Shown here: positions 1 through 64,000 of the stretch, in pieces | Layout: every line of letters begins with the position of its first letter | Numbering within the stretch: position 1 is the stretch's first letter | Source of the DNA: a virus | IMG/VR virus record: IMGVR_UViG_3300042939_000736 | Location: 62,001 to 126,000 of that record | Direction: 5' to 3' (one strand) | Length of the DNA: 64,000 nt | Translations under genes and position numbers: made by a program | The notes under the pieces: model-generated | Seen by the model: only the letters and a program-made list of their open reading frames with translations | Database searches by the model: none | Told to the model about the DNA's origin: nothing

Positions 1-1
1 A

Positions 2-1015
2 ATTAGTACTCTTTCTGATGGATACATGGGAACAGAAGAAAGTATCTTTACTATTTTAACCTATAACTTACCTACCATAATAGATTTTTGTAAAATTGAT
101 TCTAATGGTTTAGTTTATAAATTTTTTGAAGACATAAAAAATAATCAAGTTGTTATAGAAAACACTTCGGTTACGAAGTTTGAAAAAAAACCAATATCAT
201 ATTCTGGAGGCGTCGGATTATATGTTATAACATTTAATTCACCAAAACAATTTGAAGTTTTGATTGAATCTATGTTAGAATACGATCCTTCGTTTTTAAG
301 TAAAACTAAAAAGTTTTTATTGGATAATTCTACAGATTTAACTACAAGTAAAGAATACAAAAATTTGTGTAGTTTATATGATTTTGAACATATCAAAAAA
401 AATAATATAGGCATAACTGGTGGCAGACAATTTATCGCCGAACATTTTAACCAACAGGATGACTTGGATACTTATTATTTTTTTGAAGATGATATGGCTT
501 TTTACAAAAAAGATTCCGGTGTTTGTAAAAATGGTTTTTCAAGATACATTAAACACATTTTTGATATTACTCAAGAAATAATAAAAAAAGAAAATTTTGA
601 TTTTTTAAAACTTAATTTTACCGAATTTTTTGGAAGTCATGATAAGCAGTGGGCTTGGTACAATGTACCTCAAACATTTAGGGAAAAACATTGGCCAAAA
701 AACAAAAGTCTACCAAAACAAGGTTTGGACCCAAATTCACCTAATTTAGAGTTCAAACATATAAAATCACATAGAGGTTTAGCATATGCATCAGGAGAAA
801 TTTATTTATCAAATTGGCCAATACTTATGACTAAAAATGGTAATTATAATTGTTATCTGAAAACAAAATTTAAAAATCCTTATGAACAAACATTGATGAG
901 CCATTGTTATCAAGAAACAATCAAAGGAAATATTTTTGGATCTGTTTTACTATTGACACCAACAGAACATAATAGATTTGACTTTTATGATTCTAAATTA
1001 AGAAAAGAATGTTGA
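2..1015 (+). CDS. Glycosyltransferase-like protein, 5' end cut by the window
   Basis: The reading frame is open to the left edge (ATT at 2-4), so the gene probably starts outside the window. The first in-frame ATG is at 26. The visible part looks like a GT-A type glycosyltransferase: a beta-strand opening around residue 65 of the ATG-started form (GLYVITFNSPKQF), a helix after it, the motif ITGGRQFI, then YYFFEDDM, where EDDM is a plausible DxD-type metal and sugar-nucleotide site. The first 50 residues may be the end of a preceding domain, so the full protein could have two domains. The likely role is transfer of a sugar to a surface or virion protein. A second glycosyltransferase-like gene lies at 62666-63643. 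Family is inferred from fold-level motifs; donor and acceptor are unknown. Confidence 0.6.
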   Translation: MSTLSDGYMGTEESIFTILTYNLPTIIDFCKIDSNGLVYKFFEDIKNNQVVIENTSVTKFEKKPISYSGGVGLYVITFNSPKQFEVLIESMLEYDPSFLSKTKKFLLDNSTDLTTSKEYKNLCSLYDFEHIKKNNIGITGGRQFIAEHFNQQDDLDTYYFFEDDMAFYKKDSGVCKNGFSRYIKHIFDITQEIIKKENFDFLKLNFTEFFGSHDKQWAWYNVPQTFREKHWPKNKSLPKQGLDPNSPNLEFKHIKSHRGLAYASGEIYLSNWPILMTKNGNYNCYLKTKFKNPYEQTLMSHCYQETIKGNIFGSVLLLTPTEHNRFDFYDSKLRKEC

Positions 1016-1021
1016 TTGATA

Positions 1022-1029
1022 TATTTATA
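1022..1029 (+). promoter_or_regulatory. Putative late promoter core TATTTATA
   Basis: TATTTATA lies 14 nt before the ATG at 1043. The same 7-8 nt element recurs on the coding strand ahead of many other transcription units on both strands. No -35 element is visible. The role as a late promoter is inferred from position and recurrence. Confidence 0.5.
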
Positions 1030-1042
1030 ATAAAAACAATTA

Positions 1043-1510
1043 ATGGAATTTTTTATTAAAAAGAATGCCACTCTCCCTTTGTTGAAAATGCAGGTTGTTA
1101 AGGATGGTAGGAGTGATTTTAACAAGATGATGGATCTAATTGAAAGCTCTGCTGTGTTTTTTTCTATGGTTGACATAGAAACAGGTATACCTAAAATTGT
1201 TACAAGACCGGCAGGATTTGTGTCCAAAAAATTGTTAGACCCAAACGCCGACCCTGAATATTATATATATTATCAATTTACAAACAAAGACACAAAAAAA
1301 GTCGGAAGATACGAAGGTCAATTTCTTTTTAGAAATGATGACGGTGTATTAATTTTACCAATTAGAGAAAAGTTATTTATAAATGTACAAGAAAGTTTTA
1401 TTGCTGATGACTTACCATATGATTCTTGTTATGTAAGTGAATTCCCTTGTTGTATTTCACCCAACCCATTTCCACCAAACACAACAACAACCACAACTTT
1501 ATTTTTTTAA
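1043..1510 (+). CDS. Small virion-type protein with C-terminal poly-threonine tract
   Basis: A 155-residue protein, predicted mostly beta (alternating strands such as YYIYYQF and GRYEGQFLF). The pattern of a short-strand N-terminus, a D-x-x-T-G turn and a later G-x-Y-x-G-x-F strand resembles the N-terminal beta sandwich of baseplate upper proteins, but this is a weak match. The end is unusual: a Cys-rich stretch (DSCYVSEFPCC) is followed by a proline-rich segment and six Thr residues (about 147-152). Similar poly-Thr runs occur in the sheath (12587-15910) and in the protein at 58650-60830. It has its own TATTTATA element. I infer a virion or baseplate component; function unproven. Confidence 0.55.
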   Translation: MEFFIKKNATLPLLKMQVVKDGRSDFNKMMDLIESSAVFFSMVDIETGIPKIVTRPAGFVSKKLLDPNADPEYYIYYQFTNKDTKKVGRYEGQFLFRNDDGVLILPIREKLFINVQESFIADDLPYDSCYVSEFPCCISPNPFPPNTTTTTTLFF

Positions 1511-1615
1511 ATTTGTTTTATCATAAGTTGATAAAGGTAATTTTTACTTCTATATTTATTTACGAAGGTAAATGCCGACCTTATTCGGTAGCTAATACAC
1601 CAAAAGTAAATAATT
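1511..1615 (+). promoter_or_regulatory. Leader of the DNA polymerase gene with TATTTATT element
   Basis: This 105-nt gap has the TATTTATT element at 1553-1560, then a possible small hairpin (CCGA/TCGG around 1574-1589) between the element and the start at 1616. There is no Shine-Dalgarno sequence near the ATG. The hairpin could affect translation, but the stem is only four base pairs. Confidence 0.35.
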
Positions 1616-4429
1616 ATGATATCACAAGAAGAAATTGAACAGTTTCTTCAGGGAAATGATCCTGAGGAATTTATCGTATCTGTAGAATACGACTATGTAT
1701 CCGACAAAATTTTTAAAATTAAAGAAGTTCCAGGAAAGGGAAAACAAATCCAACGAGATACTTTAATATCATTTGCTTGGGTGGGGGATTTACGTAATCT
1801 TAACTTTTATTCAAAATCAAAGGCGTTACAAAAAGAAGCCATGACAAAACATGGTATCATTATAGAAAAACTACGAACTGACGGAAACGAACGATTAGAG
1901 AATGGTTTAACATTTCTTGTTAAGTCCATGAAAGGTTATAGAAACCTTATTCAGTTTTTTAGAGAAGGTGGTGTTGATCCTTGGGGTGATAATGTAAAGG
2001 ATTTAATAATGGTTTTACCTCCCGTTGAACAATACCTCATCTCAAAGGAAAAACGACTATTCAAAGGATTTGAGGAATACAACGACATTACGAGAATGGT
2101 ATTCGACTTGGAAACGACCTCACTTGAGCCCAAGGATGGTCGTATCTTCATGATCGGAATCAAAACAAACAAAGGATTCAAAAAAGTTATTGAGTGTACA
2201 AACGAAGACGAAGAACGAAGAGGTATTACAGAGTTCTTTAATATTATAGAAGAACAAAAACCTTCAATCCTTTCAGGATACAACTCATTCAACTTCGACT
2301 GGTATTGGATTTATGAAAGATGTAAAATCCTAAACCTTGACATCAAAAGAGTTGCAAAATCTCTGAACCCTGAAAAATCCATTTCACAAAAGGAATCAAT
2401 GTTGAAACTTGCTAACGAAGTTGAAAAGTTCACTCAAACACAAATGTGGGGTTATAATATCATTGACATTCTACATTCAGTTCGTAGAGCTCAAGCGATT
2501 AACTCAAACATTAAAGAGGCTGGTTTGAAGTATATTACAAAGTATATCGAAGCTGAAGCTCCTGATCGTGTGTATGTTGATCACGACAAGATTGGTTCTA
2601 TGTATCGTGAAAAGGAAGATTATTGGTTGAACATAGAAAATGGTAAGTACAAGAAGGTAGGTGTTGATCCTAAGATTGATGATGTTTGTTCAAGACATAC
2701 AAATGTTTATATCAAAACAACGGGGGACGACATTATCGAGCGTTATCTTGACGATGACCTTGAAGAAACCCTCTTGGTTGACGAAGAATTCAATCAAGGA
2801 TCATTCTTGTTGGCATCACTTCTTCCAACAACGTATGAAAGGGTTTCAACGATGGGTACCGCTACATTATGGAAAATGTTGATGTTAGCTTGGTCTTATA
2901 AACATGGATTAGCAATTCCTGCTAAGAACGACAAAGGGAACTTTGTAGGTGGGCTTTCTCGTCTTATACGAACAGGTTACTCTAAGAACGTATTAAAACT
3001 TGACTACTCGTCTCTATATCCGTCCATTCAGTTGGTTCACGATGTATTTCCCGAGTGTGATGTCACAGGTGCAATGAAAGGTTTATTATCTTACTTCCGT
3101 AACACTCGTATCAAATACAAACAACTTGCTGAGGAATATGCGTCTATAGATAAAAAAAAGTCAACTTCTTACGACCGTAAACAATTACCGATTAAGATCT
3201 TCATCAACTCGATGTTCGGGGCGTTATCGGCACCACAGGTATTTCATTGGGGTGATATGGATAAAGGTGAAATGATAACTTGTACGGGTCGTCAGTATCT
3301 TCGTATGATGATTCACTTTTTTATGGATCGTGGATATACACCTCTTGTAATGGACACGGACGGTATTAACTTCTCGGTTCCTGAAGGTGTTGAGGAAAGA
3401 AAATATGTTGGTAAAGGTCTCAACTGGAAAGTAAAAGAAGGTAAGGAGTATGTAGGTGAGGAAGCAGATGTGATGGAGTTTAATGATCTTGCGATGAGAG
3501 GTGAGATGGCTCTTGATACTGATGGACAATGGCCAGCGTGTATTAACTTAGCTCGAAAAAACTACGCACTTATCACAGCTAAAGGTAAGATTAAACTTAC
3601 AGGAAACTCAATCAAGTCTAAGAAAATGCCAATCTATATTGAGAAGTTCTTAGATAAGGGGATCAAACTTTTACTTGATGGTAAAGGACAAGAGTTTGTT
3701 GAGTGGTATTATGAATACGTACAACAGATATTTGATTTACAGATTCCGTTAATGGATATTGCAAACAAGGCAAAAGTGAAACAAAGTATTGACGATTATA
3801 TTATTCGTAGTAAACAAACAACAAAGGCTGGGAGTTTAATGTCTCGTCAAGCACACATGGAATTAGCAATCAAAGAAGGTCTTAATGTTAATCTTGGCGA
3901 TGTGATCTTTTATGTAAACAACGGTAGTAAGGCTTCACACGGTGATGTACAAAAAGTTAATAAACCAAAGAAAGGTTGGTCTCAAGAACACATTGATACT
4001 TATGGTGGACCTATTCCTGAAAACTTAGATTCTATTATACAACTTAATTGTTATCGTATTGATCCGTTAGATCTTGAAAGTAACCCTACCATGAAAGGTC
4101 AATACAACATACAACGAGCAATTGCAACATTCAACAAAAGAGTGGAACCATTACTTGTTGTTTTTAAACAAGAAGTACGAAATGGACTATTAGTTAAAAA
4201 TCCTGAAGACAGACCTTTTTTCACAAAAGAACAGTGTGAGTTAATAAATGGTCAACCATTTGATGACGCCGATCAAGACAAGTTAGAAGATGTTATGGAA
4301 ATATCTGCGGAAGAAATGTTATTTTGGAATCGTGTTGGTGAAACACCATACCACATGTATAAAATGGCAGATCCCTTTATGTTAAAATATCTTAAGGCCA
4401 ATGATTTAGAACATTTTCAAACCGTCTGA
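1616..4429 (+). CDS. 43: Family B DNA polymerase (T4 gp43-like)
   Basis: Replicative polymerase with 3'-5' proofreading, 937 residues, close to T4 gp43 (898). Exonuclease motifs: FDLET (D164, E166), then NSFNFDW in Exo II, and a YLDDD segment that fits Exo III. Polymerase motifs: A, DYSSLYPS (D463); B, NSMFG (N531-G535); C, MDTDG (D580, D582). All catalytic acids are present, so the enzyme should be active. It is separate from the other replication genes at 33-40 kb and its 3' end overlaps the convergent gene at 4406-4753 by 24 nt. Arginine is often coded by CGT/CGA here, whereas the neighbouring structural genes use mainly AGA, hinting at a different codon history. Start chosen as the first ATG, behind an A-rich leader. 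Confidence 0.96.
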   Translation: MISQEEIEQFLQGNDPEEFIVSVEYDYVSDKIFKIKEVPGKGKQIQRDTLISFAWVGDLRNLNFYSKSKALQKEAMTKHGIIIEKLRTDGNERLENGLTFLVKSMKGYRNLIQFFREGGVDPWGDNVKDLIMVLPPVEQYLISKEKRLFKGFEEYNDITRMVFDLETTSLEPKDGRIFMIGIKTNKGFKKVIECTNEDEERRGITEFFNIIEEQKPSILSGYNSFNFDWYWIYERCKILNLDIKRVAKSLNPEKSISQKESMLKLANEVEKFTQTQMWGYNIIDILHSVRRAQAINSNIKEAGLKYITKYIEAEAPDRVYVDHDKIGSMYREKEDYWLNIENGKYKKVGVDPKIDDVCSRHTNVYIKTTGDDIIERYLDDDLEETLLVDEEFNQGSFLLASLLPTTYERVSTMGTATLWKMLMLAWSYKHGLAIPAKNDKGNFVGGLSRLIRTGYSKNVLKLDYSSLYPSIQLVHDVFPECDVTGAMKGLLSYFRNTRIKYKQLAEEYASIDKKKSTSYDRKQLPIKIFINSMFGALSAPQVFHWGDMDKGEMITCTGRQYLRMMIHFFMDRGYTPLVMDTDGINFSVPEGVEERKYVGKGLNWKVKEGKEYVGEEADVMEFNDLAMRGEMALDTDGQWPACINLARKNYALITAKGKIKLTGNSIKSKKMPIYIEKFLDKGIKLLLDGKGQEFVEWYYEYVQQIFDLQIPLMDIANKAKVKQSIDDYIIRSKQTTKAGSLMSRQAHMELAIKEGLNVNLGDVIFYVNNGSKASHGDVQKVNKPKKGWSQEHIDTYGGPIPENLDSIIQLNCYRIDPLDLESNPTMKGQYNIQRAIATFNKRVEPLLVVFKQEVRNGLLVKNPEDRPFFTKEQCELINGQPFDDADQDKLEDVMEISAEEMLFWNRVGETPYHMYKMADPFMLKYLKANDLEHFQTV

Positions 4430-4753
4430 AGATAGTATATACCAGTTACCTTCTACAAATTGAAATTGTACACAAGCCCCTTTTTCTAAAAGTAATTCAT
4501 CCCATTCTTCATCTATAGTCCCTACGTCAGATTTTACCAAAACTGTCGTAAGGGATTTTATTATAATTCTTTTTGTTAATTTAGAATTTAGTGTTACTTC
4601 ACAATTAGGTATACCTTTAACAATTAATAATGATTCATCATTGGTATGGTATTGATCTTTGGAAATTATTATTGCCTTTTCCTTTTCTTTAGAACTTTCA
4701 ACCAATGTTTGATATTTTATTATGTTTTTTCTTGTTGGTAAATTAGTCATCAT
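4406..4753 (-). CDS. Small protein of unknown function, possibly virion-associated
   Basis: A 115-residue protein I do not recognise. The second half is strand-rich, with regular hydrophobic alternation (KRIIIKSLTTVLVKSD) and a closing WYILSSDG motif that recalls short trimeric beta domains at the ends of phage fibres or decoration proteins. It starts with an ATGATGA overlap on the stop of the neck-protein gene (4750-5874), so the two are translationally coupled and probably both structural. The 3' end overlaps the DNA polymerase gene tail-to-tail by 24 nt, leaving no room for a separate terminator. The structural role is inferred from the operon only. Confidence 0.6.
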   Translation of the reverse strand: MMTNLPTRKNIIKYQTLVESSKEKEKAIIISKDQYHTNDESLLIVKGIPNCEVTLNSKLTKRIIIKSLTTVLVKSDVGTIDEEWDELLLEKGACVQFQFVEGNWYILSSDGLKMF

Positions 4754-5874
4754 ATAACGTATATTTGTCTTGGCATGGCACGAAACTTTAATGTTTTGTT
4801 AAGATTTTCAGCAATTAAAGCTTCTCTTTCCATAACTTTATCCGGCCTTAGTCTTGTTAATTTTCCTTCAGCGCCAATAAGTTCTTCAACTAATTTTACT
4901 TTTTCGTCCTTACCTTCAGTACCTAATGATTGCCATTCCATTGTTAAATCACCATCAGGTGTTTTAAGATTACCGCTAAACTTACCCCTAACTTTGGACA
5001 ATAATTCCTTAGCAGATGCAACCAACCATCTTCTTACCCAAATTTGTGCCGGATTATTTAAATCATTCCACGATAACTTTTCATATGGTACGTCAGATGG
5101 TAACTTGATAATATCGGGATTGTCTTTAAGACACTTATTTCTATCACCGTCTGTAGTGTCATAATACCAATACCAAACTTTTCCTTTCATCAAAGTTGAA
5201 TTACCAAAGTCAAATTTACCACCTGGTGTATTCATCAAATGAACGGCTTTTTTACCATCAGGAAGTGCAGTTACTCTATAGGTCAAATCACCAGCAATTA
5301 TTCTTCTTTGTATGTTTATTTCTTGCATTCTTAATAACATGTCGAATGCCGGCATCAAAAAGTAACTACCTGAAACGTTTCCTACTTGTGCATAACCAGC
5401 GGGTCCTGATATTCCACCTCCTGCTATACCACCAAAAGCCCATGGATCAAAAAGTAAGTTATTCATTTCAGGTGGTGTGAACCAGAGCAATTCATTTAAC
5501 TCTCTACCCGCAGGTATTTCATATATTTGTTGGCCCGCTTGTAACTGAATGTAGTCTTTTTTCATAACCCAATCACCACCAGCTTGTAAACCTACAATTT
5601 TAGAATACGCGTAAGTGTATCGTGTTTCATAATCTAAACTTTTGGTCATGAATGCCTTGGTTAAAGATTGGGTTTCGACGTTCAAACCCCAAAGACTTGT
5701 CCACTGACTTTCAGTTAACCAATCTTGTATATATTGTGAATAGTCTTCTATTGAAAATTCCAAAAGAGTGTCTAGTTGTTCATCTTCCAACTCAACCGAT
5801 CTTAAAGGTGCTCCTAAAATGTGTCTGACTCTTGTGTATAGTCTTTCTCTTTCTTCATTACTTATAATTGACAT
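4750..5874 (-). CDS. Neck / head-tail connector protein (T4 gp13-like)
   Basis: A 374-residue protein. The N-terminus is helical and acidic (EDEQLDTLLEFSIEDYSQYI, about residues 29-48), as in connector proteins that bind the portal; the middle contains a Gly/Ala-rich loop (WAFGGIAGGGISGPAG), and the C-terminal half is helical and charged. Length is somewhat larger than T4 gp13 (309). Assignment to the gp13-like neck family rests on this N-terminal pattern, the size and the co-occurrence of neck and tail-completion genes just to the right (10748-12301, opposite strand). The start ATG at 5874 lies 15 nt after a leftward TATTTATA element. Neck function is probable rather than proven. Confidence 0.6.
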   Translation of the reverse strand: MSIISNEERERLYTRVRHILGAPLRSVELEDEQLDTLLEFSIEDYSQYIQDWLTESQWTSLWGLNVETQSLTKAFMTKSLDYETRYTYAYSKIVGLQAGGDWVMKKDYIQLQAGQQIYEIPAGRELNELLWFTPPEMNNLLFDPWAFGGIAGGGISGPAGYAQVGNVSGSYFLMPAFDMLLRMQEINIQRRIIAGDLTYRVTALPDGKKAVHLMNTPGGKFDFGNSTLMKGKVWYWYYDTTDGDRNKCLKDNPDIIKLPSDVPYEKLSWNDLNNPAQIWVRRWLVASAKELLSKVRGKFSGNLKTPDGDLTMEWQSLGTEGKDEKVKLVEELIGAEGKLTRLRPDKVMEREALIAENLNKTLKFRAMPRQIYVI

Positions 5875-5889
5875 GATGATTGTTTTTTA

Positions 5890-5897
5890 TATAAATA
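5890..5897 (-). promoter_or_regulatory. Putative late promoter core, leftward
   Basis: The minus strand reads GATATTTATA, 15 nt before the ATG of the neck-protein gene. It would also drive the overlapping small gene at 4406-4753. Orientation relative to the gene is the same as for the plus-strand copies. Confidence 0.5.
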
Positions 5898-5901
5898 TCT
5901 T

Positions 5902-8034
5902 TTATTGGGTAATAAGTTGATCAAGATTTTTTTTATAAAATTTAATAATTTCATTAATATTTTCAGATTGACCTAATTCACGTAGTTTATTTTTGTAGTA
6001 ATCTATTCTTTCTTTGTAATATTCAATTTCTTTATCCACATCCCTCACCAATTTAGGTTTTGATTCAGATTTAGTAGGTTCTAAAATTACATCTAATGAA
6101 AGGTTTGTACTTATAGGATTTTCATAATAAATGACAAAAAACTTAGGAAACGTAGATGGATTTGCAACAGTTTGTATTCTTGTGTAGTCATTTCTGAACA
6201 TAATGTATTTTTCATTAGGTCTGTCCACATATAATATAACGTCAACATTATCTTCTTTATATTTTGTGTGGTTATGCCAAGAAGGTACTTTGTAATAATA
6301 ACCTCTTTCAGACCCAATTTTTTCGACCTTACTAACGTCAACTGGTTTTACTTGAACAAAGTATGAAGTGTTTTCAATTATCAAATCGAAGTCTTGACCA
6401 AGTTTTCTATCTCTTATATCACCAGCACATCTTTCTTTAATTTGCCAAGTCATACCTTCTTCTTGTGGGTTAAGTTTGAAAGATTGTATTAAAACTGATT
6501 TGGCATAGTTTTCATTTTCCCTACCATCTATTATAGTTTGGCTATTCAAATTTACTAACCGTTCAGTAAATCTCCCATCGTTACCAACAAGGTCATCAAT
6601 ATTATTCATAATCCAAATCCTAAAATTTTCCAAACCATCAGTTTCTTCGACCCATATTTTTTGGATTTCTTTGTGTACCGCACTGTTAGTGTCAAATCTA
6701 TTTATAATAGACCAATTTCCTAAACCACCATAATTTTCTTCTGTAAATCTACCACCTATTATTCCATCTTCAGTTTGACATTCATCAGTTTGTATTTTAC
6801 CTAAACAACCATTCGGATGAAACTCACCTTCACAAAAAGGATATGCTTTATTTATAATAAGCCTAAAGGATTTTGGTTTGATTGGAAAAACTTCTTTACT
6901 TTCATTTAAAACTTTTTTACGAACTGTAGATTCTTTTAAAGTTTTTTTTTCAATTTTTTTCTTATACAGATCGTTAACAAAGTCCCAATTTACGTGGTTC
7001 CAAAATTTTTTGATATAATCATCTTTTTTGTTTTGGTATTTCAAATAGTACGCGTGTTCCCAAAGATCTAATCCTAAAAGCGGATAACCACCATCTTTAA
7101 CAATATTCATTAATGGGTTGTCTTGATTTGGTGTGGACAATATTTTTAATTTTTTGTTCTTTCCTATCACTAACCAAACCCATCCAGATCCAAATCGTTT
7201 TTTTGCTTCTTCATTAAATTGGTCCTTCATTTTTTTTACATTACCAAAATCTTCGGTAATCTTATTGAAGATTTCATCTTTTGGTATTTGTTTTTTTGGT
7301 GACAACATTTTCCAAAATAAAGCGTGGTTAAAGGCTCCCCCTGCGTTATTTCTTACCGAGTCGTCAAATTTATTTATAGATATTATTATATCTTCTAAAT
7401 CCATTTCCCCTTCTTTATTTTTTAACGCATCATTAAGTTTTTTTACATATCCTTTATAATGTTTATTATAATGTATGTTCATAGTCTTAGGATCTACAAA
7501 CTGTTTCATTGCGGAATATGAATACGGGAGTTTTTCTATACCAATTTTTTTCATTTCCAAAATGAAGTTTTCTTGGATGTTGAATTTATCTTGAATAAGA
7601 ATCTTTTCTTCCAATAATTGAATTTTGTCTTGGATTGGTTTCAATCCTTCAAAAATAATATTTTCTAAATCAGGATTTTCTTTTTCAAAAGTTTTAATAA
7701 GTGAACCTGCCAAAGAATTGGCTTCGTCTTCGTTTTGACCACCAATATCAGGTCCTCTTTTTCTACCTAAAACATTTCTTTGATGACTATGAACCCATTC
7801 GTGTGCTAATGTTCTAAGAATATCTCTGTTCATTCTATTATTTACTAAAATTTTGATTCCCTTTTCTTTGTGTTGACTTCCTGTGGTCATTCTACCTTCA
7901 CGTTGTCCCAACAGATGAATTACTAAGTCATCTTTTAGTGGATACTCTTTTTGTAAAAACTTACAAAAAGTTTTAAGTAGATCTTTTTCTTGCTTGCTTA
8001 TGTCTGAATTTATATTTTTGAAAGTAACGTTCAT
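5902..8034 (-). CDS. Three-domain fusion: zincin-like peptidase, Fe/Mn superoxide dismutase, PD-(D/E)XK-like nuclease
   Basis: A 710-residue protein with three distinct parts. Residues 1-130 hold a zincin signature, TLAHEWVH (H78, E79, H82), in a small metallopeptidase-like domain. Residues about 165-360 are a complete Fe/Mn superoxide dismutase: LPYSYSAMKQF start, ligands H188 (MNIH), H237 (NHALFW), D323 and H327 (DLWEHAYY), gatekeeper-type Tyr at 196, and the GSGWVWLV strand. All four metal ligands are kept, so dismutation of superoxide is likely. Residues about 380-655 have a Cys-bearing segment (FCEGEFHPNGC, then DECQTEDG) and a QDFDLII...FVQVKP core (D548/D550, Q561, K563) like PD-(D/E)XK nucleases with Q in place of E. 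The C-terminus is a charged coiled coil. Each domain is recognisable alone; the joint function is unknown. A LNES site between domains 2 and 3 could be a processing site. Preceded by a TATTTAT element and an upstream terminator, so probably its own unit. Confidence 0.85.
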   Translation of the reverse strand: MNVTFKNINSDISKQEKDLLKTFCKFLQKEYPLKDDLVIHLLGQREGRMTTGSQHKEKGIKILVNNRMNRDILRTLAHEWVHSHQRNVLGRKRGPDIGGQNEDEANSLAGSLIKTFEKENPDLENIIFEGLKPIQDKIQLLEEKILIQDKFNIQENFILEMKKIGIEKLPYSYSAMKQFVDPKTMNIHYNKHYKGYVKKLNDALKNKEGEMDLEDIIISINKFDDSVRNNAGGAFNHALFWKMLSPKKQIPKDEIFNKITEDFGNVKKMKDQFNEEAKKRFGSGWVWLVIGKNKKLKILSTPNQDNPLMNIVKDGGYPLLGLDLWEHAYYLKYQNKKDDYIKKFWNHVNWDFVNDLYKKKIEKKTLKESTVRKKVLNESKEVFPIKPKSFRLIINKAYPFCEGEFHPNGCLGKIQTDECQTEDGIIGGRFTEENYGGLGNWSIINRFDTNSAVHKEIQKIWVEETDGLENFRIWIMNNIDDLVGNDGRFTERLVNLNSQTIIDGRENENYAKSVLIQSFKLNPQEEGMTWQIKERCAGDIRDRKLGQDFDLIIENTSYFVQVKPVDVSKVEKIGSERGYYYKVPSWHNHTKYKEDNVDVILYVDRPNEKYIMFRNDYTRIQTVANPSTFPKFFVIYYENPISTNLSLDVILEPTKSESKPKLVRDVDKEIEYYKERIDYYKNKLRELGQSENINEIIKFYKKNLDQLITQ

Positions 8035-8039
8035 TGAAA

Positions 8040-8046
8040 ATAAATA
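8040..8046 (-). promoter_or_regulatory. Putative late promoter core, leftward
   Basis: The minus strand reads GATATTTATTTT, with the TATTTAT core 5 nt before the ATG at 8034. This is the shortest spacing in the window; the mRNA would be almost leaderless. Confidence 0.45.
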
Positions 8047-8052
8047 TCATTT

Positions 8053-8081
8053 AAAATAAAAAACCCCATTTTAGATGGGGT
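8053..8081 (-). terminator. Intrinsic terminator, leftward
   Basis: Perfect 6-bp stem CCCCAT/ATGGGG (8064-8069 with 8075-8080). On the minus strand the stem is followed by GGGGTTTTTTATTTT, so it ends leftward transcripts from the gene at 8106-8477. Confidence 0.75.
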
Positions 8082-8105
8082 CAATTAGATGAGGTTATGT
8101 TTTTT

Positions 8106-8477
8106 TTATTTTTTGTGTTCTTTAATTTTTGCGTCTAATTTATCACAACGCGAATCTATATGACTTGACAGGTTTGAAATGTCAAATTTAGTTAGTCTTT
8201 CTAAATCTGTAAATCTTCTATCAACTTCGTCACTATAGTTGTTTAAATTAATTGATAGATCTTTATGTAGATCATCAATACGATTGTTTATCTCACTAAG
8301 TGAGTGTCTTCTTTCCCTTTCTATATGATCAATATAATCATGAAATGATTTAACTTCAGTAAAAAAAGTGTTTTTATCAACCTTAACTTTTAACTTTAAA
8401 AACGTGACCACAACTGATGTTACAACCGCAACCACACCCAAAGTAGATAAAACTGATATTAATATAACTGTTTCCAT
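8106..8477 (-). CDS. Small membrane-anchored coiled-coil protein
   Basis: A 123-residue protein. Residues about 4-28 form one strong transmembrane helix (VILISVLSTLGVVAVVTSVV), with no signal-peptidase site evident. The rest is a long, charged, heptad-like coiled coil with a single Cys near the end. This is an N-in or N-out single-pass topology with a long soluble rod. Phage spanin subunits, tail-length or membrane-associated replication factors can look like this, so the role stays open. It stands alone between two leftward terminators (8548-8572 and 8053-8081), with about 70 nt of leader and no clear TATTTAT core close to the ATG, so it may be expressed at another time than its neighbours. 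Confidence 0.65.
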   Translation of the reverse strand: METVILISVLSTLGVVAVVTSVVVTFLKLKVKVDKNTFFTEVKSFHDYIDHIERERRHSLSEINNRIDDLHKDLSINLNNYSDEVDRRFTDLERLTKFDISNLSSHIDSRCDKLDAKIKEHKK

Positions 8478-8547
8478 AACTTTATTTTTTTTAATGTTTA
8501 TTAAACCTCATCTTAAAACAAGATAGGTTATCAAAAACTTAAATAAA

Positions 8548-8572
8548 TAAAAAACCCCACTATTGGTGGGGT
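8548..8572 (-). terminator. Intrinsic terminator, leftward
   Basis: Stem ACCCCAC/GTGGGGT (8554-8560 with 8566-8572) around a short loop. The minus strand continues into a T-rich run, so it ends leftward transcripts of the gene at 8591-8893. Confidence 0.75.
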
Positions 8573-8590
8573 CTTAAGAAATTTTTTAGA

Positions 8591-8893
8591 TTAATATCTG
8601 TATCTACTTCTAAACCTTCTTGATTCATTCATATCCCCTATTTTTTCCATGGGATTTTCAAGTGGTTCATCTGATTGTTGAGATAACTTCTCAAACAATT
8701 TTACAAATTCAGGAGCTGGTAATGTTTTGAAAGCTTCAGTCGAACATTTTTGGAAATCTAATCTAGCAGGATCACATCCAGGTATGTTACTATGTGTCTT
8801 TAGAAGCTCCACATCCGCAGCAAGATTTATTTCTTCTTCTTTTAAAATTCTTCGAAGAACGTTTTCTATTCTTTTTTCACTATATCTGTTCAT
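8591..8893 (-). CDS. Small hypothetical protein with RILKEEE N-terminal helix
   Basis: A 100-residue protein I do not recognise. The N-terminal 25 residues form an amphipathic helix with the segment VLRRILKEEE. A similar (I/L)-(I/L)-K-E segment opens the HAD protein at 15983-16882 and recalls the short N-terminal peptides by which some T4 internal proteins enter the prohead before cleavage at L/I-x-E sites. Two Cys residues lie mid-protein, and the C-terminus is Arg/Tyr-rich (RRFRSRYRY), fitting nucleic-acid contact. The gene has its own TATTTATA element and a strong terminator. A packaged internal head protein is a possible reading, not a demonstrated one. Confidence 0.6.
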   Translation of the reverse strand: MNRYSEKRIENVLRRILKEEEINLAADVELLKTHSNIPGCDPARLDFQKCSTEAFKTLPAPEFVKLFEKLSQQSDEPLENPMEKIGDMNESRRFRSRYRY

Positions 8894-8905
8894 AATTTTT
8901 TTATT

Positions 8906-8913
8906 TATAAATA
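8906..8913 (-). promoter_or_regulatory. Putative late promoter core, leftward
   Basis: The minus strand reads CATATTTATAAATAA, with TATTTATA 12 nt before the ATG at 8893. This copy also contains TATAAATA, the T4 late consensus, offset by a few bases. Confidence 0.5.
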
Positions 8914-8932
8914 TGAAAGAAAAATAAAAAAA

Positions 8933-10693
8933 TTATCTTTTATTGATGTGATTTAAAATTTCTTCAACAACGTCACCAATATTTTCTGAATCACCATCAC
9001 CCATTACAGTACTTATTATTTTTTTCTTATGGTTTAATATATCATAAATTGCACCTTCGATTGTGTTTTCGAATATAGGATAGTAAACCAAAACGTTGTT
9101 TTTTTGACCATATCTATATGCTCTGTCTTCGGCTTGAGAATGTTCTGCAGGCACAAAAGATAAGTCATTCATAATTACAACTTCCGCAGATGTTAATGTC
9201 AAACCAACACCAGCGGCTTTTAGATTACCTACAAATACTTTTATTTTTTCATCATTTTGAAAAGAATCAACCGCTTGTTGTCTTACTGAATTTGAACAAC
9301 TTCCATCAAGGTAAACCGCTTGTTTTCCAAAATGTTGATATATGGATTGTAGGGTGTCAGTAAAGTTTGTAAAAATAATTACTTTTTTACCTTGGTCTAA
9401 TATGTTTTCTGCAAATTCTATAGTTTGACTTATTTTTTCATTTGCTATGACTTTTCTAACTTTCATAAGTTTAGAAAATTGAACTGTAAGGGATGAAGAT
9501 TCATTGGGGTTTTTATCGTACCAATCATAATACTCACCCATAAGATTTTCATATTCTTTAGATCTCAATCGTAAATAAACGGGTGTTATAATTTTATCAG
9601 GTAAATCTAAAACATCTTCTTTTAGTCTTCTCAATATTTGTTTAGACGTTCTGTCTTTTAATTCTTCTAAATTAGACGCACCAGTAACGTTCCAAACTTT
9701 TCTTTTACCCGCGTTAAATTGATACCCTTGACAATATCTTATTGCGTAAGCCATCCAATTTTGGGCAACAGGACTTTCTATAATATTTAGAAGATTATAA
9801 TAATTCATCGGTCTTGATGTCATTGGTGTACCCGTAAGTAACCAAACCCTTTTTATGTTTTTAACGAAACTATTTATAATTTTTGTTCTTTGGGCTTGTG
9901 CGTTTGACACCATATGTGCTTCATCTAAAATAACCAACTCGAACTGTGACTTTAAAAGTAATGAATTTTCTTTTTCTTTGGGGTCGTGAAAATTTTTTAA
10001 TATATCATAATTTACAATAACAAAATCAGATTCTGTTGAATATTTTTTTCCTTCTGATATAAAAACAGACCTTTCGGTGTAGTTTTGTATTTCCCTTTGC
10101 CAATTTATTTTCAAAGACGCAGGACAAATAATAAGAATTTTTTTGGCACCTGTTTCTAGTGCCGCAATTATAGTTGATGTTGTTTTTCCAAGACCCATAT
10201 CATCCGCCAAAATAAACCTTCTTGAACCTACTAATTTTTCTATTGCTTCTTTTTGATGTGAAAGTGGTGGTCTATGTGAATATTTATCATAACTAATTTC
10301 AACGATGTCAGTAGTGTGTGATTTTATTAGTGCGGATTTAGGTACCCAAAATTCTGAAAGAACATCCTTTTCAAAAAATTTACCCCAAATATGGTAAGAT
10401 TTTTCTTTTTCCACTAAAAGTTTTTCGACGTATATTTTATTAGGTACTTCTAAAAGATATCTTTCTTCCGAAAATTTTTTAGCAAAATACGTGTCCAAGT
10501 CCACCCACTTTCTTGCTACTTTTGGTTGTACATTATAATAATTGTTTATATAGTCGGCTTGAGTTCTCGTTGGGTAAAACTTTTTATTATTTTCTTTTTT
10601 TGTTTTAAGAAACAAAATATAATTGTTGGCACCACTATATGTATCTAATAGCTCTAATGCTTGGTGTTCTATTAATTGCTTACTGTTAGACAA
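8933..10693 (-). CDS. SNF2-family DNA helicase/translocase (SMARCAL1-like)
   Basis: ATP-dependent dsDNA translocase of superfamily 2, SNF2 group, with both RecA-like lobes. Visible motifs: Walker A DDMGLGKTT with a Q-like motif just before it, LDEAH for motif II, LTGTPMTSRP for motif III, and in lobe 2 IIFTNFTDTLQ, VFVGNLKAAGVGLTLT and QAEDRAYRYGQ (motif VI arginines). No ATG exists upstream of DDMG. The open frame reaches TTG at 10735, but the first 14 residues there are a low-complexity Phe/Lys stretch inside the promoter of the divergent gene. I chose TTG at 10693, which starts right before the conserved-looking SNSKQLIEHQALELL. The probable role is fork remodelling or annealing during replication, like UvsW. 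Start site uncertain. Confidence 0.88.
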   Translation of the reverse strand: MSNSKQLIEHQALELLDTYSGANNYILFLKTKKENNKKFYPTRTQADYINNYYNVQPKVARKWVDLDTYFAKKFSEERYLLEVPNKIYVEKLLVEKEKSYHIWGKFFEKDVLSEFWVPKSALIKSHTTDIVEISYDKYSHRPPLSHQKEAIEKLVGSRRFILADDMGLGKTTSTIIAALETGAKKILIICPASLKINWQREIQNYTERSVFISEGKKYSTESDFVIVNYDILKNFHDPKEKENSLLLKSQFELVILDEAHMVSNAQAQRTKIINSFVKNIKRVWLLTGTPMTSRPMNYYNLLNIIESPVAQNWMAYAIRYCQGYQFNAGKRKVWNVTGASNLEELKDRTSKQILRRLKEDVLDLPDKIITPVYLRLRSKEYENLMGEYYDWYDKNPNESSSLTVQFSKLMKVRKVIANEKISQTIEFAENILDQGKKVIIFTNFTDTLQSIYQHFGKQAVYLDGSCSNSVRQQAVDSFQNDEKIKVFVGNLKAAGVGLTLTSAEVVIMNDLSFVPAEHSQAEDRAYRYGQKNNVLVYYPIFENTIEGAIYDILNHKKKIISTVMGDGDSENIGDVVEEILNHINKR

Positions 10694-10725
10694 AACTTTT
10701 TTTAAAAAAATAAACAAAAAAAAGA

Positions 10726-10733
10726 TATTTATC
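10726..10733 (+). promoter_or_regulatory. Putative late promoter core, rightward
   Basis: GATATTTATCAA with TATTTATC 14 nt before the ATG at 10748. It lies in the short divergent region facing the SNF2 gene. Confidence 0.5.
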
Positions 10734-10747
10734 AATAAAACATCAAA

Positions 10748-11260
10748 ATGGATAGTAAAGTTCCAATAACTAGATTAGGTAAATTTTTTGGTGAAAAAGA
10801 TTTTTCACTTGAAGTATCTATGGGTCAAGAGTGGTTAAATGGTGATATGAATTATACTTGTGTACTTTATAGAGTTGATAGAACAAAAACAAAAACTGAC
10901 GATGTTTATGGTGAAACTTTATCCGACAGTATAAATTTTCATCCTCCTGTTGAATTTAATGCTTATGTTGCTATAGCGGCACCCGAAAATAAAATGATCG
11001 GATCTACTAAAATTGATCAAGTAGAACCAGGTAACATTACAATGTCTGTTTACTTGAAAACTTTGGAAGATTTAAACATAGAAATAAGTTTTGGTGATTA
11101 TGTGGGTTATTACGATAGCGAAAACTTTGTAAGATATTATACAGTTGTCAATGATGGTCGTGTGATTTCTGATATAAAACATACATATAAAGGGTATAAG
11201 CCATTTTATAGAACAATAATTGCATCACCTGTTACATCAAATGAGTTCAGAGGATTATAA
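10748..11260 (+). CDS. Probable neck or tail-completion protein
   Basis: A 170-residue protein, strand-rich, with a VYG-x-x motif followed by a FHPPVEFNAYVAI segment. It sits directly before the gp15-like gene (9-nt gap) and the sheath gene, which is where T4-like genomes encode neck proteins (gp13, gp14). A tail-connector fold would fit the size. Homology is not visible by eye, so the call rests on position. It is expected to be made late, from the TATTTATC element. Confidence 0.5.
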   Translation: MDSKVPITRLGKFFGEKDFSLEVSMGQEWLNGDMNYTCVLYRVDRTKTKTDDVYGETLSDSINFHPPVEFNAYVAIAAPENKMIGSTKIDQVEPGNITMSVYLKTLEDLNIEISFGDYVGYYDSENFVRYYTVVNDGRVISDIKHTYKGYKPFYRTIIASPVTSNEFRGL

Positions 11261-11269
11261 TAAAAAGAT

Positions 11270-12301
11270 ATGGGATTACCTAAAAAAATAAAAAAATATA
11301 TACCATTAGAAAATGGTGTAAGTCCGTTGGAAAGAAGACATCAGTTAGCAGACATGATTGCTGAACATGGTACTTTTTTACCAAAAGGTTTATTACATGC
11401 AGATTTAGATAAAGGTTTTTTGGAATTTGTAAAAGATAACATGACAATATCCATCGAAGGAAAAAAAATATCTGTCGTTGATATTCTTATAACAACACAG
11501 AACTGGGCTCAGTTTACCGAAACTTGGGAATTCCAAAATATTGATAAAAATGCTGAACCTCCTTTTGTTACTGTTGTTAGACAACCCGAAGTTAAATTTG
11601 GTGATCCACAATTAAAATATAATATTCCTAACAAAAGATTATATCATTATGCTCAAGTTCCTACTTGGGACGGTCAAAGACATGGTATGGATATATATAA
11701 AATTCCCCAACCTGTACCAATCCAAATAAACTATACTGTAGTGATTATTTGTAACCGTATGAGAGAGTTGAATGAGTTCAACAAAACAATAATGGAACTT
11801 TTTGCATCTAGACAAGCTTACCAAAAAATAAAAGGTCATTATATTCCGATTGTTATGGGTGACATAGCAGATGAATCAGTTTTAGATTTAGAAAAAAGAA
11901 AATACTATATTCAGAAATATCCAATGACATTACAGGGATTTTTACTTGATGAAGATGAATTTGTTGTACAACCTGCGATTGTAAGAACAATGCAGATTTA
12001 TGAAACTGATACTTCCATAAAGAAACAAAAACCAAAAAAGAATCAAGAGTTACCAACAAATTTAACTTTTCCTTTTAAAGTTGGGGTAAACACGTTTTCA
12101 GACAAAATATTTTTTACTTCTGATATGACAGTTGCTGAAGTCGATAACATATCTACATATAGTGTTTATATAAATGATGACTTCTATGGTAATGATATTT
12201 CAGAAATCCAAATCAACACTAATGACATTTTAAAAATAGATGTAACAAAAAATGATGGTACAAAAAACGCTAAGTTAGTATTACAACAAAAACTAATTTA
12301 A
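11270..12301 (+). CDS. 15: Tail terminator / sheath-completion protein (T4 gp15-like)
   Basis: A 343-residue protein. The central part shares the layout of T4 gp15: a polar strand PIQINYTVVIICNRM, a helix (ELNEFNKTIMELF), then HYIPIVMGDIADES and a helix-strand with RRYY-like basic residues (EKRKYYIQKYPMTLQGFL). T4 gp15 caps the tail tube and sheath and joins the tail to the head. T4 gp15 is about 270 residues; here a C-terminal extension of about 80 residues (from KKQKPKKNQ on) forms an added beta domain. Position just upstream of the sheath gene agrees. It ends exactly next to the convergent small gene at 12302-12463. Confidence 0.65.
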   Translation: MGLPKKIKKYIPLENGVSPLERRHQLADMIAEHGTFLPKGLLHADLDKGFLEFVKDNMTISIEGKKISVVDILITTQNWAQFTETWEFQNIDKNAEPPFVTVVRQPEVKFGDPQLKYNIPNKRLYHYAQVPTWDGQRHGMDIYKIPQPVPIQINYTVVIICNRMRELNEFNKTIMELFASRQAYQKIKGHYIPIVMGDIADESVLDLEKRKYYIQKYPMTLQGFLLDEDEFVVQPAIVRTMQIYETDTSIKKQKPKKNQELPTNLTFPFKVGVNTFSDKIFFTSDMTVAEVDNISTYSVYINDDFYGNDISEIQINTNDILKIDVTKNDGTKNAKLVLQQKLI

Positions 12302-12463
12302 CTATTCTCCGTATAAATCTTTTTTTTCTGAACATTTTTCTAAAATCAGGTTTTCCAAAAATCTATACATTTTAATCCCTCTTTTATCACAATACTTTTT
12401 AAGAACATCGTGAACTTTTGGATCAATTTTTAAATTTTTTATTTTTTTTGGTTCTTTATTCAT
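12302..12463 (-). CDS. Small ribbon-helix-helix-like DNA-binding protein
   Basis: A 53-residue basic protein. The sequence KNLKIDPKVHDVLKKYC, then RGIKMYRFLENLI fits one ribbon-helix-helix unit of the Arc/MetJ/CopG type: a short beta strand followed by two helices. Such proteins dimerise and bind short repeated operators. The frame extends 23 codons further upstream, but those residues are hydrophobic and would lie across the leader and promoter element; the ATG at 12463 is preceded by a clean leader and is chosen. It is a single leftward gene wedged between rightward tail genes. The leader contains repeated GGTAG/CTACC blocks that could be its own operator. Family call is by pattern. Confidence 0.65.
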   Translation of the reverse strand: MNKEPKKIKNLKIDPKVHDVLKKYCDKRGIKMYRFLENLILEKCSEKKDLYGE

Positions 12464-12464
12464 A

Positions 12465-12494
12465 GGTAGAAAAAAGGTAGAAAAAAAACCTACC
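12465..12494 (-). promoter_or_regulatory. Possible operator or attenuator in the leader of the RHH gene
   Basis: On the minus strand GGTAG is followed by eight or nine T, CTACC, six T and a second CTACC just before ATG. GGTAG can pair with either CTACC. A stem with the first would be followed by a T run, like a weak terminator; a stem with the second would mask the start. The repeats could also be RHH operator half sites. The stem is only 5 bp. Confidence 0.35.
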
Positions 12495-12498
12495 AAGA

Positions 12499-12506
12499 TA
12501 TAAATA
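12499..12506 (-). promoter_or_regulatory. Putative late promoter core, leftward
   Basis: The minus strand reads ACTATTTATATC, 36 nt before the ATG at 12463. It sits about 40 nt from the rightward element of the sheath gene, back to back. Confidence 0.45.
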
Positions 12507-12542
12507 GTTTTATATAAGTAAAGTTTTTGCATAAAATCTCGG

Positions 12543-12550
12543 TATTTATA
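12543..12550 (+). promoter_or_regulatory. Putative late promoter core of the sheath gene
   Basis: CGGTATTTATATAAAAAA with TATTTATA 37 nt before the ATG at 12587. The leader is A-rich with no Shine-Dalgarno sequence. Confidence 0.5.
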
Positions 12551-12586
12551 TAAAAAATAAATTATAATAAACTAACATTAAAAAAT

Positions 12587-15500
12587 ATGGCAACTAACAG
12601 TAAAATTTTCGTTTCACCTGGTGTCTATACTTCTGAAGTAGATTTAAGTTTTGTGGCACAAAGCGTTGGTGTTACAACTTTAGGTATTGTCGGAGAAACA
12701 CTTAAAGGTCCGGCCTTCGAACCTATTTTTATTAAAAACTATGATGAGTTCCAATCTTACTTTGGTCCTACTTCACCTGAAAAATTTGTAAATACTCAAA
12801 TTCCTAAATATGAAGCGGCATACATCGCCAAATCATATTTACAACAATCTAATCAATTATTTGTAACTAGAGTTTTAGGTTTATCGGGATATGATGCGGG
12901 TCCTTCTTGGTCAATAATTACAAGCGCAAACTTAGATCCTTCCACTTTGGCACCTTATTGTTTGAGTTCAGTAACAATAGATTGTCAGGATGTTTGTGTG
13001 TCAGCTAAGACATTACCTTTTCAAGTGGCATTTACAGGTTGTACTAACTCACCAAGTTCTGTTTCTTTCGGAGCCTTTCCTGCAGAAATAGAAGCGTTGT
13101 TAACATCACAATACGAACAGTTCAACGGTAATACTTCGACTTTATTAGAAGATTTACAGTTTTTTACATATCAAAGAATTTTAAATCCTCTTTCTCAAAA
13201 TACATCTATTGCTTACTTCGGTACTATTGATGGTGATGATTATGACATGTTGTCAAGTGGATATACAGCTTCTACAAATGTGTTTAATGTACCATCACCT
13301 TCTAGTAACTTAACAAACTTCTTATCACCATTTAATGATACTTGGTACTATGCTTTGTTTGAAAACACAGGAAATAGTAATTATTCGGGTTATTCATTTT
13401 GGTCTGTTGTTTCAGGGTTAACATCAATTAATCCAATAACTACAACTACAATTCCTCCAACAACTACGTCAACGACTACAAATCCTTGTATAACACCAAC
13501 ACCTGTGGTTCCTACTACAACAACTACTACTACTGTTGTTGATTGTTACTCAGGAACAGTTATAGGTATGATATATTATTATACCGGTAATTCATACACT
13601 CTTTATGATGACATGGTTATTGCAACACTAAGATCAAGAGGTATTGCGGATTACAGCGATGACGTGAACCCAAGATATGAAATAACTGGTTTGACTGATG
13701 TTACAATGGATTGTTCAGGTCAATATTCGGGCGTATTAAAAAATCCATTTGCTAAATTTGCAATAAATGCGACTAACTACTTAGGTAACAACTTTACTTT
13801 TGTTACGTCGTTCGCAAATTCGGATTCAGAATATCTTACAAAAGTATTCGGAACAAGTAACTTTGGTAAACCAAGAAATGTGGTACCACTTTTTGTGGAA
13901 GAAAGATTCCAATCACTTTTAAGATGGGCGTATAACAAAGGTTACATACGAGGTTTAAAATGTGGTTTAATATCATTACCTGAAGCACAAAGCGAAGATC
14001 CAACATCAATTGCTTGGTACTTAGAAAAGTATCAATCACCTGAAAGTCCATGGGTTGTTTCTGAAGTTAGAGGTTCCAAAGTTTATAACTTATTTAAATT
14101 TTACACAATTTCTGACGGGAACAGTGCCAACACAGAAGTTAAAATATCTATATCTGATATATCTTTCGCAAATGAAACATTTACAGTTTTAATTCGTGAT
14201 TACTACGATACAGATTCAAATCCTGTTGTGTTAGAAAAATTCACAAACTGTACTATGAATCCAAGCGAAAATAGTTTTATAGCCAAAAAAATTGGTACTT
14301 TGGACGGTGAGTTTGAATTGAAATCAAGATATGTAATGGTTGAAATGAATGAAGACGCACCAATAGATTCATTACCTTGTGGATTTGAAGGATATAATTT
14401 CAGAGAATATGCAGGAGCAAAATCACCATTCCCTATAATTAAAACTAAATATGATTACCCAGGTGAGTTAGTTTTCAATCCACCTTTTGGTACACCATCA
14501 GGTACAGACGATGCTGGATTATCATCAGGTGATAATATAAGAAAAACTTTCTTAGGGTTTTCTACAAGTGCCGATTACGGTTATGACCCAAGTTTCTTCG
14601 AATATAAAGGTAAAAGAAATCCTTCAAACATATGTTTTGCAACTGAATCATCTCCTTGGTTATATAGAACTAAAGGGTTCCACATGGACAAAAACGCAAG
14701 TGGTATTACAATTGCTAACGTTTTTGCAACAAGTGGCACTCCTCGTTTCTACGTAGGTGATGCGTCTTTCAGTTCTGAACCTACTGTTGAAACAAACCCT
14801 TACTACCGTTTATTTGCTCGTAAATTTACTTTACTTGTACAAGGTGGATTCGATGGTTGGGATATCTACAGAGAAAGAAGAACAAACGCAGATAAATACC
14901 AATTAGGTAGAACTGGTTACTTAAATGGGGCTTGTGCAACAACAAGATACCCTTCAGCAGTTGGTTGGGGAGCGTTTAAACAAATTACTGTTGGTGACGG
15001 TACAAGAGAATACGCAAACACTGACTATTACGCTTACTTACTTGGTATCAGAACTTTTGCTAATCCTGAAGCGGTTAATATAAATGTATTTGTTACACCA
15101 GGAATTGACTATGTTAACAACAGTGACTTAGTAGAAGATACAATAGATATGATAGAAAACGAAAGAGCGGATTCTTTGTATATAACAACTACACCTGACT
15201 ACAATTTGTTATTACCTACCACAACTGGTGTAGATGGTTTGATTTATCCACAAGAAGCGGTTGATAATCTTGATGGTACAGGAATCGATTCTAACTATAC
15301 CGCCACTTACTATCCGTGGGTGTTAACAAGAGATAGTGTAAATAACACACAAATTTATCTACCACCAACGGCTGAAGTAACCAGAAATTTAGCATTAACA
15401 GACAACATTGCGTTTCCTTGGTTTGCTGCGGCGGGTTATACTCGTGGTATTGTAAACGCTATCAAAGCTCGTAAGAAGTTGACTCAAGAAGACAGAGATG

Positions 15501-15910
15501 TTCTTTATCTTGGTAGAATCAACCCTATTGCTACATTCTCAGATGTGGGTACAGTAATATGGGGTAATAAAACCCTACAAGTAAGACAGTCAGCACTTGA
15601 TAGAATAAACGTTCGAAGATTATTGTTACAAGCACGTAAGTTAATTTCGGCAGTTTCAGTAAGATTATTGTTTGATCAGAACGATGAAAAAGTAAGACAA
15701 GATTTCCTAAATGCGGTAAATCCAATATTAGATGGTATCAGAAGGGATAGGGGTCTTTATGACTTTAGAGTTACCGTATCAAATGACACGGCTGATCTAG
15801 ATAGAAATCAGATGACTGGTAAGATATATATCAAACCAACAAGATCACTAGAATTTATAGATATTACATTCTACATTACACCAACAGGTGCTTCTTTCGA
15901 AGATGTATGA
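12587..15910 (+). CDS. 18: Tail sheath protein (T4 gp18-like) with Thr-rich insertion
   Basis: A 1107-residue contractile sheath subunit, much longer than T4 gp18 (659). The N-terminus has the sheath signature FVSPGVYTSEVDLS, followed by the first domain (GIVGETLKGPAF). The C-terminal domain is typical: AFPWFAAAGYTRGIV, then INPIATFSDVGTVIWGNKTL and RRLLLQARKLI. The extra length is an insertion in the middle. Residues about 283-318 are a striking low-complexity stretch: two poly-Thr runs around a short Pro/Cys segment (ITTTTIPPTTTSTTTNPC, then VPTTTTTTTVVDC), which would be exposed on the outside of the tail and flanked by Cys residues. It has its own promoter element and a strong terminator. 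Confidence 0.95.
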   Translation: MATNSKIFVSPGVYTSEVDLSFVAQSVGVTTLGIVGETLKGPAFEPIFIKNYDEFQSYFGPTSPEKFVNTQIPKYEAAYIAKSYLQQSNQLFVTRVLGLSGYDAGPSWSIITSANLDPSTLAPYCLSSVTIDCQDVCVSAKTLPFQVAFTGCTNSPSSVSFGAFPAEIEALLTSQYEQFNGNTSTLLEDLQFFTYQRILNPLSQNTSIAYFGTIDGDDYDMLSSGYTASTNVFNVPSPSSNLTNFLSPFNDTWYYALFENTGNSNYSGYSFWSVVSGLTSINPITTTTIPPTTTSTTTNPCITPTPVVPTTTTTTTVVDCYSGTVIGMIYYYTGNSYTLYDDMVIATLRSRGIADYSDDVNPRYEITGLTDVTMDCSGQYSGVLKNPFAKFAINATNYLGNNFTFVTSFANSDSEYLTKVFGTSNFGKPRNVVPLFVEERFQSLLRWAYNKGYIRGLKCGLISLPEAQSEDPTSIAWYLEKYQSPESPWVVSEVRGSKVYNLFKFYTISDGNSANTEVKISISDISFANETFTVLIRDYYDTDSNPVVLEKFTNCTMNPSENSFIAKKIGTLDGEFELKSRYVMVEMNEDAPIDSLPCGFEGYNFREYAGAKSPFPIIKTKYDYPGELVFNPPFGTPSGTDDAGLSSGDNIRKTFLGFSTSADYGYDPSFFEYKGKRNPSNICFATESSPWLYRTKGFHMDKNASGITIANVFATSGTPRFYVGDASFSSEPTVETNPYYRLFARKFTLLVQGGFDGWDIYRERRTNADKYQLGRTGYLNGACATTRYPSAVGWGAFKQITVGDGTREYANTDYYAYLLGIRTFANPEAVNINVFVTPGIDYVNNSDLVEDTIDMIENERADSLYITTTPDYNLLLPTTTGVDGLIYPQEAVDNLDGTGIDSNYTATYYPWVLTRDSVNNTQIYLPPTAEVTRNLALTDNIAFPWFAAAGYTRGIVNAIKARKKLTQEDRDVLYLGRINPIATFSDVGTVIWGNKTLQVRQSALDRINVRRLLLQARKLISAVSVRLLFDQNDEKVRQDFLNAVNPILDGIRRDRGLYDFRVTVSNDTADLDRNQMTGKIYIKPTRSLEFIDITFYITPTGASFEDV

Positions 15911-15930
15911 TGATATAAATGTGATTTTTT

Positions 15931-15959
15931 AAAAGAGGGATTCGTCCCTCTTTTTTTTT
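15931..15959 (+). terminator. Intrinsic terminator after the sheath gene
   Basis: Stem AAAAGAGGGA/TCCCTCTTTT with a TTCG tetraloop (15941-15944) and a T run. Isolates the sheath gene as its own transcription unit. Confidence 0.9.
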
Positions 15960-15970
15960 CATAATTAATA

Positions 15971-15978
15971 TATTTATA
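15971..15978 (+). promoter_or_regulatory. Putative late promoter core
   Basis: TATTTATA 4 nt before the ATG at 15983, so the transcript would start at or near the start codon. Confidence 0.45.
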
Positions 15979-15982
15979 TGAT

Positions 15983-16882
15983 ATGAATTACTACAAATTT
16001 TTAGTTAAAAAAATTATTAAGGAAGTTGTTGAAGAAAACCCATCTTATGCAATGAAGTACTACGCTTTTGATTGGGATGATAATTTAATGAAAATGCCAA
16101 CTTTAATTTATTTGAAAGATGAAGATGGTGACGTAATAGGAATGAACACCGAAGATTTTGCTGAGTATCGTACTTTAGTTGGTAGTCAACCTTTTGATTA
16201 CGAAGGTCACATGATAGTTGGTTTTGATGAAAGTCCATTTAGGGATTTCAATGTAACTGGTGATCGTAAGTTTTTAGAAGATATAAAATATGCCCCTATA
16301 GCATCCGAAAAAGTGTGGAATGATTTTGTTGAAGCGATAAATAGTGGATCTGTTTTTGCAATTATAACAGCAAGGGGTCATTCACCAGCAGCGTTAAAAA
16401 AGGCTGTCAAATATATAATAGAAAACAATATGCATGGTGTAGAAAAAGGACAACTTGTTAAACACCTTAAAGAATATCGTCGTATTGCCGGCCTAAAACA
16501 AATAGAAAATGAAAATTGGTTAATTAATGATTATTTAGATAGATGTCAATTTTCACCCGTTTCACACGGTAAGGGGTCTGCTGCGAACCCTGAAGAAGAA
16601 AAATATAACGAATTATTAAGATTTTATAATAGAATGACTAGATCATCCAAAAAATTTCAAAAATCACAATTTATAAATCACGTAAATACTGGAAGTGAGT
16701 CAATTGGTGGTGGATTGTTTAAATTTAAAAAACCTTCATTTGGTTTTTCAGATGATGATGAAAGAAATGTTAAATCAATTAAGAAAAGATTTTCAGATAT
16801 AGGAAAAGATTTAAATATTTATTATACTAAAGGAGGAGAAAAACAACTATATGAAAACCGGTCTAGTAGAAGAATATTTTAA
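15983..16882 (+). CDS. HAD-like phosphatase
   Basis: A 299-residue hydrolase of the HAD superfamily. Motif I is AFDWDDNL with nucleophile D30 and D32; motif II is IITARGHSP (T129); motif IV is FGFSDDDERN near residue 250-260. A Lys for motif III lies among several in between (for example HLKEYRRI). The N-terminal 18 residues (KFLVKKIIKEVVEE) are an amphipathic helix outside the HAD fold, resembling that of the small protein at 8591-8893. The gene sits alone between the sheath and tube genes, with terminator before and promoter elements on each side, so it is likely made late with virion proteins. Substrate unknown; nucleotide or phosphoprotein phosphatase activity is possible. Confidence 0.8.
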   Translation: MNYYKFLVKKIIKEVVEENPSYAMKYYAFDWDDNLMKMPTLIYLKDEDGDVIGMNTEDFAEYRTLVGSQPFDYEGHMIVGFDESPFRDFNVTGDRKFLEDIKYAPIASEKVWNDFVEAINSGSVFAIITARGHSPAALKKAVKYIIENNMHGVEKGQLVKHLKEYRRIAGLKQIENENWLINDYLDRCQFSPVSHGKGSAANPEEEKYNELLRFYNRMTRSSKKFQKSQFINHVNTGSESIGGGLFKFKKPSFGFSDDDERNVKSIKKRFSDIGKDLNIYYTKGGEKQLYENRSSRRIF

Positions 16883-16921
16883 AAAAAGATGGAAGTAAAT
16901 AGAAAAATTTTTTCATCGATA

Positions 16922-16929
16922 TATTTATA
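16922..16929 (+). promoter_or_regulatory. Putative late promoter core of the tube gene
   Basis: GATATATTTATAATAAAA with TATTTATA 38 nt before the ATG at 16967; nearly identical to the element at 1022-1029. Confidence 0.5.
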
Positions 16930-16966
16930 ATAAAATAAAAATAAACTAAAACAAAAAAATAATAAC

Positions 16967-17455
16967 ATGGCTGATCTTTTAATGAAAATGCCGATACCGT
17001 ATGAACCAAAAAAACAGAATAGGTTTATTCTACGGTTTCCAACTGATTTAGGAATTAATGAATGGTTTGTACAAACCGCATCAAGACCTAAAATAACTAT
17101 TACATCAAACACAATCAAATTTTTGAACACTGAAACATACGTAGCGGGTTCTTTTAACTGGGGTGATATAAGTGTAAAAATGTTAGACCCTATTGGACCA
17201 TCAAATGCTCAGGCGGTTATGGAATGGGTACGATTAGTTGCCGAATCAGTTACAGGTCGTATGGGTTACGCCGCGGGTTATAAAAGAAACGTTGACTTGG
17301 AAATGTTAGACCCAACAGGTGTTGTTATCGAAAGATGGATATTAGTTAATGCATTTCCAATAAGTGCTGACTTTGGTTCAGTCGGATACGGAACTGATAG
17401 TCCTACTGAAATTACAATGAACCTAAAAATGGACAGAGCAATTTTAGTTTATTAA
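16967..17455 (+). CDS. 19: Tail tube protein (T4 gp19-like)
   Basis: A 162-residue protein, the same size as T4 gp19 (163). The N-terminus YEPKKQNRFILRFPTD is the classical tube-protein opening; then KITITSNTIKFLNTETYVAG, GDISVKMLDPIGPSNAQAV and GYKRNVDLEMLDPTGVVIE show the paired beta sheets of the tube subunit with the loop that contacts the next ring. It polymerises as hexameric rings on the baseplate, inside the sheath. It is followed by a terminator (17483-17520), which would give it high independent expression. Confidence 0.92.
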   Translation: MADLLMKMPIPYEPKKQNRFILRFPTDLGINEWFVQTASRPKITITSNTIKFLNTETYVAGSFNWGDISVKMLDPIGPSNAQAVMEWVRLVAESVTGRMGYAAGYKRNVDLEMLDPTGVVIERWILVNAFPISADFGSVGYGTDSPTEITMNLKMDRAILVY

Positions 17456-17482
17456 AATCTAAAATTTAATTTCCAAAATATC

Positions 17483-17520
17483 AAATCCATATTGTCAAGT
17501 ACAGTATGGATTTTTATTTA
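17483..17520 (+). terminator. Intrinsic terminator after the tube gene
   Basis: Stem AAATCCATA/TATGGATTT (17483-17491 with 17505-17513) and a T-rich 3' side. It lies between the abundant tube gene and the chaperone gene. Confidence 0.8.
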
Positions 17521-17558
17521 CTATCAAACAATTAGAATTATTTTTATAGAAAAAAAAT

Positions 17559-18314
17559 ATGGAAAACGAAATACTTTACGGTCAAATGAATTTTACATTA
17601 CCACACGATGTGGTAGAATTACCATCTAAAGGTCTTTATTATAAAAGTAAAAAATCAAGTATTAAGGTAGGTTACTTAAATGCCGCAGATGAAGATATTT
17701 TATCATCAGGTATTAAAAACAATAATTTGTTAATTACCCTTTTAAGAAACAAAATTTATGAACCTGATTTGAAACCAGAAGAATTATTGGATGGTGATAT
17801 TGAAGCGATTTTAATTTTTTTAAGAAACACATCTTTTGGCCCTGAATATACTTTGAATTTGACGGACCCATTAACAGGTAATTTATTTCAACACACTTTT
17901 ATTTTGGACGAAATAAATTTTAAAAGTCCAAAAAATAAACCAAATGATGATGGAACATTTACTGCCATTTTACCTAGAAGTAATGCTAACGTAAAATTAA
18001 AACTGTTAAACTTGGGTGATAAAAGTAAGATAACAAATCAAGAATCAAGTTACCCAAAAGGTAGAGTTGCTCCTACTACATTGTGGACTTTACAAGAACA
18101 AATTGTTGAATTAAATGGGGATACCGACAAAGGTAAAATTATTGAATTTGTTCAGAATATGCCGATAATGGATTCCAAGTATATCAAAAAATTTATTTCA
18201 GAAAACGAACCTGGTTTAGACTTAAAAGTAAATGCAATAGCCCCGTCAGGAGAAAACGTGTCGACCTCGATAACGTTTGGGGTTGAATTTTTTCGCCCTT
18301 TCTTCGACATATAA
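17559..18314 (+). CDS. Tail assembly chaperone / hub assembly protein (gp26-like), frame-0 product
   Basis: A 251-residue protein lying between the tube and tape-measure genes, the usual place of tail assembly chaperones. The opening VVELPSKGLYYKSKKSSI and the following LNAADEDILSS resemble the LPSKG-type family of phage proteins related to T4 gp26 and to tail chaperones of large myophages. A helical segment (LLDGDIEAILIFLRN) follows. Frame 0 stops at 18312 just after a T6 run, and an overlapping coding frame continues for about 50 codons to 18450 (see next entry). Two products, one extended at the C-terminus, are therefore expected, as in many tail chaperones. Chaperone function is inferred from position and from the frameshift architecture. 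Confidence 0.7.
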   Translation: MENEILYGQMNFTLPHDVVELPSKGLYYKSKKSSIKVGYLNAADEDILSSGIKNNNLLITLLRNKIYEPDLKPEELLDGDIEAILIFLRNTSFGPEYTLNLTDPLTGNLFQHTFILDEINFKSPKNKPNDDGTFTAILPRSNANVKLKLLNLGDKSKITNQESSYPKGRVAPTTLWTLQEQIVELNGDTDKGKIIEFVQNMPIMDSKYIKKFISENEPGLDLKVNAIAPSGENVSTSITFGVEFFRPFFDI

Positions 18315-18450
18315 ACAATATATAATTGATCAATATATATTTCTTGCTAAATTTTTAAGAATACCATATTCGGATTTTTGGAAAATACCTACATACCAAA
18401 GAAACTACATAATCGATAAGGTCATTGAAATGAACAACCCAAAACAATAA
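18295..18450 (+). CDS. Frameshifted extension of the tail chaperone (+1 / -2 frame)
   Basis: The frame offset by +1 from the chaperone gene is open from 18274 to the TAA at 18448-18450 and encodes a well-formed protein end: FLRIPYSDFWKIPTYQ, then RNYIIDKVIEMN. It has no ATG until near its end, so it is probably reached by ribosomal frameshifting. At 18288-18296 the sequence GAA TTT TTT CGC offers a slip: tRNA-Phe could move +1 from TTT to TTC before a rare-looking CGC, or -2 on the T6 run; both give the same frame. The fused product would be about 296 residues. A sequencing error is the alternative. Confidence 0.65.
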   Translation, partial: ALSSTYKQYIIDQYIFLAKFLRIPYSDFWKIPTYQRNYIIDKVIEMNNPKQ

Positions 18451-18456
18451 AATAGG

Positions 18457-18464
18457 TATTTATT
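18457..18464 (+). promoter_or_regulatory. Putative late promoter core of the tape measure gene
   Basis: GGTATTTATTATTAAAA with TATTTATT 14 nt before the ATG at 18479 and 6 nt after the stop of the frameshift extension. Confidence 0.5.
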
Positions 18465-18478
18465 ATTAAAAAAGAATT

Positions 18479-20473
18479 ATGGTTGTATCAGGAACAACTT
18501 TTGGTACAGATACTCTTAAAAACGTATCTGAAGCTTTAAAAAAGAATATCACCGGTATTCAAGCAATGGTTGAAGACATAGACAAACAGTTTTCAACGCT
18601 AGCAAAAACTATAGGGGCAGGAAGGGAACAGGCGTTTTTACTAAAACAAACACTTACAGAAGGTCTTACAGAAATAACAAGATTAGGAGGTAGTGTTGCT
18701 GATATAGTAAAACAACAAGAAGCTCTTTTTGCTACATTTGGAACACAACTAGTTCTTAATAAGAATGCAACAGATGAATTGTTTGCGACAACACAGGCAA
18801 CTGGTATAGAATCAAAAGACTTATTTACAAGTTACGCTAATCTAGGAAAATCAATTTACGAAGCTAATTCTGAAATGGCATCAATAATGGAAAATGCTAA
18901 CCTAATTGGTGTTAACGCAAAAGAAGTTGCAAAGTCGGTTAATGCTAACATGTCGGCACTTTCTAAAATTAACTTTAAAGATGGTGTCATGGGATTAGCC
19001 GACATGGCAGCTAAATCCGCGATGTTACGTGTAGATATGTCTACAGCACTTAAATCTGCTGAAGATTTATACAAACCAGAAAAGGCACAGTCATTTGTCA
19101 ATACTTTACAACGATTGGGGGCAACAGGATCTTCAGAATTAATGAACGTTGAAAGAGTCAGATTTTTAGCAAGAAATGAACCGGCAAAGTTACAAGAAGA
19201 AATTGCTAAGATGGCATCTAAATTTGTTGACGAAACGGGTAAAATGTCTGCAATTGGAATGGACTTCTTAAAGGAAATTGCTTCTGAGTCGGGTTACAGT
19301 GCGGATGAGTTATCAAAAATGGGTATATCAATGTCTCAGTTGAAAGACAAACAAGATCTTATCAATCAAACCGGACTACAATTAACCGATCCAAAAGAAA
19401 TGGAAAAACTTACCAATTTACTTACAAAAGGTAAAGATGGTAAATTTGAAGTAACTTATGAACAAGATGGTCAACAGGTAACAAAGGCTCTTGAAGATAT
19501 GAATTCTTACGAGAGAGATCAACTTCAGAAATTTCTTCAGTCACAAAATGATCAAATTAAAAATACATTCCAAGCAAAACCAGGTGAAGACAAAAATTTA
19601 GTAAAACTTATAGAGCAACAGATGGATGTAAATACAAAATTTACACAAGCCATAAAAGCTTTAGAAACTGTAATACCATCACAAATTGCAGGTTCAAAGA
19701 CCGGAGAAAAAATGATACAAAGTATCATCGACAACACAAATAAACTTTCAACCACTGCACTTACAAAATTAGATGAGTTAAGCGATGAAGCGGGAAAGGC
19801 CGTAGACATGAAAATCAAAATAATAGAAAGTGCGGTAGACGCTATGAAACCAACACTCCAAACAGTTGTTGATACTATGGAAACTTTAGCTACCAATACC
19901 ATGCCAAGTCTTACAAGCGCAGCAAACAGATTTACAACAGCTCTTGGTAACGTGGGGACCTTTTTGACCAATACTTTTAAATTAGATGACTTTGTGAGTT
20001 TACCAGGGAACGACAGATTAATCATGGGTCCTGAAGGTTCTATAGGTAGAATAAATAGTAATGATACAATAATATCATCAACTGATGGACCAAAAACTGA
20101 AGAAGAAGTTGCTAAAATGATGGAATTAATTAAATCACCACAAACACCATTAGTTTCTTCGCCAATAGAAACAAAACCAATCTTAACTTCAGAAAATTTG
20201 GGAACTAAATCTATGATGGAAATAGAAAGAGAAAAGGCCTTGACGGATATAATGATGTCTCAAACTCCCAAAACAAGTGAAACACCAACAGAAATTAAAA
20301 CCACAAATGATATCAATCATAAATTAGACATTGTTGTTGATCTAAAAAACGTACCAACTAACATCAATCAAAATGAATTGAAAGGGGTTATTGAAAACGT
20401 TGTGTTGAAACCTGAATTTGTTAATAACATCAAAATGGGATTAGAAAAAATTAAAGGTGTTAATTACTATTAA
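18479..20473 (+). CDS. Tail tape measure protein
   Basis: A 664-residue, largely helical protein. Two parts can be seen: a long N-terminal helical region (residues 1-450) with the pattern of tape measure proteins (AREQAFLLKQTLTEGLTEIT, repeated Ala/Leu/Lys heptads, LADMAAKSAMLRVDMSTALK) and a C-terminal region with a Gly/Pro linker (about 500-600) before a short beta tail. The position after tube and chaperone genes and before the hub and baseplate genes supports the call. It fixes tail length and lies inside the tube before DNA passage. At 664 residues it would specify a tail of about 100 nm at the usual ratio of about 1.5 angstrom per residue, which is an estimate only. Confidence 0.8.
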   Translation: MVVSGTTFGTDTLKNVSEALKKNITGIQAMVEDIDKQFSTLAKTIGAGREQAFLLKQTLTEGLTEITRLGGSVADIVKQQEALFATFGTQLVLNKNATDELFATTQATGIESKDLFTSYANLGKSIYEANSEMASIMENANLIGVNAKEVAKSVNANMSALSKINFKDGVMGLADMAAKSAMLRVDMSTALKSAEDLYKPEKAQSFVNTLQRLGATGSSELMNVERVRFLARNEPAKLQEEIAKMASKFVDETGKMSAIGMDFLKEIASESGYSADELSKMGISMSQLKDKQDLINQTGLQLTDPKEMEKLTNLLTKGKDGKFEVTYEQDGQQVTKALEDMNSYERDQLQKFLQSQNDQIKNTFQAKPGEDKNLVKLIEQQMDVNTKFTQAIKALETVIPSQIAGSKTGEKMIQSIIDNTNKLSTTALTKLDELSDEAGKAVDMKIKIIESAVDAMKPTLQTVVDTMETLATNTMPSLTSAANRFTTALGNVGTFLTNTFKLDDFVSLPGNDRLIMGPEGSIGRINSNDTIISSTDGPKTEEEVAKMMELIKSPQTPLVSSPIETKPILTSENLGTKSMMEIEREKALTDIMMSQTPKTSETPTEIKTTNDINHKLDIVVDLKNVPTNINQNELKGVIENVVLKPEFVNNIKMGLEKIKGVNYY

Positions 20474-20491
20474 AAAAACATTCCTAAAATC

Positions 20492-20499
20492 TATTTATT
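20492..20499 (+). promoter_or_regulatory. Putative late promoter core
   Basis: CTATTTATTAATAAAA, with TATTTATT 14 nt before the ATG at 20514. Drives the 11.6-kb baseplate block to 32074. Confidence 0.5.
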
Positions 20500-20513
20500 A
20501 ATAAAATTGAATA

Positions 20514-23500
20514 ATGCCTGAAACAAGTTTAAGTTTTCAAAATAGTGCAACTTTTAGGGATAAGTTAATTGCAAAAACATTACCCCCATATAATGTGTCA
20601 GGTTTTTATAGTGCTCCTTTGGGTCCTGTTAATTATGAAAAAACCCTATCTGAAATCCCGAACATAAATTCACCTAATATTGGTTCCACTAATGAAGCTG
20701 ATAATTTTTATGTTTTAAATAAGTACGGACCTAACGGTGGATTTGTAAATGTTATTGGTACACAACAAGATCCGATTATATCTTCATCAAATGATGGTGA
20801 ATACAATCCATCAAGTACCAATCTTGACATTGTTAATGAATTTTTCATTGATAGTGCATATAACAAAAACAAGTACGGACCGGTTGGGGGATTCAACGAA
20901 ATGTTTGATGTTACGGAATATACTGTGGCAAATCAAGTACACCAACCTTATTTTGACCCAATATTTTTTACACCATCAAACTACGATGCTTATTCTTTAT
21001 ATACACAAAACAATCCTGTAGGAAGTGACGGTTCCTTATCAAGTGATTCATATTTAGCAAGACTTTCTGCCACTAAACTTTCTACTAATTTTGATGCAAG
21101 CTCTGCAGCAGAACAAGAAAGACAACTTTTTAGAGAAACTAATACAAATTTAACTTCACCTTCGGCTTTAGCCGGTAGTGGTTTTGGAGGAAGTAGAGAT
21201 TATCGAATTACAGTTACTGATAGTAATGTTAGTTTCTTAGATAGATTAAGAGGGGACTTTAGTCCTTCATCACCTTTAGAAGGACCTTTGTTTATCGATG
21301 AAGATACAAATAGAAATCCTACAACAGGAAATCAAATCGCAAACGTTTTACAAAATACTGCCGCAGGTTCGTTTAATTTGTTAGCAGACGGCTCGAGTAG
21401 ATTCTTACAACCATCAAAGGCTCTATTAAGTCAAACAGGGGCTGGACAAATTTCTACACTTTATGCATTGTTAAACAAAAACCAATTTAGACCATCTTAC
21501 CAAATAGGGGGATTAGGAAACGTTGCAATAGCAGGTGTTAACACTATTTTAAGAAGTGTTGGTGCAGAAATTACAGGGGGTTATTATTTAGGATCTGACG
21601 CAAACAACCCTGAATTTATAACATCTCCTGTGAACGCTGTTCCTGTAAATTCACTTGGAAAACTTACAAATGCTATAGTTTTTGGACCGGATGAAATGGG
21701 TAACCAATATGAAGGTATTGGAATGGAACAGGCAAAATTTGGATTGAATGGATTTGCAACAGAAAACGGCGGAAAACCTGACGGTGGTTTTGTTTGGACA
21801 TCACCAAGATTCAAAGACAACGCTGGATTCAAAGTAAAACAGGGAGGAGATGCGGTATCAGTTGACGATGACTTCAACCAAATCAGTACATCTTACCTAT
21901 TCAACGAATCAACTAATTTTGGACTTAAACAAGGTTCAATACTTGATAATACACAAAGATTAGTAAATTCTGCTGACAACCTATTCGGAAAAAGAAGATT
22001 AAAACACGCCGGAAATGCTATCAATCAAGTCAGTAAAGTATTTCATGACGGTTACCGTGAAATAACCAAAGGTTCAAAAATAATGTCATACTTGGATAAT
22101 TCTACTGGTGAAGAAGCTGGTATTGAATACTGTAGAGTTTTTACAAAAGACACACCATACTACACATTTAATGACTTACAAAAGTCGGAAGGTATGACAA
22201 CTCAAAATAGAAGATTTTCATATTCTGTTTTAGATAGTACATACAATCTTAATATTGCACCTATCAAAGGAATTGGGTCGACAAATGTTACGTCTAAGGG
22301 TGCAAAAAAATACATGATATCAATTGAAAACTTGGCGTGGAGAACTTCTGATAGACCAGGATACACCGTAGATGAACTTCCCCTTTGTGAAAGGGGACCA
22401 AACGGTGGTAGAATAATGTGGTTTCCACCATATGATGTTGAATTCAGTGATGGAAGTACTGCAAATTTTGATGAAGTTCCTTTTTTAGGTCGACCTGAAC
22501 CTGTTTATTCTTATAAAAATACAACAAGAGCAGGAAAACTAGGTTTCAAAATTGTTGTTGACCACCCATCGATCATTAATTTAATTGCAAACAAACAATT
22601 AGAAAAATTAGGAAAAGAAAAATTTGATCAAGTAGTTAAGTCCTTTATTGCGGGTTGTACTAAATACGACTTGTATGAATTAGCGGCTAAATTTAACACA
22701 CTTCCATTAAGAGAATTGGAAATGTACCAAAACTTACTTAATGACCCAAGGTTAACACCGGAAGAACTAGCACAAATCCAAAATGAAATTCCTGCGGAAA
22801 ATACTTCATCTGAAAACGCTTCGACTATTGGTAATACACCTGAAGAAGAAAATAATTTTATTACTAGGTATGAAGGTTTAGGATTCTTTTTTGGGCCAAA
22901 TACACAAGATTTTAATTTTCAATCTCAATACAACAGCTATGTTTCGAATGTTGCAACAATTACGGCTAACTGTCCGCCAGCTGTAGAAGTACAAGGAAAT
23001 ACACAGTATGTTTATATTCCTGATGACACAACTTTGTTTATTAATAAAGTTGTTCAAAATAATTTTGATACAATAAATAATGATTTTGTTGAAGGTGTAA
23101 AAAGTATTGTATCAAACAAAAATATTGTTGATATAAAAATAGAAGGAAAAACACAAGAGTATGCCGATTCGGCAAAAAACTTTTTAACTGAAAAACTTAA
23201 ATCTGAAATCGACAACAAAAAACTAACAATACAATCAAGCGGCACTTTAGGTAAAATTACAATAAAGGATTACTCCAATAAAACTAATCCCGTAAACGGT
23301 AGTGATTTTTTAACAACACAAACTATAGTAAGTCCTGCCAATCAACCAACAGTTCCGGCAACATCAATTCCTTATTCCTATCCTAGTTTAGCGGTTAACG
23401 CGGCAATTATAAGTAAAATAACAATTGTTGATGATTTAAGTGCTCAAGACCCAACAGACGCAAACGATATCAATCAAAGTGCGCCCGATCAAGTTAATTC

Positions 23501-25352
23501 ACAAGCGGTTAAACCACAACCACTTACTGACATTCAAGAAAGACTTAAACAAGCGATTGGTAAAAAAATAATAAGAAGATTGTTAACAGAATGTGATTAC
23601 TTCGAATTGTTGAAAGATAGTGATCCTATGGTGTTTGAAACACTTAAAGACAAATTGAAATTTTTTAATCCTGCTTTCCATTCAATAACACCTGAAGGAC
23701 TGAACGCAAGATTGACATTTTTAAATCAGTGTGTAAGACCTGGGCAAACTATACCTGTCATAGGAAGTGATGGTAGACCAAAATATGATGATGCGTTAAA
23801 CACGTCTTTTGGCGCTCCCCCTGTGTTAGTTATTAGGGTTGGGGATTTTTATCATACAAAGGCAATACCAGGAAACTTATCAATAACTTATGAAACACCA
23901 TTCTTTGATATAAACCCTGAAGGTATAGGTATTCAACCTATGATTGCTAAAGTAAGTTTAGATTTGAAATTTATAGGTGGTCATGGTTTATCAAGACCTG
24001 TAGAATCTTTACAAAATGCTTTGTCTTTTAATTTCTACGCAAATACTGAAATGTATGATGAAAGAGCTGAAGAAACTGAATTAAATTATGCCCTACTTGA
24101 TTTGGTAGATAAAGCAATTGAAAATGCAACACAAAATAATGAACAAACAAATGATGGTGGGGAAACAATTGGTACTGTGTTGACTACTGTTAAAAGTGGT
24201 GATACTGAAAGTGGTGATATTGATTATACTAAGATTTACACTCAACTATCTGATCAAACAAAAGAATATATTAATATAAGTACAAACCAATATAGTACTA
24301 TTGTTGATCAAACAAATTTCAGTATGTTACAACTTATTTCTTACGAAAGAAACTACAATTCTGGTTTTACAATTATAAATACCGCAAGCGCGATCGATAC
24401 TAAAATTTACGGTAAACCAAATGATTATGAAAAAAGAATTAATAAATTGAGTAGTAAAATTAAAGAAGATATAGACAATGAAACTAATCCTATAATTAAA
24501 ATTTTTAGAAGTGTTCAGCAAGTAAAAGATCAAGAAAACATAATCAGGGATACTAAAAGAAAGTTAAAGGCGTATGTTGAAAGTGTTGAAAGGGAAATTA
24601 TAAGAGATATGGCACAACCCATAAATACTATTGTTGATAGTGAACAAAACTTGATTAAAGTTTTCAATAAATTGAATGTTGTAACAACCAAAAAATTAGG
24701 TAATGTCCAAACCATTACAGGTATTGACGGAAAAATATTACCTGACGGGAATGTAAAAGTTTATAATTTAACGGGTACCACTTCAGTTTTTGACAAAATG
24801 ATTACTGATTATTTGCAAATTGCAAAAAACCTAAATGATGTTGCAAAACAAAAAAGTGTAAATAAAATTGTCCCGTTACAAAACGAAAAGTTTTATGATA
24901 ATGAAAAATGTTTTCAAACTTGTGTACCCATGACAGAACTACCCGATGATGAAGATAAAAGATTTTATACTTTACTTTCTCAAACATTTACAAATAATGA
25001 TAAATATCAACTTTTATTTATTGAGTTTATTTCTACACCACAGGTAGAACAAATACCAGGGGCTAAGACCGAATTGACAAGTAGGTTTGACGAGTTGAAG
25101 AAAAATTTTGACGAAACATATGGAAGGGATAAAGAAAAAATAAAATCAGATTCTGAAGACCAAGAATTTATTAGATTAAAAGATTTTGTATTGGAGGATA
25201 GTACCGATAGAAGATTATTATATAACACTATACCTTTAAATAACAACGATAGTCTGACCAAAGACAAAAAAACACAAATAAGTCAAATATACAGTCAAAC
25301 AAACTGGAATAACCAAAAAAATACCTTTGATGGTAAAGTAAAATTAAATTGA
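20514..25352 (+). CDS. Giant central baseplate protein, probable tube initiator
   Basis: A 1612-residue protein. A repeated motif KYGPxGGF occurs twice near the N-terminus (residues about 70 and 122). In the middle, near residues 600-700, ENLAWRTSDRPGYT, then a Pro-rich loop and RAGKLGFKIVVDHPSI look like a tube-like domain that could seat on the hub; a second such domain may be at 1120-1180 (PMIAKVSLDLKFIGGHGLSRPV). The C-terminal third is helical. The place between the tape measure and the gp53-like gene is that of gp48/gp54 tube-initiation and baseplate-cap proteins, but at several times their size. One possibility is that one chain replaces several T4 subunits. Functional call is by position and local pattern. 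Confidence 0.55.
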   Translation: MPETSLSFQNSATFRDKLIAKTLPPYNVSGFYSAPLGPVNYEKTLSEIPNINSPNIGSTNEADNFYVLNKYGPNGGFVNVIGTQQDPIISSSNDGEYNPSSTNLDIVNEFFIDSAYNKNKYGPVGGFNEMFDVTEYTVANQVHQPYFDPIFFTPSNYDAYSLYTQNNPVGSDGSLSSDSYLARLSATKLSTNFDASSAAEQERQLFRETNTNLTSPSALAGSGFGGSRDYRITVTDSNVSFLDRLRGDFSPSSPLEGPLFIDEDTNRNPTTGNQIANVLQNTAAGSFNLLADGSSRFLQPSKALLSQTGAGQISTLYALLNKNQFRPSYQIGGLGNVAIAGVNTILRSVGAEITGGYYLGSDANNPEFITSPVNAVPVNSLGKLTNAIVFGPDEMGNQYEGIGMEQAKFGLNGFATENGGKPDGGFVWTSPRFKDNAGFKVKQGGDAVSVDDDFNQISTSYLFNESTNFGLKQGSILDNTQRLVNSADNLFGKRRLKHAGNAINQVSKVFHDGYREITKGSKIMSYLDNSTGEEAGIEYCRVFTKDTPYYTFNDLQKSEGMTTQNRRFSYSVLDSTYNLNIAPIKGIGSTNVTSKGAKKYMISIENLAWRTSDRPGYTVDELPLCERGPNGGRIMWFPPYDVEFSDGSTANFDEVPFLGRPEPVYSYKNTTRAGKLGFKIVVDHPSIINLIANKQLEKLGKEKFDQVVKSFIAGCTKYDLYELAAKFNTLPLRELEMYQNLLNDPRLTPEELAQIQNEIPAENTSSENASTIGNTPEEENNFITRYEGLGFFFGPNTQDFNFQSQYNSYVSNVATITANCPPAVEVQGNTQYVYIPDDTTLFINKVVQNNFDTINNDFVEGVKSIVSNKNIVDIKIEGKTQEYADSAKNFLTEKLKSEIDNKKLTIQSSGTLGKITIKDYSNKTNPVNGSDFLTTQTIVSPANQPTVPATSIPYSYPSLAVNAAIISKITIVDDLSAQDPTDANDINQSAPDQVNSQAVKPQPLTDIQERLKQAIGKKIIRRLLTECDYFELLKDSDPMVFETLKDKLKFFNPAFHSITPEGLNARLTFLNQCVRPGQTIPVIGSDGRPKYDDALNTSFGAPPVLVIRVGDFYHTKAIPGNLSITYETPFFDINPEGIGIQPMIAKVSLDLKFIGGHGLSRPVESLQNALSFNFYANTEMYDERAEETELNYALLDLVDKAIENATQNNEQTNDGGETIGTVLTTVKSGDTESGDIDYTKIYTQLSDQTKEYINISTNQYSTIVDQTNFSMLQLISYERNYNSGFTIINTASAIDTKIYGKPNDYEKRINKLSSKIKEDIDNETNPIIKIFRSVQQVKDQENIIRDTKRKLKAYVESVEREIIRDMAQPINTIVDSEQNLIKVFNKLNVVTTKKLGNVQTITGIDGKILPDGNVKVYNLTGTTSVFDKMITDYLQIAKNLNDVAKQKSVNKIVPLQNEKFYDNEKCFQTCVPMTELPDDEDKRFYTLLSQTFTNNDKYQLLFIEFISTPQVEQIPGAKTELTSRFDELKKNFDETYGRDKEKIKSDSEDQEFIRLKDFVLEDSTDRRLLYNTIPLNNNDSLTKDKKTQISQIYSQTNWNNQKNTFDGKVKLN

Positions 25353-25353
25353 T

Positions 25354-25677
25354 ATGGCTCTACAATACTTCAATAGATACAATCAGTTTTTGGTAAACGG
25401 TGAACAAATTATTGTTCCTTTTGTTAAATTGGATACAAAACCTTCAGATAAGAACTATATTTATAAAGTTGGTCAGTCAAGGTTGGACAAGATTTCCCAA
25501 CAATATTATGGAACTCCTTTTTTTGGCTGGTTAATATTGGCCGCAAATCCACAATTTGGTGGAGAAGAATGGAATATTCCTGATGGATCAATTTTAAAAG
25601 TACCATTTCCTTTGGTTGGTTCTTTACAAGATTATAAAAATGCAATAGAAAATTATTATTTTTATTATGGCGATTGA
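25354..25677 (+). CDS. 53: Baseplate wedge protein with LysM-like fold (T4 gp53-like)
   Basis: A 107-residue protein. The segment DKISQQYYGTPFFGWLILAANP, shortened here as ISQQYYGTPFFGW, is the LysM-type pattern seen in gp53-like baseplate proteins, followed by IPDGSILKVPFP, the second strand of the LysM fold. In T4 gp53 joins wedges around the hub. The start is 1 nt after the stop of the giant protein (25352), and the 3' end overlaps the next gene by 11 nt, so all three are translated together. Confidence 0.75.
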   Translation: MALQYFNRYNQFLVNGEQIIVPFVKLDTKPSDKNYIYKVGQSRLDKISQQYYGTPFFGWLILAANPQFGGEEWNIPDGSILKVPFPLVGSLQDYKNAIENYYFYYGD

Positions 25678-28600
25678 CAATGAAAATATTTTAGTAGACT
25701 TTGATTACCAAAATATCATTATTATTGACCCTAATAAAATTATTGATAATGATGGAAATGTAAAAGAACGTGCAGTCAAACATGAAAACTTGGTAATGTA
25801 TGCCAATTTGGAATGTAAAGTTCTACCAAGGACCAAATTAATAATTGGTGCAACACCAAATAACACAGACCTACAAACACTATCAATTGCTTCTATCAAT
25901 TTCCTTAATCCTGGACAAAAAAAATTTTTAGATAATAGTTATACAGATCAACATACAGGAAAAGGAACTCTTAAAGGTGAAGGAGTTAATCAACCAAGTC
26001 AAACTGCGGTTGTGAACCCTAAAAACTCAAACGAATTTTATCTCAACCAAACTTTTTTAAGTGAAGGTAAAAATCAAGTTACTGACACAGGTTTAATGGG
26101 TATTAAAAGTATTCGAGTTTCTACAGAAATGAGTTTGAAAACAATGGTAGATATTTCGTTGGTTGATATTAGAGGTAGGGCATTATTTGAATTGGCCGAT
26201 GCTTCACCATATGGAGTGTTTTTTCAATTCCCATATCCACCATTTACGTTAACAATCAAAGGGTGGTATGGTAAGGCCGTTAGGTACAAACTTCAACTTT
26301 TGGATTTCAAAAGTAAGTTTGATGCCGAAACGGGAAATTTTAATATTGATTTAAAATTTCAACCATATCAATTTACAGTTATTAATGAAATAAAGTTATC
26401 CGATACTCTTGCTTTACCACATATGTATGAGGCTAATACAACTTTAGTATCTACGCCGAATACAGTAACACAAAACAATGTTTCTACAAATGCAAAATTA
26501 ACAAGGGGATATCAAAAAATAAGGGAAGTATATAAGGAATATAAAAAGAAAAAATTGATTGATGAAAATCTACCTGAGTATACTGTTTATGAATTTAAAG
26601 AAAAATTAAAAACGTTTATCACTGATATTCTTAACAATTATCAAAATCAAGAATCATTAAGCGCTTTAACAAATTGTGAAGTTTATTTAAACCAATTAAG
26701 TGAATTCAAAAACACAATATATTATAATAAAGATTCATGGTATAACACAAATTTATATGTACAAGCGCCTATAGTTTTAAGTTCATATACTTCAAATAAT
26801 ACAGTAACATATGTTAAAAACTTCAGGTATAAAAAAGAAATAGAAGATGATACTGGATTAAAAAATGCTGCTTTTGCAAAATTGAATAGTATTATATCTG
26901 AAAATTTAGATAAATTAAGTAAAAACCCGACATTTGGTACTAGTCAAACCTGTAATTATACTATAAAAGGTGTACCAACTAATTCTAGTATCCCATTGAA
27001 CATAAGTATAAAGGATTTTTATTATGATAAAACTGATAATACTATATTAACAAGTGATCCTATTGATTATAAAATATCGTATCAGTACGCTTATAATACT
27101 TCACCAAGTGGAAGTACTGACCCAAATTTTATAAAGTTTAAAACAGACTTACAAACTTCTTTACCAAGTCAAAGTTACTTTGTTTTTGATGGTATAACCG
27201 AAGGGGACAAATCTTTTATAGAAAAAATAAATGATTTAGAAAAAGAATTAAAAACCAAAAAAACCCAAATTGAAAATGATTTAACAAATGCGCTGAAGGA
27301 TACCCTTGAATTAAATTTAGGGTTCAAACCCACAATTAAAAACATGGCGGGTATTTTGATGGCCAGCGCCGAAGCCTTTTTAAGAATTTTGGATGAAGTA
27401 CATAAAAACGCATGGAACAAAAGGGATGATCCAACAAGAAGACGGGCAATACTAGATAGTGTATCAAATAGTGCTTCGGTTGACAGACCTAAAATTGCAA
27501 GAGCAAATTCTCCAGTATTTCCATGGCCACAATTTATAGTTGAAGACAATTCAAATCCTTCCAAAACAACATATCAAGTTAAATATCCTGGTGACTATCC
27601 CGCAGAAACTGGATCAAATGATTATACAATTTGGCCTGAAGTAGAATTTGTTGAAGAATATTTATACGGGTTTACTCAAAGAAATACCAATACAAACTTT
27701 ATAACAACTCAAAACCAAAGAATTAATTTACCATACACTTCTTTGAATTCTGTTGAGTACCCACTTACGTTCGAATTGTTTTCAAGTACTGAAGATGTTA
27801 AATTTATATATGAAATATATGAAAGGGTTCTTACATACGCTTTTTATTCTAAACTAAACCGACAAGGTAGTGATGAAAATTCTGTGTATAATGTTATCAT
27901 GGACATGGAAACACAGAATATAAAAAACGCTTTGAGTACAGATAATCCTTTTCTAATACAACTTCTGAAAAGTTATAATTTTAACGCATTAAATTTTGAA
28001 TTGATATTAAAACATATTTCAAATGATGGTAACGGTGAAAGTTGGCAAAACTTCAGAAGGGGTATATATAACACACCATACTTGAAAAGTGTTACAGAAA
28101 CTCCATTTTATTTATCATCCTTCGAACCACCAACACAACCTGTTGTTGGGGATTCTTCTAAAATAACAAGTTTTTTGGCCACAACAAAAAATAATGATTT
28201 TGACAACACAGACATTTATCCATATGTAAATGTTGATTGGATTAATAAAAACTTGGCGAATTCCCTTAGTGTACAAAATGACGCAAAAAACGCTTTTAAC
28301 ACTAACCAAACTATATTTTATAATACGGATATAGTACAGACTGCCAACTTTAAACAAAACAGTGATTCTGATTTTGTAAGACCATTCACGTATTTTTATA
28401 AGACAGCACCTTCTGATCCATCTAACACTGTCACAAGTAGGGACACATTGTATGCTTTATATGAAGATAGAAGTAAAAACTATGATAAACAATATTTCAC
28501 TGAAGGTAATGTAAATTATATACAGTATGAAAATGAACTGTTATATAATCAAACAACTTCATTGTTGAACACACCTTATTTTGCTAATGCAATATCTGTA

Positions 28601-31600
28601 GGTGTACAGAATTTTAGAAATAAAAATTTGTACCCATACAAGGAGGCGGCATACCTATTTTTAAACTCGTTACCACTAACAACACTTAGGGAAAAATACA
28701 AAACTCTTGATGGACCCGCAGTAAAAGAATTGGACTACATGTTTGCTGCGTTTAAAAAGTTTGGGTCGGTTCACAGGTTACCATACGCTTGGGTTTTAAA
28801 ATATGGGTCTATTTGGCACAGATATAAAAATTGGATTGAAACAGGATTTGACTTTATGACAACTCCTTGGGACAATTTTAACGCAAACGAAAACTTTGAC
28901 CCAATAACACAAAATCCCGCAAAAATATATAACTTATCTGGTTTTACATCAATATCAAATCAACCTGTTGAAATATCATTACAAAGAGATATAACTTCAG
29001 GGTTTTTGACGGCAACCAAAATGGATTTAGGGTTTTATCCAAAATTGGCAAATGACTTCAATTTATTTTACAATGGATTAGAACTATATGACACATATAC
29101 AGATTTAGAAATACAAGAAACTATTGATAGTAAAAAATTATATCTGAACTTGTCGGACAATTCCTTACTTAACTATGATTTTGGATTTGATCCGGCAGAT
29201 CCAAATAGAGCTTTGAATATATCAACCTTGTCAACTTTAGTAAAGGACGATTTAAGTGGAGACTATTTTATTACACCTTCTTTTGGTTTGAGTTTTAATC
29301 AGACAAAATACGAATGTTTTTCAGGGCCCGCAGGACAAGAAAAAATTAAGACGGAAGTTAAAAACAATCCCGCGGTGTTCAATGGATCGGTGAGAATGTT
29401 TTGGTCAATGCCTAATTATGGATATTTTGACAACAATAGATTAGGTATCAATTCACCTGATGAATATCTTAAAAGTATGATTCTTGACAAACCAAACCAA
29501 GAAAATTTTTCATTAAACGGTGACATAACAAAGTACACAAAAATCGATGAAGTATTTTCTATTTTTGAAAAAAGAGTTTTGGACCTTTTTGAAGAACACT
29601 TTTTAAATTTTTCAAAATGTAAGTACGACTACGTAAATATAATTAAAAGACCTGAAGGTAGTCCAGCATCAGAAGATTCTATTTTGATAAAATATAGAAA
29701 TTTTCAGTTATTGGCAACGGAAATGTTTAGAATTAATAAAACAAACTTTTTGACAGAAAATGTAAGTGATGTTGCAATTGAACAGGTTAAGGCAAGCCAG
29801 TTAGTTTCAATACATGATTTAATAGAAAAATTTATTAACTATGATGTTTTATTTGATAATGGTAACCCATCATTTTATAACAAAAGAGTTTTTTACAGTT
29901 TAACCAACCTTCCATTAGTTGATAAAATTGTTCCCAAATCATACTTTGTTGATACACCATATTCACTACCATCATTAAATGGTACCACAACTTTAGCACA
30001 ATCACAAAATGCTTATCCTGATGAATGGAGAGCCTTAGAAACATATGTAGGGTTTTCAACCATACCTAATTTAGTTTATACCGATCAAGGTTCATTTATA
30101 ACAGATTTTTTTATTGATCTAGATATTGCTTTTTCAGTAGACAATATTCGTGATTTTGCACCAATTATAAAAATATTTGCAACACAAAAGTTAACTGACA
30201 ATACTTTTAATGAATTCAAACTAAGAAACTACTTAATAAATTACTTTGAAAAATGTAATTTGTTTAAGAATAATATTATTAATACTTTGATGCCTGAAGT
30301 ACTAAAAAGTTTACCAAACCAAATTATTACACCACAACCTAACAAGGCAAACTACACAGGTAACATAGGTAGAATTGAAACATGGGAAAAAATAAAGGCA
30401 CTTAATGACAAGTGGATTGCTGGAAATGATTATAAAGAAAATTCATTATTTGAAGATTTTTTATTTTTAGATAGAGCGTCAAGAAATATTGGTGGTGAAG
30501 TTTATTGTGACGTTGTTCTTTGGAAAGATAAATTGGAAGAATCAATATTAAAAGTACCTGATCGTCCATTATGGTTGATATTAAGAGAATTAATTGAAGC
30601 GTCTGGATTTACTGTTTTGGATTACGCAGGATACGTAAACTATTATGATGTAAATGATGTTACGGTAAGACCTAATCCATCTAACCAAGGCTCAACTTCC
30701 ATTGCTAATGACATATTTGGAACTTTTTTGAATGTTGATTTTAGAAATTCGAAAAGTAAAATAGTTTGTACATTCGCTAACGAAGCTAGTAAAAACTTAG
30801 ATATCCCTAATAGTGATTTTAGAAACGACGTTTTCCAACTTAACAGACAATCTGAAAATCCACTTATTGAAAATCAAAGTAAAAAACAAGATTGGGGTCA
30901 GTCGAACAAGTTAGTTGCATTCAACTTGGACATCGGAAGACAAAACCAAGGGGTTTTTACAAGTTTTGATGTAAACATGAATTCGGGTCAAAAAACTGCC
31001 GAAGAAATACGGATGTTAGAATATACCGCAAATCAAGCAGGAGGTATAAATGTAACACCTCAAAGTCAATCTATGTACAATTTTTACAAATATAGAGTTT
31101 ATACTTGTGACGTTTCTATGTTTGGAAACGCACTTATTCAACCAAAAATGTACTTCAATTTGAGAAATGTACCAATGTTTTCGGGACCATATCAAATATT
31201 AAATGTTTCTCACACAATTGGAGTTGGAAGTTTCACAACAACATTTTCAGGAACAAGACAACCCGTATATGAAATTTCGGCTCAAGATTCTTATTTACAA
31301 ACTATATATAAAAACTTTGTTACTCCACTATTAAACAAGGCGAAAACTAGTACAAGTTCAAACATAACAACAAATATTATTGGACAACAGACATCTAAAA
31401 TGGCTACTGTAACAGGACCAAATACACCATCATCATCTCAGTGTGGTCAAAGTTTGGTGTCACCGTTTGATACTTTTGTTTATAGTGCATCAACACAAAC
31501 AAGTATTGCAACAAGTACAGTTGTAAGTAATATTAAAAGTGTTGTTAATTTAATACCTAATAATAATTTACTTACTACAAATCAAAAAATAGCTTTAAGA

Positions 31601-32074
31601 TACATGACATTCATTATTGGATATATTTCTAACTATGATGGTACCACATTTAAGATAGATTCTAATAACTTTGGTAATGTCCCACTTAACCAATCACTAT
31701 TAGGTGACAACGATACTTATGTAAAAAGTAAAACAAACAACTATTTCTGTCAGACTAATTCAAGTAATCAAGTTATTCCTGTTGGATATTTTAATAACGT
31801 ACAAGACCCAATTTACGTTATTGCTAACAAATTTATCAATTTATCTAAATCAGGTGGGGACCCATTCTTGTCTAATCTACAAACAACACAAATATTGGCA
31901 AGTAATATACCACAAACAACACTTCAAGAGTTTTCCAAGTTGTACATCACACAGTGGCCAAATATTGTTGACCAAAATGTTTACAATCAACTACAACCAT
32001 CTGATAAAGCAACATTGGAATCGAAAATTAAAGCAGCAATATTATTGGCGAACGCAAATGGTTTGAGTTCTTAA
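25667..32074 (+). CDS. Giant baseplate hub protein with gp27/D-like domains
   Basis: A 2135-residue protein. Near the N-terminus SPYGVFFQFPYPPFTLTIKG, followed by a YKLQLLDFKSKFD segment, looks like a tube-type domain of hub proteins. Near residues 1800-1880 the run QPKMYFNLRNVPMFSGPYQI, then HTIGVGSFTTTFSG, has the layout of the last domain of late-control-D and gp27 hub proteins (platform strand, glycine turn, strand with conserved T-T). The long middle is of unknown fold. The C-terminal 150 residues (KFINLSKSGGDPFLSNLQ and FSKLYITQWP) form a helical domain that may be a cell-wall enzyme, though no catalytic triad can be named. A single polypeptide seems to unite hub and spike-platform functions. 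Overlaps the gp53-like gene by 11 nt. Confidence 0.6.
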   Translation: MAIDNENILVDFDYQNIIIIDPNKIIDNDGNVKERAVKHENLVMYANLECKVLPRTKLIIGATPNNTDLQTLSIASINFLNPGQKKFLDNSYTDQHTGKGTLKGEGVNQPSQTAVVNPKNSNEFYLNQTFLSEGKNQVTDTGLMGIKSIRVSTEMSLKTMVDISLVDIRGRALFELADASPYGVFFQFPYPPFTLTIKGWYGKAVRYKLQLLDFKSKFDAETGNFNIDLKFQPYQFTVINEIKLSDTLALPHMYEANTTLVSTPNTVTQNNVSTNAKLTRGYQKIREVYKEYKKKKLIDENLPEYTVYEFKEKLKTFITDILNNYQNQESLSALTNCEVYLNQLSEFKNTIYYNKDSWYNTNLYVQAPIVLSSYTSNNTVTYVKNFRYKKEIEDDTGLKNAAFAKLNSIISENLDKLSKNPTFGTSQTCNYTIKGVPTNSSIPLNISIKDFYYDKTDNTILTSDPIDYKISYQYAYNTSPSGSTDPNFIKFKTDLQTSLPSQSYFVFDGITEGDKSFIEKINDLEKELKTKKTQIENDLTNALKDTLELNLGFKPTIKNMAGILMASAEAFLRILDEVHKNAWNKRDDPTRRRAILDSVSNSASVDRPKIARANSPVFPWPQFIVEDNSNPSKTTYQVKYPGDYPAETGSNDYTIWPEVEFVEEYLYGFTQRNTNTNFITTQNQRINLPYTSLNSVEYPLTFELFSSTEDVKFIYEIYERVLTYAFYSKLNRQGSDENSVYNVIMDMETQNIKNALSTDNPFLIQLLKSYNFNALNFELILKHISNDGNGESWQNFRRGIYNTPYLKSVTETPFYLSSFEPPTQPVVGDSSKITSFLATTKNNDFDNTDIYPYVNVDWINKNLANSLSVQNDAKNAFNTNQTIFYNTDIVQTANFKQNSDSDFVRPFTYFYKTAPSDPSNTVTSRDTLYALYEDRSKNYDKQYFTEGNVNYIQYENELLYNQTTSLLNTPYFANAISVGVQNFRNKNLYPYKEAAYLFLNSLPLTTLREKYKTLDGPAVKELDYMFAAFKKFGSVHRLPYAWVLKYGSIWHRYKNWIETGFDFMTTPWDNFNANENFDPITQNPAKIYNLSGFTSISNQPVEISLQRDITSGFLTATKMDLGFYPKLANDFNLFYNGLELYDTYTDLEIQETIDSKKLYLNLSDNSLLNYDFGFDPADPNRALNISTLSTLVKDDLSGDYFITPSFGLSFNQTKYECFSGPAGQEKIKTEVKNNPAVFNGSVRMFWSMPNYGYFDNNRLGINSPDEYLKSMILDKPNQENFSLNGDITKYTKIDEVFSIFEKRVLDLFEEHFLNFSKCKYDYVNIIKRPEGSPASEDSILIKYRNFQLLATEMFRINKTNFLTENVSDVAIEQVKASQLVSIHDLIEKFINYDVLFDNGNPSFYNKRVFYSLTNLPLVDKIVPKSYFVDTPYSLPSLNGTTTLAQSQNAYPDEWRALETYVGFSTIPNLVYTDQGSFITDFFIDLDIAFSVDNIRDFAPIIKIFATQKLTDNTFNEFKLRNYLINYFEKCNLFKNNIINTLMPEVLKSLPNQIITPQPNKANYTGNIGRIETWEKIKALNDKWIAGNDYKENSLFEDFLFLDRASRNIGGEVYCDVVLWKDKLEESILKVPDRPLWLILRELIEASGFTVLDYAGYVNYYDVNDVTVRPNPSNQGSTSIANDIFGTFLNVDFRNSKSKIVCTFANEASKNLDIPNSDFRNDVFQLNRQSENPLIENQSKKQDWGQSNKLVAFNLDIGRQNQGVFTSFDVNMNSGQKTAEEIRMLEYTANQAGGINVTPQSQSMYNFYKYRVYTCDVSMFGNALIQPKMYFNLRNVPMFSGPYQILNVSHTIGVGSFTTTFSGTRQPVYEISAQDSYLQTIYKNFVTPLLNKAKTSTSSNITTNIIGQQTSKMATVTGPNTPSSSQCGQSLVSPFDTFVYSASTQTSIATSTVVSNIKSVVNLIPNNNLLTTNQKIALRYMTFIIGYISNYDGTTFKIDSNNFGNVPLNQSLLGDNDTYVKSKTNNYFCQTNSSNQVIPVGYFNNVQDPIYVIANKFINLSKSGGDPFLSNLQTTQILASNIPQTTLQEFSKLYITQWPNIVDQNVYNQLQPSDKATLESKIKAAILLANANGLSS

Positions 32075-32093
32075 ACATTTTACTAAATTGATA

Positions 32094-32101
32094 TATTTAT
32101 A
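32094..32101 (+). promoter_or_regulatory. Putative late promoter core
   Basis: GATATATTTATAAATAAAC, with TATTTATA 14 nt before the ATG at 32116. It also contains TATAAATA overlapping by four bases. Confidence 0.5.
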
Positions 32102-32115
32102 AATAAACAATTACT

Positions 32116-32343
32116 ATGAGTAACACAAAATTAATTTTAGACAACTATTTAGGTAAAAATACTAGAATTTCTGAAAAAGACATGGGAGATGGAACTAAAC
32201 AAGTTTGTGACTTGGATACAAACGAATGTTACGTTTTAAGAATGAAAGATGGTCTTATAGAAAGAGTAGATAATACTATGAATAAATTTAAAAAAATCCA
32301 GGTTGAAACAAAATCAGGAATAAAAACATTATTAAACGGTTAA
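32116..32343 (+). CDS. Small hypothetical protein
   Basis: A 75-residue protein, basic and acidic, with two Cys residues in CDLDTNEC and a strand-rich layout. No recognisable family. It follows a promoter element and is followed after 3 nt by the acidic low-complexity protein at 32347; the pair is probably co-expressed late. Position between baseplate and replication blocks gives no functional clue. Confidence 0.6.
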   Translation: MSNTKLILDNYLGKNTRISEKDMGDGTKQVCDLDTNECYVLRMKDGLIERVDNTMNKFKKIQVETKSGIKTLLNG

Positions 32344-32346
32344 GAA

Positions 32347-33069
32347 ATGGGATTAGACAAAAAAATCTTGGAAGAAATTAGAAGGGTAAATTATATTACA
32401 AATTATATAACCGAACAAGGGGCTCCTGAAGATCCTTTGGCTGATTTAGCAGGAGCGCCAGAAGATCCAGCAGCAGGTGGAGTACCAACAGATCCGGCAG
32501 CAGGTGGAGCACCAACAGATCCGGCAGCAGGCGGAGCACCAACAGATCCGGCAGCAGGTGGAGCACCAACAGATCCGGCAGCAGGTGGAGCACCAGCGGC
32601 AGGTGGAGCACCAACTCCTGTTGATACGGCAACAGATCCTGATGTTGAAGAAGTTGGTAAAGAAGGTGAAGAAGAAGACGAAGAATTGGATATCACCGAT
32701 TTAGTAACGGCACAAAAAAATATTGAAGACAAACAAGAAGAATATTTCCAAAACTTGTTCAAACAATTAGAGGCTATGGATGCTAAACTAAAGGAAATGG
32801 ATGGACTAACAAGTAAAATATCTTCAATAGAAGATAAAATTGAAAGGTACAAACCAAAAACACCACAAGAAAAATTAGAACTTAGAAGTTTGGATTCAGG
32901 ACCCTTCAAACAAAAACTTTCTGATTTCTTTGTAGACAAACAACAAGAAATGGAAAAATCAGGAAAAAATGAATATGTTTTGACAACTGATGAGGTAAAA
33001 CAATTTTCACCTGGTCAAATCGAAGATTCATTTAATGAATACGGACAAGACGACGACGATATGATGTAA
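32347..33069 (+). CDS. Repeat-rich acidic coiled-coil protein, possible core/scaffold component
   Basis: A 240-residue protein in three parts: an N-terminal amphipathic helix (KILEEIRRVNYITNYITEQ), a low-complexity stretch of tandem PAAGGAPTD repeats (residues about 40-92), and an acidic coiled coil (EEDEELDI and on) ending in EYGQDDDDMM. The repeat part would be unstructured. Acidic, helical proteins with N-terminal L/I-x-E sites are typical of prohead core or internal proteins; ITEQ at residues 21-24 could be such a cleavage site. I infer a packaged or scaffolding protein, but the gene lies away from head genes, so this is tentative. A strong terminator follows. Confidence 0.6.
   Translation: MGLDKKILEEIRRVNYITNYITEQGAPEDPLADLAGAPEDPAAGGVPTDPAAGGAPTDPAAGGAPTDPAAGGAPTDPAAGGAPAAGGAPTPVDTATDPDVEEVGKEGEEEDEELDITDLVTAQKNIEDKQEEYFQNLFKQLEAMDAKLKEMDGLTSKISSIEDKIERYKPKTPQEKLELRSLDSGPFKQKLSDFFVDKQQEMEKSGKNEYVLTTDEVKQFSPGQIEDSFNEYGQDDDDMM
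32464..32616 (+). repeat. 27-bp in-frame tandem repeat
   Basis: Five 27-bp units beginning GATCCGGCAGCAGG at 32464, 32491, 32518, 32545 and 32572, plus a partial unit to 32616. Units differ by only a few bases; the frame is preserved, so the array codes for a DPAAGGAPT repeat. The near identity suggests recent slippage expansion. Confidence 0.95.
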
Positions 33070-33070
33070 T

Positions 33071-33105
33071 TTGAAAGGGACATTCGTGTCCCTCTCAAAA
33101 TTTTT
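33071..33105 (+). terminator. Intrinsic terminator before the SSB gene
   Basis: Stem TTGAaAGGGACA/TGTCCCTcTCAA with TTCG loop (33083-33086) and a T run. Ends the late baseplate block before the replication block. Confidence 0.85.
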
Positions 33106-33114
33106 AAATGATTA

Positions 33115-33143
33115 TTGACTGCGACACAAATTTTAATTATACT
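33115..33143 (+). promoter_or_regulatory. Sigma-70-like promoter of the SSB gene
   Basis: TTGACT (33115-33120), 17-bp spacer, TATACT (33138-33143), about 31 nt before the ATG at 33175. Unlike the TATTTAT units, it has both -35 and -10, and lies right after a terminator, so the replication block is probably transcribed earlier by host RNA polymerase. Confidence 0.65.
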
Positions 33144-33174
33144 TTCTATTGTAAACTTTTAATAAATAATATAT

Positions 33175-34038
33175 ATGGCGACAAACAATGTTTTAGATGC
33201 GGTTTTGGCTCAGTATGAGAACTCAAAACAAAGTGGTTCTTCTTCCACTTCAAAAATGTCACAAGAAGAAAGAATGAAAAAGTATTTTGCGGCTTTACTT
33301 AAAGATAATGAAAAACAAGCCCAAAAAAGAATCAGAATTTTACCTACAACCGATGGATCGTCACCCTTCAAAGAAGTGTGGTTCCATGAAATCTTAGTTG
33401 ATGGTAAATGGCAAAAGTTTTACGATCCAGGAAAAAATGACAACGAAAGATCACCACTAAATGAAGTGTATGATGAATTGATGTCAACAGGGAAAGAATC
33501 GGACAAAGAACTTGCAAAACAATACAAACCAAGAAAGTTTTATATTGTTAAAGTTATTGACCGTGATAATGAACAAGATGGACCAAAGTTTTGGAGATTC
33601 AAACACAACTACAAACAAGAAGGGATATTTGATAAAATTATACCAATCTATAAAGCTAAAGGTGACGTTGCCGACGCTAGTAACGGAAGGGACTTAATTC
33701 TTGAACTTACAAAGGCAAAAACCCCAAAAGGTGCGTTCTATACAGTAATACAAACTGTTATGTACGATGATCCGTCTCCTGTTCATTCAGAACAAGAAAC
33801 TATGGATGAATGGATTAATGATGAGTTGACTTGGGAAGACGTTTATTCAAAAAAACCTACTGAGTATCTTGAAGCAATTGCAAGAGGTGAAACACCAAGA
33901 TGGGATTCAGAAGCGGGTAAGTATGTTTATTCAAATGATGAAGAATCAAGTGTATCTATTGGTGGAAATAAAACAAGTGTTAATGATGTACAAGATCCAC
34001 AAGTGAATGATGAAGTGGATGAAGAATTACCATTTTAA
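33175..34038 (+). CDS. 32: Single-stranded DNA-binding protein (T4 gp32-like)
   Basis: A 287-residue SSB. The N-terminal basic region is followed by an OB-fold-like region with RIRILPTTDGSSPFKEVWFH and PRKFYIVKVIDRDN, then WRFKHNYKQEGIF, the usual layout of gp32-like proteins of T4-like phages. T4 gp32 (301 residues) has a zinc ribbon; no Cys residues are present here, so zinc binding is lost or absent. The end is DEELPF, like the acidic tip of bacterial SSB (DDDIPF) that recruits partner proteins. It heads the block with UvsX, nuclease and helicase and has its own sigma-70-like promoter and terminator. Confidence 0.82.
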   Translation: MATNNVLDAVLAQYENSKQSGSSSTSKMSQEERMKKYFAALLKDNEKQAQKRIRILPTTDGSSPFKEVWFHEILVDGKWQKFYDPGKNDNERSPLNEVYDELMSTGKESDKELAKQYKPRKFYIVKVIDRDNEQDGPKFWRFKHNYKQEGIFDKIIPIYKAKGDVADASNGRDLILELTKAKTPKGAFYTVIQTVMYDDPSPVHSEQETMDEWINDELTWEDVYSKKPTEYLEAIARGETPRWDSEAGKYVYSNDEESSVSIGGNKTSVNDVQDPQVNDEVDEELPF

Positions 34039-34054
34039 TTTCGTAAAAAAATGT

Positions 34055-34085
34055 AACGGGAGCAGTTTATTGTTCCCGTTTTTTT
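34055..34085 (+). terminator. Intrinsic terminator after the SSB gene
   Basis: Stem AACGGGAGCA/TGTTCCCGTT with a six-base loop and a T run to 34087. Allows SSB to be made in excess over the next genes. Confidence 0.85.
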
Positions 34086-34110
34086 ATCTATATTTTTTAA
34101 AAAAAATAAT

Positions 34111-34329
34111 ATGAATCCATTTATTGCAGAAAAACTTAAAGAAGCCCTTGTAAAAAAATACGAAGCAGAAATTGCCGATGCTGAAGCAAGATTGTATGTT
34201 TATTTTACTAATTCAGTTGGTATTGGAGAACATCCACAACATACTGAAGAAATGGACAAACTTGTTGAACAACTTACAAATTCAAATGACAAATTGAAAA
34301 CCATTACAAAATTTAAAATTTACGAATAA
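34111..34329 (+). CDS. Small helical protein between SSB and UvsX
   Basis: A 72-residue helical, acidic protein (LKEALVKKYEAEIADAEARL). No family recognised. Its position between gp32-like and UvsX genes and the 2-nt gap to UvsX make a mediator-like role (UvsY function) thinkable, but T4 UvsY is about 137 residues, nearly twice as long, so this is only a hypothesis. Confidence 0.6.
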   Translation: MNPFIAEKLKEALVKKYEAEIADAEARLYVYFTNSVGIGEHPQHTEEMDKLVEQLTNSNDKLKTITKFKIYE

Positions 34330-34331
34330 AA

Positions 34332-35339
34332 ATGGCACTTAAAAAAAACGACTTTAGTTCGATAAAGAAAAAGTTTTCATCGGACGCAAAATACAAACCA
34401 CAAAGATTTTTTGACTTAGGATCTGAATTTCTAGATGCGGTTGGATTGCCAGGTCCGGCAATTGGTCACTTAAATATGTTACTTGGTCACTCGGACACAG
34501 GAAAAACAACCGCACTTATCAAAACCGCAGTAGACGCACAAAAGAAAGGTATTCTTCCTGTCTTTATTATCACTGAACAGAAATGGTCTTTTGAACACTC
34601 AAAACTTATGGGATTTGAATGTGAGGAAGTTGTGGATGAAGAAACAGGTGAATTGACATGGGATGGATTTTTCCTTTTCAACAATAACTTTGATTATATT
34701 GAACAAATCACGGAATACATTAATGATTTATTAGACGCCCAAGAAAAGGGTGAATTAGATTATTCCCTTTGTATCATGTGGGATTCAGTAGGATCGGTTC
34801 CTTGTAAAATGACTTACGAGGGTAAAGGAGGTAAACAACACAATGCAAGTGTTTTAGCTGACAAAATTGGTATGGGTATCAACCAACGTATTTCAGGATC
34901 TCGTAAGGCGGATTCTAAATACGAAAATACCTTAATCATTGTTAACCAACCTTGGGTAGAATTACCTGATAATCCATTTGGTCAACCTAAGATCAAAGCA
35001 AAAGGTGGTGAAGCAATTTGGTTAAACTCTTCTTTGGTATTCTTATTTGGTAATCAAAAAGGTGCGGGAACAACAAAGATCACGGCAACAAAAGATAAGA
35101 GAACTGTGAAGTTCGCTTCAAGAACAAAAGTGTCGGTTATGAAAAACCACATTAATGGTCTTGGTTTTGAAGACGGAAGAATTATTGTAACTCCACACGG
35201 ATTTTTACCGGGTAAAGATACAACAGAAGAAAAGGCATCAATAGAAAAGTATAAAAAAGAATACGCTGACTATTGGAAGGATATTATCGGAGTAGATGGT
35301 GACTTTGATCTGAAAACAGAAAAAGAAGAAACTGAGTAA
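34332..35339 (+). CDS. uvsX: UvsX/RecA-like recombinase
   Basis: A 335-residue recombinase with a short N-terminal region that precedes a RecA core. Walker A GHSDTGKTT (residues 52-60), an ATPase glutamate in TEQK, Walker B CIMWDSVG (D151), and a loop with GGKQHNASVLADKIGMG. It polymerises on ssDNA and performs strand exchange and recombination-dependent replication, loaded after SSB. The length is near T4 UvsX (391). Neighbours are SSB and the nuclease and helicase, as in a T4-type replication block. Confidence 0.9.
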   Translation: MALKKNDFSSIKKKFSSDAKYKPQRFFDLGSEFLDAVGLPGPAIGHLNMLLGHSDTGKTTALIKTAVDAQKKGILPVFIITEQKWSFEHSKLMGFECEEVVDEETGELTWDGFFLFNNNFDYIEQITEYINDLLDAQEKGELDYSLCIMWDSVGSVPCKMTYEGKGGKQHNASVLADKIGMGINQRISGSRKADSKYENTLIIVNQPWVELPDNPFGQPKIKAKGGEAIWLNSSLVFLFGNQKGAGTTKITATKDKRTVKFASRTKVSVMKNHINGLGFEDGRIIVTPHGFLPGKDTTEEKASIEKYKKEYADYWKDIIGVDGDFDLKTEKEETE

Positions 35340-35361
35340 CAACAATTTAAGTTATTTTTAA

Positions 35362-36378
35362 ATGACAAAAACACTTTTGGTGGATGGGAATAACCTATTG
35401 AAAATAGGATTCCACGGAGTAAAAGATTTTTTTAACGGGACACAACACGTTGGTGGTATTTGGCATTTTTTGAATACACTTAGGAAGTTCTTGGAAGAAA
35501 CAAACTTTAACAAGGTAGTTGTTTTTTGGGATAGTGAAACATCTTCATCAGAAAGAAGAATTATTTATCCCAAATATAAACTCAATAGAAAAGAAAAAAA
35601 CGAGCAAGACTTCAAAGAACAGTCATTTGGGGTACAAAAGTTAAGAGTAAAACAGTATCTTGAAGAAATGTTTGTTAGACAGTTAGAAATAGATAGATCT
35701 GAAGCTGACGATCTTATCGCTTATTACTGTCAAATATCTAATGACGAAGAAAAAACAATATTTTCAAGTGACCGTGACTTGACTCAACTTATTTCTGAAC
35801 ACGTTACAATTTATTCCCCATCTACAAAACAATACTATAAAAATGGTGACAAAATAAAACTTTATGATGCTGAAATACCACACTTTAATATTAAAACATA
35901 CAAGATACTTACAGGTGATATTTCAGATAATATTGATGGTATTTTTTACTTGGGTGAAAAAACATTCATAAAGTTATTTCCAGAAATACTTGAAAGTAAA
36001 GTTGAATATACCGATATTTTAACTAAAGCTGAAAAGTTGTTATCAGAGGAAAAAGGGAATGTTGCAATACAAAATCTACTTAGTGGTAAAACAAAAGAAG
36101 GAATATTTGGTGAAGAATTTTTTACAGTAAATGAAAAAATTGTAGATTTGTCAAATCCTCTTATTACTGATGAAGGTAAAGAACTTGTTAAATTATACTA
36201 TTCAGAGTCGATGGATCCCGACGGTAGAGGGTATAGAAATTTAATAAGGATGATGATGGAAGATGGGTTTTTTAAGTACCTCCCCAAAAATGATGACGCT
36301 TGGGTAAATTTTTTAAAACCATTTTTAAAGTTAACAAGAAAAGAAAAAACAAAATTTAGAAACAGAACAAAAAAGTAA
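35362..36378 (+). CDS. rnh: 5'-3' exonuclease / FEN-type RNase H (T4 Rnh-like)
   Basis: A 338-residue structure-specific nuclease. The N-terminus LLVDGNNLL gives the first metal-binding Asp (D8). EADDLIAYY, about residue 114, and SSDRDLTQLI, about 134, carry the other metal-binding acids, and ILTGDISDNIDG is the helix-hairpin-helix motif of the family. Removes RNA primers and flaps at the lagging strand. T4 Rnh is 305 residues. Located between UvsX and the helicase. Start at the first ATG, 22 nt after UvsX. Confidence 0.88.
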   Translation: MTKTLLVDGNNLLKIGFHGVKDFFNGTQHVGGIWHFLNTLRKFLEETNFNKVVVFWDSETSSSERRIIYPKYKLNRKEKNEQDFKEQSFGVQKLRVKQYLEEMFVRQLEIDRSEADDLIAYYCQISNDEEKTIFSSDRDLTQLISEHVTIYSPSTKQYYKNGDKIKLYDAEIPHFNIKTYKILTGDISDNIDGIFYLGEKTFIKLFPEILESKVEYTDILTKAEKLLSEEKGNVAIQNLLSGKTKEGIFGEEFFTVNEKIVDLSNPLITDEGKELVKLYYSESMDPDGRGYRNLIRMMMEDGFFKYLPKNDDAWVNFLKPFLKLTRKEKTKFRNRTKK

Positions 36379-36380
36379 AA

Positions 36381-36830
36381 ATGAAAGAACAAGAAGTAAC
36401 AAAAGTAGAATTTTTGTTGATGTGTAATGATAACATAGTCGTACAAAGATTTTTTAATGTGAAAGGGTTTAATAAAAATGCCCACAAATCAGAAGAATTT
36501 TTCAACTACATAAGAACATTTTGTAATGAACTTAAGTATGATTTGAAAATGAGATCCGTTGTCTACATGTTGGAAAATCAATATGAAATAACGGAAAATC
36601 CAGAAGTTCTAAACACATCAATAACCGATGGTGAAGAAAACTTTAACCTTTATATTAAGGTAGAAAACATGACAATTTGTCAGAGAACCTTTGACGCTAA
36701 AGTATACCCTCCAAAGGTAAGATATACTGTAGATTTACGCCCAAGGTTAAAACAGGTACTAAGTGACCTTACTGACATTTTTTCAGGTAAAAAATTTAAT
36801 TATTTTTATCCTCAATTTATTCAAAATTAG
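36381..36830 (+). CDS. Conserved-looking protein of unknown function in the replication block
   Basis: A 149-residue protein with a mixed layout: an N-terminal strand (VEFLLMCNDNIVVQRFF), helix (SEEFFNYIRTFCNEL), central strand region (NFNLYIKVENMTICQRTF) and a C-terminal helix (LRPRLKQVLSDLTDIF). No motif names a function. The 2-nt gap after the nuclease and the placement before the helicase suggest a replication accessory factor, for instance a clamp-, primase- or loader-related partner, but size and motifs do not decide it. Confidence 0.6.
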   Translation: MKEQEVTKVEFLLMCNDNIVVQRFFNVKGFNKNAHKSEEFFNYIRTFCNELKYDLKMRSVVYMLENQYEITENPEVLNTSITDGEENFNLYIKVENMTICQRTFDAKVYPPKVRYTVDLRPRLKQVLSDLTDIFSGKKFNYFYPQFIQN

Positions 36831-36833
36831 TAG

Positions 36834-36841
36834 TATTTATC
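36834..36841 (+). promoter_or_regulatory. TATTTATC element before the helicase gene
   Basis: TAGTATTTATCATTA, 23 nt before the ATG at 36865, directly after the stop of the preceding gene. If this is a late element, the helicase is also made late; or the element is read by chance in AT-rich DNA. Confidence 0.35.
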
Positions 36842-36864
36842 ATTACTAACAGAAAGAAAAAAAT

Positions 36865-38253
36865 ATGGCGACAAACAAAAATTTTGAATATCTCGGTAAT
36901 AATTTTCAGATTCAATTACTAAATCAAATCATTTTAGACAAAGACTTTTCTCATTCAATTATTGACGTTATTGAAAATAGTTATTTTGAAAATAAGTACT
37001 TTAAAATAATCATTCAAATGGTGAAGGAGTATTATAAAAAATATGATCACACACCATCGTTTGATACATTAGAACAAGTTGCCAAATCCGAATTACAACA
37101 AGAAACTGCGGTCAAAATCGTTTTGGACACGATTAAAAAAATTAAGGATGCACCTATCGACGGGGTCGATTTTGTACAAGAAAAAGCTTTGAAGTTCTGT
37201 AAACAACAAGAGTTACAGAAAGTCATGAAAAAGGCTCAAAAAATTATAGATGGTGGTGAGTTTGAAAACTATGACACACTTGAAGAACTAGTAAGGGACG
37301 CACTTTTAGTCGGTACAAAAGATACAAGTATGATGGATGTGTTTTCAAACTTGGACCAAGTCTTAGAAGAAGATTATAGACACCCAATCCCTATGGGAAT
37401 ACCTGGTATCGATAGACTTCTGAAAGGTGGTTTGGCAAAAGGTGAAATTGGTGTTATATTAGCACCTACAGGTGTTGGTAAATCAACAGTACTGACCAAA
37501 ATTTCGAACCACGCATTTAATTTAGGTTTTAATGTCTTACAAGTGTTTTTTGAAGACAACCCAAAAGTTATTCAAAGAAAACATTTTACACTATGGACAA
37601 AGATTCATCCTGACGAATTGTCAGAAAAAAAAGACCAAGTAATGCAAAAAGTTAAGGAAATTAAAGAAACTATGCCAAACGAATTAATTTTGAAAAAGTT
37701 ACCGTCTGATACTAAAACAATGTTACAAATCAAAAACGAAATCAGAAAAATGATCGCTGATGGTGTTAAAATTGATATGGTTGTTTTAGATTATATTGAC
37801 TGTATTGTCCCTGATAAAAACTTGGGTGATGAATGGAAAAGTGAAGGTTCTGTAATGCGAGGATTTGAAGCAATGTGTCACGAATTGAACATCGTTGGGT
37901 GGACTGCAACACAAGGTAATAGATCTTCTATATCGTCAGAAGTTGTAACTACCGATCAAATGGGTGGATCAATTAAAAAGGCACAAGTAGGACACGTAAT
38001 TATATCAGTAGCCAAAACATTACAACAAAAAGAAATGAAGTTAGCCACAATTGCAATTACCAAGTCCCGTATAGGGGATGATGGTGTGGTTTTTGAAAAT
38101 TGTAAATTTGATAATGCAATGATTGATATAGATACAGAATCAACAACAACCTTTCTCGGTTTGGAAGAACAAAAAGAAGAAAGACAACGACAAAGAGTAA
38201 AAGAATTACTTGAAAAAAGAAAAGAACGAGAACAAAAACAAAAATCTGAATAA
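36865..38253 (+). CDS. 41: Replicative DNA helicase (T4 gp41 / DnaB-like)
   Basis: A 462-residue hexameric helicase of the DnaB/RecA fold. The N-terminal half is helical (DnaB-N like), followed by an MGIPGIDRLLKGGLAKGE entry into the core. Walker A is LAPTGVGKST (about 202-210), Walker B is MVVLDYIDCI, and GWTATQGNRSS and an arginine-finger region follow. The C-terminus is a charged coiled coil (KEERQRQRVKELLEKRKE). T4 gp41 is 475 residues. Moves 5'-3' on the lagging strand; likely loads with a partner outside the window. Confidence 0.9.
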   Translation: MATNKNFEYLGNNFQIQLLNQIILDKDFSHSIIDVIENSYFENKYFKIIIQMVKEYYKKYDHTPSFDTLEQVAKSELQQETAVKIVLDTIKKIKDAPIDGVDFVQEKALKFCKQQELQKVMKKAQKIIDGGEFENYDTLEELVRDALLVGTKDTSMMDVFSNLDQVLEEDYRHPIPMGIPGIDRLLKGGLAKGEIGVILAPTGVGKSTVLTKISNHAFNLGFNVLQVFFEDNPKVIQRKHFTLWTKIHPDELSEKKDQVMQKVKEIKETMPNELILKKLPSDTKTMLQIKNEIRKMIADGVKIDMVVLDYIDCIVPDKNLGDEWKSEGSVMRGFEAMCHELNIVGWTATQGNRSSISSEVVTTDQMGGSIKKAQVGHVIISVAKTLQQKEMKLATIAITKSRIGDDGVVFENCKFDNAMIDIDTESTTTFLGLEEQKEERQRQRVKELLEKRKEREQKQKSE

Positions 38254-38279
38254 AATAAAATAATTAAATTTTTTTAAAA

Positions 38280-40139
38280 ATGGATATATCACAAAGAATA
38301 TTAAGTGACATTACAGTGTACATGAAATACGCTAAGTTTCTCCCTGAAAAAAACAGACGAGAAACGTGGGAAGAATTGGTGACAAGAAACAAAGAAATGC
38401 ACCAAAAAAAATACCCACAAATCAAAGACGAAATTGAAGAAGTTTATCAAATGGTATACGATAAAAAAATCCTTCCTTCAATGAGGTCTTTACAATTCGG
38501 TGGAAAACCAATTGAAATTTCACCAAACCGAGTTTATAACTGTGCTTACATGCCAATTGACCACCCTGACGCTTTTTCAGAAACAATGTTTCTATTGTTA
38601 GGTGGTACTGGTGTAGGATTTTCAGTTCAAAAACACCACGTAGAAAAACTTCCTGAAATCAAAAGACCAAACCCAAGTAGAACAAGAAGATACTTGATTG
38701 GTGATAGTATTGAAGGATGGGCTGACGCAATCAAAGTATTGATCGAATCATACTTAGGTGTTAAATCATCAACTCCTGTATTTGATTTTTCTGATATTCG
38801 TCAGAAAGGAGCGTTGTTGGTTACTTCAGGCGGAAAAGCACCAGGACCTCAACCATTAAAAGATTGTATTCATAACATTACTAAAGTATTTGAAAACAAA
38901 GTTGACGGTGAAAAACTTTCACCTATTGAAACCCACGACATCGTTTGTCATATCGCAGATGCGGTATTGGCAGGTGGTATTCGTAGAGCGGCTTTGATTT
39001 CATTATTTTCTGCTGATGATGATGAAATGATTTCTTGTAAATCAGGAAGTTGGTGGGAATCAAATCCACAAAGAGGTAGGGCGAATAACTCAGCGGTTTT
39101 ACTTCGTCACAAAGTTACCAAAGAATACTTTATGGATCTTTGGAAAAGAATTGAATTGTCAGGGGCAGGGGAACCTGGTATCTATTTGTCAAATGACAAA
39201 GATTGGGGAACAAACCCATGTTGTGAGATCGGTCTTCGCCCATATCAATTCTGTAACTTGTGTGAGGTAAATGCTTCTGATATTGAGTCTCAAGAAGATT
39301 TTGAAAAAAGAGTTAAAGGAGCTGCGTTTATCGGAACACTTCAAGCGGGATACACTGACTTCCATTATCTTCGTGATGTTTGGAAAAGAACCACTGAAAA
39401 AGACGCTCTTATTGGGGTTGGTATGACAGGTATCGGTTCAGGTGTTGTATTGGGTTATGATATGAAAGCGGCGGCAGTTGCGGTTAAAGAAGAAAACGAA
39501 CGTGTTGCAAATCTCATCGGAATTAATAAAGCAGCAAGAACAACTACAGTTAAACCATCAGGAACATCATCTTTGGTTTTAGGTACATCTTCAGGTATTC
39601 ACGCATGGCATAACGACTACTACTTGCGAAGAATTCGTGTGGGTAAAAATGAGGCGATTTACTCTTACTTGGCAATTAACCACCCTGAGTTAGTTGAAGA
39701 TGAATTTTTCAGACCACATGATACCGCAGTAATTACAATTCCACAGAAAGCACCTGAAGGGTCAATTCTTCGTCACGAGTCTGTATTCCAAATGTTAGAA
39801 CGTGTAAAGAAAGTATCACAAGAATGGATTAAGTTTGGACATAGAGGTGGTCAAAATTCACATAATGTATCTGCAACAGTTTCAATTAAAGAAGATGAAT
39901 GGGAATTAGTTGGTGATTGGATGTGGAGTAACAGAAAATTCTACAATGGACTTTCAGTTCTTCCTTACAACGGTGGAACATATACTCAAGCACCATTTGA
40001 AGATTGTACACAAGAAGACTTTGAACGATTAATCAAAACTTTATCAGATGTTGATTTAACTAAAGTTATCGAGTTACAAGATAATACTAATTTAAGTGGT
40101 GAAGCCGCATGTGCCGGTGGAGCTTGTGAAATAGTATAA
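38280..40139 (+). CDS. nrdJ: Adenosylcobalamin-dependent (class II) ribonucleotide reductase
   Basis: Catalyses reduction of ribonucleotides to deoxyribonucleotides using cobalamin. Residues that show it: SMRSLQFGGKPIE, NRVYNCAY with C88 (first redox Cys), LLLGGTGVGFSV, the active-site NPCCEIGLRP with C314 and E316, C325 as the partner Cys in QFCNLCEVN, the KPSGTSSLVLGTSSGIH loop, and the C-terminal AACAGGACEIV pair that shuttles electrons. No small subunit gene adjoins, as expected for class II. At 619 residues it is shorter than the 739-residue monomeric enzyme of Lactobacillus, so the allosteric part may be reduced. The host must supply or salvage cobalamin. Confidence 0.93.
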   Translation: MDISQRILSDITVYMKYAKFLPEKNRRETWEELVTRNKEMHQKKYPQIKDEIEEVYQMVYDKKILPSMRSLQFGGKPIEISPNRVYNCAYMPIDHPDAFSETMFLLLGGTGVGFSVQKHHVEKLPEIKRPNPSRTRRYLIGDSIEGWADAIKVLIESYLGVKSSTPVFDFSDIRQKGALLVTSGGKAPGPQPLKDCIHNITKVFENKVDGEKLSPIETHDIVCHIADAVLAGGIRRAALISLFSADDDEMISCKSGSWWESNPQRGRANNSAVLLRHKVTKEYFMDLWKRIELSGAGEPGIYLSNDKDWGTNPCCEIGLRPYQFCNLCEVNASDIESQEDFEKRVKGAAFIGTLQAGYTDFHYLRDVWKRTTEKDALIGVGMTGIGSGVVLGYDMKAAAVAVKEENERVANLIGINKAARTTTVKPSGTSSLVLGTSSGIHAWHNDYYLRRIRVGKNEAIYSYLAINHPELVEDEFFRPHDTAVITIPQKAPEGSILRHESVFQMLERVKKVSQEWIKFGHRGGQNSHNVSATVSIKEDEWELVGDWMWSNRKFYNGLSVLPYNGGTYTQAPFEDCTQEDFERLIKTLSDVDLTKVIELQDNTNLSGEAACAGGACEIV

Positions 40140-40142
40140 GTT

Positions 40143-40367
40143 ATGAATGTTGGGGCATCTAAAGATTGGGTACAAGAACTGTTTGTAAAAGAATTTATAA
40201 CACCTAAACTTCTTCCTACAGATTTTTATTATGATAATCAAGGTAGGATGGTAATGACAGAATCTTATCATAAAAGAAGAGGTAGTTGTTGTGGTTCAGG
40301 TTGTTTACATTGTCCTTATGACCCAAGAAATAAAAAAGGTACAAAGACCTTACAAGAAAATCACTGA
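40143..40367 (+). CDS. Small Cys-rich protein (DUF5522-like)
   Basis: A 74-residue protein with the motif RRGSCCGSGCLHCPY, giving four Cys in CCxxxCxxC order, a candidate metal or Fe-S site. This core recalls DUF5522, a family I associate mainly with Bacteroidota and eukaryotes; function is unknown. It starts 3 nt after the reductase gene, which suggests co-expression, perhaps a link to its redox recycling. The stop codon lies inside the stem of the following terminator. Confidence 0.65.
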   Translation: MNVGASKDWVQELFVKEFITPKLLPTDFYYDNQGRMVMTESYHKRRGSCCGSGCLHCPYDPRNKKGTKTLQENH

Positions 40368-40386
40368 GAAATCAGTGATTTTTTTA
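40357..40386 (+). terminator. Intrinsic terminator after the reductase operon
   Basis: Stem AAATCACTGA/TCAGTGATTT with a GAAA tetraloop (40368-40371) and a T run. It overlaps the end of the DUF5522-like gene and separates the replication block from the baseplate block. Confidence 0.9.
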
Positions 40387-40410
40387 TTTATATAAAAAAC
40401 CCAAATAGTA

Positions 40411-40418
40411 TATTTATT
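40411..40418 (+). promoter_or_regulatory. Putative late promoter core of the wedge block
   Basis: AGTATATTTATTGAATATG, with TATTTATT 4 nt before the ATG at 40423. It reopens late transcription after the terminator. Confidence 0.5.
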
Positions 40419-40422
40419 GAAT

Positions 40423-40881
40423 ATGGCAAACGGTATAACTTATGGTATAACCTTCCCCTTTAGAGATTCTTTTGATGGGAAGTATTTAGACTTGACTGAC
40501 TATGCGTCCGAAGAAGTTAGAACGGACCTTATTCATTTATTATTGACCAGAAAAGGGAGTAGGTATTATTTACCTGATTTCGGAACAAGGTTGTATGAAT
40601 ATATTTTCGAACCACTTGATGGACCAACTTTTGCTGAAATAGAAGCTGAAATTAGAGACTCTGTTGAAGAATTTATGCCGGGGGTACTTATTACAAACAT
40701 AACAATTACAGACGCATCCATGGATGAAGAAAATAAAGGTACGTTTATAAATGGTGATGATCAAAGAGAATTTACAGTACCTAACATATCACAAAAAGAA
40801 CATACGGCAAGAGTTAAAATTGATTACAAAATAACTTCAGATTCGTTCAATAGTTCTGATTTCATTATTTTGAATATTTAA
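40423..40881 (+). CDS. 25: Baseplate wedge protein (T4 gp25-like)
   Basis: A 152-residue wedge protein with the gp25/lysozyme-like pattern: an opening YGITFPFRDSFDG, the signature LIHLLLTRKGSRYYLPDFGT and the following LYEYIFEPLDG, then a helix and a beta end. In T4 gp25 links gp6 ring, gp53 and the first sheath disc. I chose ATG at 40423; a TTG six bases upstream would add only MN. The next gene (gp6-like) starts 5 nt after the stop. Confidence 0.9.
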   Translation: MANGITYGITFPFRDSFDGKYLDLTDYASEEVRTDLIHLLLTRKGSRYYLPDFGTRLYEYIFEPLDGPTFAEIEAEIRDSVEEFMPGVLITNITITDASMDEENKGTFINGDDQREFTVPNISQKEHTARVKIDYKITSDSFNSSDFIILNI

Positions 40882-40886
40882 TATAT

Positions 40887-42728
40887 ATGGCAGAAAAGAA
40901 AATTTCATACACGGTAAGGGACTTCCAAGGAGTAAGGACTGAATTAGTCAACTACGTCAAAACTTACTATCCTGAATTAATTCAAAACTTTAATGATGCA
41001 TCTGTTTTTTCAGTTTTGATGGACTTGAATGCTGCGGTCGCGGATAACCTTAATTTTCAAATTGATAGGAGTATCCAAGAAACAGTTTTACAGTACGCTC
41101 AACAAAAAACATCACTTTTTAATATCGCTAGAACCTACGGATTAAAAATACCGGGACAAAGACCTTCGATATCTTTGGTTGATTTTTCAATCACTGTTCC
41201 TGCCTTTGGTGACAAAGAAGATATAAGATATTGTGGTATTTTAAGACGTGGAACACAAGTCAACGGTGCTGGACAGTCTTTCGAAACGGTATATGATATT
41301 GATTTTTCTTCGCAATATAATGGCGAAGGACAACCTAATTCCCGAATTGTTAGACCTAACGTTGATGCAAATGGTACGATAATTAATTATACAGTAACTA
41401 AACGTGAAGTTGTGTTAAATGGTTTAACCAAAGTTTTCAAAAGAGTAATTACCCCTAATGATGTAAGACCATTTTTTGAACTTTTCTTACCCGAAAGAAA
41501 TGTTTTAGGTGTTACAAGTGTTATTGTTAAAGATGGTTCACAATATAGTAACGTTCCTTCGGATCAAGAGTTTTTATCACCAAATGGTAGATGGTATGAA
41601 GTAAGAGCTCTTGTTGACGACAGAGTTTTTGTTGAAGACCCAACAAAACCTTCTGACGCGCCAGGAATAAAAATTGGTAGATATATAAGTACAAGTGACA
41701 AGTTTATAACAGAATATACACCCCAAGGGTTTTTAAAACTTACATTTGGTGGTGGTAATAATTCCGCAGAAGATCAATTGCGTGAATTTGCAAGGAACGG
41801 ACAATCAATAAACATAAATAAGTATGTTAATAATTTAGGGTTAGGAAACACTTTAAAATCCAATTCAACCTTGTTTATACAATATCGAGTTGGGGGTGGT
41901 GTTGCAAGTAATGTTGGAATTGGTGTTATAACACAAGTTCAGAGAAGCAACTTTTTTGTAAACGGTCCATCTGAAAACATAAATACAAGTGTGGTTAATT
42001 CCCTAAGTTGTACAAACCCAATAGCCGCGGTTGGTGGGGCGGGAGCACCAACATTGGAAGAAATCAGAAACTTTGTTTCATTCAACTTTTCAGCTCAAAA
42101 CAGAGCGGTTACAGTTAATGACTATGATTCAATATTAAGAAACATGCCTTCCCAATTTGGAGCACCATCTAAAGTATCGATAGTTGAAGAAAATAATAAA
42201 ATAAAAATCAAACTTCTATCTTACGATTCTAACGGAACGTTAACATCTATTGTACCTAACGCACTTAAAACTAACATCGCTAATTACCTGTCAAATTATA
42301 GAATGATAAATGATTATGTTTCTGTAGAAAGTGCTAATGTTATTGATTTAGGGTTTGACATATCTGTGGTTTTAGATTCATCACAAAGTCAAGGATCAAT
42401 TATTGCAAAAATAGTTGACATAGTATCAACATATATGTCACCGACATCAAGACAACTAGGTCAAAACGTTAATGTATCTGAACTAAGAAGACAAATTCAA
42501 ACAGAAAACGGGGTGTTGTCTATATCTGATATTCAAGTTTTTAATAAAGTTGGAGGACAATATTCATCATCACAAACTTCACAACCATATTCAAATCAAG
42601 CGACAAAACAGATTGAACTTATTTCAGATACTATCTTTGCAGAACCAACTCAAATCTACCAAGTAAGATTCCCAAATAAAGATATTAGAGTAAGTGTGGT
42701 CAATTTATCTACAGTTACATTCTCTTGA
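40887..42728 (+). CDS. 6: Baseplate wedge protein (T4 gp6 / baseplate J-like)
   Basis: A 613-residue protein, near T4 gp6 (660). The N-terminus SYTVRDFQGVRTELVNYVK, then ASVFSVLMDLNAAVADNLNF and IARTYGLKIPGQRPS, is the classical gp6/J pattern, with a large beta-domain and a C-terminal helix domain. It forms the inner ring that holds the baseplate together with gp53 and gp25. Next to the gp25-like gene as in many contractile systems. Confidence 0.88.
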   Translation: MAEKKISYTVRDFQGVRTELVNYVKTYYPELIQNFNDASVFSVLMDLNAAVADNLNFQIDRSIQETVLQYAQQKTSLFNIARTYGLKIPGQRPSISLVDFSITVPAFGDKEDIRYCGILRRGTQVNGAGQSFETVYDIDFSSQYNGEGQPNSRIVRPNVDANGTIINYTVTKREVVLNGLTKVFKRVITPNDVRPFFELFLPERNVLGVTSVIVKDGSQYSNVPSDQEFLSPNGRWYEVRALVDDRVFVEDPTKPSDAPGIKIGRYISTSDKFITEYTPQGFLKLTFGGGNNSAEDQLREFARNGQSININKYVNNLGLGNTLKSNSTLFIQYRVGGGVASNVGIGVITQVQRSNFFVNGPSENINTSVVNSLSCTNPIAAVGGAGAPTLEEIRNFVSFNFSAQNRAVTVNDYDSILRNMPSQFGAPSKVSIVEENNKIKIKLLSYDSNGTLTSIVPNALKTNIANYLSNYRMINDYVSVESANVIDLGFDISVVLDSSQSQGSIIAKIVDIVSTYMSPTSRQLGQNVNVSELRRQIQTENGVLSISDIQVFNKVGGQYSSSQTSQPYSNQATKQIELISDTIFAEPTQIYQVRFPNKDIRVSVVNLSTVTFS

Positions 42729-42778
42729 TAATTTCCTTTTCTCATAAAACGATTATTTTTCTAAAATAGGAAATAAAC

Positions 42779-42786
42779 TATTTATC
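42779..42786 (+). promoter_or_regulatory. Putative late promoter core
   Basis: ACTATTTATCAAGAAAAG, with TATTTATC 14 nt before the ATG at 42801. Confidence 0.5.
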
Positions 42787-42800
42787 AAGAAAAGAAATTA

Positions 42801-45800
42801 ATGCCACATTCATATAGAATTAGAACCAATATAGGTGTTGATAAAGCTGTAAATTTGAAGTTCGAACAAGATTTTGATTTTATAGAAATTTTATCGTTAA
42901 AGTTAACACAAGCCGAAGTTTATGAAAGAAGATGTTCAGACTACGGGGTAATTGCTGGAAGGGTTTCTGTGAATGGTGGTTTCGGTTTAGCAAATGCTAA
43001 ATTATCTGTCTTCATACCGTTAACTAATGAAGATGAATTAAATCCTATAATTAGTGAATTATATCCCTATAAAACATTAAATAGTAGAAATGAAGACGGG
43101 TATAAATACAATCTACTACCTAAATCACCAGAGTATCCTGGCCACGTACCTACAGGTAGTTTTTTCGATAGGGATGAGGTAATTTTAGAAAAATCTATAA
43201 TAGAAGTTTACGATAAGTATTATAAATATACTGTAACTACAAACGAAAGTGGTGACTTCATGATTTTTGGAGTACCAACAGGGCAACAAACATTGGTTTT
43301 AAATCTTGACTTGTCCAATATCGGTTGTTTTTCTTTGACACCCCAAGACTTGATAGATAGTGGTTTTGCAGTTGAAAGCCAATTTAATGGATCACAATTT
43401 AAATCTTCAAACAATTTAAATGAATTACCACAAATTATTACTTTAGTTAAGCAAGTCAATGTTGAACCCCTTTGGGGTGAACCTGATATTTGTTTTATTG
43501 GTATCACAAGACAAGATTTTGATCTTTCACAAGAAATCAATTTAACAATCAAACCAAGTGCTGTATTCATGGGGTCAATAGCGTCAACCCAAGATGATCA
43601 GGCACTTAAAACTACCTGTAGAGTACCAAGTGCTGCCGGTAGTTTTTGTTCATTAAAGGCAGGACAAGGAAGAATATCCGCAGTCAGACAAACTATTGCT
43701 GTTGATGGTAATGGTTATCCTATTTTGGAAGAATATCAAATTGAACAAGGGGGTAAAGTTATAGACGGGGACGGAACTTATCTTTTAAAAGTACCTATGA
43801 ATTTGGATTACATAACTACTGATGAATTTGGTAATCAAGTTATATCATTAGACCCAACAGTTGGTATACCTACTAAAGGAAAATATAGATTTAAAATTAG
43901 TTGGCAAAATGATGGAGGAGCTCAAAGCGATGTCTTAAGAGCTAATTTTTTAGTTCCGAACATCAAAGAATATGGTTGGGCATCAACAACACCTAATGCA
44001 GACCCAACTTTGGGTGTACCTTTGAATTACTCTGTATCAATACCGGGTACAACGACAAGTCAACCATCCGCATTAGTTTTACCAGCACAAACAGGGGGAC
44101 TTATTCTTCAATCTTTTGTTAATACAGGTGACGTATCGGTAACAATAAACGGTGTTCCTTACACAGGTAGTTTAACATCAATTCCTATAAACTCACCAGG
44201 TTCAGTGATAGGGATAAATTCTACTGCGGTTGACACAACCCAAACACAAGATTTCCAATTCACGTTTTATGATCAGGCAACTTATGACTCTTTAAGGTCT
44301 TATGCTTTTAGTTTGGATTGGGACGATTATGGTGATTCGTCTATGATTCAAGAAGCAATTAATTGTGAAGACAGATTTTATGAATTTAACTATAATAAAG
44401 TTTACACAACGGCCATGTTCTTGGATAGATACAAAAATGGTATTTGGAAAGCAAGACATTTAGGTATTAAAGAAATTGACGACAGAGAATGTATATCAAC
44501 AAGCAATCCATTTCCAGTCAATGATGCAGTACAAAAGTTTGATTTTATTTATTTTTTGGGGATGTTGTTGTTAAACATACTCACATTTCCAATACTTGTT
44601 CTACTTTTTGTCGCTCACTTTGTAGCTTGGATATGGCCTGTTATTAAGTGGGTTTTAGTTATTCTGTGTATATATTTTCTCTATATCCAAGTTCGTGAAA
44701 CTATAGACGCAATAAATTCAGCACTTGAAACTGCCGCTGCGGCAATTCCTGGTGGACCAATAGTGAATATAGGTGCAATTCTTAGAGCTGCTTGGCAAAT
44801 ATTACAGGCCGTTTTTAAGTTAGCGTTGTATTTGGTTTTCTTTGCGTTTGTAATAGTATTCATAATAAGATTGAAAGGATTTCCAAGAATCGGATTACCA
44901 ATGATATCTTATCCAGAATGTAACGCTTGTGATTGTGCGTGTAATAACGCCGAACTTGATGATGATTTTGATATCAGTTCCGTCACTCAACAAATAAATA
45001 ATGAATACAACAATCAACAAACACAAGCCGGTAGTCCCGCTCAAACAACAACAGATAATACTTTTTTAGCCCCGTTGAGTTCACCAGCAACCTATTCCTT
45101 GGCTGAACACCCAAACTACCTTCAGAACGACCCTAACGATGATATTGATCAAAATAATAAAGGTAAATTTTATTGTGGTGGTAGTTTACAATATAAGTCT
45201 TTAATCAACAGAGTCACAGCTCAAGAAATAACATCTGATGTTTTGTCACAAGCTCTTTTAGATTATCAAAGAATATTTTCAGGTTATGACCTAATAGATT
45301 CAACAAACAAATATAAATTACATGCACCACAACCATTCTTGTTTGCTGCCGATAAAACCGCTGGACCTGATGAAAGATGGTTTGCTTATCCAACACAAGA
45401 AACGTATCCACAAAAATTGAATGAATTTAATACAAGGGACAAGTATTTTTATAGCAACACTTCTAATACACCAAATAGTGGTGTTAACAAAATAAAAACA
45501 ACAGTAAACCCTTCTTTACCCTTACCAAGCCAACCATTTGAAGATCAAGTTCTTGTTGTTGTTGCTAAAGCCGGCATGATTCAACAACTTGGAATAGGTG
45601 AAATAATATCGTTCCAAGACCCAACATTATCCAACGGATGGATCAATTTGACAGGGGCAACACAAAACCAATTTAATAATACGGCAATTACAGGTACTAC
45701 TTCGACAGGAAATACAACAACACCTATTGTAAAAACAATTTCATATGCGGACCCGTCACAAAACGGATCGGTTTCATTATCGAGTACAATTTACCTATTG

Positions 45801-48260
45801 AATACGGGCCAAACAGAATCTTATCTTCAATATCCTAATGATATAGAATACTTCCAAGTTATAACAGGATTTACTTATAATAGTTTTACGTCAAATCCTA
45901 ATTTTAGTATTGCTGACTTACAAAAATTTCCTAAAAAATACTTATTTCATGAAATAGGATATGTGTATGAAGACGAATGTAATCCAAATACAAATAATTT
46001 CCCAATAATCAAAAATTCAGGTAGAGCGATTGATAACATCGCAACATCATCACGAAATTCATATGAAATTATAATCCTAACAAGGGGTGTTGATCCTCAT
46101 ACCCCAAAACAAGAAATTGAGTATGATTTATCGATTATATTCGGTAATGCATCTTATGGTGTAGGACCAATAGTTACGGGACAATATTATTTGAACTACC
46201 CAATTCAAGCGGTCCCAACACAAGTTAAACCTGTATCACATGATACATTAGATAATACAACTGTTAATTTATACTTCCCGTCATTTACATTTAATTTAAC
46301 ACCTGGACAGTATACACCATTCACATCTACGTTACCATACTATTATTTATCAACTGATGACAATTCAGGATCATACACTCCTGACCCCGTCTTTCAAACT
46401 GTTTCTGTCATATCTTCCGTACCATATAACTTATTCACTACAGCACCATACAATTATGTAATACCTAAATATGTACAAGACTATTTTGTTGGTGGTACTT
46501 TTATTGGATCCCAAAGTACCTCAGGACCATCATCACCAATTTATATATTCAAAACTACAGTGGGACAAAATAGTGATTATGGTACTTCACCAAGTGGATA
46601 CAACGGATTATACTCAAGAGCATATTATAGATACTTGGCGGGTTCTGTAAACTTTTTAGATGAAACTAATTTGGTGATGAGAAGCGATAGATTACCAACA
46701 TCTTCTAGAACTGAAGAAGGTAACTCAAGTGAAACATCATATGCACTTCACCAAAATAGTAACTTCTACTTTTACAAAGGTGGTGGAGTACAAAATAACC
46801 CAAGTGTTTCGGCACCAGGAACACCTCCAACAGGAATTTATGCAGATTCAACACCATTAGTTACAGGATTGACTCAAACACTAACATGTGAAGGTATGGT
46901 TGCTCTAAAATGTTATTCAGGAACCGGTACAGGTATAACTGTAAACACCAATTGTGACATACCGGCCAACCGCGTTGTTAATGGATGTTATTGTCTACTT
47001 AATAAAAAATACATAAGCCAATATGATGAAGATGTTAAGTTATTTTTAGAATGGAAAGTTAGATATCTAATTATGTTAGCGGCATGTAGAGGGGTTTTTG
47101 GAAGAGTATTTCAAAACAATTGGATTAATGGTTTTCTATATATGCCTTCATTTAGTAAAACATCTACCTACGGACCTGGTACAATAACAAACCCAACTTA
47201 CAATTATTGTAAAGACACGATTGTTTATGAAGATGCTCAAAATAGTTTTTATTATAGATCATCACCATGGGATAGATTTATAAACCAATTTATAGGTAAA
47301 CCGGCACCAACACCTCCAAACAACATATTATCTGCTTTTGTTAGTAATCCAGGATATAACACAAAACAACTTCAAAGTCCTACTACAATTGTCGACTTAG
47401 GACCAAGAGATGAATTTATAAATCAAGTATGTAATAACGAAAATTTAGAAGGTTATTATGCTAATCAACTAAAATCAACTTCATATAGTGACGATTCTGA
47501 TATTATGCAAATGGGATTCATTTCTAGATTACTCAATCAAACTATAATACAACAAATGTTCCCTATTGCAACAAACGGAAATCAAGGAGAAGGTATTGGA
47601 ATAATTCAGTTTTTCAATAGTAATCGTGGTGGGGGAAGAATTGATGGAGATTTTGCACAAGCACTATCAACAAACAGTGAATTCAAAGTTACGCCTTATT
47701 TGAATGAAAATTACCCGAACAATTATCTTTTCATAGGTGATGACGCACAGTCACCATCGAAACCTTTGTTTGGTATTTTCTTTCAGGCAAATAATAATGA
47801 AACAATATATAGAAAACAGCTATCACCTGGTGTACAAACTTACAACTTGTCACCATTTGTTGGTTATACATATGGATACCCAACAACACAAGAAGTACCT
47901 TTTTACAAGTGGCAAATAACAAACCCAACTACTTTTATTTTTGGAACTGAAAATAACAATTGGTATACGGCACCTTTTACAACTACAGGTGGTTTTTATA
48001 AAAACAAATATCAATCTTTAGACTTCCAAACATCAGATTATTTTAAAACAACAACGACACAAGAAGGTCATATTACCAACTTTACCCCAGGACCTAACCC
48101 AACAATCGCTAACGTCACATATGGTGCACCAAACACACCTGGTGTTGACCCTGTTTTAGTTGGGGCACCCTTCCATTTTTATTTCGGGTTAAGTAATGGT
48201 TACACGGCACTTGACAGATTTATTAAACTTTATGTAAACAACAAAAATACTAATGGGTAA
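42801..48260 (+). CDS. Very large baseplate-associated protein with internal membrane helices
   Basis: An 1819-residue protein. The N-terminus is a beta-sandwich region with a carboxypeptidase-regulatory-like layout (GRVSVNGGFGLANAKLSVF, later TTNESGDFMIFGVPTGQQTL). Residues about 580-694 contain several strong hydrophobic helices (for example LLLNILTFPILVLLFVAHF and VLVILCIYFLYIQ, later LVFFAFVIVFIIRLKGF), followed by a Cys cluster CNACDCACN (about 707-716). The rest is a long beta-rich extracellular-type region with many Asn/Ser/Thr/Tyr residues. Such a hydrophobic block in a particle protein is unusual and suggests contact with, or insertion into, the host membrane. It is placed between the wedge block and the fibre genes. 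Overlaps the next gene by 8 nt. Confidence 0.65.
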   Translation: MPHSYRIRTNIGVDKAVNLKFEQDFDFIEILSLKLTQAEVYERRCSDYGVIAGRVSVNGGFGLANAKLSVFIPLTNEDELNPIISELYPYKTLNSRNEDGYKYNLLPKSPEYPGHVPTGSFFDRDEVILEKSIIEVYDKYYKYTVTTNESGDFMIFGVPTGQQTLVLNLDLSNIGCFSLTPQDLIDSGFAVESQFNGSQFKSSNNLNELPQIITLVKQVNVEPLWGEPDICFIGITRQDFDLSQEINLTIKPSAVFMGSIASTQDDQALKTTCRVPSAAGSFCSLKAGQGRISAVRQTIAVDGNGYPILEEYQIEQGGKVIDGDGTYLLKVPMNLDYITTDEFGNQVISLDPTVGIPTKGKYRFKISWQNDGGAQSDVLRANFLVPNIKEYGWASTTPNADPTLGVPLNYSVSIPGTTTSQPSALVLPAQTGGLILQSFVNTGDVSVTINGVPYTGSLTSIPINSPGSVIGINSTAVDTTQTQDFQFTFYDQATYDSLRSYAFSLDWDDYGDSSMIQEAINCEDRFYEFNYNKVYTTAMFLDRYKNGIWKARHLGIKEIDDRECISTSNPFPVNDAVQKFDFIYFLGMLLLNILTFPILVLLFVAHFVAWIWPVIKWVLVILCIYFLYIQVRETIDAINSALETAAAAIPGGPIVNIGAILRAAWQILQAVFKLALYLVFFAFVIVFIIRLKGFPRIGLPMISYPECNACDCACNNAELDDDFDISSVTQQINNEYNNQQTQAGSPAQTTTDNTFLAPLSSPATYSLAEHPNYLQNDPNDDIDQNNKGKFYCGGSLQYKSLINRVTAQEITSDVLSQALLDYQRIFSGYDLIDSTNKYKLHAPQPFLFAADKTAGPDERWFAYPTQETYPQKLNEFNTRDKYFYSNTSNTPNSGVNKIKTTVNPSLPLPSQPFEDQVLVVVAKAGMIQQLGIGEIISFQDPTLSNGWINLTGATQNQFNNTAITGTTSTGNTTTPIVKTISYADPSQNGSVSLSSTIYLLNTGQTESYLQYPNDIEYFQVITGFTYNSFTSNPNFSIADLQKFPKKYLFHEIGYVYEDECNPNTNNFPIIKNSGRAIDNIATSSRNSYEIIILTRGVDPHTPKQEIEYDLSIIFGNASYGVGPIVTGQYYLNYPIQAVPTQVKPVSHDTLDNTTVNLYFPSFTFNLTPGQYTPFTSTLPYYYLSTDDNSGSYTPDPVFQTVSVISSVPYNLFTTAPYNYVIPKYVQDYFVGGTFIGSQSTSGPSSPIYIFKTTVGQNSDYGTSPSGYNGLYSRAYYRYLAGSVNFLDETNLVMRSDRLPTSSRTEEGNSSETSYALHQNSNFYFYKGGGVQNNPSVSAPGTPPTGIYADSTPLVTGLTQTLTCEGMVALKCYSGTGTGITVNTNCDIPANRVVNGCYCLLNKKYISQYDEDVKLFLEWKVRYLIMLAACRGVFGRVFQNNWINGFLYMPSFSKTSTYGPGTITNPTYNYCKDTIVYEDAQNSFYYRSSPWDRFINQFIGKPAPTPPNNILSAFVSNPGYNTKQLQSPTTIVDLGPRDEFINQVCNNENLEGYYANQLKSTSYSDDSDIMQMGFISRLLNQTIIQQMFPIATNGNQGEGIGIIQFFNSNRGGGRIDGDFAQALSTNSEFKVTPYLNENYPNNYLFIGDDAQSPSKPLFGIFFQANNNETIYRKQLSPGVQTYNLSPFVGYTYGYPTTQEVPFYKWQITNPTTFIFGTENNNWYTAPFTTTGGFYKNKYQSLDFQTSDYFKTTTTQEGHITNFTPGPNPTIANVTYGAPNTPGVDPVLVGAPFHFYFGLSNGYTALDRFIKLYVNNKNTNG

Positions 48261-50001
48261 TAATGAAAACATACAAATATTGTTAGGTTCTAAAAAAAAC
48301 AAAGTATCATCTGATGTTGATATGGCGATAAGGGTTCCTTTGAATCAAACATTTAAACAACAAGTTGAGTACGATAGAACGGAAGAAATTGACTTGGCAC
48401 AGTTATATCAAAAAGAAAGACAAGAATCAACAATTTTTAGACCAACCACTAAAATTGTTTTTCTTTTCAATAACAGTTATAGTGGTAGTACTTCATATGT
48501 ACCTTTCAGGGATAATTTATATTACACTAATTCAGTTGCAAACGCGATCACATCAAGTGGTAACCCAAACGCACCTTGGGATGGATTTCCACAGTATACA
48601 GAATTTGACTTCATAAGAACAGACAACAATATTAATGGTTATACTACAGGACCAAATAGTCATATTAGTTTCATAAATAAAAGTGCCACTTCATATAATT
48701 GGATGTATTATTTAACTTATCCACATTTAAATGTTGATAGACAATTATATGCCGACGATCAAAACACATCCAACACTTGGACATGGCAAGCATTTGATGG
48801 TATACCATTTATAATTGAAAACAATTCACTTTATGGAAATGATGTAATTTCTTTCAGATGTCCTATGAAACATGGGTTATCTGTTGGTGAATATGTAAAA
48901 CTCAATTTCAACTATAACGGTGTTGATACTTTTCAAGTAACATCACTTGGTAATCAGAACTTTGGGTCTGGTGAATTTATTTTTAACATTCAAAATATAG
49001 GTTATTTACCACCAACATTTAACAACGGTACAACAGGTACTTTTAAAAGAGTTATAAATAATACAAACGAAATTGACACAACTTCGAATTATTATGTTAG
49101 AGTACATAAAATATTAACATCAATTAATGATTCTGTATTAGTCAACGCTGGCTTCGAAAAAAATGTTTTTGGTAAAGTTACAAAATATGAAAAGGCAGTA
49201 TTAACCCCAAATAATTTGAATAGATCTTCAATCAAACAAGGTAATGATACTTACAATTTATTATTCAATAATGACATCAATATAGAAGGATTAAGAGATA
49301 ATCTTAATAGACCAATTAGCGAATTGTTTTTTAGTTTTATTTGGAAAGGTTATTTTGGTTGGACTTTAGGACCAAACACTAACCTGAAAGAAGGTTATGA
49401 GTTTAATCTACCTTTGGAAAATAACCAACCAAGTGTTTGGTGGGATCAAACAAATACGTTATCTAATACTAATTTACCAATAAACACTTACGTTTCTAAT
49501 GGTAACACGTTTTACTATGTTGAAAATTTGAACTTAGGTGATAACATTAATGGGGATTTTTGTGAATTCAACCCATATGATCAAACAGAAAGAGTAATTT
49601 CTGATGTATACCAAAAACTAATATTCAATAACAACTATTTCAGTGCACCAACACTTTTAGCGCCAAATAACCCATTAGGATATTACTATAAAGTACATCA
49701 CCCAATGACAATAAAGGTATTTTCAACATCGATAAATGATGAAGGATATCAAAATATTAATTTAGTTCCTGATTACGCATACTTTTCAACCACAAGTCAA
49801 ACTTTCAGATGGAGAGATATTTACCCATATGGGTATAAAGACAGTGAAGGTTTCGGTGTTGACTATCCTTTTTTGAATGGAAGTCACTACCCCTACGACC
49901 AAATTATATTTAGGTTAGTTGGGGATGGAAGTAACGTTGACGGAACTCTATTAAATAATCAAAATGTAATTGCAGAACCTACTATAGATGATTGTGAATA
50001 A
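48253..50001 (+). CDS. Probable baseplate/peripheral structural protein
   Basis: A 582-residue protein, beta-rich, with an N-terminal charged region (VDMAIRVPLNQTFKQQVEYD) and no motif that names a family. It is in the same transcription unit as the large protein before it (8-nt overlap) and the one after it (14-nt overlap), so a stoichiometric peripheral baseplate role is likely. Aromatic and Asn-rich composition fits a cell-surface-facing component. Confidence 0.6.
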   Translation: MGNNENIQILLGSKKNKVSSDVDMAIRVPLNQTFKQQVEYDRTEEIDLAQLYQKERQESTIFRPTTKIVFLFNNSYSGSTSYVPFRDNLYYTNSVANAITSSGNPNAPWDGFPQYTEFDFIRTDNNINGYTTGPNSHISFINKSATSYNWMYYLTYPHLNVDRQLYADDQNTSNTWTWQAFDGIPFIIENNSLYGNDVISFRCPMKHGLSVGEYVKLNFNYNGVDTFQVTSLGNQNFGSGEFIFNIQNIGYLPPTFNNGTTGTFKRVINNTNEIDTTSNYYVRVHKILTSINDSVLVNAGFEKNVFGKVTKYEKAVLTPNNLNRSSIKQGNDTYNLLFNNDINIEGLRDNLNRPISELFFSFIWKGYFGWTLGPNTNLKEGYEFNLPLENNQPSVWWDQTNTLSNTNLPINTYVSNGNTFYYVENLNLGDNINGDFCEFNPYDQTERVISDVYQKLIFNNNYFSAPTLLAPNNPLGYYYKVHHPMTIKVFSTSINDEGYQNINLVPDYAYFSTTSQTFRWRDIYPYGYKDSEGFGVDYPFLNGSHYPYDQIIFRLVGDGSNVDGTLLNNQNVIAEPTIDDCE

Positions 50002-50770
50002 TTATAAAATATTGAATAAACCTACTGATAAGTTCATTAACATTCCTGTTGAAGTAAAATGGGATTTACAGGGTAGTGATGATGCAATTGATGAATTTGT
50101 AGCCGAAACAATTGATGAAGTGATTGGAAAGGAAAATGATTTTGAAGTTGCAAGATTTTCACATAAAAAACATGATAGTAGTGATAGAACCGACATAAAT
50201 TATGATTTTGGATTTTTTGACCAAAACTTAAATATTTGGAATTCGTCTTATCTTACTGAAGGTTTTACTGTGAATGAAGTTTATTATTATACAAAACCTT
50301 TTACCAAAAGCTTCTTTAAGTTGGACTTGTATGATACAAAGGATTCTGCGACACAAAAAAATTATCTAACAATAATACTTCCTGTGCAACAGGGAAAATT
50401 AGAAACAAATGTGGTTTTGAGTCCATCAATACCTAATGTAGATATCAAGAAACCTGAATACCTTTTGGACTTTATAGGTGATAAAGAAGGTTTTTTTATT
50501 TATTGGCTCAGAAGTAGGGATTTTATAAACATAGACACCTTTTATATGAGTGCTAAATTCTTCAATGGAAGAACAGGTAGTTATGTTGTAATGACAAATA
50601 CTCAACAGAACAATATTTTACCAAACCAATTCAATTTTGATCCTGCGGAATATTTGTATTATGAGGTAAAATTGGACTATAATGATTTTACATATGTAAT
50701 TAATGATAACAACGGTAATAGGGTTGGTACAACTACACCGATAAACTGGTTTGAATATATTAACCCATAA
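49988..50770 (+). CDS. Probable baseplate/peripheral structural protein
   Basis: A 260-residue, acidic, beta-rich protein of unknown family. The ATG at 49988 lies inside the end of the previous gene and gives MIVNNYKILNKPTDKFI; translation coupling by the overlap is likely. It ends with TAA sharing its last A with the next ATG. Role inferred from the block only. Confidence 0.55.
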   Translation: MIVNNYKILNKPTDKFINIPVEVKWDLQGSDDAIDEFVAETIDEVIGKENDFEVARFSHKKHDSSDRTDINYDFGFFDQNLNIWNSSYLTEGFTVNEVYYYTKPFTKSFFKLDLYDTKDSATQKNYLTIILPVQQGKLETNVVLSPSIPNVDIKKPEYLLDFIGDKEGFFIYWLRSRDFINIDTFYMSAKFFNGRTGSYVVMTNTQQNNILPNQFNFDPAEYLYYEVKLDYNDFTYVINDNNGNRVGTTTPINWFEYINP

Positions 50771-51915
50771 TGGAAGAACAAAGATATTACATACAAATTG
50801 GTTTAGAAGATATTAAAAATAAAATATTTCCTGTTAATTGGACGGGTGATTGTGAAGAAATTATTGTCGAAGATCCTTGTTGCCCAATATCAGGAATAAC
50901 TTATGTAAATTGTGAAACTGGAACAACTTACGTTTATTCATCTATGACTCAACTATTGTCGGGTGGAACTAACGGTGATTCACTATTGACAGGTTTAACT
51001 ATACCAATTATGTTAACACAAAGTACCTACGATATGGGTTGGTACTCAGTTTTTGATGGTATGGTTTACCAAAAAGAAACTCTCAATAATTTTATTTTTT
51101 CTTCTGACACTATAAATCCATATACATTTTATGTGTACAACACTTCTAACAATGTCTTACAATCAACATTTGAAGTAGATTGGGGGGATGGATCTCCTAT
51201 AGTACCTATAAATATTTTTGCTCCATCATCCTTAAATCATACTTATCCGGCATCAAACGGTACATATACAATTACAATAAAAGGGACTACACCGTGGGGA
51301 ATAACCGAAGTTTCTAAAACTATTAATGTACCATACCAAAATATTGTCCCACTTAACCCAAATGGTACAGTAGTTTTTTACCAACAAGGCGGGAATTGGG
51401 CAAACATACCAATAAGTTATGATTTTTTATTTAGTGGTGATTCGAATACTAATATCAATGCCTACATAAGCTCAAGTTATGTTGGGGTTCCTTTTTTGGT
51501 CACAGGGACTACAAACTCTACATTAAACGATTTGGAACAGTATGGGCCAATACCTTATCCTGTTGGTGTGCAAGTTACTGGCGACACTGGTGTTGTGGGT
51601 ACATATTGGGGATCAATACCAAATGGATCTTATTCTGCGTACACAATTAATGGTGTTGACTATTGGGACTTGAGTGGTGGAACTACATTATATTTTGTTC
51701 AGTCTTCAGGTTTGACACAAAACGACTTAGTTTTATCAGGATTGACTAAAGAAGAAGCATTGATTGGAGTTGCGTATGAACCAGAAATAAGATCAGATCT
51801 ATTTGTTGAACGAGGTAAAAATTCTGCATTGGAATCAATAGAAAGATTAGGTGAAGTTGATAATATGGGTGATCTTGAAAAATATGGTTATGGATTTTTT
51901 AATGTAGAAACTTAA
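50770..51915 (+). CDS. Surface protein with a PKD-like domain
   Basis: A 381-residue protein. A PKD-like domain is visible at about residues 127-190 (TFEVDWGDGSPIVPINIF, then HTYPASNGTYTITIKG): the WGDGS turn and the HxYxxxGTYTITI strand are the hallmarks. PKD domains are adhesion or spacer folds on cell surfaces and are frequent in Bacteroidota. The N-terminus has a Cys-rich part (DPCCPISGITYVNC). The helical C-terminus (SALESIERLGEVDNMG) may dock on the particle. Expected to contribute to receptor contact. Confidence 0.65.
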   Translation: MEEQRYYIQIGLEDIKNKIFPVNWTGDCEEIIVEDPCCPISGITYVNCETGTTYVYSSMTQLLSGGTNGDSLLTGLTIPIMLTQSTYDMGWYSVFDGMVYQKETLNNFIFSSDTINPYTFYVYNTSNNVLQSTFEVDWGDGSPIVPINIFAPSSLNHTYPASNGTYTITIKGTTPWGITEVSKTINVPYQNIVPLNPNGTVVFYQQGGNWANIPISYDFLFSGDSNTNINAYISSSYVGVPFLVTGTTNSTLNDLEQYGPIPYPVGVQVTGDTGVVGTYWGSIPNGSYSAYTINGVDYWDLSGGTTLYFVQSSGLTQNDLVLSGLTKEEALIGVAYEPEIRSDLFVERGKNSALESIERLGEVDNMGDLEKYGYGFFNVET

Positions 51916-51922
51916 ATAATAA

Positions 51923-51930
51923 TATTTATA
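51923..51930 (+). promoter_or_regulatory. Putative late promoter core
   Basis: AATATTTATAAAATAAC, with TATTTATA 20 nt before the ATG at 51951. Confidence 0.5.
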
Positions 51931-51950
51931 AAATAACAAACTAAAATTAT

Positions 51951-52859
51951 ATGGCAACAGGTACATATGGAACTATAAGACCGGCGGATGTAAGTCCTAC
52001 TGATGTAGACATAATATTGAATTATACACCATCACGAGATGTTACAAATGATTTCCAATTAACTAAACTTAATTCATCTGCGGTTTTAACACCATACTTT
52101 AACAATGCGAATACTGGTGGAAATGCTGGTATAGAAATATTAGGTGGTTTATATAATTTAAGACTACCGGCAAATGTTTTCAATCAACTTGGAATTTACA
52201 CTTTATATATTAGACCGGCCGAAATTAGAACTAAAATAACTGATTGTGGTATTTTAGCCGCACTTCCAAACATAAAAGGTCTTGTTATAGACATAAGTAA
52301 TGTACCTGTTGCTTTCAGGGACAAATTTGTCAATCAAGGATTAATTGGATATAGGGTCGAATATCTTCAATCTAATGGTGCTAAAATTCCTAATTTTTTT
52401 AGAATTATAACTTCATCATTTTATTGTGAACCTGTTGTACAAAATACAACAAATACATCAACAAGTACTGTAAGATATCAATATGTCAATGGTGTTACAA
52501 ATTTAATTTTTTGTACCTTGTCACCATCATCGTCCCCATCAAATAAACCAAACGCAACACCATTTATTGGGCAACCCGATCAAGACATTATTATAAGTAA
52601 TACTTTTTTCAATCCTATTACTATGGAAATTGAAATGGTTGAACATGATATTTCTACTTTAGCAATTGCATTGTTTGGTAATCAGACTAAGTCTCTTAAT
52701 GACGGTATCTACACACTTTACGATTCACAAAATAACATTTACAAACAGTACAATTTATTTGAAATTAGAGATCAATACAATGAGTTGTTATATGAAGTTA
52801 GACAAGATAGAAATAATAACATTGATTTTAGTAAAAACTTTGCAAACATAACACAATAA
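51951..52859 (+). CDS. Probable baseplate protein of unknown family
   Basis: A 302-residue protein. The N-terminal half has a strand-rich domain (AGIEILGGLYNLRLP, then LGIYTLYIRPAEI), followed by a Thr/Ser-rich loop (QNTTNTSTSTVRYQY) and a short SPSSSPSNK linker; the C-terminus is helical (LYEVRQDRNNNIDF). The TAATG overlap couples it to the next gene, a gpI-like baseplate protein. Function is inferred from the block. Confidence 0.6.
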   Translation: MATGTYGTIRPADVSPTDVDIILNYTPSRDVTNDFQLTKLNSSAVLTPYFNNANTGGNAGIEILGGLYNLRLPANVFNQLGIYTLYIRPAEIRTKITDCGILAALPNIKGLVIDISNVPVAFRDKFVNQGLIGYRVEYLQSNGAKIPNFFRIITSSFYCEPVVQNTTNTSTSTVRYQYVNGVTNLIFCTLSPSSSPSNKPNATPFIGQPDQDIIISNTFFNPITMEIEMVEHDISTLAIALFGNQTKSLNDGIYTLYDSQNNIYKQYNLFEIRDQYNELLYEVRQDRNNNIDFSKNFANITQ

Positions 52860-55800
52860 TGGCGGTAATAAAATATAAATGGCCACCTCAAACCGACACA
52901 GGAGCGAGTACTTTTTCCGACGACTTGGTTGGTGTACAACTTGTTGCCGGTGGAGGTTTAACTAACGCTAATTTTGAATTCACAACGGGATTAACGGAAA
53001 AACAAAATAGGAAATTTAACATAGGTGCCTTTTCTAGTCCAATTAGTTTAGATGATTTGGACCTAAAAAGTGTTGAAGAATCAAAAGTTTTAATTGCAAA
53101 AAATTTACAGGTATACCCTAATTTTGATTTAAGTCAAATAACTAATTTTACTTTGTTCGGCTCGTTGACCAAAAGGATATCAACTTCAATAAGTAGAATT
53201 ATAAATTACTTTCCGGCGGGTATAGAAAGTTTGTCGCAAAATTTGAATTTCCAAACAGGACTTACCGCGGTAAATATGTATTACGATAAAGTTCTTGATG
53301 AAACTTATTTAGAATTACCATTAAACAGAATCAGAAATCCTTTTGATATTGATTTTACTACTACAGCTACACGAAATTTTGAACTTAGCGAAATTGAAGT
53401 TTCACCCTTAAGAAATCTTACAGTGGAATATCTAAACTATTCAATATTTGTTAATAGTTCAGAATATAATGTAATATTCTTAGATCCTGTTGATGATACT
53501 GATACTGTGTTAAAACTTTATGTCACTGGTAACCCATTCAGTGGATTATCAGCTACGACCTCTGACATAGTGTTAAGACCTAATACTTTTTATACGGAAA
53601 AATCTTTCAATGACTTTTTTGATGAGGTTGAAAAGTTTCTTCTTAATAGATTGATTCTACCTATTTACACTGCGACTTTTCAAGTACCACAAGAAAATGA
53701 TGATGGAACTTATTCTACAGTTAACCAAACAATAAGTTGGCCGTTGGACGGTTCATGGAACCTTGATATTAGAACAAATGATTTCGATAAGTATTTGACA
53801 ACATTGAATACAATTTGTGAAAATTTAGATTCGTACAACACAAATTTAATTTCAAGATTTTTGACCACAGGTGCATTAAAAGAATTTGATACAAGTGATA
53901 GAAAAATAGAAAAAGTCTTACAAATTTACGGTAGAAGTTTTGATGAAGTTAGAAAATTTGTTATGTCCTTGGCAAATATGACATCAGTAAATTATAATAC
54001 TGGCAACGATATTCCATCACAACTTTTGAAAAACTTAGCAGAAACATTAGGATGGAAAACAAATATTTCTCCAATAAGTAATGAAGGTTTGTTGGATTCA
54101 ATATTTGGTACTAATCAAGAAAGTAATTTTCCTGGATATTCAAGAGCACTTACACCTGATGAAATTAATTATCAATTCTATAAGAATTTAATACTAAATG
54201 CGGCATATCTTTTTAAATCTAAAGGTACTAGAAGATCCATTGAAATTCTTTTGAGACTTGTTGGTGCGCCAGAAGCCCTAATAGATTTTAACGAATACAT
54301 ATATATTGCTGATGAAAAAATAAACTTATCACAATTTGATAAACAATATTTAAACATTTCAAGTGGACTTTATGTTCAACAGACCCCTGTATTGGATCCA
54401 ACGGATATCTTTTCTATCATGGGAGTTCAGTATACTGGGTTTACCTTACAAACGACTGTAAGTGGTGTATCTACAACTAGATTGGACTATCCTATGGACA
54501 ATCAAGGGTACCCAACGGCACCACAAGAAAATGATGGATACTTCTTTCAAATTGGTGGTGGATGGTTTGAATCAACACCTGATCATCACATGCCAGAACA
54601 AGTAGTACCTACTAACCAAGTTTTTGTTGGGCAGAATCCTAATTATCAGACAGTTTTATTACCGTTTAATTACGGGCAAATATATTTGGATAGATACCGT
54701 AAGTTTCCATTTATGAGTGTTGGTTACGGATTAAACAAAACTATAGATAATAAAAAAAGTTGGACTATTGATAATGTTGGATTAAGAAAAAGTTCTGACG
54801 GAGGGTTCAATGCTTATTATAGGGTTTATGATGAAAGATATGTTGTAAACGTAAAAAACGTAGATGTATTTCTCAATCCAGCCCAAGGGTTAGCTTACGA
54901 CGTTTGGTCTATGTCAAGAAGATACAATTACCCAATACCTAATGAAGGATTAGATTATGTAGAACCAACTTATTGTAATCCAAATCCAAATGGACCATAT
55001 CCAAATAGGGGTGGTATAGATTGGACAGAAATAAATCCTAAGCCAAAACAAAAAACATTTTTTGAGTTTGCCCAAACTTTTTGGAAGAACATGATTAATG
55101 TAAGGAATAGACAATTTATTACCGATGGTAAAACCGGTGGTTACCCAACTTTACAATCAATTTATTGGAAATATTTAGAGTCTAATCAAACAATCAATAT
55201 ACCTAATGATAATTTCACATATAGAACAATGATCGACTATGTGAATGGTTTAGGGGATTATTGGATTAAACTTGTGGGACAAATGATACCAGCAACAACT
55301 TTATTAACATCTGGTGTGAGGTTAGAAAATTCCATATTTCATAGACAAAAATTTGTTTGGAGAAGGCAAATGGGATGTCAAATTATACCAGTACCTTGCA
55401 AACCTTGTTCTTTAATTGGTCAACTGTTTGCGGTAGATTGTCCAATACAATCGGCAACATGTCCTGTTTATCCTTGGGGATCTAACCCTTTAATTACATC
55501 TTTTGCGGTTGTACTGAATCAACTTCTACAAAATAAAGGATTAGTACAACCTAATTGTGACCCAAATACATTGGAAAGTACTTGGTATGTAGACTTAGTT
55601 TTAAACGGGGATTTACTATCACACTATGAATTTTTCACGGGTTACGGAAATACAAGTCCTACAGCTAGTTATCCGTCAAACACGGTTTGGTTGTCGGCTT
55701 TACAGTCTGCTTTAAGTAATTTACAATCAGAAGGATTAGATTATGTTATCAACAGTGATGACACTGTCACAATATATAATAGTAACTGTATACCCCTAAG

Positions 55801-55861
55801 TGTTACCCAAAATTTTGAAATAAATGTTGGGATAAACTTTAATTTACTTTGTATTCAATGA
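52859..55861 (+). CDS. Large baseplate protein with gpI-like domain
   Basis: A 1000-residue protein. The region FKSKGTRRSIEILLRLVG (about residues 451-468) and the helices before it (LLKNLAETLGWKTN, KNLILNAAYLF) match the pattern of P2 gpI-type tail proteins, in which a HKGT-like turn and helix bind the baseplate wedge. The remaining regions are beta-rich with aromatic loops, and a Cys-rich part (PCKPCSLIGQLFAVDC) lies near residue 850. Expected to join fibres to the wedge. It overlaps the next gene by 4 nt (ATGA). Confidence 0.65.
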   Translation: MAVIKYKWPPQTDTGASTFSDDLVGVQLVAGGGLTNANFEFTTGLTEKQNRKFNIGAFSSPISLDDLDLKSVEESKVLIAKNLQVYPNFDLSQITNFTLFGSLTKRISTSISRIINYFPAGIESLSQNLNFQTGLTAVNMYYDKVLDETYLELPLNRIRNPFDIDFTTTATRNFELSEIEVSPLRNLTVEYLNYSIFVNSSEYNVIFLDPVDDTDTVLKLYVTGNPFSGLSATTSDIVLRPNTFYTEKSFNDFFDEVEKFLLNRLILPIYTATFQVPQENDDGTYSTVNQTISWPLDGSWNLDIRTNDFDKYLTTLNTICENLDSYNTNLISRFLTTGALKEFDTSDRKIEKVLQIYGRSFDEVRKFVMSLANMTSVNYNTGNDIPSQLLKNLAETLGWKTNISPISNEGLLDSIFGTNQESNFPGYSRALTPDEINYQFYKNLILNAAYLFKSKGTRRSIEILLRLVGAPEALIDFNEYIYIADEKINLSQFDKQYLNISSGLYVQQTPVLDPTDIFSIMGVQYTGFTLQTTVSGVSTTRLDYPMDNQGYPTAPQENDGYFFQIGGGWFESTPDHHMPEQVVPTNQVFVGQNPNYQTVLLPFNYGQIYLDRYRKFPFMSVGYGLNKTIDNKKSWTIDNVGLRKSSDGGFNAYYRVYDERYVVNVKNVDVFLNPAQGLAYDVWSMSRRYNYPIPNEGLDYVEPTYCNPNPNGPYPNRGGIDWTEINPKPKQKTFFEFAQTFWKNMINVRNRQFITDGKTGGYPTLQSIYWKYLESNQTINIPNDNFTYRTMIDYVNGLGDYWIKLVGQMIPATTLLTSGVRLENSIFHRQKFVWRRQMGCQIIPVPCKPCSLIGQLFAVDCPIQSATCPVYPWGSNPLITSFAVVLNQLLQNKGLVQPNCDPNTLESTWYVDLVLNGDLLSHYEFFTGYGNTSPTASYPSNTVWLSALQSALSNLQSEGLDYVINSDDTVTIYNSNCIPLSVTQNFEINVGINFNLLCIQ

Positions 55862-58620
55862 GTTGTGGTTCAATAAATATATTCAATTATTCAATTACGG
55901 GAGACTGTGAAAACACAGGATCTGGAGGTGTATCCTTTTCAATAAATGGGGGATCTCCAAACTATACAGTAACTGAATATTCATCAACAGGATTATTACC
56001 TACATCGGCAGATACCACATCATATTTTTTTGTAGGTCTTACCGCAGGAACGTATGTTATTGAAATAGTTGACAGTTGTTTAGAAGAACCACTTATTTCA
56101 CAATTTGTAGAATTCACTATTTCTTCGGGAAGTTGTATTTCTATCCAAAGTCAGGGAACAACGTGTGGACTAAACAATGGTTCTATAACGGCATCGACAA
56201 CTAATATATATGGAACAGGATATTATTATTTATATGAAATTAATGATGGATACATAACAAGTGGTACCAACTTTAGTAATATTTTTAATAACCTGACACC
56301 TGGTTTTTATTATGTTATTGGAGATGATGGTGGTGGATGTACCGGTCGTAGTGAAACTTGTCTAATAAAAGAAACAAACTCGTTGGACTTTGGTTTATAT
56401 ATCGTAAATGATGCTAGTTGTGTGCCAATAGATGGAACCGGAAAAATATTTGTAACAGGTACAACAGGAACTCCACCTTATACATACAATTGGACACCGA
56501 ATGTTGGACCCCAAACAGGTCCAATTGTTACTGGTCTTACCGCAGGAACCTATTCTGTAACAGTAACCGATAATTTGGGATGCTCAAAAACACAAAGTGT
56601 TTTGTTGACAGATGTGCCAAATTTAGGTATTGCCGCTATGTTAACAACAAGTCAACCATCTTGTTTTTCAAATGACGGAGTGGTTGATGTTATTGTTTCT
56701 GGTGGAACAGCACCTTATTATTTTTCAGGATCAAACGGAGAAGTTGTTATACAATATAGTAATACATATACCTTTACGGGACTATCAAATGGTGTCTTCA
56801 CAATTTCAGTCACAGACGCGGGTCTTTGTAATGTAACATCATCAGTTTCCTTGATTACACCAAATGGTTTCATTGTAACATCTATGGTTGTTACAAATTC
56901 GAATTGTAATCAAACCGATGGCTCAGTTCATATTGAACTCAATAATGGTCTGGCTCCAGGTAACTATCAGTACACACTCTATGATTATAATAGTAATCAA
57001 ACAGTTATAACCACAACTTCTATTTGTGATTTTACCGGATTAGAAAGTGGAAGCTATACAATAACAATACAAGATGTACCCAACAATTCAGGATGTATTT
57101 ATACAGGTTATTTTTCTGTTGTAAATCAAAATAAGTTCGAAATAAGTGTAAGTAATACTGACACAACTTGTGGATTGAATAATGGTGTTGCAATTATTAC
57201 CGCAACCACAGGAGGAACATTACCTCTAAACTATACATTGTCGGGTGGTACACCTGTTACGACTACAACACAATTAACGAACGTATTTAACAATCTAAGT
57301 CCTGGTTTTTATCAAATAACAGTAACAGATTCTGCGGTACCATCATGTTCACAAACTGAATTATTTTATGTTGCTCCGTCACAGAACGTTAATATAAATT
57401 TAATTGGTGTCCCACCAGTAATAGGTAATGATGGTGAAATATTCCTTAATATTACAAGTGGTAATCCTCCATTTACAATTACGTGGAGTCCAAATGTTGG
57501 ATCACAAACAGGACTACATTTAACAGGTTTGTCAAATGGTAGTTATAGTGTTTTGGTTACAGATAGTGACGGATGTATTTCATCGGACATAATATCATTA
57601 CAAGGCACTGAATTAGTTACAACTTACGCGTCTTTTAATTTGTGTACCGATGATTTCATAGACACAAAAACATATGGAAAAAGAGGAGTTCTTCAAATGA
57701 TGAACGAAGGATTTTTCGATCTTACAACAGGTGATACTGGTTGTGAAATAGTAGAAGCCTACTTTACAACCCAAGTCGAAATTGATGGTGTTGTAAAAGA
57801 AGATTTATTTTTAACTTACACGGGAACACCTTTTCCACAATACGCAGACATTTTATGGATAGAAAGTCTTAGAACCACACTTAAAGAATTTGACGAAGTA
57901 GGAGATGTGATTATTGATTTGGCAACAAATAAAATAACTATAACAAACAAATGTAACACAAAAATAAAGGACTGTGATATTGTAACTTTTAACGACTTTA
58001 GTGATACTAATGTCAAAATAAATTTGTTGGTTGAATATCTAATAAATTGTCAAACTTGTGGTAAAGCGCCTGATTGTATAGGATTCTATGCTGATATGTC
58101 AATTGTAAGTGGTGATTGTAGTGGTTTCAGTGCAAATATGAATTTAGTGGGACCAACACCAACACCGTCAGTAACACCAACACCAACAATTACTCCTACA
58201 CCTACAATCACACCTACAGTAACTCCGACAATTACACCAACACCTACTATACCAGCAACTGGTTGTACCTGTTTCATATTAGAATCAAACGCCGATCTGG
58301 CGATTTTTGAATATACTAAATGTGGGGAGTCTACACCAAGTACAATTCCTATTTTGTTTGGTACGGGATACACTTGTTCATCAACTACCCCTATTTTAAT
58401 TAGTGGTATGGGATCGGTATTGGGTTCATCGGGTTCATGTATAGTTTATGAATGGGAAATCACCTTTAGCGGTGGTGGATCATACACTACATATAATTGT
58501 GGTTCATCAAATGAAACTTCCGTTTTAAGTGGAGGTACTTTCACGGTTTGTTCGACTATAACACCAACAAGTTCATCACCAAATTTTGTGTCAGCAGTAA
58601 ATATTGGAATATGTCCTTAA
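55858..58620 (+). CDS. Adhesin-like protein with SprB-type repeats and a Thr/Pro tract
   Basis: A 920-residue protein starting at the ATGA overlap (55858). It consists of about six to seven Ig-like modules with the pattern GGTPPYTxxW...TGLxAGTYxVTVTDxxGC (for example GTPPYTYNWTPNVG, LTAGTYSVTVTDNLGC, SNGSYSVLVTDSDGC). This is the SprB-repeat signature, which I know from gliding adhesins of Bacteroidota. Regular Cys pairs may lock the modules. Residues about 764-800 are a mucin-like tract of Thr and Pro (TPTPTITPTPTITP). The C-terminal 100 residues form a Cys-bearing domain. No signal peptide; it is a particle component, probably receptor binding. Its repeats may mimic or come from host adhesins. 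Confidence 0.78.
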   Translation: MSCGSINIFNYSITGDCENTGSGGVSFSINGGSPNYTVTEYSSTGLLPTSADTTSYFFVGLTAGTYVIEIVDSCLEEPLISQFVEFTISSGSCISIQSQGTTCGLNNGSITASTTNIYGTGYYYLYEINDGYITSGTNFSNIFNNLTPGFYYVIGDDGGGCTGRSETCLIKETNSLDFGLYIVNDASCVPIDGTGKIFVTGTTGTPPYTYNWTPNVGPQTGPIVTGLTAGTYSVTVTDNLGCSKTQSVLLTDVPNLGIAAMLTTSQPSCFSNDGVVDVIVSGGTAPYYFSGSNGEVVIQYSNTYTFTGLSNGVFTISVTDAGLCNVTSSVSLITPNGFIVTSMVVTNSNCNQTDGSVHIELNNGLAPGNYQYTLYDYNSNQTVITTTSICDFTGLESGSYTITIQDVPNNSGCIYTGYFSVVNQNKFEISVSNTDTTCGLNNGVAIITATTGGTLPLNYTLSGGTPVTTTTQLTNVFNNLSPGFYQITVTDSAVPSCSQTELFYVAPSQNVNINLIGVPPVIGNDGEIFLNITSGNPPFTITWSPNVGSQTGLHLTGLSNGSYSVLVTDSDGCISSDIISLQGTELVTTYASFNLCTDDFIDTKTYGKRGVLQMMNEGFFDLTTGDTGCEIVEAYFTTQVEIDGVVKEDLFLTYTGTPFPQYADILWIESLRTTLKEFDEVGDVIIDLATNKITITNKCNTKIKDCDIVTFNDFSDTNVKINLLVEYLINCQTCGKAPDCIGFYADMSIVSGDCSGFSANMNLVGPTPTPSVTPTPTITPTPTITPTVTPTITPTPTIPATGCTCFILESNADLAIFEYTKCGESTPSTIPILFGTGYTCSSTTPILISGMGSVLGSSGSCIVYEWEITFSGGGSYTTYNCGSSNETSVLSGGTFTVCSTITPTSSSPNFVSAVNIGICP

Positions 58621-58649
58621 ATAAAATAAAAATATAATATATATAGAAT

Positions 58650-60830
58650 ATGGCACTTCAAGTAACAATTACAAATATAAATTCAGTAACATACCCTGTT
58701 GATGTATATGTTTGTACAGATTGTCCAGATACAAGTTGTACTTTAGTTGACACAATTTTTTCTGTACCATCAACAATAAACATACCCGCACCCTATAGCG
58801 GTTCATCTTCTTTTTCTGTTAGAATTGTAGATAGTGCCAATTGTGAATATTGTCAAACTTTTGGAAATACAACAACAACTACAACAACCATAAATCCATT
58901 GTGTTTAAGTTGTGATATTGGTTTTGATTTTTACGATACTAACCCAATATCCGAAATTTCAGTTGGAGAAGTTACAGGAAGTTGTGATACAAATATTACT
59001 GATTACGTTATAAATTGGTATGGACCGGGTATTGGAAGTAGTACAGTTGCGTTTACTTCGGGTATAGGTAATTCATATAGTGGTGACTATACATATACAC
59101 ATCCGCTTACAGGATCATCGTCAGTTCCTGTTGTTGCAGGAGTCTACACACCAATAATACAAAAAATCAAATTGAATGGTATTGAGTACACGGACTTAAA
59201 TTGTTTCCAATCAACTACAGTTGATGTTGATGCATTAACATGTATTAATGGACCTGGAACTAATTTGCCACAATATTCCCATTTGTTAAGTTTTAGTGCT
59301 GTTACAAATTTGAATCCACCACCGGTAAATGTGACTTACGCATTGGATCCTTTGAAACCATATTTTGCAATTAGATTCGATACTGAATTAGTTTATGACA
59401 GTTTGAAAATTACATTGAATGCTGCGGCATATACAGACCCAATTATTTTAGAATATTTTACCGCGGGTCAGTCTTTAGGTGGATCAGATCTTAATTTAAA
59501 TACAACACCAAAAAAATTCCAACATTCCTTTAGTCTACCATTTGTGGCGAAAGTACTTACACTAACAGGGTTTACAATAAATACTGGTGATTATATTGAT
59601 ATAGAAGTTACCCCCAACCCAACAAACAATAACACAAATTGGAAACTTTATTGTGAATGTTTAGAAAATTTTGATTGTTCTTTGTGTGACGACACAAATA
59701 ACACAACACCATTTAAAATAATTGAATCTTCTATAACCCAAGGTGCTGCCAGCCCATGTGACATTATAAGTATGACTTTCCAAGTAAGTGCTTGTACATC
59801 AAGTGATTTTTTAAGATATATGTTAAATACTGGTGGTACTTTTTCTAATATTAATTATATTGATAATTTTTACCAAGGTATAGTGACCCAATATTTCACA
59901 AATATGAGCTCCACACCTCAGATTCAGTGTGTAAATGGTGGGTACTACTTAACGCCACAATGTGATACACCAAGCAATTCTACAATTACTTATAGCAAAA
60001 ATGTACCAGGAGCCGAAGGACAGATAACCATGACCTTCACTGATTTTACAGATTTTCAAGTATATAATAATGGATGGAATAACTTACTTTTTAGTTATTC
60101 GGGGAATCCTACAGATTGTACCGATATTGAATACTACAGATATTTTTGGTTAACAATCCCACTAGCAAGTGGAAATGATAATTGTGGTGACACTACAGGT
60201 TACGAAACTTATTTTATTCACCCATCATCAACATTCACAACTGGTGGAACAGGTCCATGGACAATAACAATTGATATGGCTACCATAACTGACTGTATTA
60301 CATTTACTAGTTGTGATCTAAATTGTAATACTGAAGTTTTGACAACTTTAAGTAATGTAAATAATTCATCAACAGGAACAACTAATAATATTTCAATAAC
60401 TTCAAACACAGGATCAAGATTAGTAACTCCGTGGCATTCCGTAACACTTATAGATTCAGGGTCAACCACTTTTTCATCAAGTACAGTTACAAACCAAATG
60501 TGGATACCAAAATATATTAATGAAACAGTACCTTACTCTGGAAATCCTCTCACCATAATTCCTAATCTTTCAGGGAAGACATGCGATTTCAATAATTGGA
60601 CATATAATTCTGCAAATCCATCAATTAACAACGGTTTTTATGTGCAATTCGGGTTTTGGTACGAAGTTAGAAGGACAAACCCATTGAATGTTGCGGATTT
60701 CGAAATATGGACAACAAATTTAACAAATGGAACATATACTGGTTATCCTGGTCAACCTACCGCATTATTTAAAATATATGAATTTGTAGGTGGGGTTCCT
60801 AATGTGATTGATCCAAACTTTTTTGTTTAA
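58650..60830 (+). CDS. Tail fibre / adhesin-like protein with poly-Thr linker
   Basis: A 726-residue protein. The first 70 residues form a small beta domain (VDVYVCTDC...CTLVDTIF) that is paralogous to the whole protein at 60832-61140. A poly-Thr run of seven residues (about 72-78) follows, then a Cys-spaced region (LCLSCDIGFDF) and large beta domains. The layout of anchor domain, Thr linker and exposed beta part fits a fibre in which the linker gives flexibility or carries sugars. No recognised enzymatic motif. No TATTTAT core precedes it; it may be read through from upstream genes. Confidence 0.65.
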   Translation: MALQVTITNINSVTYPVDVYVCTDCPDTSCTLVDTIFSVPSTINIPAPYSGSSSFSVRIVDSANCEYCQTFGNTTTTTTTINPLCLSCDIGFDFYDTNPISEISVGEVTGSCDTNITDYVINWYGPGIGSSTVAFTSGIGNSYSGDYTYTHPLTGSSSVPVVAGVYTPIIQKIKLNGIEYTDLNCFQSTTVDVDALTCINGPGTNLPQYSHLLSFSAVTNLNPPPVNVTYALDPLKPYFAIRFDTELVYDSLKITLNAAAYTDPIILEYFTAGQSLGGSDLNLNTTPKKFQHSFSLPFVAKVLTLTGFTINTGDYIDIEVTPNPTNNNTNWKLYCECLENFDCSLCDDTNNTTPFKIIESSITQGAASPCDIISMTFQVSACTSSDFLRYMLNTGGTFSNINYIDNFYQGIVTQYFTNMSSTPQIQCVNGGYYLTPQCDTPSNSTITYSKNVPGAEGQITMTFTDFTDFQVYNNGWNNLLFSYSGNPTDCTDIEYYRYFWLTIPLASGNDNCGDTTGYETYFIHPSSTFTTGGTGPWTITIDMATITDCITFTSCDLNCNTEVLTTLSNVNNSSTGTTNNISITSNTGSRLVTPWHSVTLIDSGSTTFSSSTVTNQMWIPKYINETVPYSGNPLTIIPNLSGKTCDFNNWTYNSANPSINNGFYVQFGFWYEVRRTNPLNVADFEIWTTNLTNGTYTGYPGQPTALFKIYEFVGGVPNVIDPNFFV

Positions 60831-60831
60831 T

Positions 60832-61140
60832 ATGGGACAAATTCAAATTACTAGCACAAGTTTTACATCATTACCATATAATGTTTATGTTTGTGATGTT
60901 TATGGAAATCAATGTGTTTTAGTTGCAAATATTGTTACATCACAACCACCAACAATAGTAATTAATGTTCCTATACAATTTAACAACGCACCCGCAATTG
61001 GAATAAAGATAATTGATTCTTTGGGATGTGAAATTTTTAAAATTTTAGATTGTTCACCTGATGGCTTTAATCAAAAACAATTTCAGGATGGGTATTTCTT
61101 TTATTTTATGGATAATGATTCTTACGATTTCCAAAACTAA
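60832..61140 (+). CDS. Short paralogue of the fibre anchor domain
   Basis: A 102-residue protein. I start it at ATG 60832, just after the TAA of the fibre gene, rather than at an ATT upstream. It aligns by eye with the N-terminal domain of the protein at 58650: IQITSTSFTSLPYNVYVC matches VTITNINSVTYPVDVYVC, and IGIKIIDSLGCEIF matches FSVRIVDSANCEYC. It lacks the Thr linker and the distal part. It may cap or replace the anchor module, or be a decoration protein with the same fold. Confidence 0.65.
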   Translation: MGQIQITSTSFTSLPYNVYVCDVYGNQCVLVANIVTSQPPTIVINVPIQFNNAPAIGIKIIDSLGCEIFKILDCSPDGFNQKQFQDGYFFYFMDNDSYDFQN

Positions 61141-61142
61141 AA

Positions 61143-61150
61143 TATTTATA
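61143..61150 (+). promoter_or_regulatory. Putative late promoter core
   Basis: AATATTTATAAGAAAA, with TATTTATA 13 nt before the ATG at 61164. Confidence 0.5.
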
Positions 61151-61163
61151 AGAAAAAAAATTA

Positions 61164-62630
61164 ATGTCATTTTTAACAGATAGAAATTTTGCTTCAGGTG
61201 TTTCGGTTAATGATTTAATTCACATTGTTATAACAGGTGATACATCACAAAATCCTGCCGGATCATCATATAAAACTACTTTGGGTGATGTAATTTCTTT
61301 AGTGACAGGAATTACAGGAAATTATTTACCAATAAGTGGTGGTACAGTTACGGGCACAACTTTCTTTATCAGTGGTTTATCGGCCAACACTTTTTCGGCA
61401 TCAACTATTGGTTCATCAGGTAGTTGTGTAGACGATTTGTATGTTTCGAATATACATTCATGTTCGCCTTTGAATATAAATCCATTTGACGAAGGTGAAG
61501 TTCTGTTTGGGTCCAATAAACAAATTTTTGTTGACTTAGTTGGTAAAAAAGTTGGATTCAATATGACCCCAACATATAATATTGATGCGATGGGAACTAC
61601 TAATGGTAGATTTTTCTTTAGAGGTGCGTCCCTTCCAAGTATAAACATTTCTGGTACAAGTAACTCCTACGTATCCACAAACACTGTGGCAGGAAATGTT
61701 GGGTTATTGTCTGTTGCTTTTGGGGAATCATACCCATCTAACCTTTATGGTGTTGTATCGGGAAATACTTTACTAACAAACACAAATGAATCAAATGATA
61801 TGGTTATTTTAACCAATCAAAGTTCAACTAATGATAAAAATATAAAGTTTTTTGCTGGAAAATCTGCGGATACAAAACCTGATATTATTATTTTGGGTTC
61901 AGGATCAGGATTAAAAAGAGGGTATGTTGGTGTTGGATTAAATAATCCCCAGGAACACTTACATGTTGATGGAAATTCTATAATCAACCAAGGATTAACC
62001 GCGGCAACATTTAATATTTCAACAGCACCTAATATAGATACAAATGTACCTACAGAATATCTAACAAGAGATGCTTCGACCGGTGAAGTTAAAATCAAAC
62101 AAATTCCAGGACCAACCGTTTTCGGTTTATTTGCACAAACAGGAAACAGTGTGGTTATCAGCGGTACCACAGTTGAATCTACTTTAATTGATGGAGGTGT
62201 TGGAACTTTATCTGTTCCGGCAAATGGTTTTTCTATTGGGGATAGTTTTAGAGCGGACTTTGGTGGTTTAATGAGTGTAAAACCTGGTGGTGATACTTTA
62301 AGAATTAGAATAAAAACTGGTAGTGTTATTTTAGGTGATACTGGAGTTTTAAGTATACCGGCAGTAACAAACGATGTTTGGCTTTTAAATATAAATTTTA
62401 CGGTAAGAAAACTTGGGGGACCAACGTTTGCTTCAATTGTAAGTTTAGGAAATCTACATGTAATAAAAGCCGCAAGTACAACACCAACAAGTTTTGCCTT
62501 TAACACTGTTAACTCATCAACTTTTGATACAACAATATCAAATACACTTGACGTTACCGCCGAATGGGGAAGCAATAGTACTAATAACAAAATATATTCT
62601 GATATTTTTGTTCTAAATAAAATATATTAA
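61164..62630 (+). CDS. Tail fibre-like protein
   Basis: A 488-residue protein with the usual fibre style: many Gly/Ser/Thr/Asn, the segment LPISGGTVTGTTFFISG typical of tail-fibre repeats, and RGYVGVGLNNPQEHLHVDG, a motif frequent before the distal region of fibre proteins. The C-terminal 150 residues are a compact beta domain (FRADFGGLMSVKPGG) probably making the receptor-binding tip or trimerisation head. No chaperone of the intramolecular peptidase type is evident. It precedes the glycosyltransferase gene by 35 nt. Confidence 0.7.
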   Translation: MSFLTDRNFASGVSVNDLIHIVITGDTSQNPAGSSYKTTLGDVISLVTGITGNYLPISGGTVTGTTFFISGLSANTFSASTIGSSGSCVDDLYVSNIHSCSPLNINPFDEGEVLFGSNKQIFVDLVGKKVGFNMTPTYNIDAMGTTNGRFFFRGASLPSINISGTSNSYVSTNTVAGNVGLLSVAFGESYPSNLYGVVSGNTLLTNTNESNDMVILTNQSSTNDKNIKFFAGKSADTKPDIIILGSGSGLKRGYVGVGLNNPQEHLHVDGNSIINQGLTAATFNISTAPNIDTNVPTEYLTRDASTGEVKIKQIPGPTVFGLFAQTGNSVVISGTTVESTLIDGGVGTLSVPANGFSIGDSFRADFGGLMSVKPGGDTLRIRIKTGSVILGDTGVLSIPAVTNDVWLLNINFTVRKLGGPTFASIVSLGNLHVIKAASTTPTSFAFNTVNSSTFDTTISNTLDVTAEWGSNSTNNKIYSDIFVLNKIY

Positions 62631-62665
62631 ATTCACTTTGTCTATTTTGACAATATATTTTCAAT

Positions 62666-63643
62666 ATGAAAGATATTGTATTTGTTACGGCACAACCAGA
62701 CGTTCCTTATTTCCATTGGCAAGTTAAATTATATACCCACAATTTTATAAAAAAAGGCATCAATCCAAATAACATACATGTAATATTTGCAATGGTTCAT
62801 GGTGCAAAAAAACCAACTGATGAAGCTTTAAAAATAAAAGATTATGGTGTTAATGTTCATTTTTATGAAGATAATAGAGATATTAAAACATATATACCAA
62901 GCATAAAACCTTATATGATCACACAGTGGTTAAAAGAGTTTCCCGAACATGGTAAATTGTTTTTTTTACATGATGCGGATATAATATTTAACTACCTACC
63001 AAATTTCGAAGAACTTTTAAAAGACGAACTTACTTATGTATCTGACACAATTGGGTATATAGGTTATAACTATATTATGGATTGTTGTAATAGATATGAA
63101 ACAAAACATCCAAATTCACAAAAAGGACAGTTACTACAAGAAATGGTTAATATTGTAGGTGTAACAGTAGATTGTGTAAAATGTAATCAAGAAAATTCTG
63201 GTGGTGGTCAATATCTAATTAAAAACACTGATCATAATTTATGGCAAAAAATATATGACGATTGTTCTCCATTATATTATCAGATGTTAGATTATCAAAA
63301 AAGATTTCCCATAAGTCCAGGTGAAATTCAATTTTGGACGGCAGAAATGTGGTCATTACTTTGGAATCTATGGTTAAACGGTAACGAAACCAAAATAACT
63401 AAAGAGCTTAATTTTTCATGGGCAACTGACACCATAGGAGTTTTCGAAAAAAATCCAATACTACATATGGCAGGTGTAACCGAAAATCTAAAAGGTACTA
63501 AGTTTTACAAAGGAGAATACATTAATATTGACCCAATCCAAAAATTAAAATCTAACCCAAACCATTTTGATTACATAGATAAAAACAGCTCAACAATCAA
63601 GTATGTTGAAGTAATGAAATCTTTCATTCAAAATGACTTATAA
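62666..63643 (+). CDS. Glycosyltransferase, HPAT/SERGT-like pattern
   Basis: A 325-residue GT-A-like enzyme. The N-terminus DIVFVTAQPDVPYFHWQVKL is a nucleotide-binding strand-helix, FFLHDADIIF contains a DAD motif for metal and sugar nucleotide, SGGGQYLIKN and PGEIQFWTAEMWSLLW form acceptor-side motifs. The layout (HxQ/W-x-V start, D-x-D, GGGQY, then W-x-x-E/D) recalls hydroxyproline- and serine-directed glycosyltransferases of plants and related bacterial and phage proteins. Position next to fibre genes with Thr/Pro tracts suggests that it modifies them. Family by pattern only; substrate unproven. Confidence 0.7.
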   Translation: MKDIVFVTAQPDVPYFHWQVKLYTHNFIKKGINPNNIHVIFAMVHGAKKPTDEALKIKDYGVNVHFYEDNRDIKTYIPSIKPYMITQWLKEFPEHGKLFFLHDADIIFNYLPNFEELLKDELTYVSDTIGYIGYNYIMDCCNRYETKHPNSQKGQLLQEMVNIVGVTVDCVKCNQENSGGGQYLIKNTDHNLWQKIYDDCSPLYYQMLDYQKRFPISPGEIQFWTAEMWSLLWNLWLNGNETKITKELNFSWATDTIGVFEKNPILHMAGVTENLKGTKFYKGEYINIDPIQKLKSNPNHFDYIDKNSSTIKYVEVMKSFIQNDL

Positions 63644-63646
63644 ATG

Positions 63647-63654
63647 TATTTATA
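63647..63654 (+). promoter_or_regulatory. Putative late promoter core
   Basis: ATGTATTTATAATTAAAA, with TATTTATA 13 nt before the GTG at 63668. Confidence 0.45.
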
Positions 63655-63667
63655 ATTAAAATATACA

Positions 63668-64000
63668 GTGGGACAAACAGATAGACCTAAACCAGTACTT
63701 GCACCCAGGAATGAATGTGATGTTATTACAATTTTTCCTATGGGGGCAAAATGTTTTACAAAAGAACCAACTAATGTAACAACATTTGATGGTGCGGTTT
63801 CGGTTGGTATTACAGGGGGAACACCACCATATACTATAGCTTGGGAAAATGGTAATGTTGCGCCGGCAATAACAAATTTAGGTGTCGGTGAATATAACGT
63901 AACAATTACAGATTCCTACGGTGATTTTGTTATAAACCAAAAATGTGTTCTCAACGCCACACCACTTCCAACTCCAACTCCAACTCCAACACCGACCATA
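63668..64000 (+). CDS. SprB-repeat protein with Thr/Pro tract, 3' end cut by the window
   Basis: The frame starts at GTG 63668 (VGQTDRPKPVLAPRN) and runs open to the window end. One SprB-type module is visible (GGTPPYTIAWENG, then LGVGEYNVTITDSYGD), followed by a repeated Thr-Pro tract (PLPTPTPTPTPTPT) that is still going on at the edge. It is the same module style as the protein at 55858-58620. GTG is chosen because no earlier ATG is in frame and a promoter element precedes it. It probably encodes another adhesin-like or fibre protein. Confidence 0.7.
   Translation, partial: MGQTDRPKPVLAPRNECDVITIFPMGAKCFTKEPTNVTTFDGAVSVGITGGTPPYTIAWENGNVAPAITNLGVGEYNVTITDSYGDFVINQKCVLNATPLPTPTPTPTPTI

Follow-up and report, generated by a model that had tools for sequence, protein, structure and literature searches.

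A single gene of the window (the whole stretch of 64,000 nucleotides of viral DNA analysed here) joins three domains in one chain of 710 aa: a zincin-like domain, a superoxide dismutase (SOD) that is Mn-type by signature, and a predicted PD-(D/E)xK-type nuclease fold (5902..8034, minus strand; ATG start, no internal stop). We consider it fairly probable that this protein is a late cargo polyprotein, which would be packed in the phage head, cut there by the S77 prohead protease and injected; its packaging, cutting, injection, activities and targets are parts of this reading that we infer. The preliminary description of this DNA, which gave no strand, had proposed a three-part protein in one frame. 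The frame is intact, and the window's source record (a virus record of 290,710 bases) holds one open frame for the same 710-aa protein. When viral contigs were scanned, a check already suggested in that description, 117 relatives were recovered and the architecture recurred. The full-length protein is present in other contigs at 100, 99, 75, 73, 65, 58 and 54% identity, and in dozens of distinct contigs of freshwater T4-like phages the fusion sits at one and the same locus.

The N-terminal part (residues 1-130; 7645..8034, minus strand) is zincin-like by sequence and a candidate peptidase. It contains the HExxH motif HEWVH (residues 78-82; 7789..7803, minus strand), and H78, E79, H82, the acidic residues E102/E104 downstream, which are candidates for the further ligand, and the EDEAN segment are all invariant among relatives. 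By profile comparison the same domain is found in proteins of cyanophages S-SRM01 (QPX48222, E 3e-15) and B23 (gp332, E 3e-12), which, unlike the fusion, are stand-alone hypothetical proteins of 124-132 aa. The B23 protein (L229:2827-3201) starts with MNYKQFLRES, which we take to resemble a T4-type capsid-targeting sequence; in two stretches of B23 outside its head genes no other protein had a start of this kind. Pfam yielded no characterised peptidase family above the cut-off, only sub-threshold matches to DUF6055, SprT-like, M91 and M76, and we therefore use the term zincin-like and name no family. A sequence-profile search of the zincin alignment against the PDB gave no match, and Foldseek with the model of the whole chain returned only SODs among the matches listed, with no structural match for a zincin fold. 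Thus, of the zincin-like part in the preliminary description, the invariant motif stands, whereas an assignment to a named peptidase family was not reached.

The middle part (residues 161-365; 6940..7554, minus strand) is by sequence a complete SOD. Both Pfam domains of the Fe/Mn family were recognised (Sod_Fe_N, 1.2e-20, residues 167-245; Sod_Fe_C, 1.5e-39, residues 252-355), and the best solved relative is the Sphingobacterium MnSOD 6gsc (E 2.2e-62). The complete set of four metal ligands that had been reported earlier (H188, H237, D323 and H327) was confirmed and is invariant across 33 aligned relatives, as are H192, Y196, Q304 and W325, other active-site residues of Mn-SODs. The domain also carries NNAGG and PNQDNP, which from general knowledge of the family we take to be Mn-type signatures. 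In the AlphaFold model of the full chain the SOD was modelled poorly (pLDDT ~55), a consequence of the shallow alignment. In the bacterial genomes that were scanned, only plain SODs turned up, with the closest in Sphingobacterium, Fluviicola and Parapedobacter; these plain Bacteroidota enzymes, the closest cellular SODs, are ~47% identical to the phage domain. Stand-alone Fe/Mn SODs of other phages (Vibrio phage 2.275.O, the Pseudomonas PA5oct group, freshwater phage MW462191) belong to the same SOD family but are SOD only, 25-37% identical, with no zincin or nuclease. Two points of the preliminary description are to be qualified: the SOD here bears the Mn-type signature, and SOD genes, said there to be rare in phages, are documented in freshwater phages, where they were interpreted as protection against oxidative stress (PMC6802176).

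The C-terminal part, which we call C1 (residues 379-710; 5905..6900, minus strand), is a candidate nuclease with a predicted PD-(D/E)xK-type fold. In 23 relatives E508, D542, D548, Q561 and K563 vary little or not at all. AlphaFold modelled C1 alone with a pLDDT of 89, and in the core fold of this model E, D and (D/E/Q)xK are placed as in the PD-(D/E)xK superfamily. The top Foldseek match was the PD-(D/E)xK homing endonuclease I-Ssp6803I (E 1.7e-3, probability 1.00); the resolvases Hjc and RecU ranked after it, with some unrelated low-probability matches interspersed. The nuclease-like C-terminus that had been read from the sequence alone is thus borne out by structure prediction, and D548, Q561 and K563 of its core are invariant in the 23 relatives. 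C1 has the core fold and the E-D-QxK pattern in common with I-Ssp6803I and Hjc/RecU, but it is more than twice as long and has a Cys-bearing N-terminal part, and the overall TM-score by query is low (0.22). A sequence-profile search of the C1 alignment against the PDB gave no match. Among viral models, one match of C1 is named PD(D/E)XK endonuclease, and the second match is a 501-aa protein of an uncultured Caudovirales phage (A0A6J5L953), known here by its database name 'superoxide dismutase'; since the model predicted for it has a match to the nuclease fold of C1, it is probably a SOD + C1-type protein.

The three domains are separated by two linkers, each of which may serve as a cleavage element. 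The zincin-SOD linker (residues 131-160; 7555..7644, minus strand) ends in FILE before M161, and the SOD-nuclease linker (residues 366-378; 6901..6939, minus strand) runs from LKES to VLNE, so that LNES (residues 376-379; 6898..6909, minus strand) is a putative prohead-protease site with the cut after E378. [LIV]xE stands immediately N-terminal to the SOD start in all 51 dereplicated relatives, and [LI]xE[SNDTKA] follows just after the SOD in 41 of 43 fused members (shuffled mean 12, maximum 22); these counts were dereplicated, yet related sequences are not independent, and we regard them as strong without attaching a formal probability. In ~33,000 aa surveyed, the gp68-like core and scaffold proteins have 7.3 copies of the motif [LI][NST]E[SA] per 1000 aa compared to 0.19 elsewhere (~38-fold). 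The six other sites are in the capsid protein, in the head gene after it (two), at LNES itself, in a 374-aa neighbour of the fusion and in one glycosyltransferase-like protein. The site in the capsid protein, FLINE|ATSE, lies at about the place where T4 gp23, which loses an N-terminal 65-residue region, is trimmed, and from this position it may be the capsid maturation site. [LI]NES shows no enrichment when only the window is counted, as expected of a stretch made up largely of tail genes; the contrast emerges when the head region is included. The concentration in head-core proteins thus gives independent support to the cut at LNES that the preliminary description had guessed: the site is present and, as far as sequence can tell, the joint motif is conserved. 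The gene behind the capsid gene (L082:11206-12282; G000:15205-16281) has tag-like elements of its own, an internal KINEA and a C-terminal VRITESHLVLLIKNILKEL. Several points argue against packaging and cutting: the residue after the pre-SOD Glu is nearly always Met, unlike the S/A of the head-core sites; the 22 distinct unfused zincin-SOD forms mostly have no post-SOD site; and LxE triplets arise easily in helical linkers.

A TATTTAT motif precedes the gene (8040..8046, minus strand), and it is found shortly upstream of the start codon in 21 of the 21 relatives listed. The same leader stands before 17 of 25 virion-type genes (terminase, core, protease, scaffold, sheath, tail) compared to 2 of 16 replication and sugar genes, the two classes having been sorted by hand. 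Judged from this distribution, TATTTAT is presumably a late promoter element. The phage also encodes an S77 prohead protease and a gp23-family capsid protein. A bS21 gene (L082:5440-5625; G000:9439-9624, minus strand; Pfam S21, E 1e-6) lies inside the head cluster, on the reverse strand among the terminase, portal, protease and capsid genes, which places the phage with the freshwater bS21 phages of Bacteroidetes (PMC9723584). In those phages bS21 and structural genes are co-expressed late, and superoxide is not mentioned in the main text of that paper (PMC9723584). The carrier is best read as a T4-like jumbo phage of freshwater Bacteroidota. Its tail sheath and fibre-like proteins have long Thr-rich or TPTPT-type insertions (window 12587-15910, 55858-58620 and 58650-60830).

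In one relative (L194, L195) the chain is divided at the same locus into two adjacent genes. The first starts with MKYIENKIQLIENSILMESAKKSLIEEA before the SOD and ends in a nuclease-like module, C4, and the second starts with MKYIFTESQLDILKNKILINED before the C1 nuclease; in alignment, the start of the first corresponds to the linkers between zincin and SOD in fused relatives. Tag-like N-terminal starts occur in the separate genes of L194 and also in L227, and N-terminal tags are found on small neighbouring genes and on a stand-alone C1 gene. Within the first twelve residues of a protein such tags are ~10-fold commoner than further inside, and the recurrent tag is possibly the capsid-targeting sequence of this phage group. 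In the window, a neighbouring 100-aa gene (8591..8893, minus strand) starts with the tag MNRYSEKRIENVLRRILKEEE and has the TATTTAT leader motif as well; small orphan proteins with the recurrent tag, of the type MKKTIRLTESDLARIVRRVIREE or MNRYSEKRIENVLRRILKEEE, include this one and those at L043:5014-5334, L156:30-614 and L227:1090-1425. At residue 1 of the 710-aa protein itself no targeting tag could be recognised. A generic tag pattern showed no excess in the surveyed proteins (7 compared to 8.0 in shuffles), and with a position-specific score derived from the N-terminal tags the fused SOD-C1 linkers did not score above shuffled proteins. That the fused SOD-C1 linker may be a tag of this kind is suggested by the split gene and by position, not by the score. 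A 299-aa protein encoded elsewhere in the window (15983-16882, plus strand) has a tag-like start (MNYYKFLVKKIIKEVVEEN), a TATTTAT leader and an AFDWDDNL motif that looks HAD-like by eye; Pfam gave no match for it, and it is possibly another packaged enzyme.

In the mechanism that we propose, the chain would be made late and would enter the prohead core during head assembly. The S77 prohead protease would then cut after the Glu of the (L/I)xE motifs in the linkers, yielding a zincin-like protein of ~15 kDa, a Mn-SOD of ~23 kDa and a nuclease-like protein of ~38 kDa. The separated proteins would remain with the DNA in the mature head and be injected together; the SOD would clear superoxide from the surroundings of the incoming genome, while the zincin-like and nuclease-like parts may act on host or competitor targets. 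We favour this reading because of the conserved (L/I)xE joints and the same motif in the prohead-core proteins and the capsid site, because of the S77 protease, the gp23-family capsid protein and the leader common to virion genes, and because of the split relative with its tag-like starts, the N-terminal tags and precedents in T4 and in chlorovirus PBCV-1. Could the protein instead be an uncut multidomain enzyme? It would act late in the cytoplasm, its SOD would shield DNA and proteins from the superoxide of the dying host during assembly, the other domains would be tethered to it, and LxE would be no more than a helical linker. The late-type leader, the missing N-terminal tag, the unfused zincin-SOD members without a post-SOD site and the interpretation of freshwater phage SODs as protection against oxidative stress (PMC6802176) all fit such an enzyme. 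However, the LxE motifs are constant within otherwise variable linkers, in this phage hardly any [LI][NST]E[SA] lies outside the head-core proteins, and both pieces of the split relative have tag-like starts; we consider the uncut enzyme unlikely.

The zincin-SOD pair is the constant core of the family, and the nuclease is optional and swapped. All zincin relatives complete enough to judge have the SOD, and the two exceptions are incomplete or frame-broken. The SOD is followed by C1 in 30 distinct complete members, by nothing in 22, by C2 in 14, by C3 in 11, by a small repeated module in six and by the repeat plus C1 in four; forms without the zincin are SOD-C1 (three, one in a frame-broken contig) and SOD-C4 (one). 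By hhalign C1, C2 and C3 are mutually unrelated, and C4 is a remote relative of C1 (E 5e-6). For C2, C3 and the small repeat, Pfam and PHROGs yielded no useful match, and these three are not recognisable nucleases. The three-part architecture is present here, as had been described, but across the family it is the zincin-SOD pair alone that stays the same. The exchange of the last module may reflect an arms race over its target. One relative of 958 aa (L030:2308-5184) has two copies of a ~130-aa module between SOD and nuclease, with INES before each, and single-module genes with IITES starts adjoin it.

The C-terminal nucleases could also be mobile, homing-type endonuclease genes that inserted behind zincin-SOD and hitch-hike there, in which case the fusion would have no joint function. 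That the top fold match is a homing endonuclease, I-Ssp6803I, and that modules are swapped or absent at one and the same place would agree with this. On the other hand, purifying selection on the nuclease equals that on the other domains (dN/dS between L003 and L004 of 0.115 for the zincin, 0.109 for the SOD and 0.12 for the nuclease, with 0.36 for the zincin-SOD linker; all three domains are under purifying selection). Furthermore, unrelated modules keep the same joint motif, L194 has C1 and a related nuclease in tandem, and C2, C3 and the repeat module cannot be recognised as nucleases, and we regard hitch-hiking as improbable.

The order of genes at the locus is constant: a SNF2 helicase gene, optional small genes, the fusion gene, a 374-aa gene, a 115-aa gene and then, on the other strand, a B-family DNA polymerase gene. 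The 374-aa gene (4750..5874, minus strand) is always next downstream and is taken as a neck protein by position; a Pfam search with it gave no match. This fixed place and the virion-gene leader would suit a protein with a structural or assembly role in the head-neck region whose enzyme domains are mere relics, but the SOD active site is complete and invariant, the zinc-site residues are invariant and close relatives can miss whole domains, which makes such a role very improbable. Finally, an assembly or frameshift artefact uniting separate genes, the outcome that would have undone the preliminary description and to which the separate nuclease gene in L194 and L195 and a broken frame in one contig might point, is refuted by the full frame kept under purifying selection across dozens of independent contigs. 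In the contig with the broken frame (L161:3574-5145; L199 is the same contig) the zincin-SOD frame is interrupted within the SOD, by a sequencing error or a real frameshift.

Several known systems resemble the one proposed here. T4 trims its internal proteins and Alt with gp21 and injects them, and one internal protein is a defence inhibitor (PMC9958956, PMC3012670, PMC7411985). Compared to T4 IPI-III, Alt and gp21, the phage here likewise has a T4-like head, an S77 protease and a gp23-family capsid protein, and the putative cargo would likewise pair short elements cut after Glu with a diverse payload behind a conserved element. In T4, however, each cargo gene encodes one protein with an N-terminal tag, whereas here three domains, including a SOD, share one chain with sites between the domains and presumed packaging. 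With the S77 protease and gp23-type capsid protein found and no N-terminal capsid-targeting sequence recognised, we say that the chain may work like a T4-type internal head protein, not that it is one. The ejection proteins of the giant phages SPN3US and phiKZ are also inner-head proteins of jumbo phages that are cut C-terminal to Glu by a prohead protease and injected, but the motif there is AxE or SxE instead of LxE/IxE, and propeptides are removed there whereas enzymes would be separated here. A packaged viral SOD has a precedent in the Cu/Zn SOD (A245R) of chlorovirus PBCV-1, the product of a late gene (PMC7019647); packaging is a presumption in our case, and A245R differs in that its SOD fold and metal are unrelated, its virus infects algae and it is not fused.

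Neither the fusion nor the tag was described in the literature searched. The preliminary statement that no fusion of SOD, peptidase and nuclease is known holds for that literature, but UniProt contains, without remark, a SOD-named protein with a similar extra fold (A0A6J5L953); the fusion is not missing from databases but has not been described. Taken singly, phage SODs, head cargo and PD-(D/E)xK folds are nothing new, and it is their union on one modular chain with presumed protease joints that was not found in the literature searched. Tentatively, we extend the proposal to a system of modular cargo polyproteins, which is possible but less secure than the case of this one protein: jumbo phages of Bacteroidota may string several injected enzymes, among them a peptidase-like one, a SOD and interchangeable modules of nuclease or unknown type, on one late chain, from which the prohead protease would free them as intravirion enzymes.

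If the proposal is true, this would be a SOD of a tailed phage delivered inside the head, and the chain would be a phage polyprotein whose head-maturation protease frees several cargo enzymes. The phage would arrive with its own antioxidant and host-attack kit. This raises a testable question: Is there an oxidative burst at infection in aerobic freshwater bacteria that an injected enzyme pre-empts? As the last module is exchangeable, new injected effectors may be found behind the conserved SOD joint, and the tags may help to predict from sequence which proteins uncultured phages carry in the head.

Follow-up and report, generated by a model that had tools for sequence, protein, structure and literature searches.

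Sequence comparison makes it very probable that a large bacterial virus derives two forms of its tail chaperone from one gene, with some ribosomes skipping a base at UUU_CGC. The gene lies in a 64,000-nucleotide stretch of viral DNA (the window; positions 62001-126000 in a virus record of 290.7 kb), and we regard it as highly probable that it yields a short and a long chaperone through a +1 slip from UUU to UUC, with an upstream RNA hairpin favouring that slip. Frameshifted tail chaperones are already known, as are +1 shifts, and UUU_CGN is known as a shift site from eukaryotic viruses (PMC5052127). What appears to be new, as far as our searches reached, is a predicted +1 shift at UUU_CGN in the T4-type chaperone family, coupled with a conserved hairpin 5' of the site.

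The chaperone gene and its second frame

The features of the locus are collected in Table 1. The genes follow the order tail sheath (12587-15910), tail tube, chaperone (17559-18314) and putative tape measure (from 18479), in keeping with the initial annotation, which had placed the chaperone between tube and tape-measure genes. The tube assignment rests on a family match, and that of the tape measure on position and synteny, as searches of phrog and Pfam returned no family match for the product of 18479..20473. The short chaperone scores 33.5 bits against PF12322 (curated cut-off 24.5) and also matches phrog_150 (baseplate hub; E 4.7e-10). Several neighbouring features deserve mention in their own right. 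The tail sheath (+ strand) is very long, at 1107 aa, and contains an internal Thr-rich stretch. The gap between the tail tube and chaperone genes holds a 13-pair terminator-like hairpin with a T-rich tail (17483-17513, +), which may set the ratio of both. Farther away, 5902-8034 (-) encodes a protein of 710 aa in which the two Fe/Mn superoxide dismutase domains (Pfam E 1.5e-39 and 1.2e-20) are embedded between other sequence, which is unusual for a phage.

Table 1. Positions of the chaperone gene, its neighbours and the elements of the proposed recoding signal in the window
Feature	Position	Strand	Basis or conservation
Tail tube protein (gp19-like)	16967..17455	+	phrog_4542 E 3.3e-22
Short chaperone (TAC-N), T4 gp26/gp51-type, 251 aa	17559..18314	+	PF12322 E 4.6e-8, phrog_150
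Outer stem, 5' arm AGCCCC	18239..18244	+	Pairs with 18279-18284
9-nt bulge GUCAGGAGA	18245..18253	+	Conserved wobble bases; GGA 118/120, TCA 93/120
Inner stem, 5' arm (AAACGU in the window)	18254..18259	+	Compensatory branches; matched-arm test
Inner stem, 3' arm ACGUUU	18273..18278	+	Covariation, as for the 5' arm
Outer stem, 3' arm GGGGUU	18279..18284	+	GGG Gly codon 118/120 vs 9.7% background
Candidate slippery P-site codon UUU, re-pairing with UUC at 18292-18294	18291..18293	+	TTT in 120/120
Candidate slow A-site codon CGC	18294..18296	+	CGN in 120/120; AGN 0
+1-frame extension, 51 aa, ALSSTYKQYIID...EMNNPKQ	18295..18450	+	pN/pS; alignment with T4 gp51 tail
Putative tape-measure protein, 664 aa	18479..20473	+	Position; synteny with annotated tape measure in immuto, LIS04

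The coordinates given in the initial annotation for the two frames proved correct. Frame 0 runs from the ATG at 17559 to a TAA at 18312-18314, its protein ending in ...GVEFFRPFFDI, and the +1 frame is open through GAA TTT TTT CGC as far as a TAA at 18448-18450; joined to the short chaperone, the extension would give a predicted long chaperone (TAC-NC) of 296 aa. To place this layout in an evolutionary context, we combined a protein search of IMG/VR, which supplied 80 relatives, with a codon-degenerate DNA pattern that is neutral among synonymous codons and retrieved 120 stretches, for a set of 120 sequences at <=90% nucleotide identity. The conservation of the overlap, which had been named as a check, is complete: all 120 share the layout, with the extension in the +1 frame and a post-shift length of 47-62 codons. 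Beyond the overlap, every relative keeps the +1 frame open; the figure for the other two frames is 1-2%. Within the extension, pN/pS is 0.19 in the +1 frame vs 0.96 and 1.67 in the others, and 56% of differences fall at third positions of the +1 frame. The extension is thus under strong purifying selection in the +1 frame, far beyond chance. A real extra or missing base, which had been named as a way to refute the frameshift, is ruled out because five other IMG/VR contigs are identical across 1200 bases around the gene and the same layout recurs in about 120 distinct relatives.

Position and direction of the probable shift

In frame 0, the relatives follow the consensus GGG GTN GAN TTT TTT CGN CCT TTC TTC, usually followed by a stop. 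The second TTT and CGN are invariant among the 120, and the remaining codons nearly so (GGG 118, first TTT 117, CCT 118, TTC 119, TTC 111); upstream in the same genes, GGG makes up 9.7% of Gly codons, TTT 77% of Phe and CGN 12.8% of Arg. Dual coding can account for some of the wobble conservation 3' of the site (CCT TTC TTC), and the preference for CGN, split into CGG 48, CGT 37, CGC 32 and CGA 3, is partly forced by the requirement for C after UUU. In the window itself, the shift-site copy of CGC is the only one in 8160 codons of the large genes, and a larger sample holds 7 in 41,813 codons (the counts span the window plus 80 kb); with a codon this rare, the A site should wait.

The initial annotation had left the slip as either +1 or -2, and the two make opposite predictions: under a +1 move (UUU to UUC) TTT is required at the second Phe codon and the first is free, and under a -2 move the reverse holds. 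Searching the whole viral collection, we found the first Phe codon as TTC in 52 contigs, all homologues, and no homologue in which the second is TTC or in which AGN replaces CGN. The lone match with TTC as the second Phe codon (L255) was rejected, as it is not a homologue. Scanning the bacterial genomes of the GTDB collection with the pattern, in search of a host, yielded two chance matches that lack the upstream protein context. A +1 shift at UUU_CGN is favoured because the first codon may vary, the second never does and AGN never occurs. Indeed, UUU followed by C, a conserved +1-re-pairing codon of the UUU_Y type, occupies the P site in 120/120.

Other routes to the same frame must nevertheless be weighed. 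A -2 slip, with the tRNA moving from UUU back onto UUU within the T6 run, would reach it with one extra Phe, and the run is kept in 117/120 relatives; moreover, A follows T6 in the Listeria phage LIS04, a context more favourable to -2 than to +1. The obligatory TTT, however, is the second Phe codon and not the first, and in the 52 homologous contigs reading TTC TTT CGN, which represent at least 16 distinct lineages, re-pairing two bases back would leave tRNA-Phe on UCU. This excludes a -2 slip in those lineages; in general we judge it very improbable and retain the +1 part of the original proposal. The same variants bear on polymerase slippage, in which RNA polymerase would delete one U on the T run and some mRNAs would then encode the long form. 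Most relatives do offer it a six-T run, but the TTC TTT variants have T runs of <=3 at the site and retain the extension, which excludes such slippage in those lineages, and the invariant CGN and the covarying hairpin described below would be left unexplained; this seems to us scarcely probable. Equally little weight, comparable to that of a -2 slip, falls to the extension being a separate small protein with its own start. The window contains a TTG at 18277, the only candidate start in the extension frame, and in the jumbo phage LR756511 the extension opens with an ATG that shares bases with the stop (TAATG). Against this, 12/120 relatives lack any ATG, GTG or TTG in the stretch that leads from the upstream stop to the conserved extension, and L-S-S is conserved in the +1 frame from the first bases of the overlap. 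In 8 of these 12, an in-frame TAG stands immediately 5' of the T run, so the frame change is confined to about seven codons. The claim that the extension lacks a proper start is thereby borne out, and the independent start that could have undone the proposal did not emerge in any credible form. On the strength of this comparison, a programmed frameshift in the tail chaperone, in the +1 direction, is strongly supported.

The upstream hairpin and a proposed mechanism

Wobble bases are conserved not only at the site but also 27-40 nt upstream (GCC CCG TCA GGA GAA). There, CCCC pairs with GGGG just 5' of the site, with a second stem between that reaches up to 10 pairs in relatives, and the 3' arm of the outer stem ends 6 nt 5' of the P-site UUU. 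A structure-free calculation of mutual information over all column pairs (index 0 being the first G of GGG, 18279) returned (-21,-5), (-22,-4), (-40,5) and (-19,-7) as its top pairs, all of them in the two stems. Two relatives have GGT in place of GGG, and in both the opposite arm has changed to match, C-G becoming A-U (GCACC...GGUGU in L090). For the inner stem, 51 compensatory branches were counted on a tree built from other sequence, against 6-18 for registers slid by 1-4 bases. Arms swapped between relatives gave weaker stems, at -2.7 instead of -7.2 kcal/mol for the inner (z -23) and -10.8 instead of -11.7 kcal/mol for the outer (z -7.5); such permutations leave some effect of relatedness, for which the slid registers and the tree count serve as complementary controls. 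Thirteen held-out lineages were 92% paired in the outer stem and 82% in the inner, with slid registers at <=59%. The hairpin region folds more stably than its shuffles (mean z -2.4, against -0.3 for the rest of the gene), and in the window it is the strongest local hairpin of its gene (0/110 positions as strong). Covariation and folding together support a conserved RNA hairpin just 5' of the putative shift site. The initial annotation, whose frameshift picture otherwise stands, had missed this element. Rfam offered no match, its one chance hit falling far under the cut-off, and no consistent downstream structure was found that might act as a 3' stimulator (mean z -0.15 to -0.69).

Three other functions for these bases were considered. 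The GGGG was rejected as a Shine-Dalgarno (SD)-like signal, since its compensatory changes with CCCC fit a stem arm better; it also ends 8 nt before UUU, and in a prfB-like arrangement the SD lies about 3 nt before the shift codon. The bulge GUCAGGAGA (18245-18253, +) happens to include an SD-like AGGAG. The hairpin and T run could form a weak intrinsic terminator that sets downstream expression and has no connection with frameshifting, and a terminator-like match at 18261-18286 does overlap the hairpin. We hold this to be improbable, as the outer stem and the T run lie three bases apart, a 9-nt bulge interrupts the stem, and the 52 contigs in which the T run is broken retain the hairpin. A pseudoknot, in which GGAGAAA of the bulge pairs with a downstream UUUCUUC and encloses the shift site, is unlikely, if less so than the terminator. 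Nearly all relatives could form the pairing (median -8.1 kcal/mol), but it does not covary (z -0.6), the two GGU lineages with a repaired outer stem break or weaken it, and GGA AAA variants weaken it too.

The hairpin thus remains the preferred structure, and the following course of events would accommodate it. Most ribosomes would terminate at 18312 and release the short form. A minority would behave differently: while peptidyl-tRNA-Phe occupies UUU (18291-18293) and the A site holds the rare CGC, the tRNA may move one base forward to UUC, and reading in the +1 frame would give the 296-aa form, whose extension is predicted to be a helical C-terminus. The advancing ribosome would melt the hairpin, which could then refold behind it, 6 nt away from the slipping codon at the base of the stem, and promote the forward slip, much like the internal SD duplex in prfB. 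When free mRNA is folded with its downstream sequence, a competing structure appears and the mean pairing probability of the outer stem is 0.43, not 0.95. The outer stem would therefore be free only while a ribosome covers the shift site, and the hairpin is expected mainly behind the ribosome, which is consistent with the refolding mechanism but not proof of it. Precedents are known: UUU_Ynn is prone to +1 shifting in bacteria, 5' stem-loops stimulate +1 shifting in synthetic constructs (PMC5009743), and a refolding hairpin beside the E site raises +1 and lowers -1 shifting in 70S, yeast and human systems, in the manner of an internal SD duplex (PMC3639245, PMC6321510). What the comparison of relatives establishes is the layout, the frame, the selection on the extension, the conservation of the site, the exclusion of -2 in many lineages and, through covariation, the hairpin; the occurrence and rate of slippage, the action of the hairpin and the part played by the two forms in tail assembly are inferred.

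SD motifs precede 6% of the sampled genes of this phage, with 3% expected. Given so few, a stimulator independent of the anti-SD would make sense. We lean slightly towards a broader reading, in which this is a natural, conserved +1 shift where a refolding mRNA hairpin takes the place of the SD/anti-SD duplex, possibly as the hosts rarely use the anti-SD, and in which, within the chaperone family, members that shift +1 have the hairpin and those that shift -1 lack it.

The chaperone family and known recoding systems

Far relatives of the chaperone offer several solutions that the initial annotation had likewise missed. A +1-frame extension after UUU followed by C or U occurs in six of them: Mel-JY01 (UUU_UGG), SP-15 (UUU_CAC), GXN1 (UUC_UUU_CGU), LR756508 (UUU_CUA), immuto (UUU_CUU_UGG, which might instead slip at CUU_U) and RM378 (UUU_UGG). 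In 5/6, the local hairpin 5' of the site ranks in the top 1-10% of its gene (50-nt window), which is no more than suggestive. Phage LIS04 (L265, 1501-2460) also has an unannotated +1-frame extension, at UUU_AGU after a T6 run and without an upstream hairpin; it is an unexplained exception that might use a -2 shift or another route. In KVP40 (L267) and Bellamy (L266), a canonical U_UUU_UUC precedes a -1-frame extension and the hairpin is absent, as would be expected if the hairpin opposes -1 shifting. Both extensions are annotated as separate 'hub assembly' genes. In LR756511 (L258), the overlapping ATG opens a -1-frame extension that is perhaps translated separately. The same protein pair thus seems to be made by +1 shifting, by -1 shifting, from a gene for each form and perhaps from an overlapping start. 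Corrected annotation is suggested for Mel-JY01, SP-15, immuto, GXN1, LIS04 and RM378, where the extension either lacks an annotation or stands as a hypothetical protein of its own.

Structure prediction agrees with the family assignment. An AlphaFold model of the long form of a close relative (L006; pLDDT 78) matched T4-type hub/chaperone models in BFVD (best E 5e-32; SP-15 at 4.5e-17) and has the family fold plus three C-terminal helices of lower confidence (about 63); a structure search of the PDB gave no match. The locus therefore shares with PF12322 a score above the sequence cut-off, the fold (in the L006 model) and, as read from the DNA, short and long forms. Membership would also predict binding to the tape-measure and tube proteins while the tail is assembled.

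The closest comparison is T4 itself, whose gp26 and gp51 belong to the same protein family. T4 gp26 ends at the end of PF12322, as the short form in the window does, and gp51 has 48 further residues that align with the extension; the long form is probably the counterpart of T4 gp51 and lambda gpGT, and the short form that of T4 gp26 and lambda gpG. T4, however, has two separate genes, an arrangement that PMC10885494, in its account of Vladimirov et al. (2022), gives for T4-type chaperones, whereas the window has one gene with a predicted +1 shift at UUU_CGN and a 5' hairpin. Poly-T -1 signals in T4-like TAC-N genes are credited to the same authors in a passage of PMC12846349, and the -1 site U_UUU_UUC of KVP40 and Bellamy likewise differs from the hairpin-bearing +1 site in the window. 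Lambda G/GT also pairs a short and a long chaperone beside the tape-measure gene, but shifts -1 (PMC5009743), and the likeness drawn here is one of organisation.

The shift site itself has its nearest match elsewhere. Influenza A PA-X and plant amalgaviruses share the UUU_CGN pair and the predicted move of tRNA-Phe from UUU to UUC (PMC5052127), but these are eukaryotic RNA viruses, and the relevant portion of that source describes no conserved 5' hairpin. With prfB, the window shares a +1 P-site slip, a stalled A site and an upstream duplex; prfB, however, shifts at CUU_UGA under RF2 feedback with an mRNA-rRNA duplex 3 nt upstream (PMC12421855), as opposed to UUU_CGN with an mRNA hairpin 6 nt upstream. 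Stem-loops 5' of recoding sites are described for T4 gene 60 bypassing, and a recoding review suggests from synthetic constructs that 5' mRNA structure perhaps stimulates +1 shifting (PMC5009743). The SARS-CoV attenuator and engineered constructs likewise place a hairpin near the E site, as here, with +1 shifting raised and -1 weakened (PMC3639245, PMC6321510). There the +1 effect of upstream refolding hairpins comes from test constructs; the locus in the window offers a conserved natural case, with many variants of a 5' structure at a putative +1 site.
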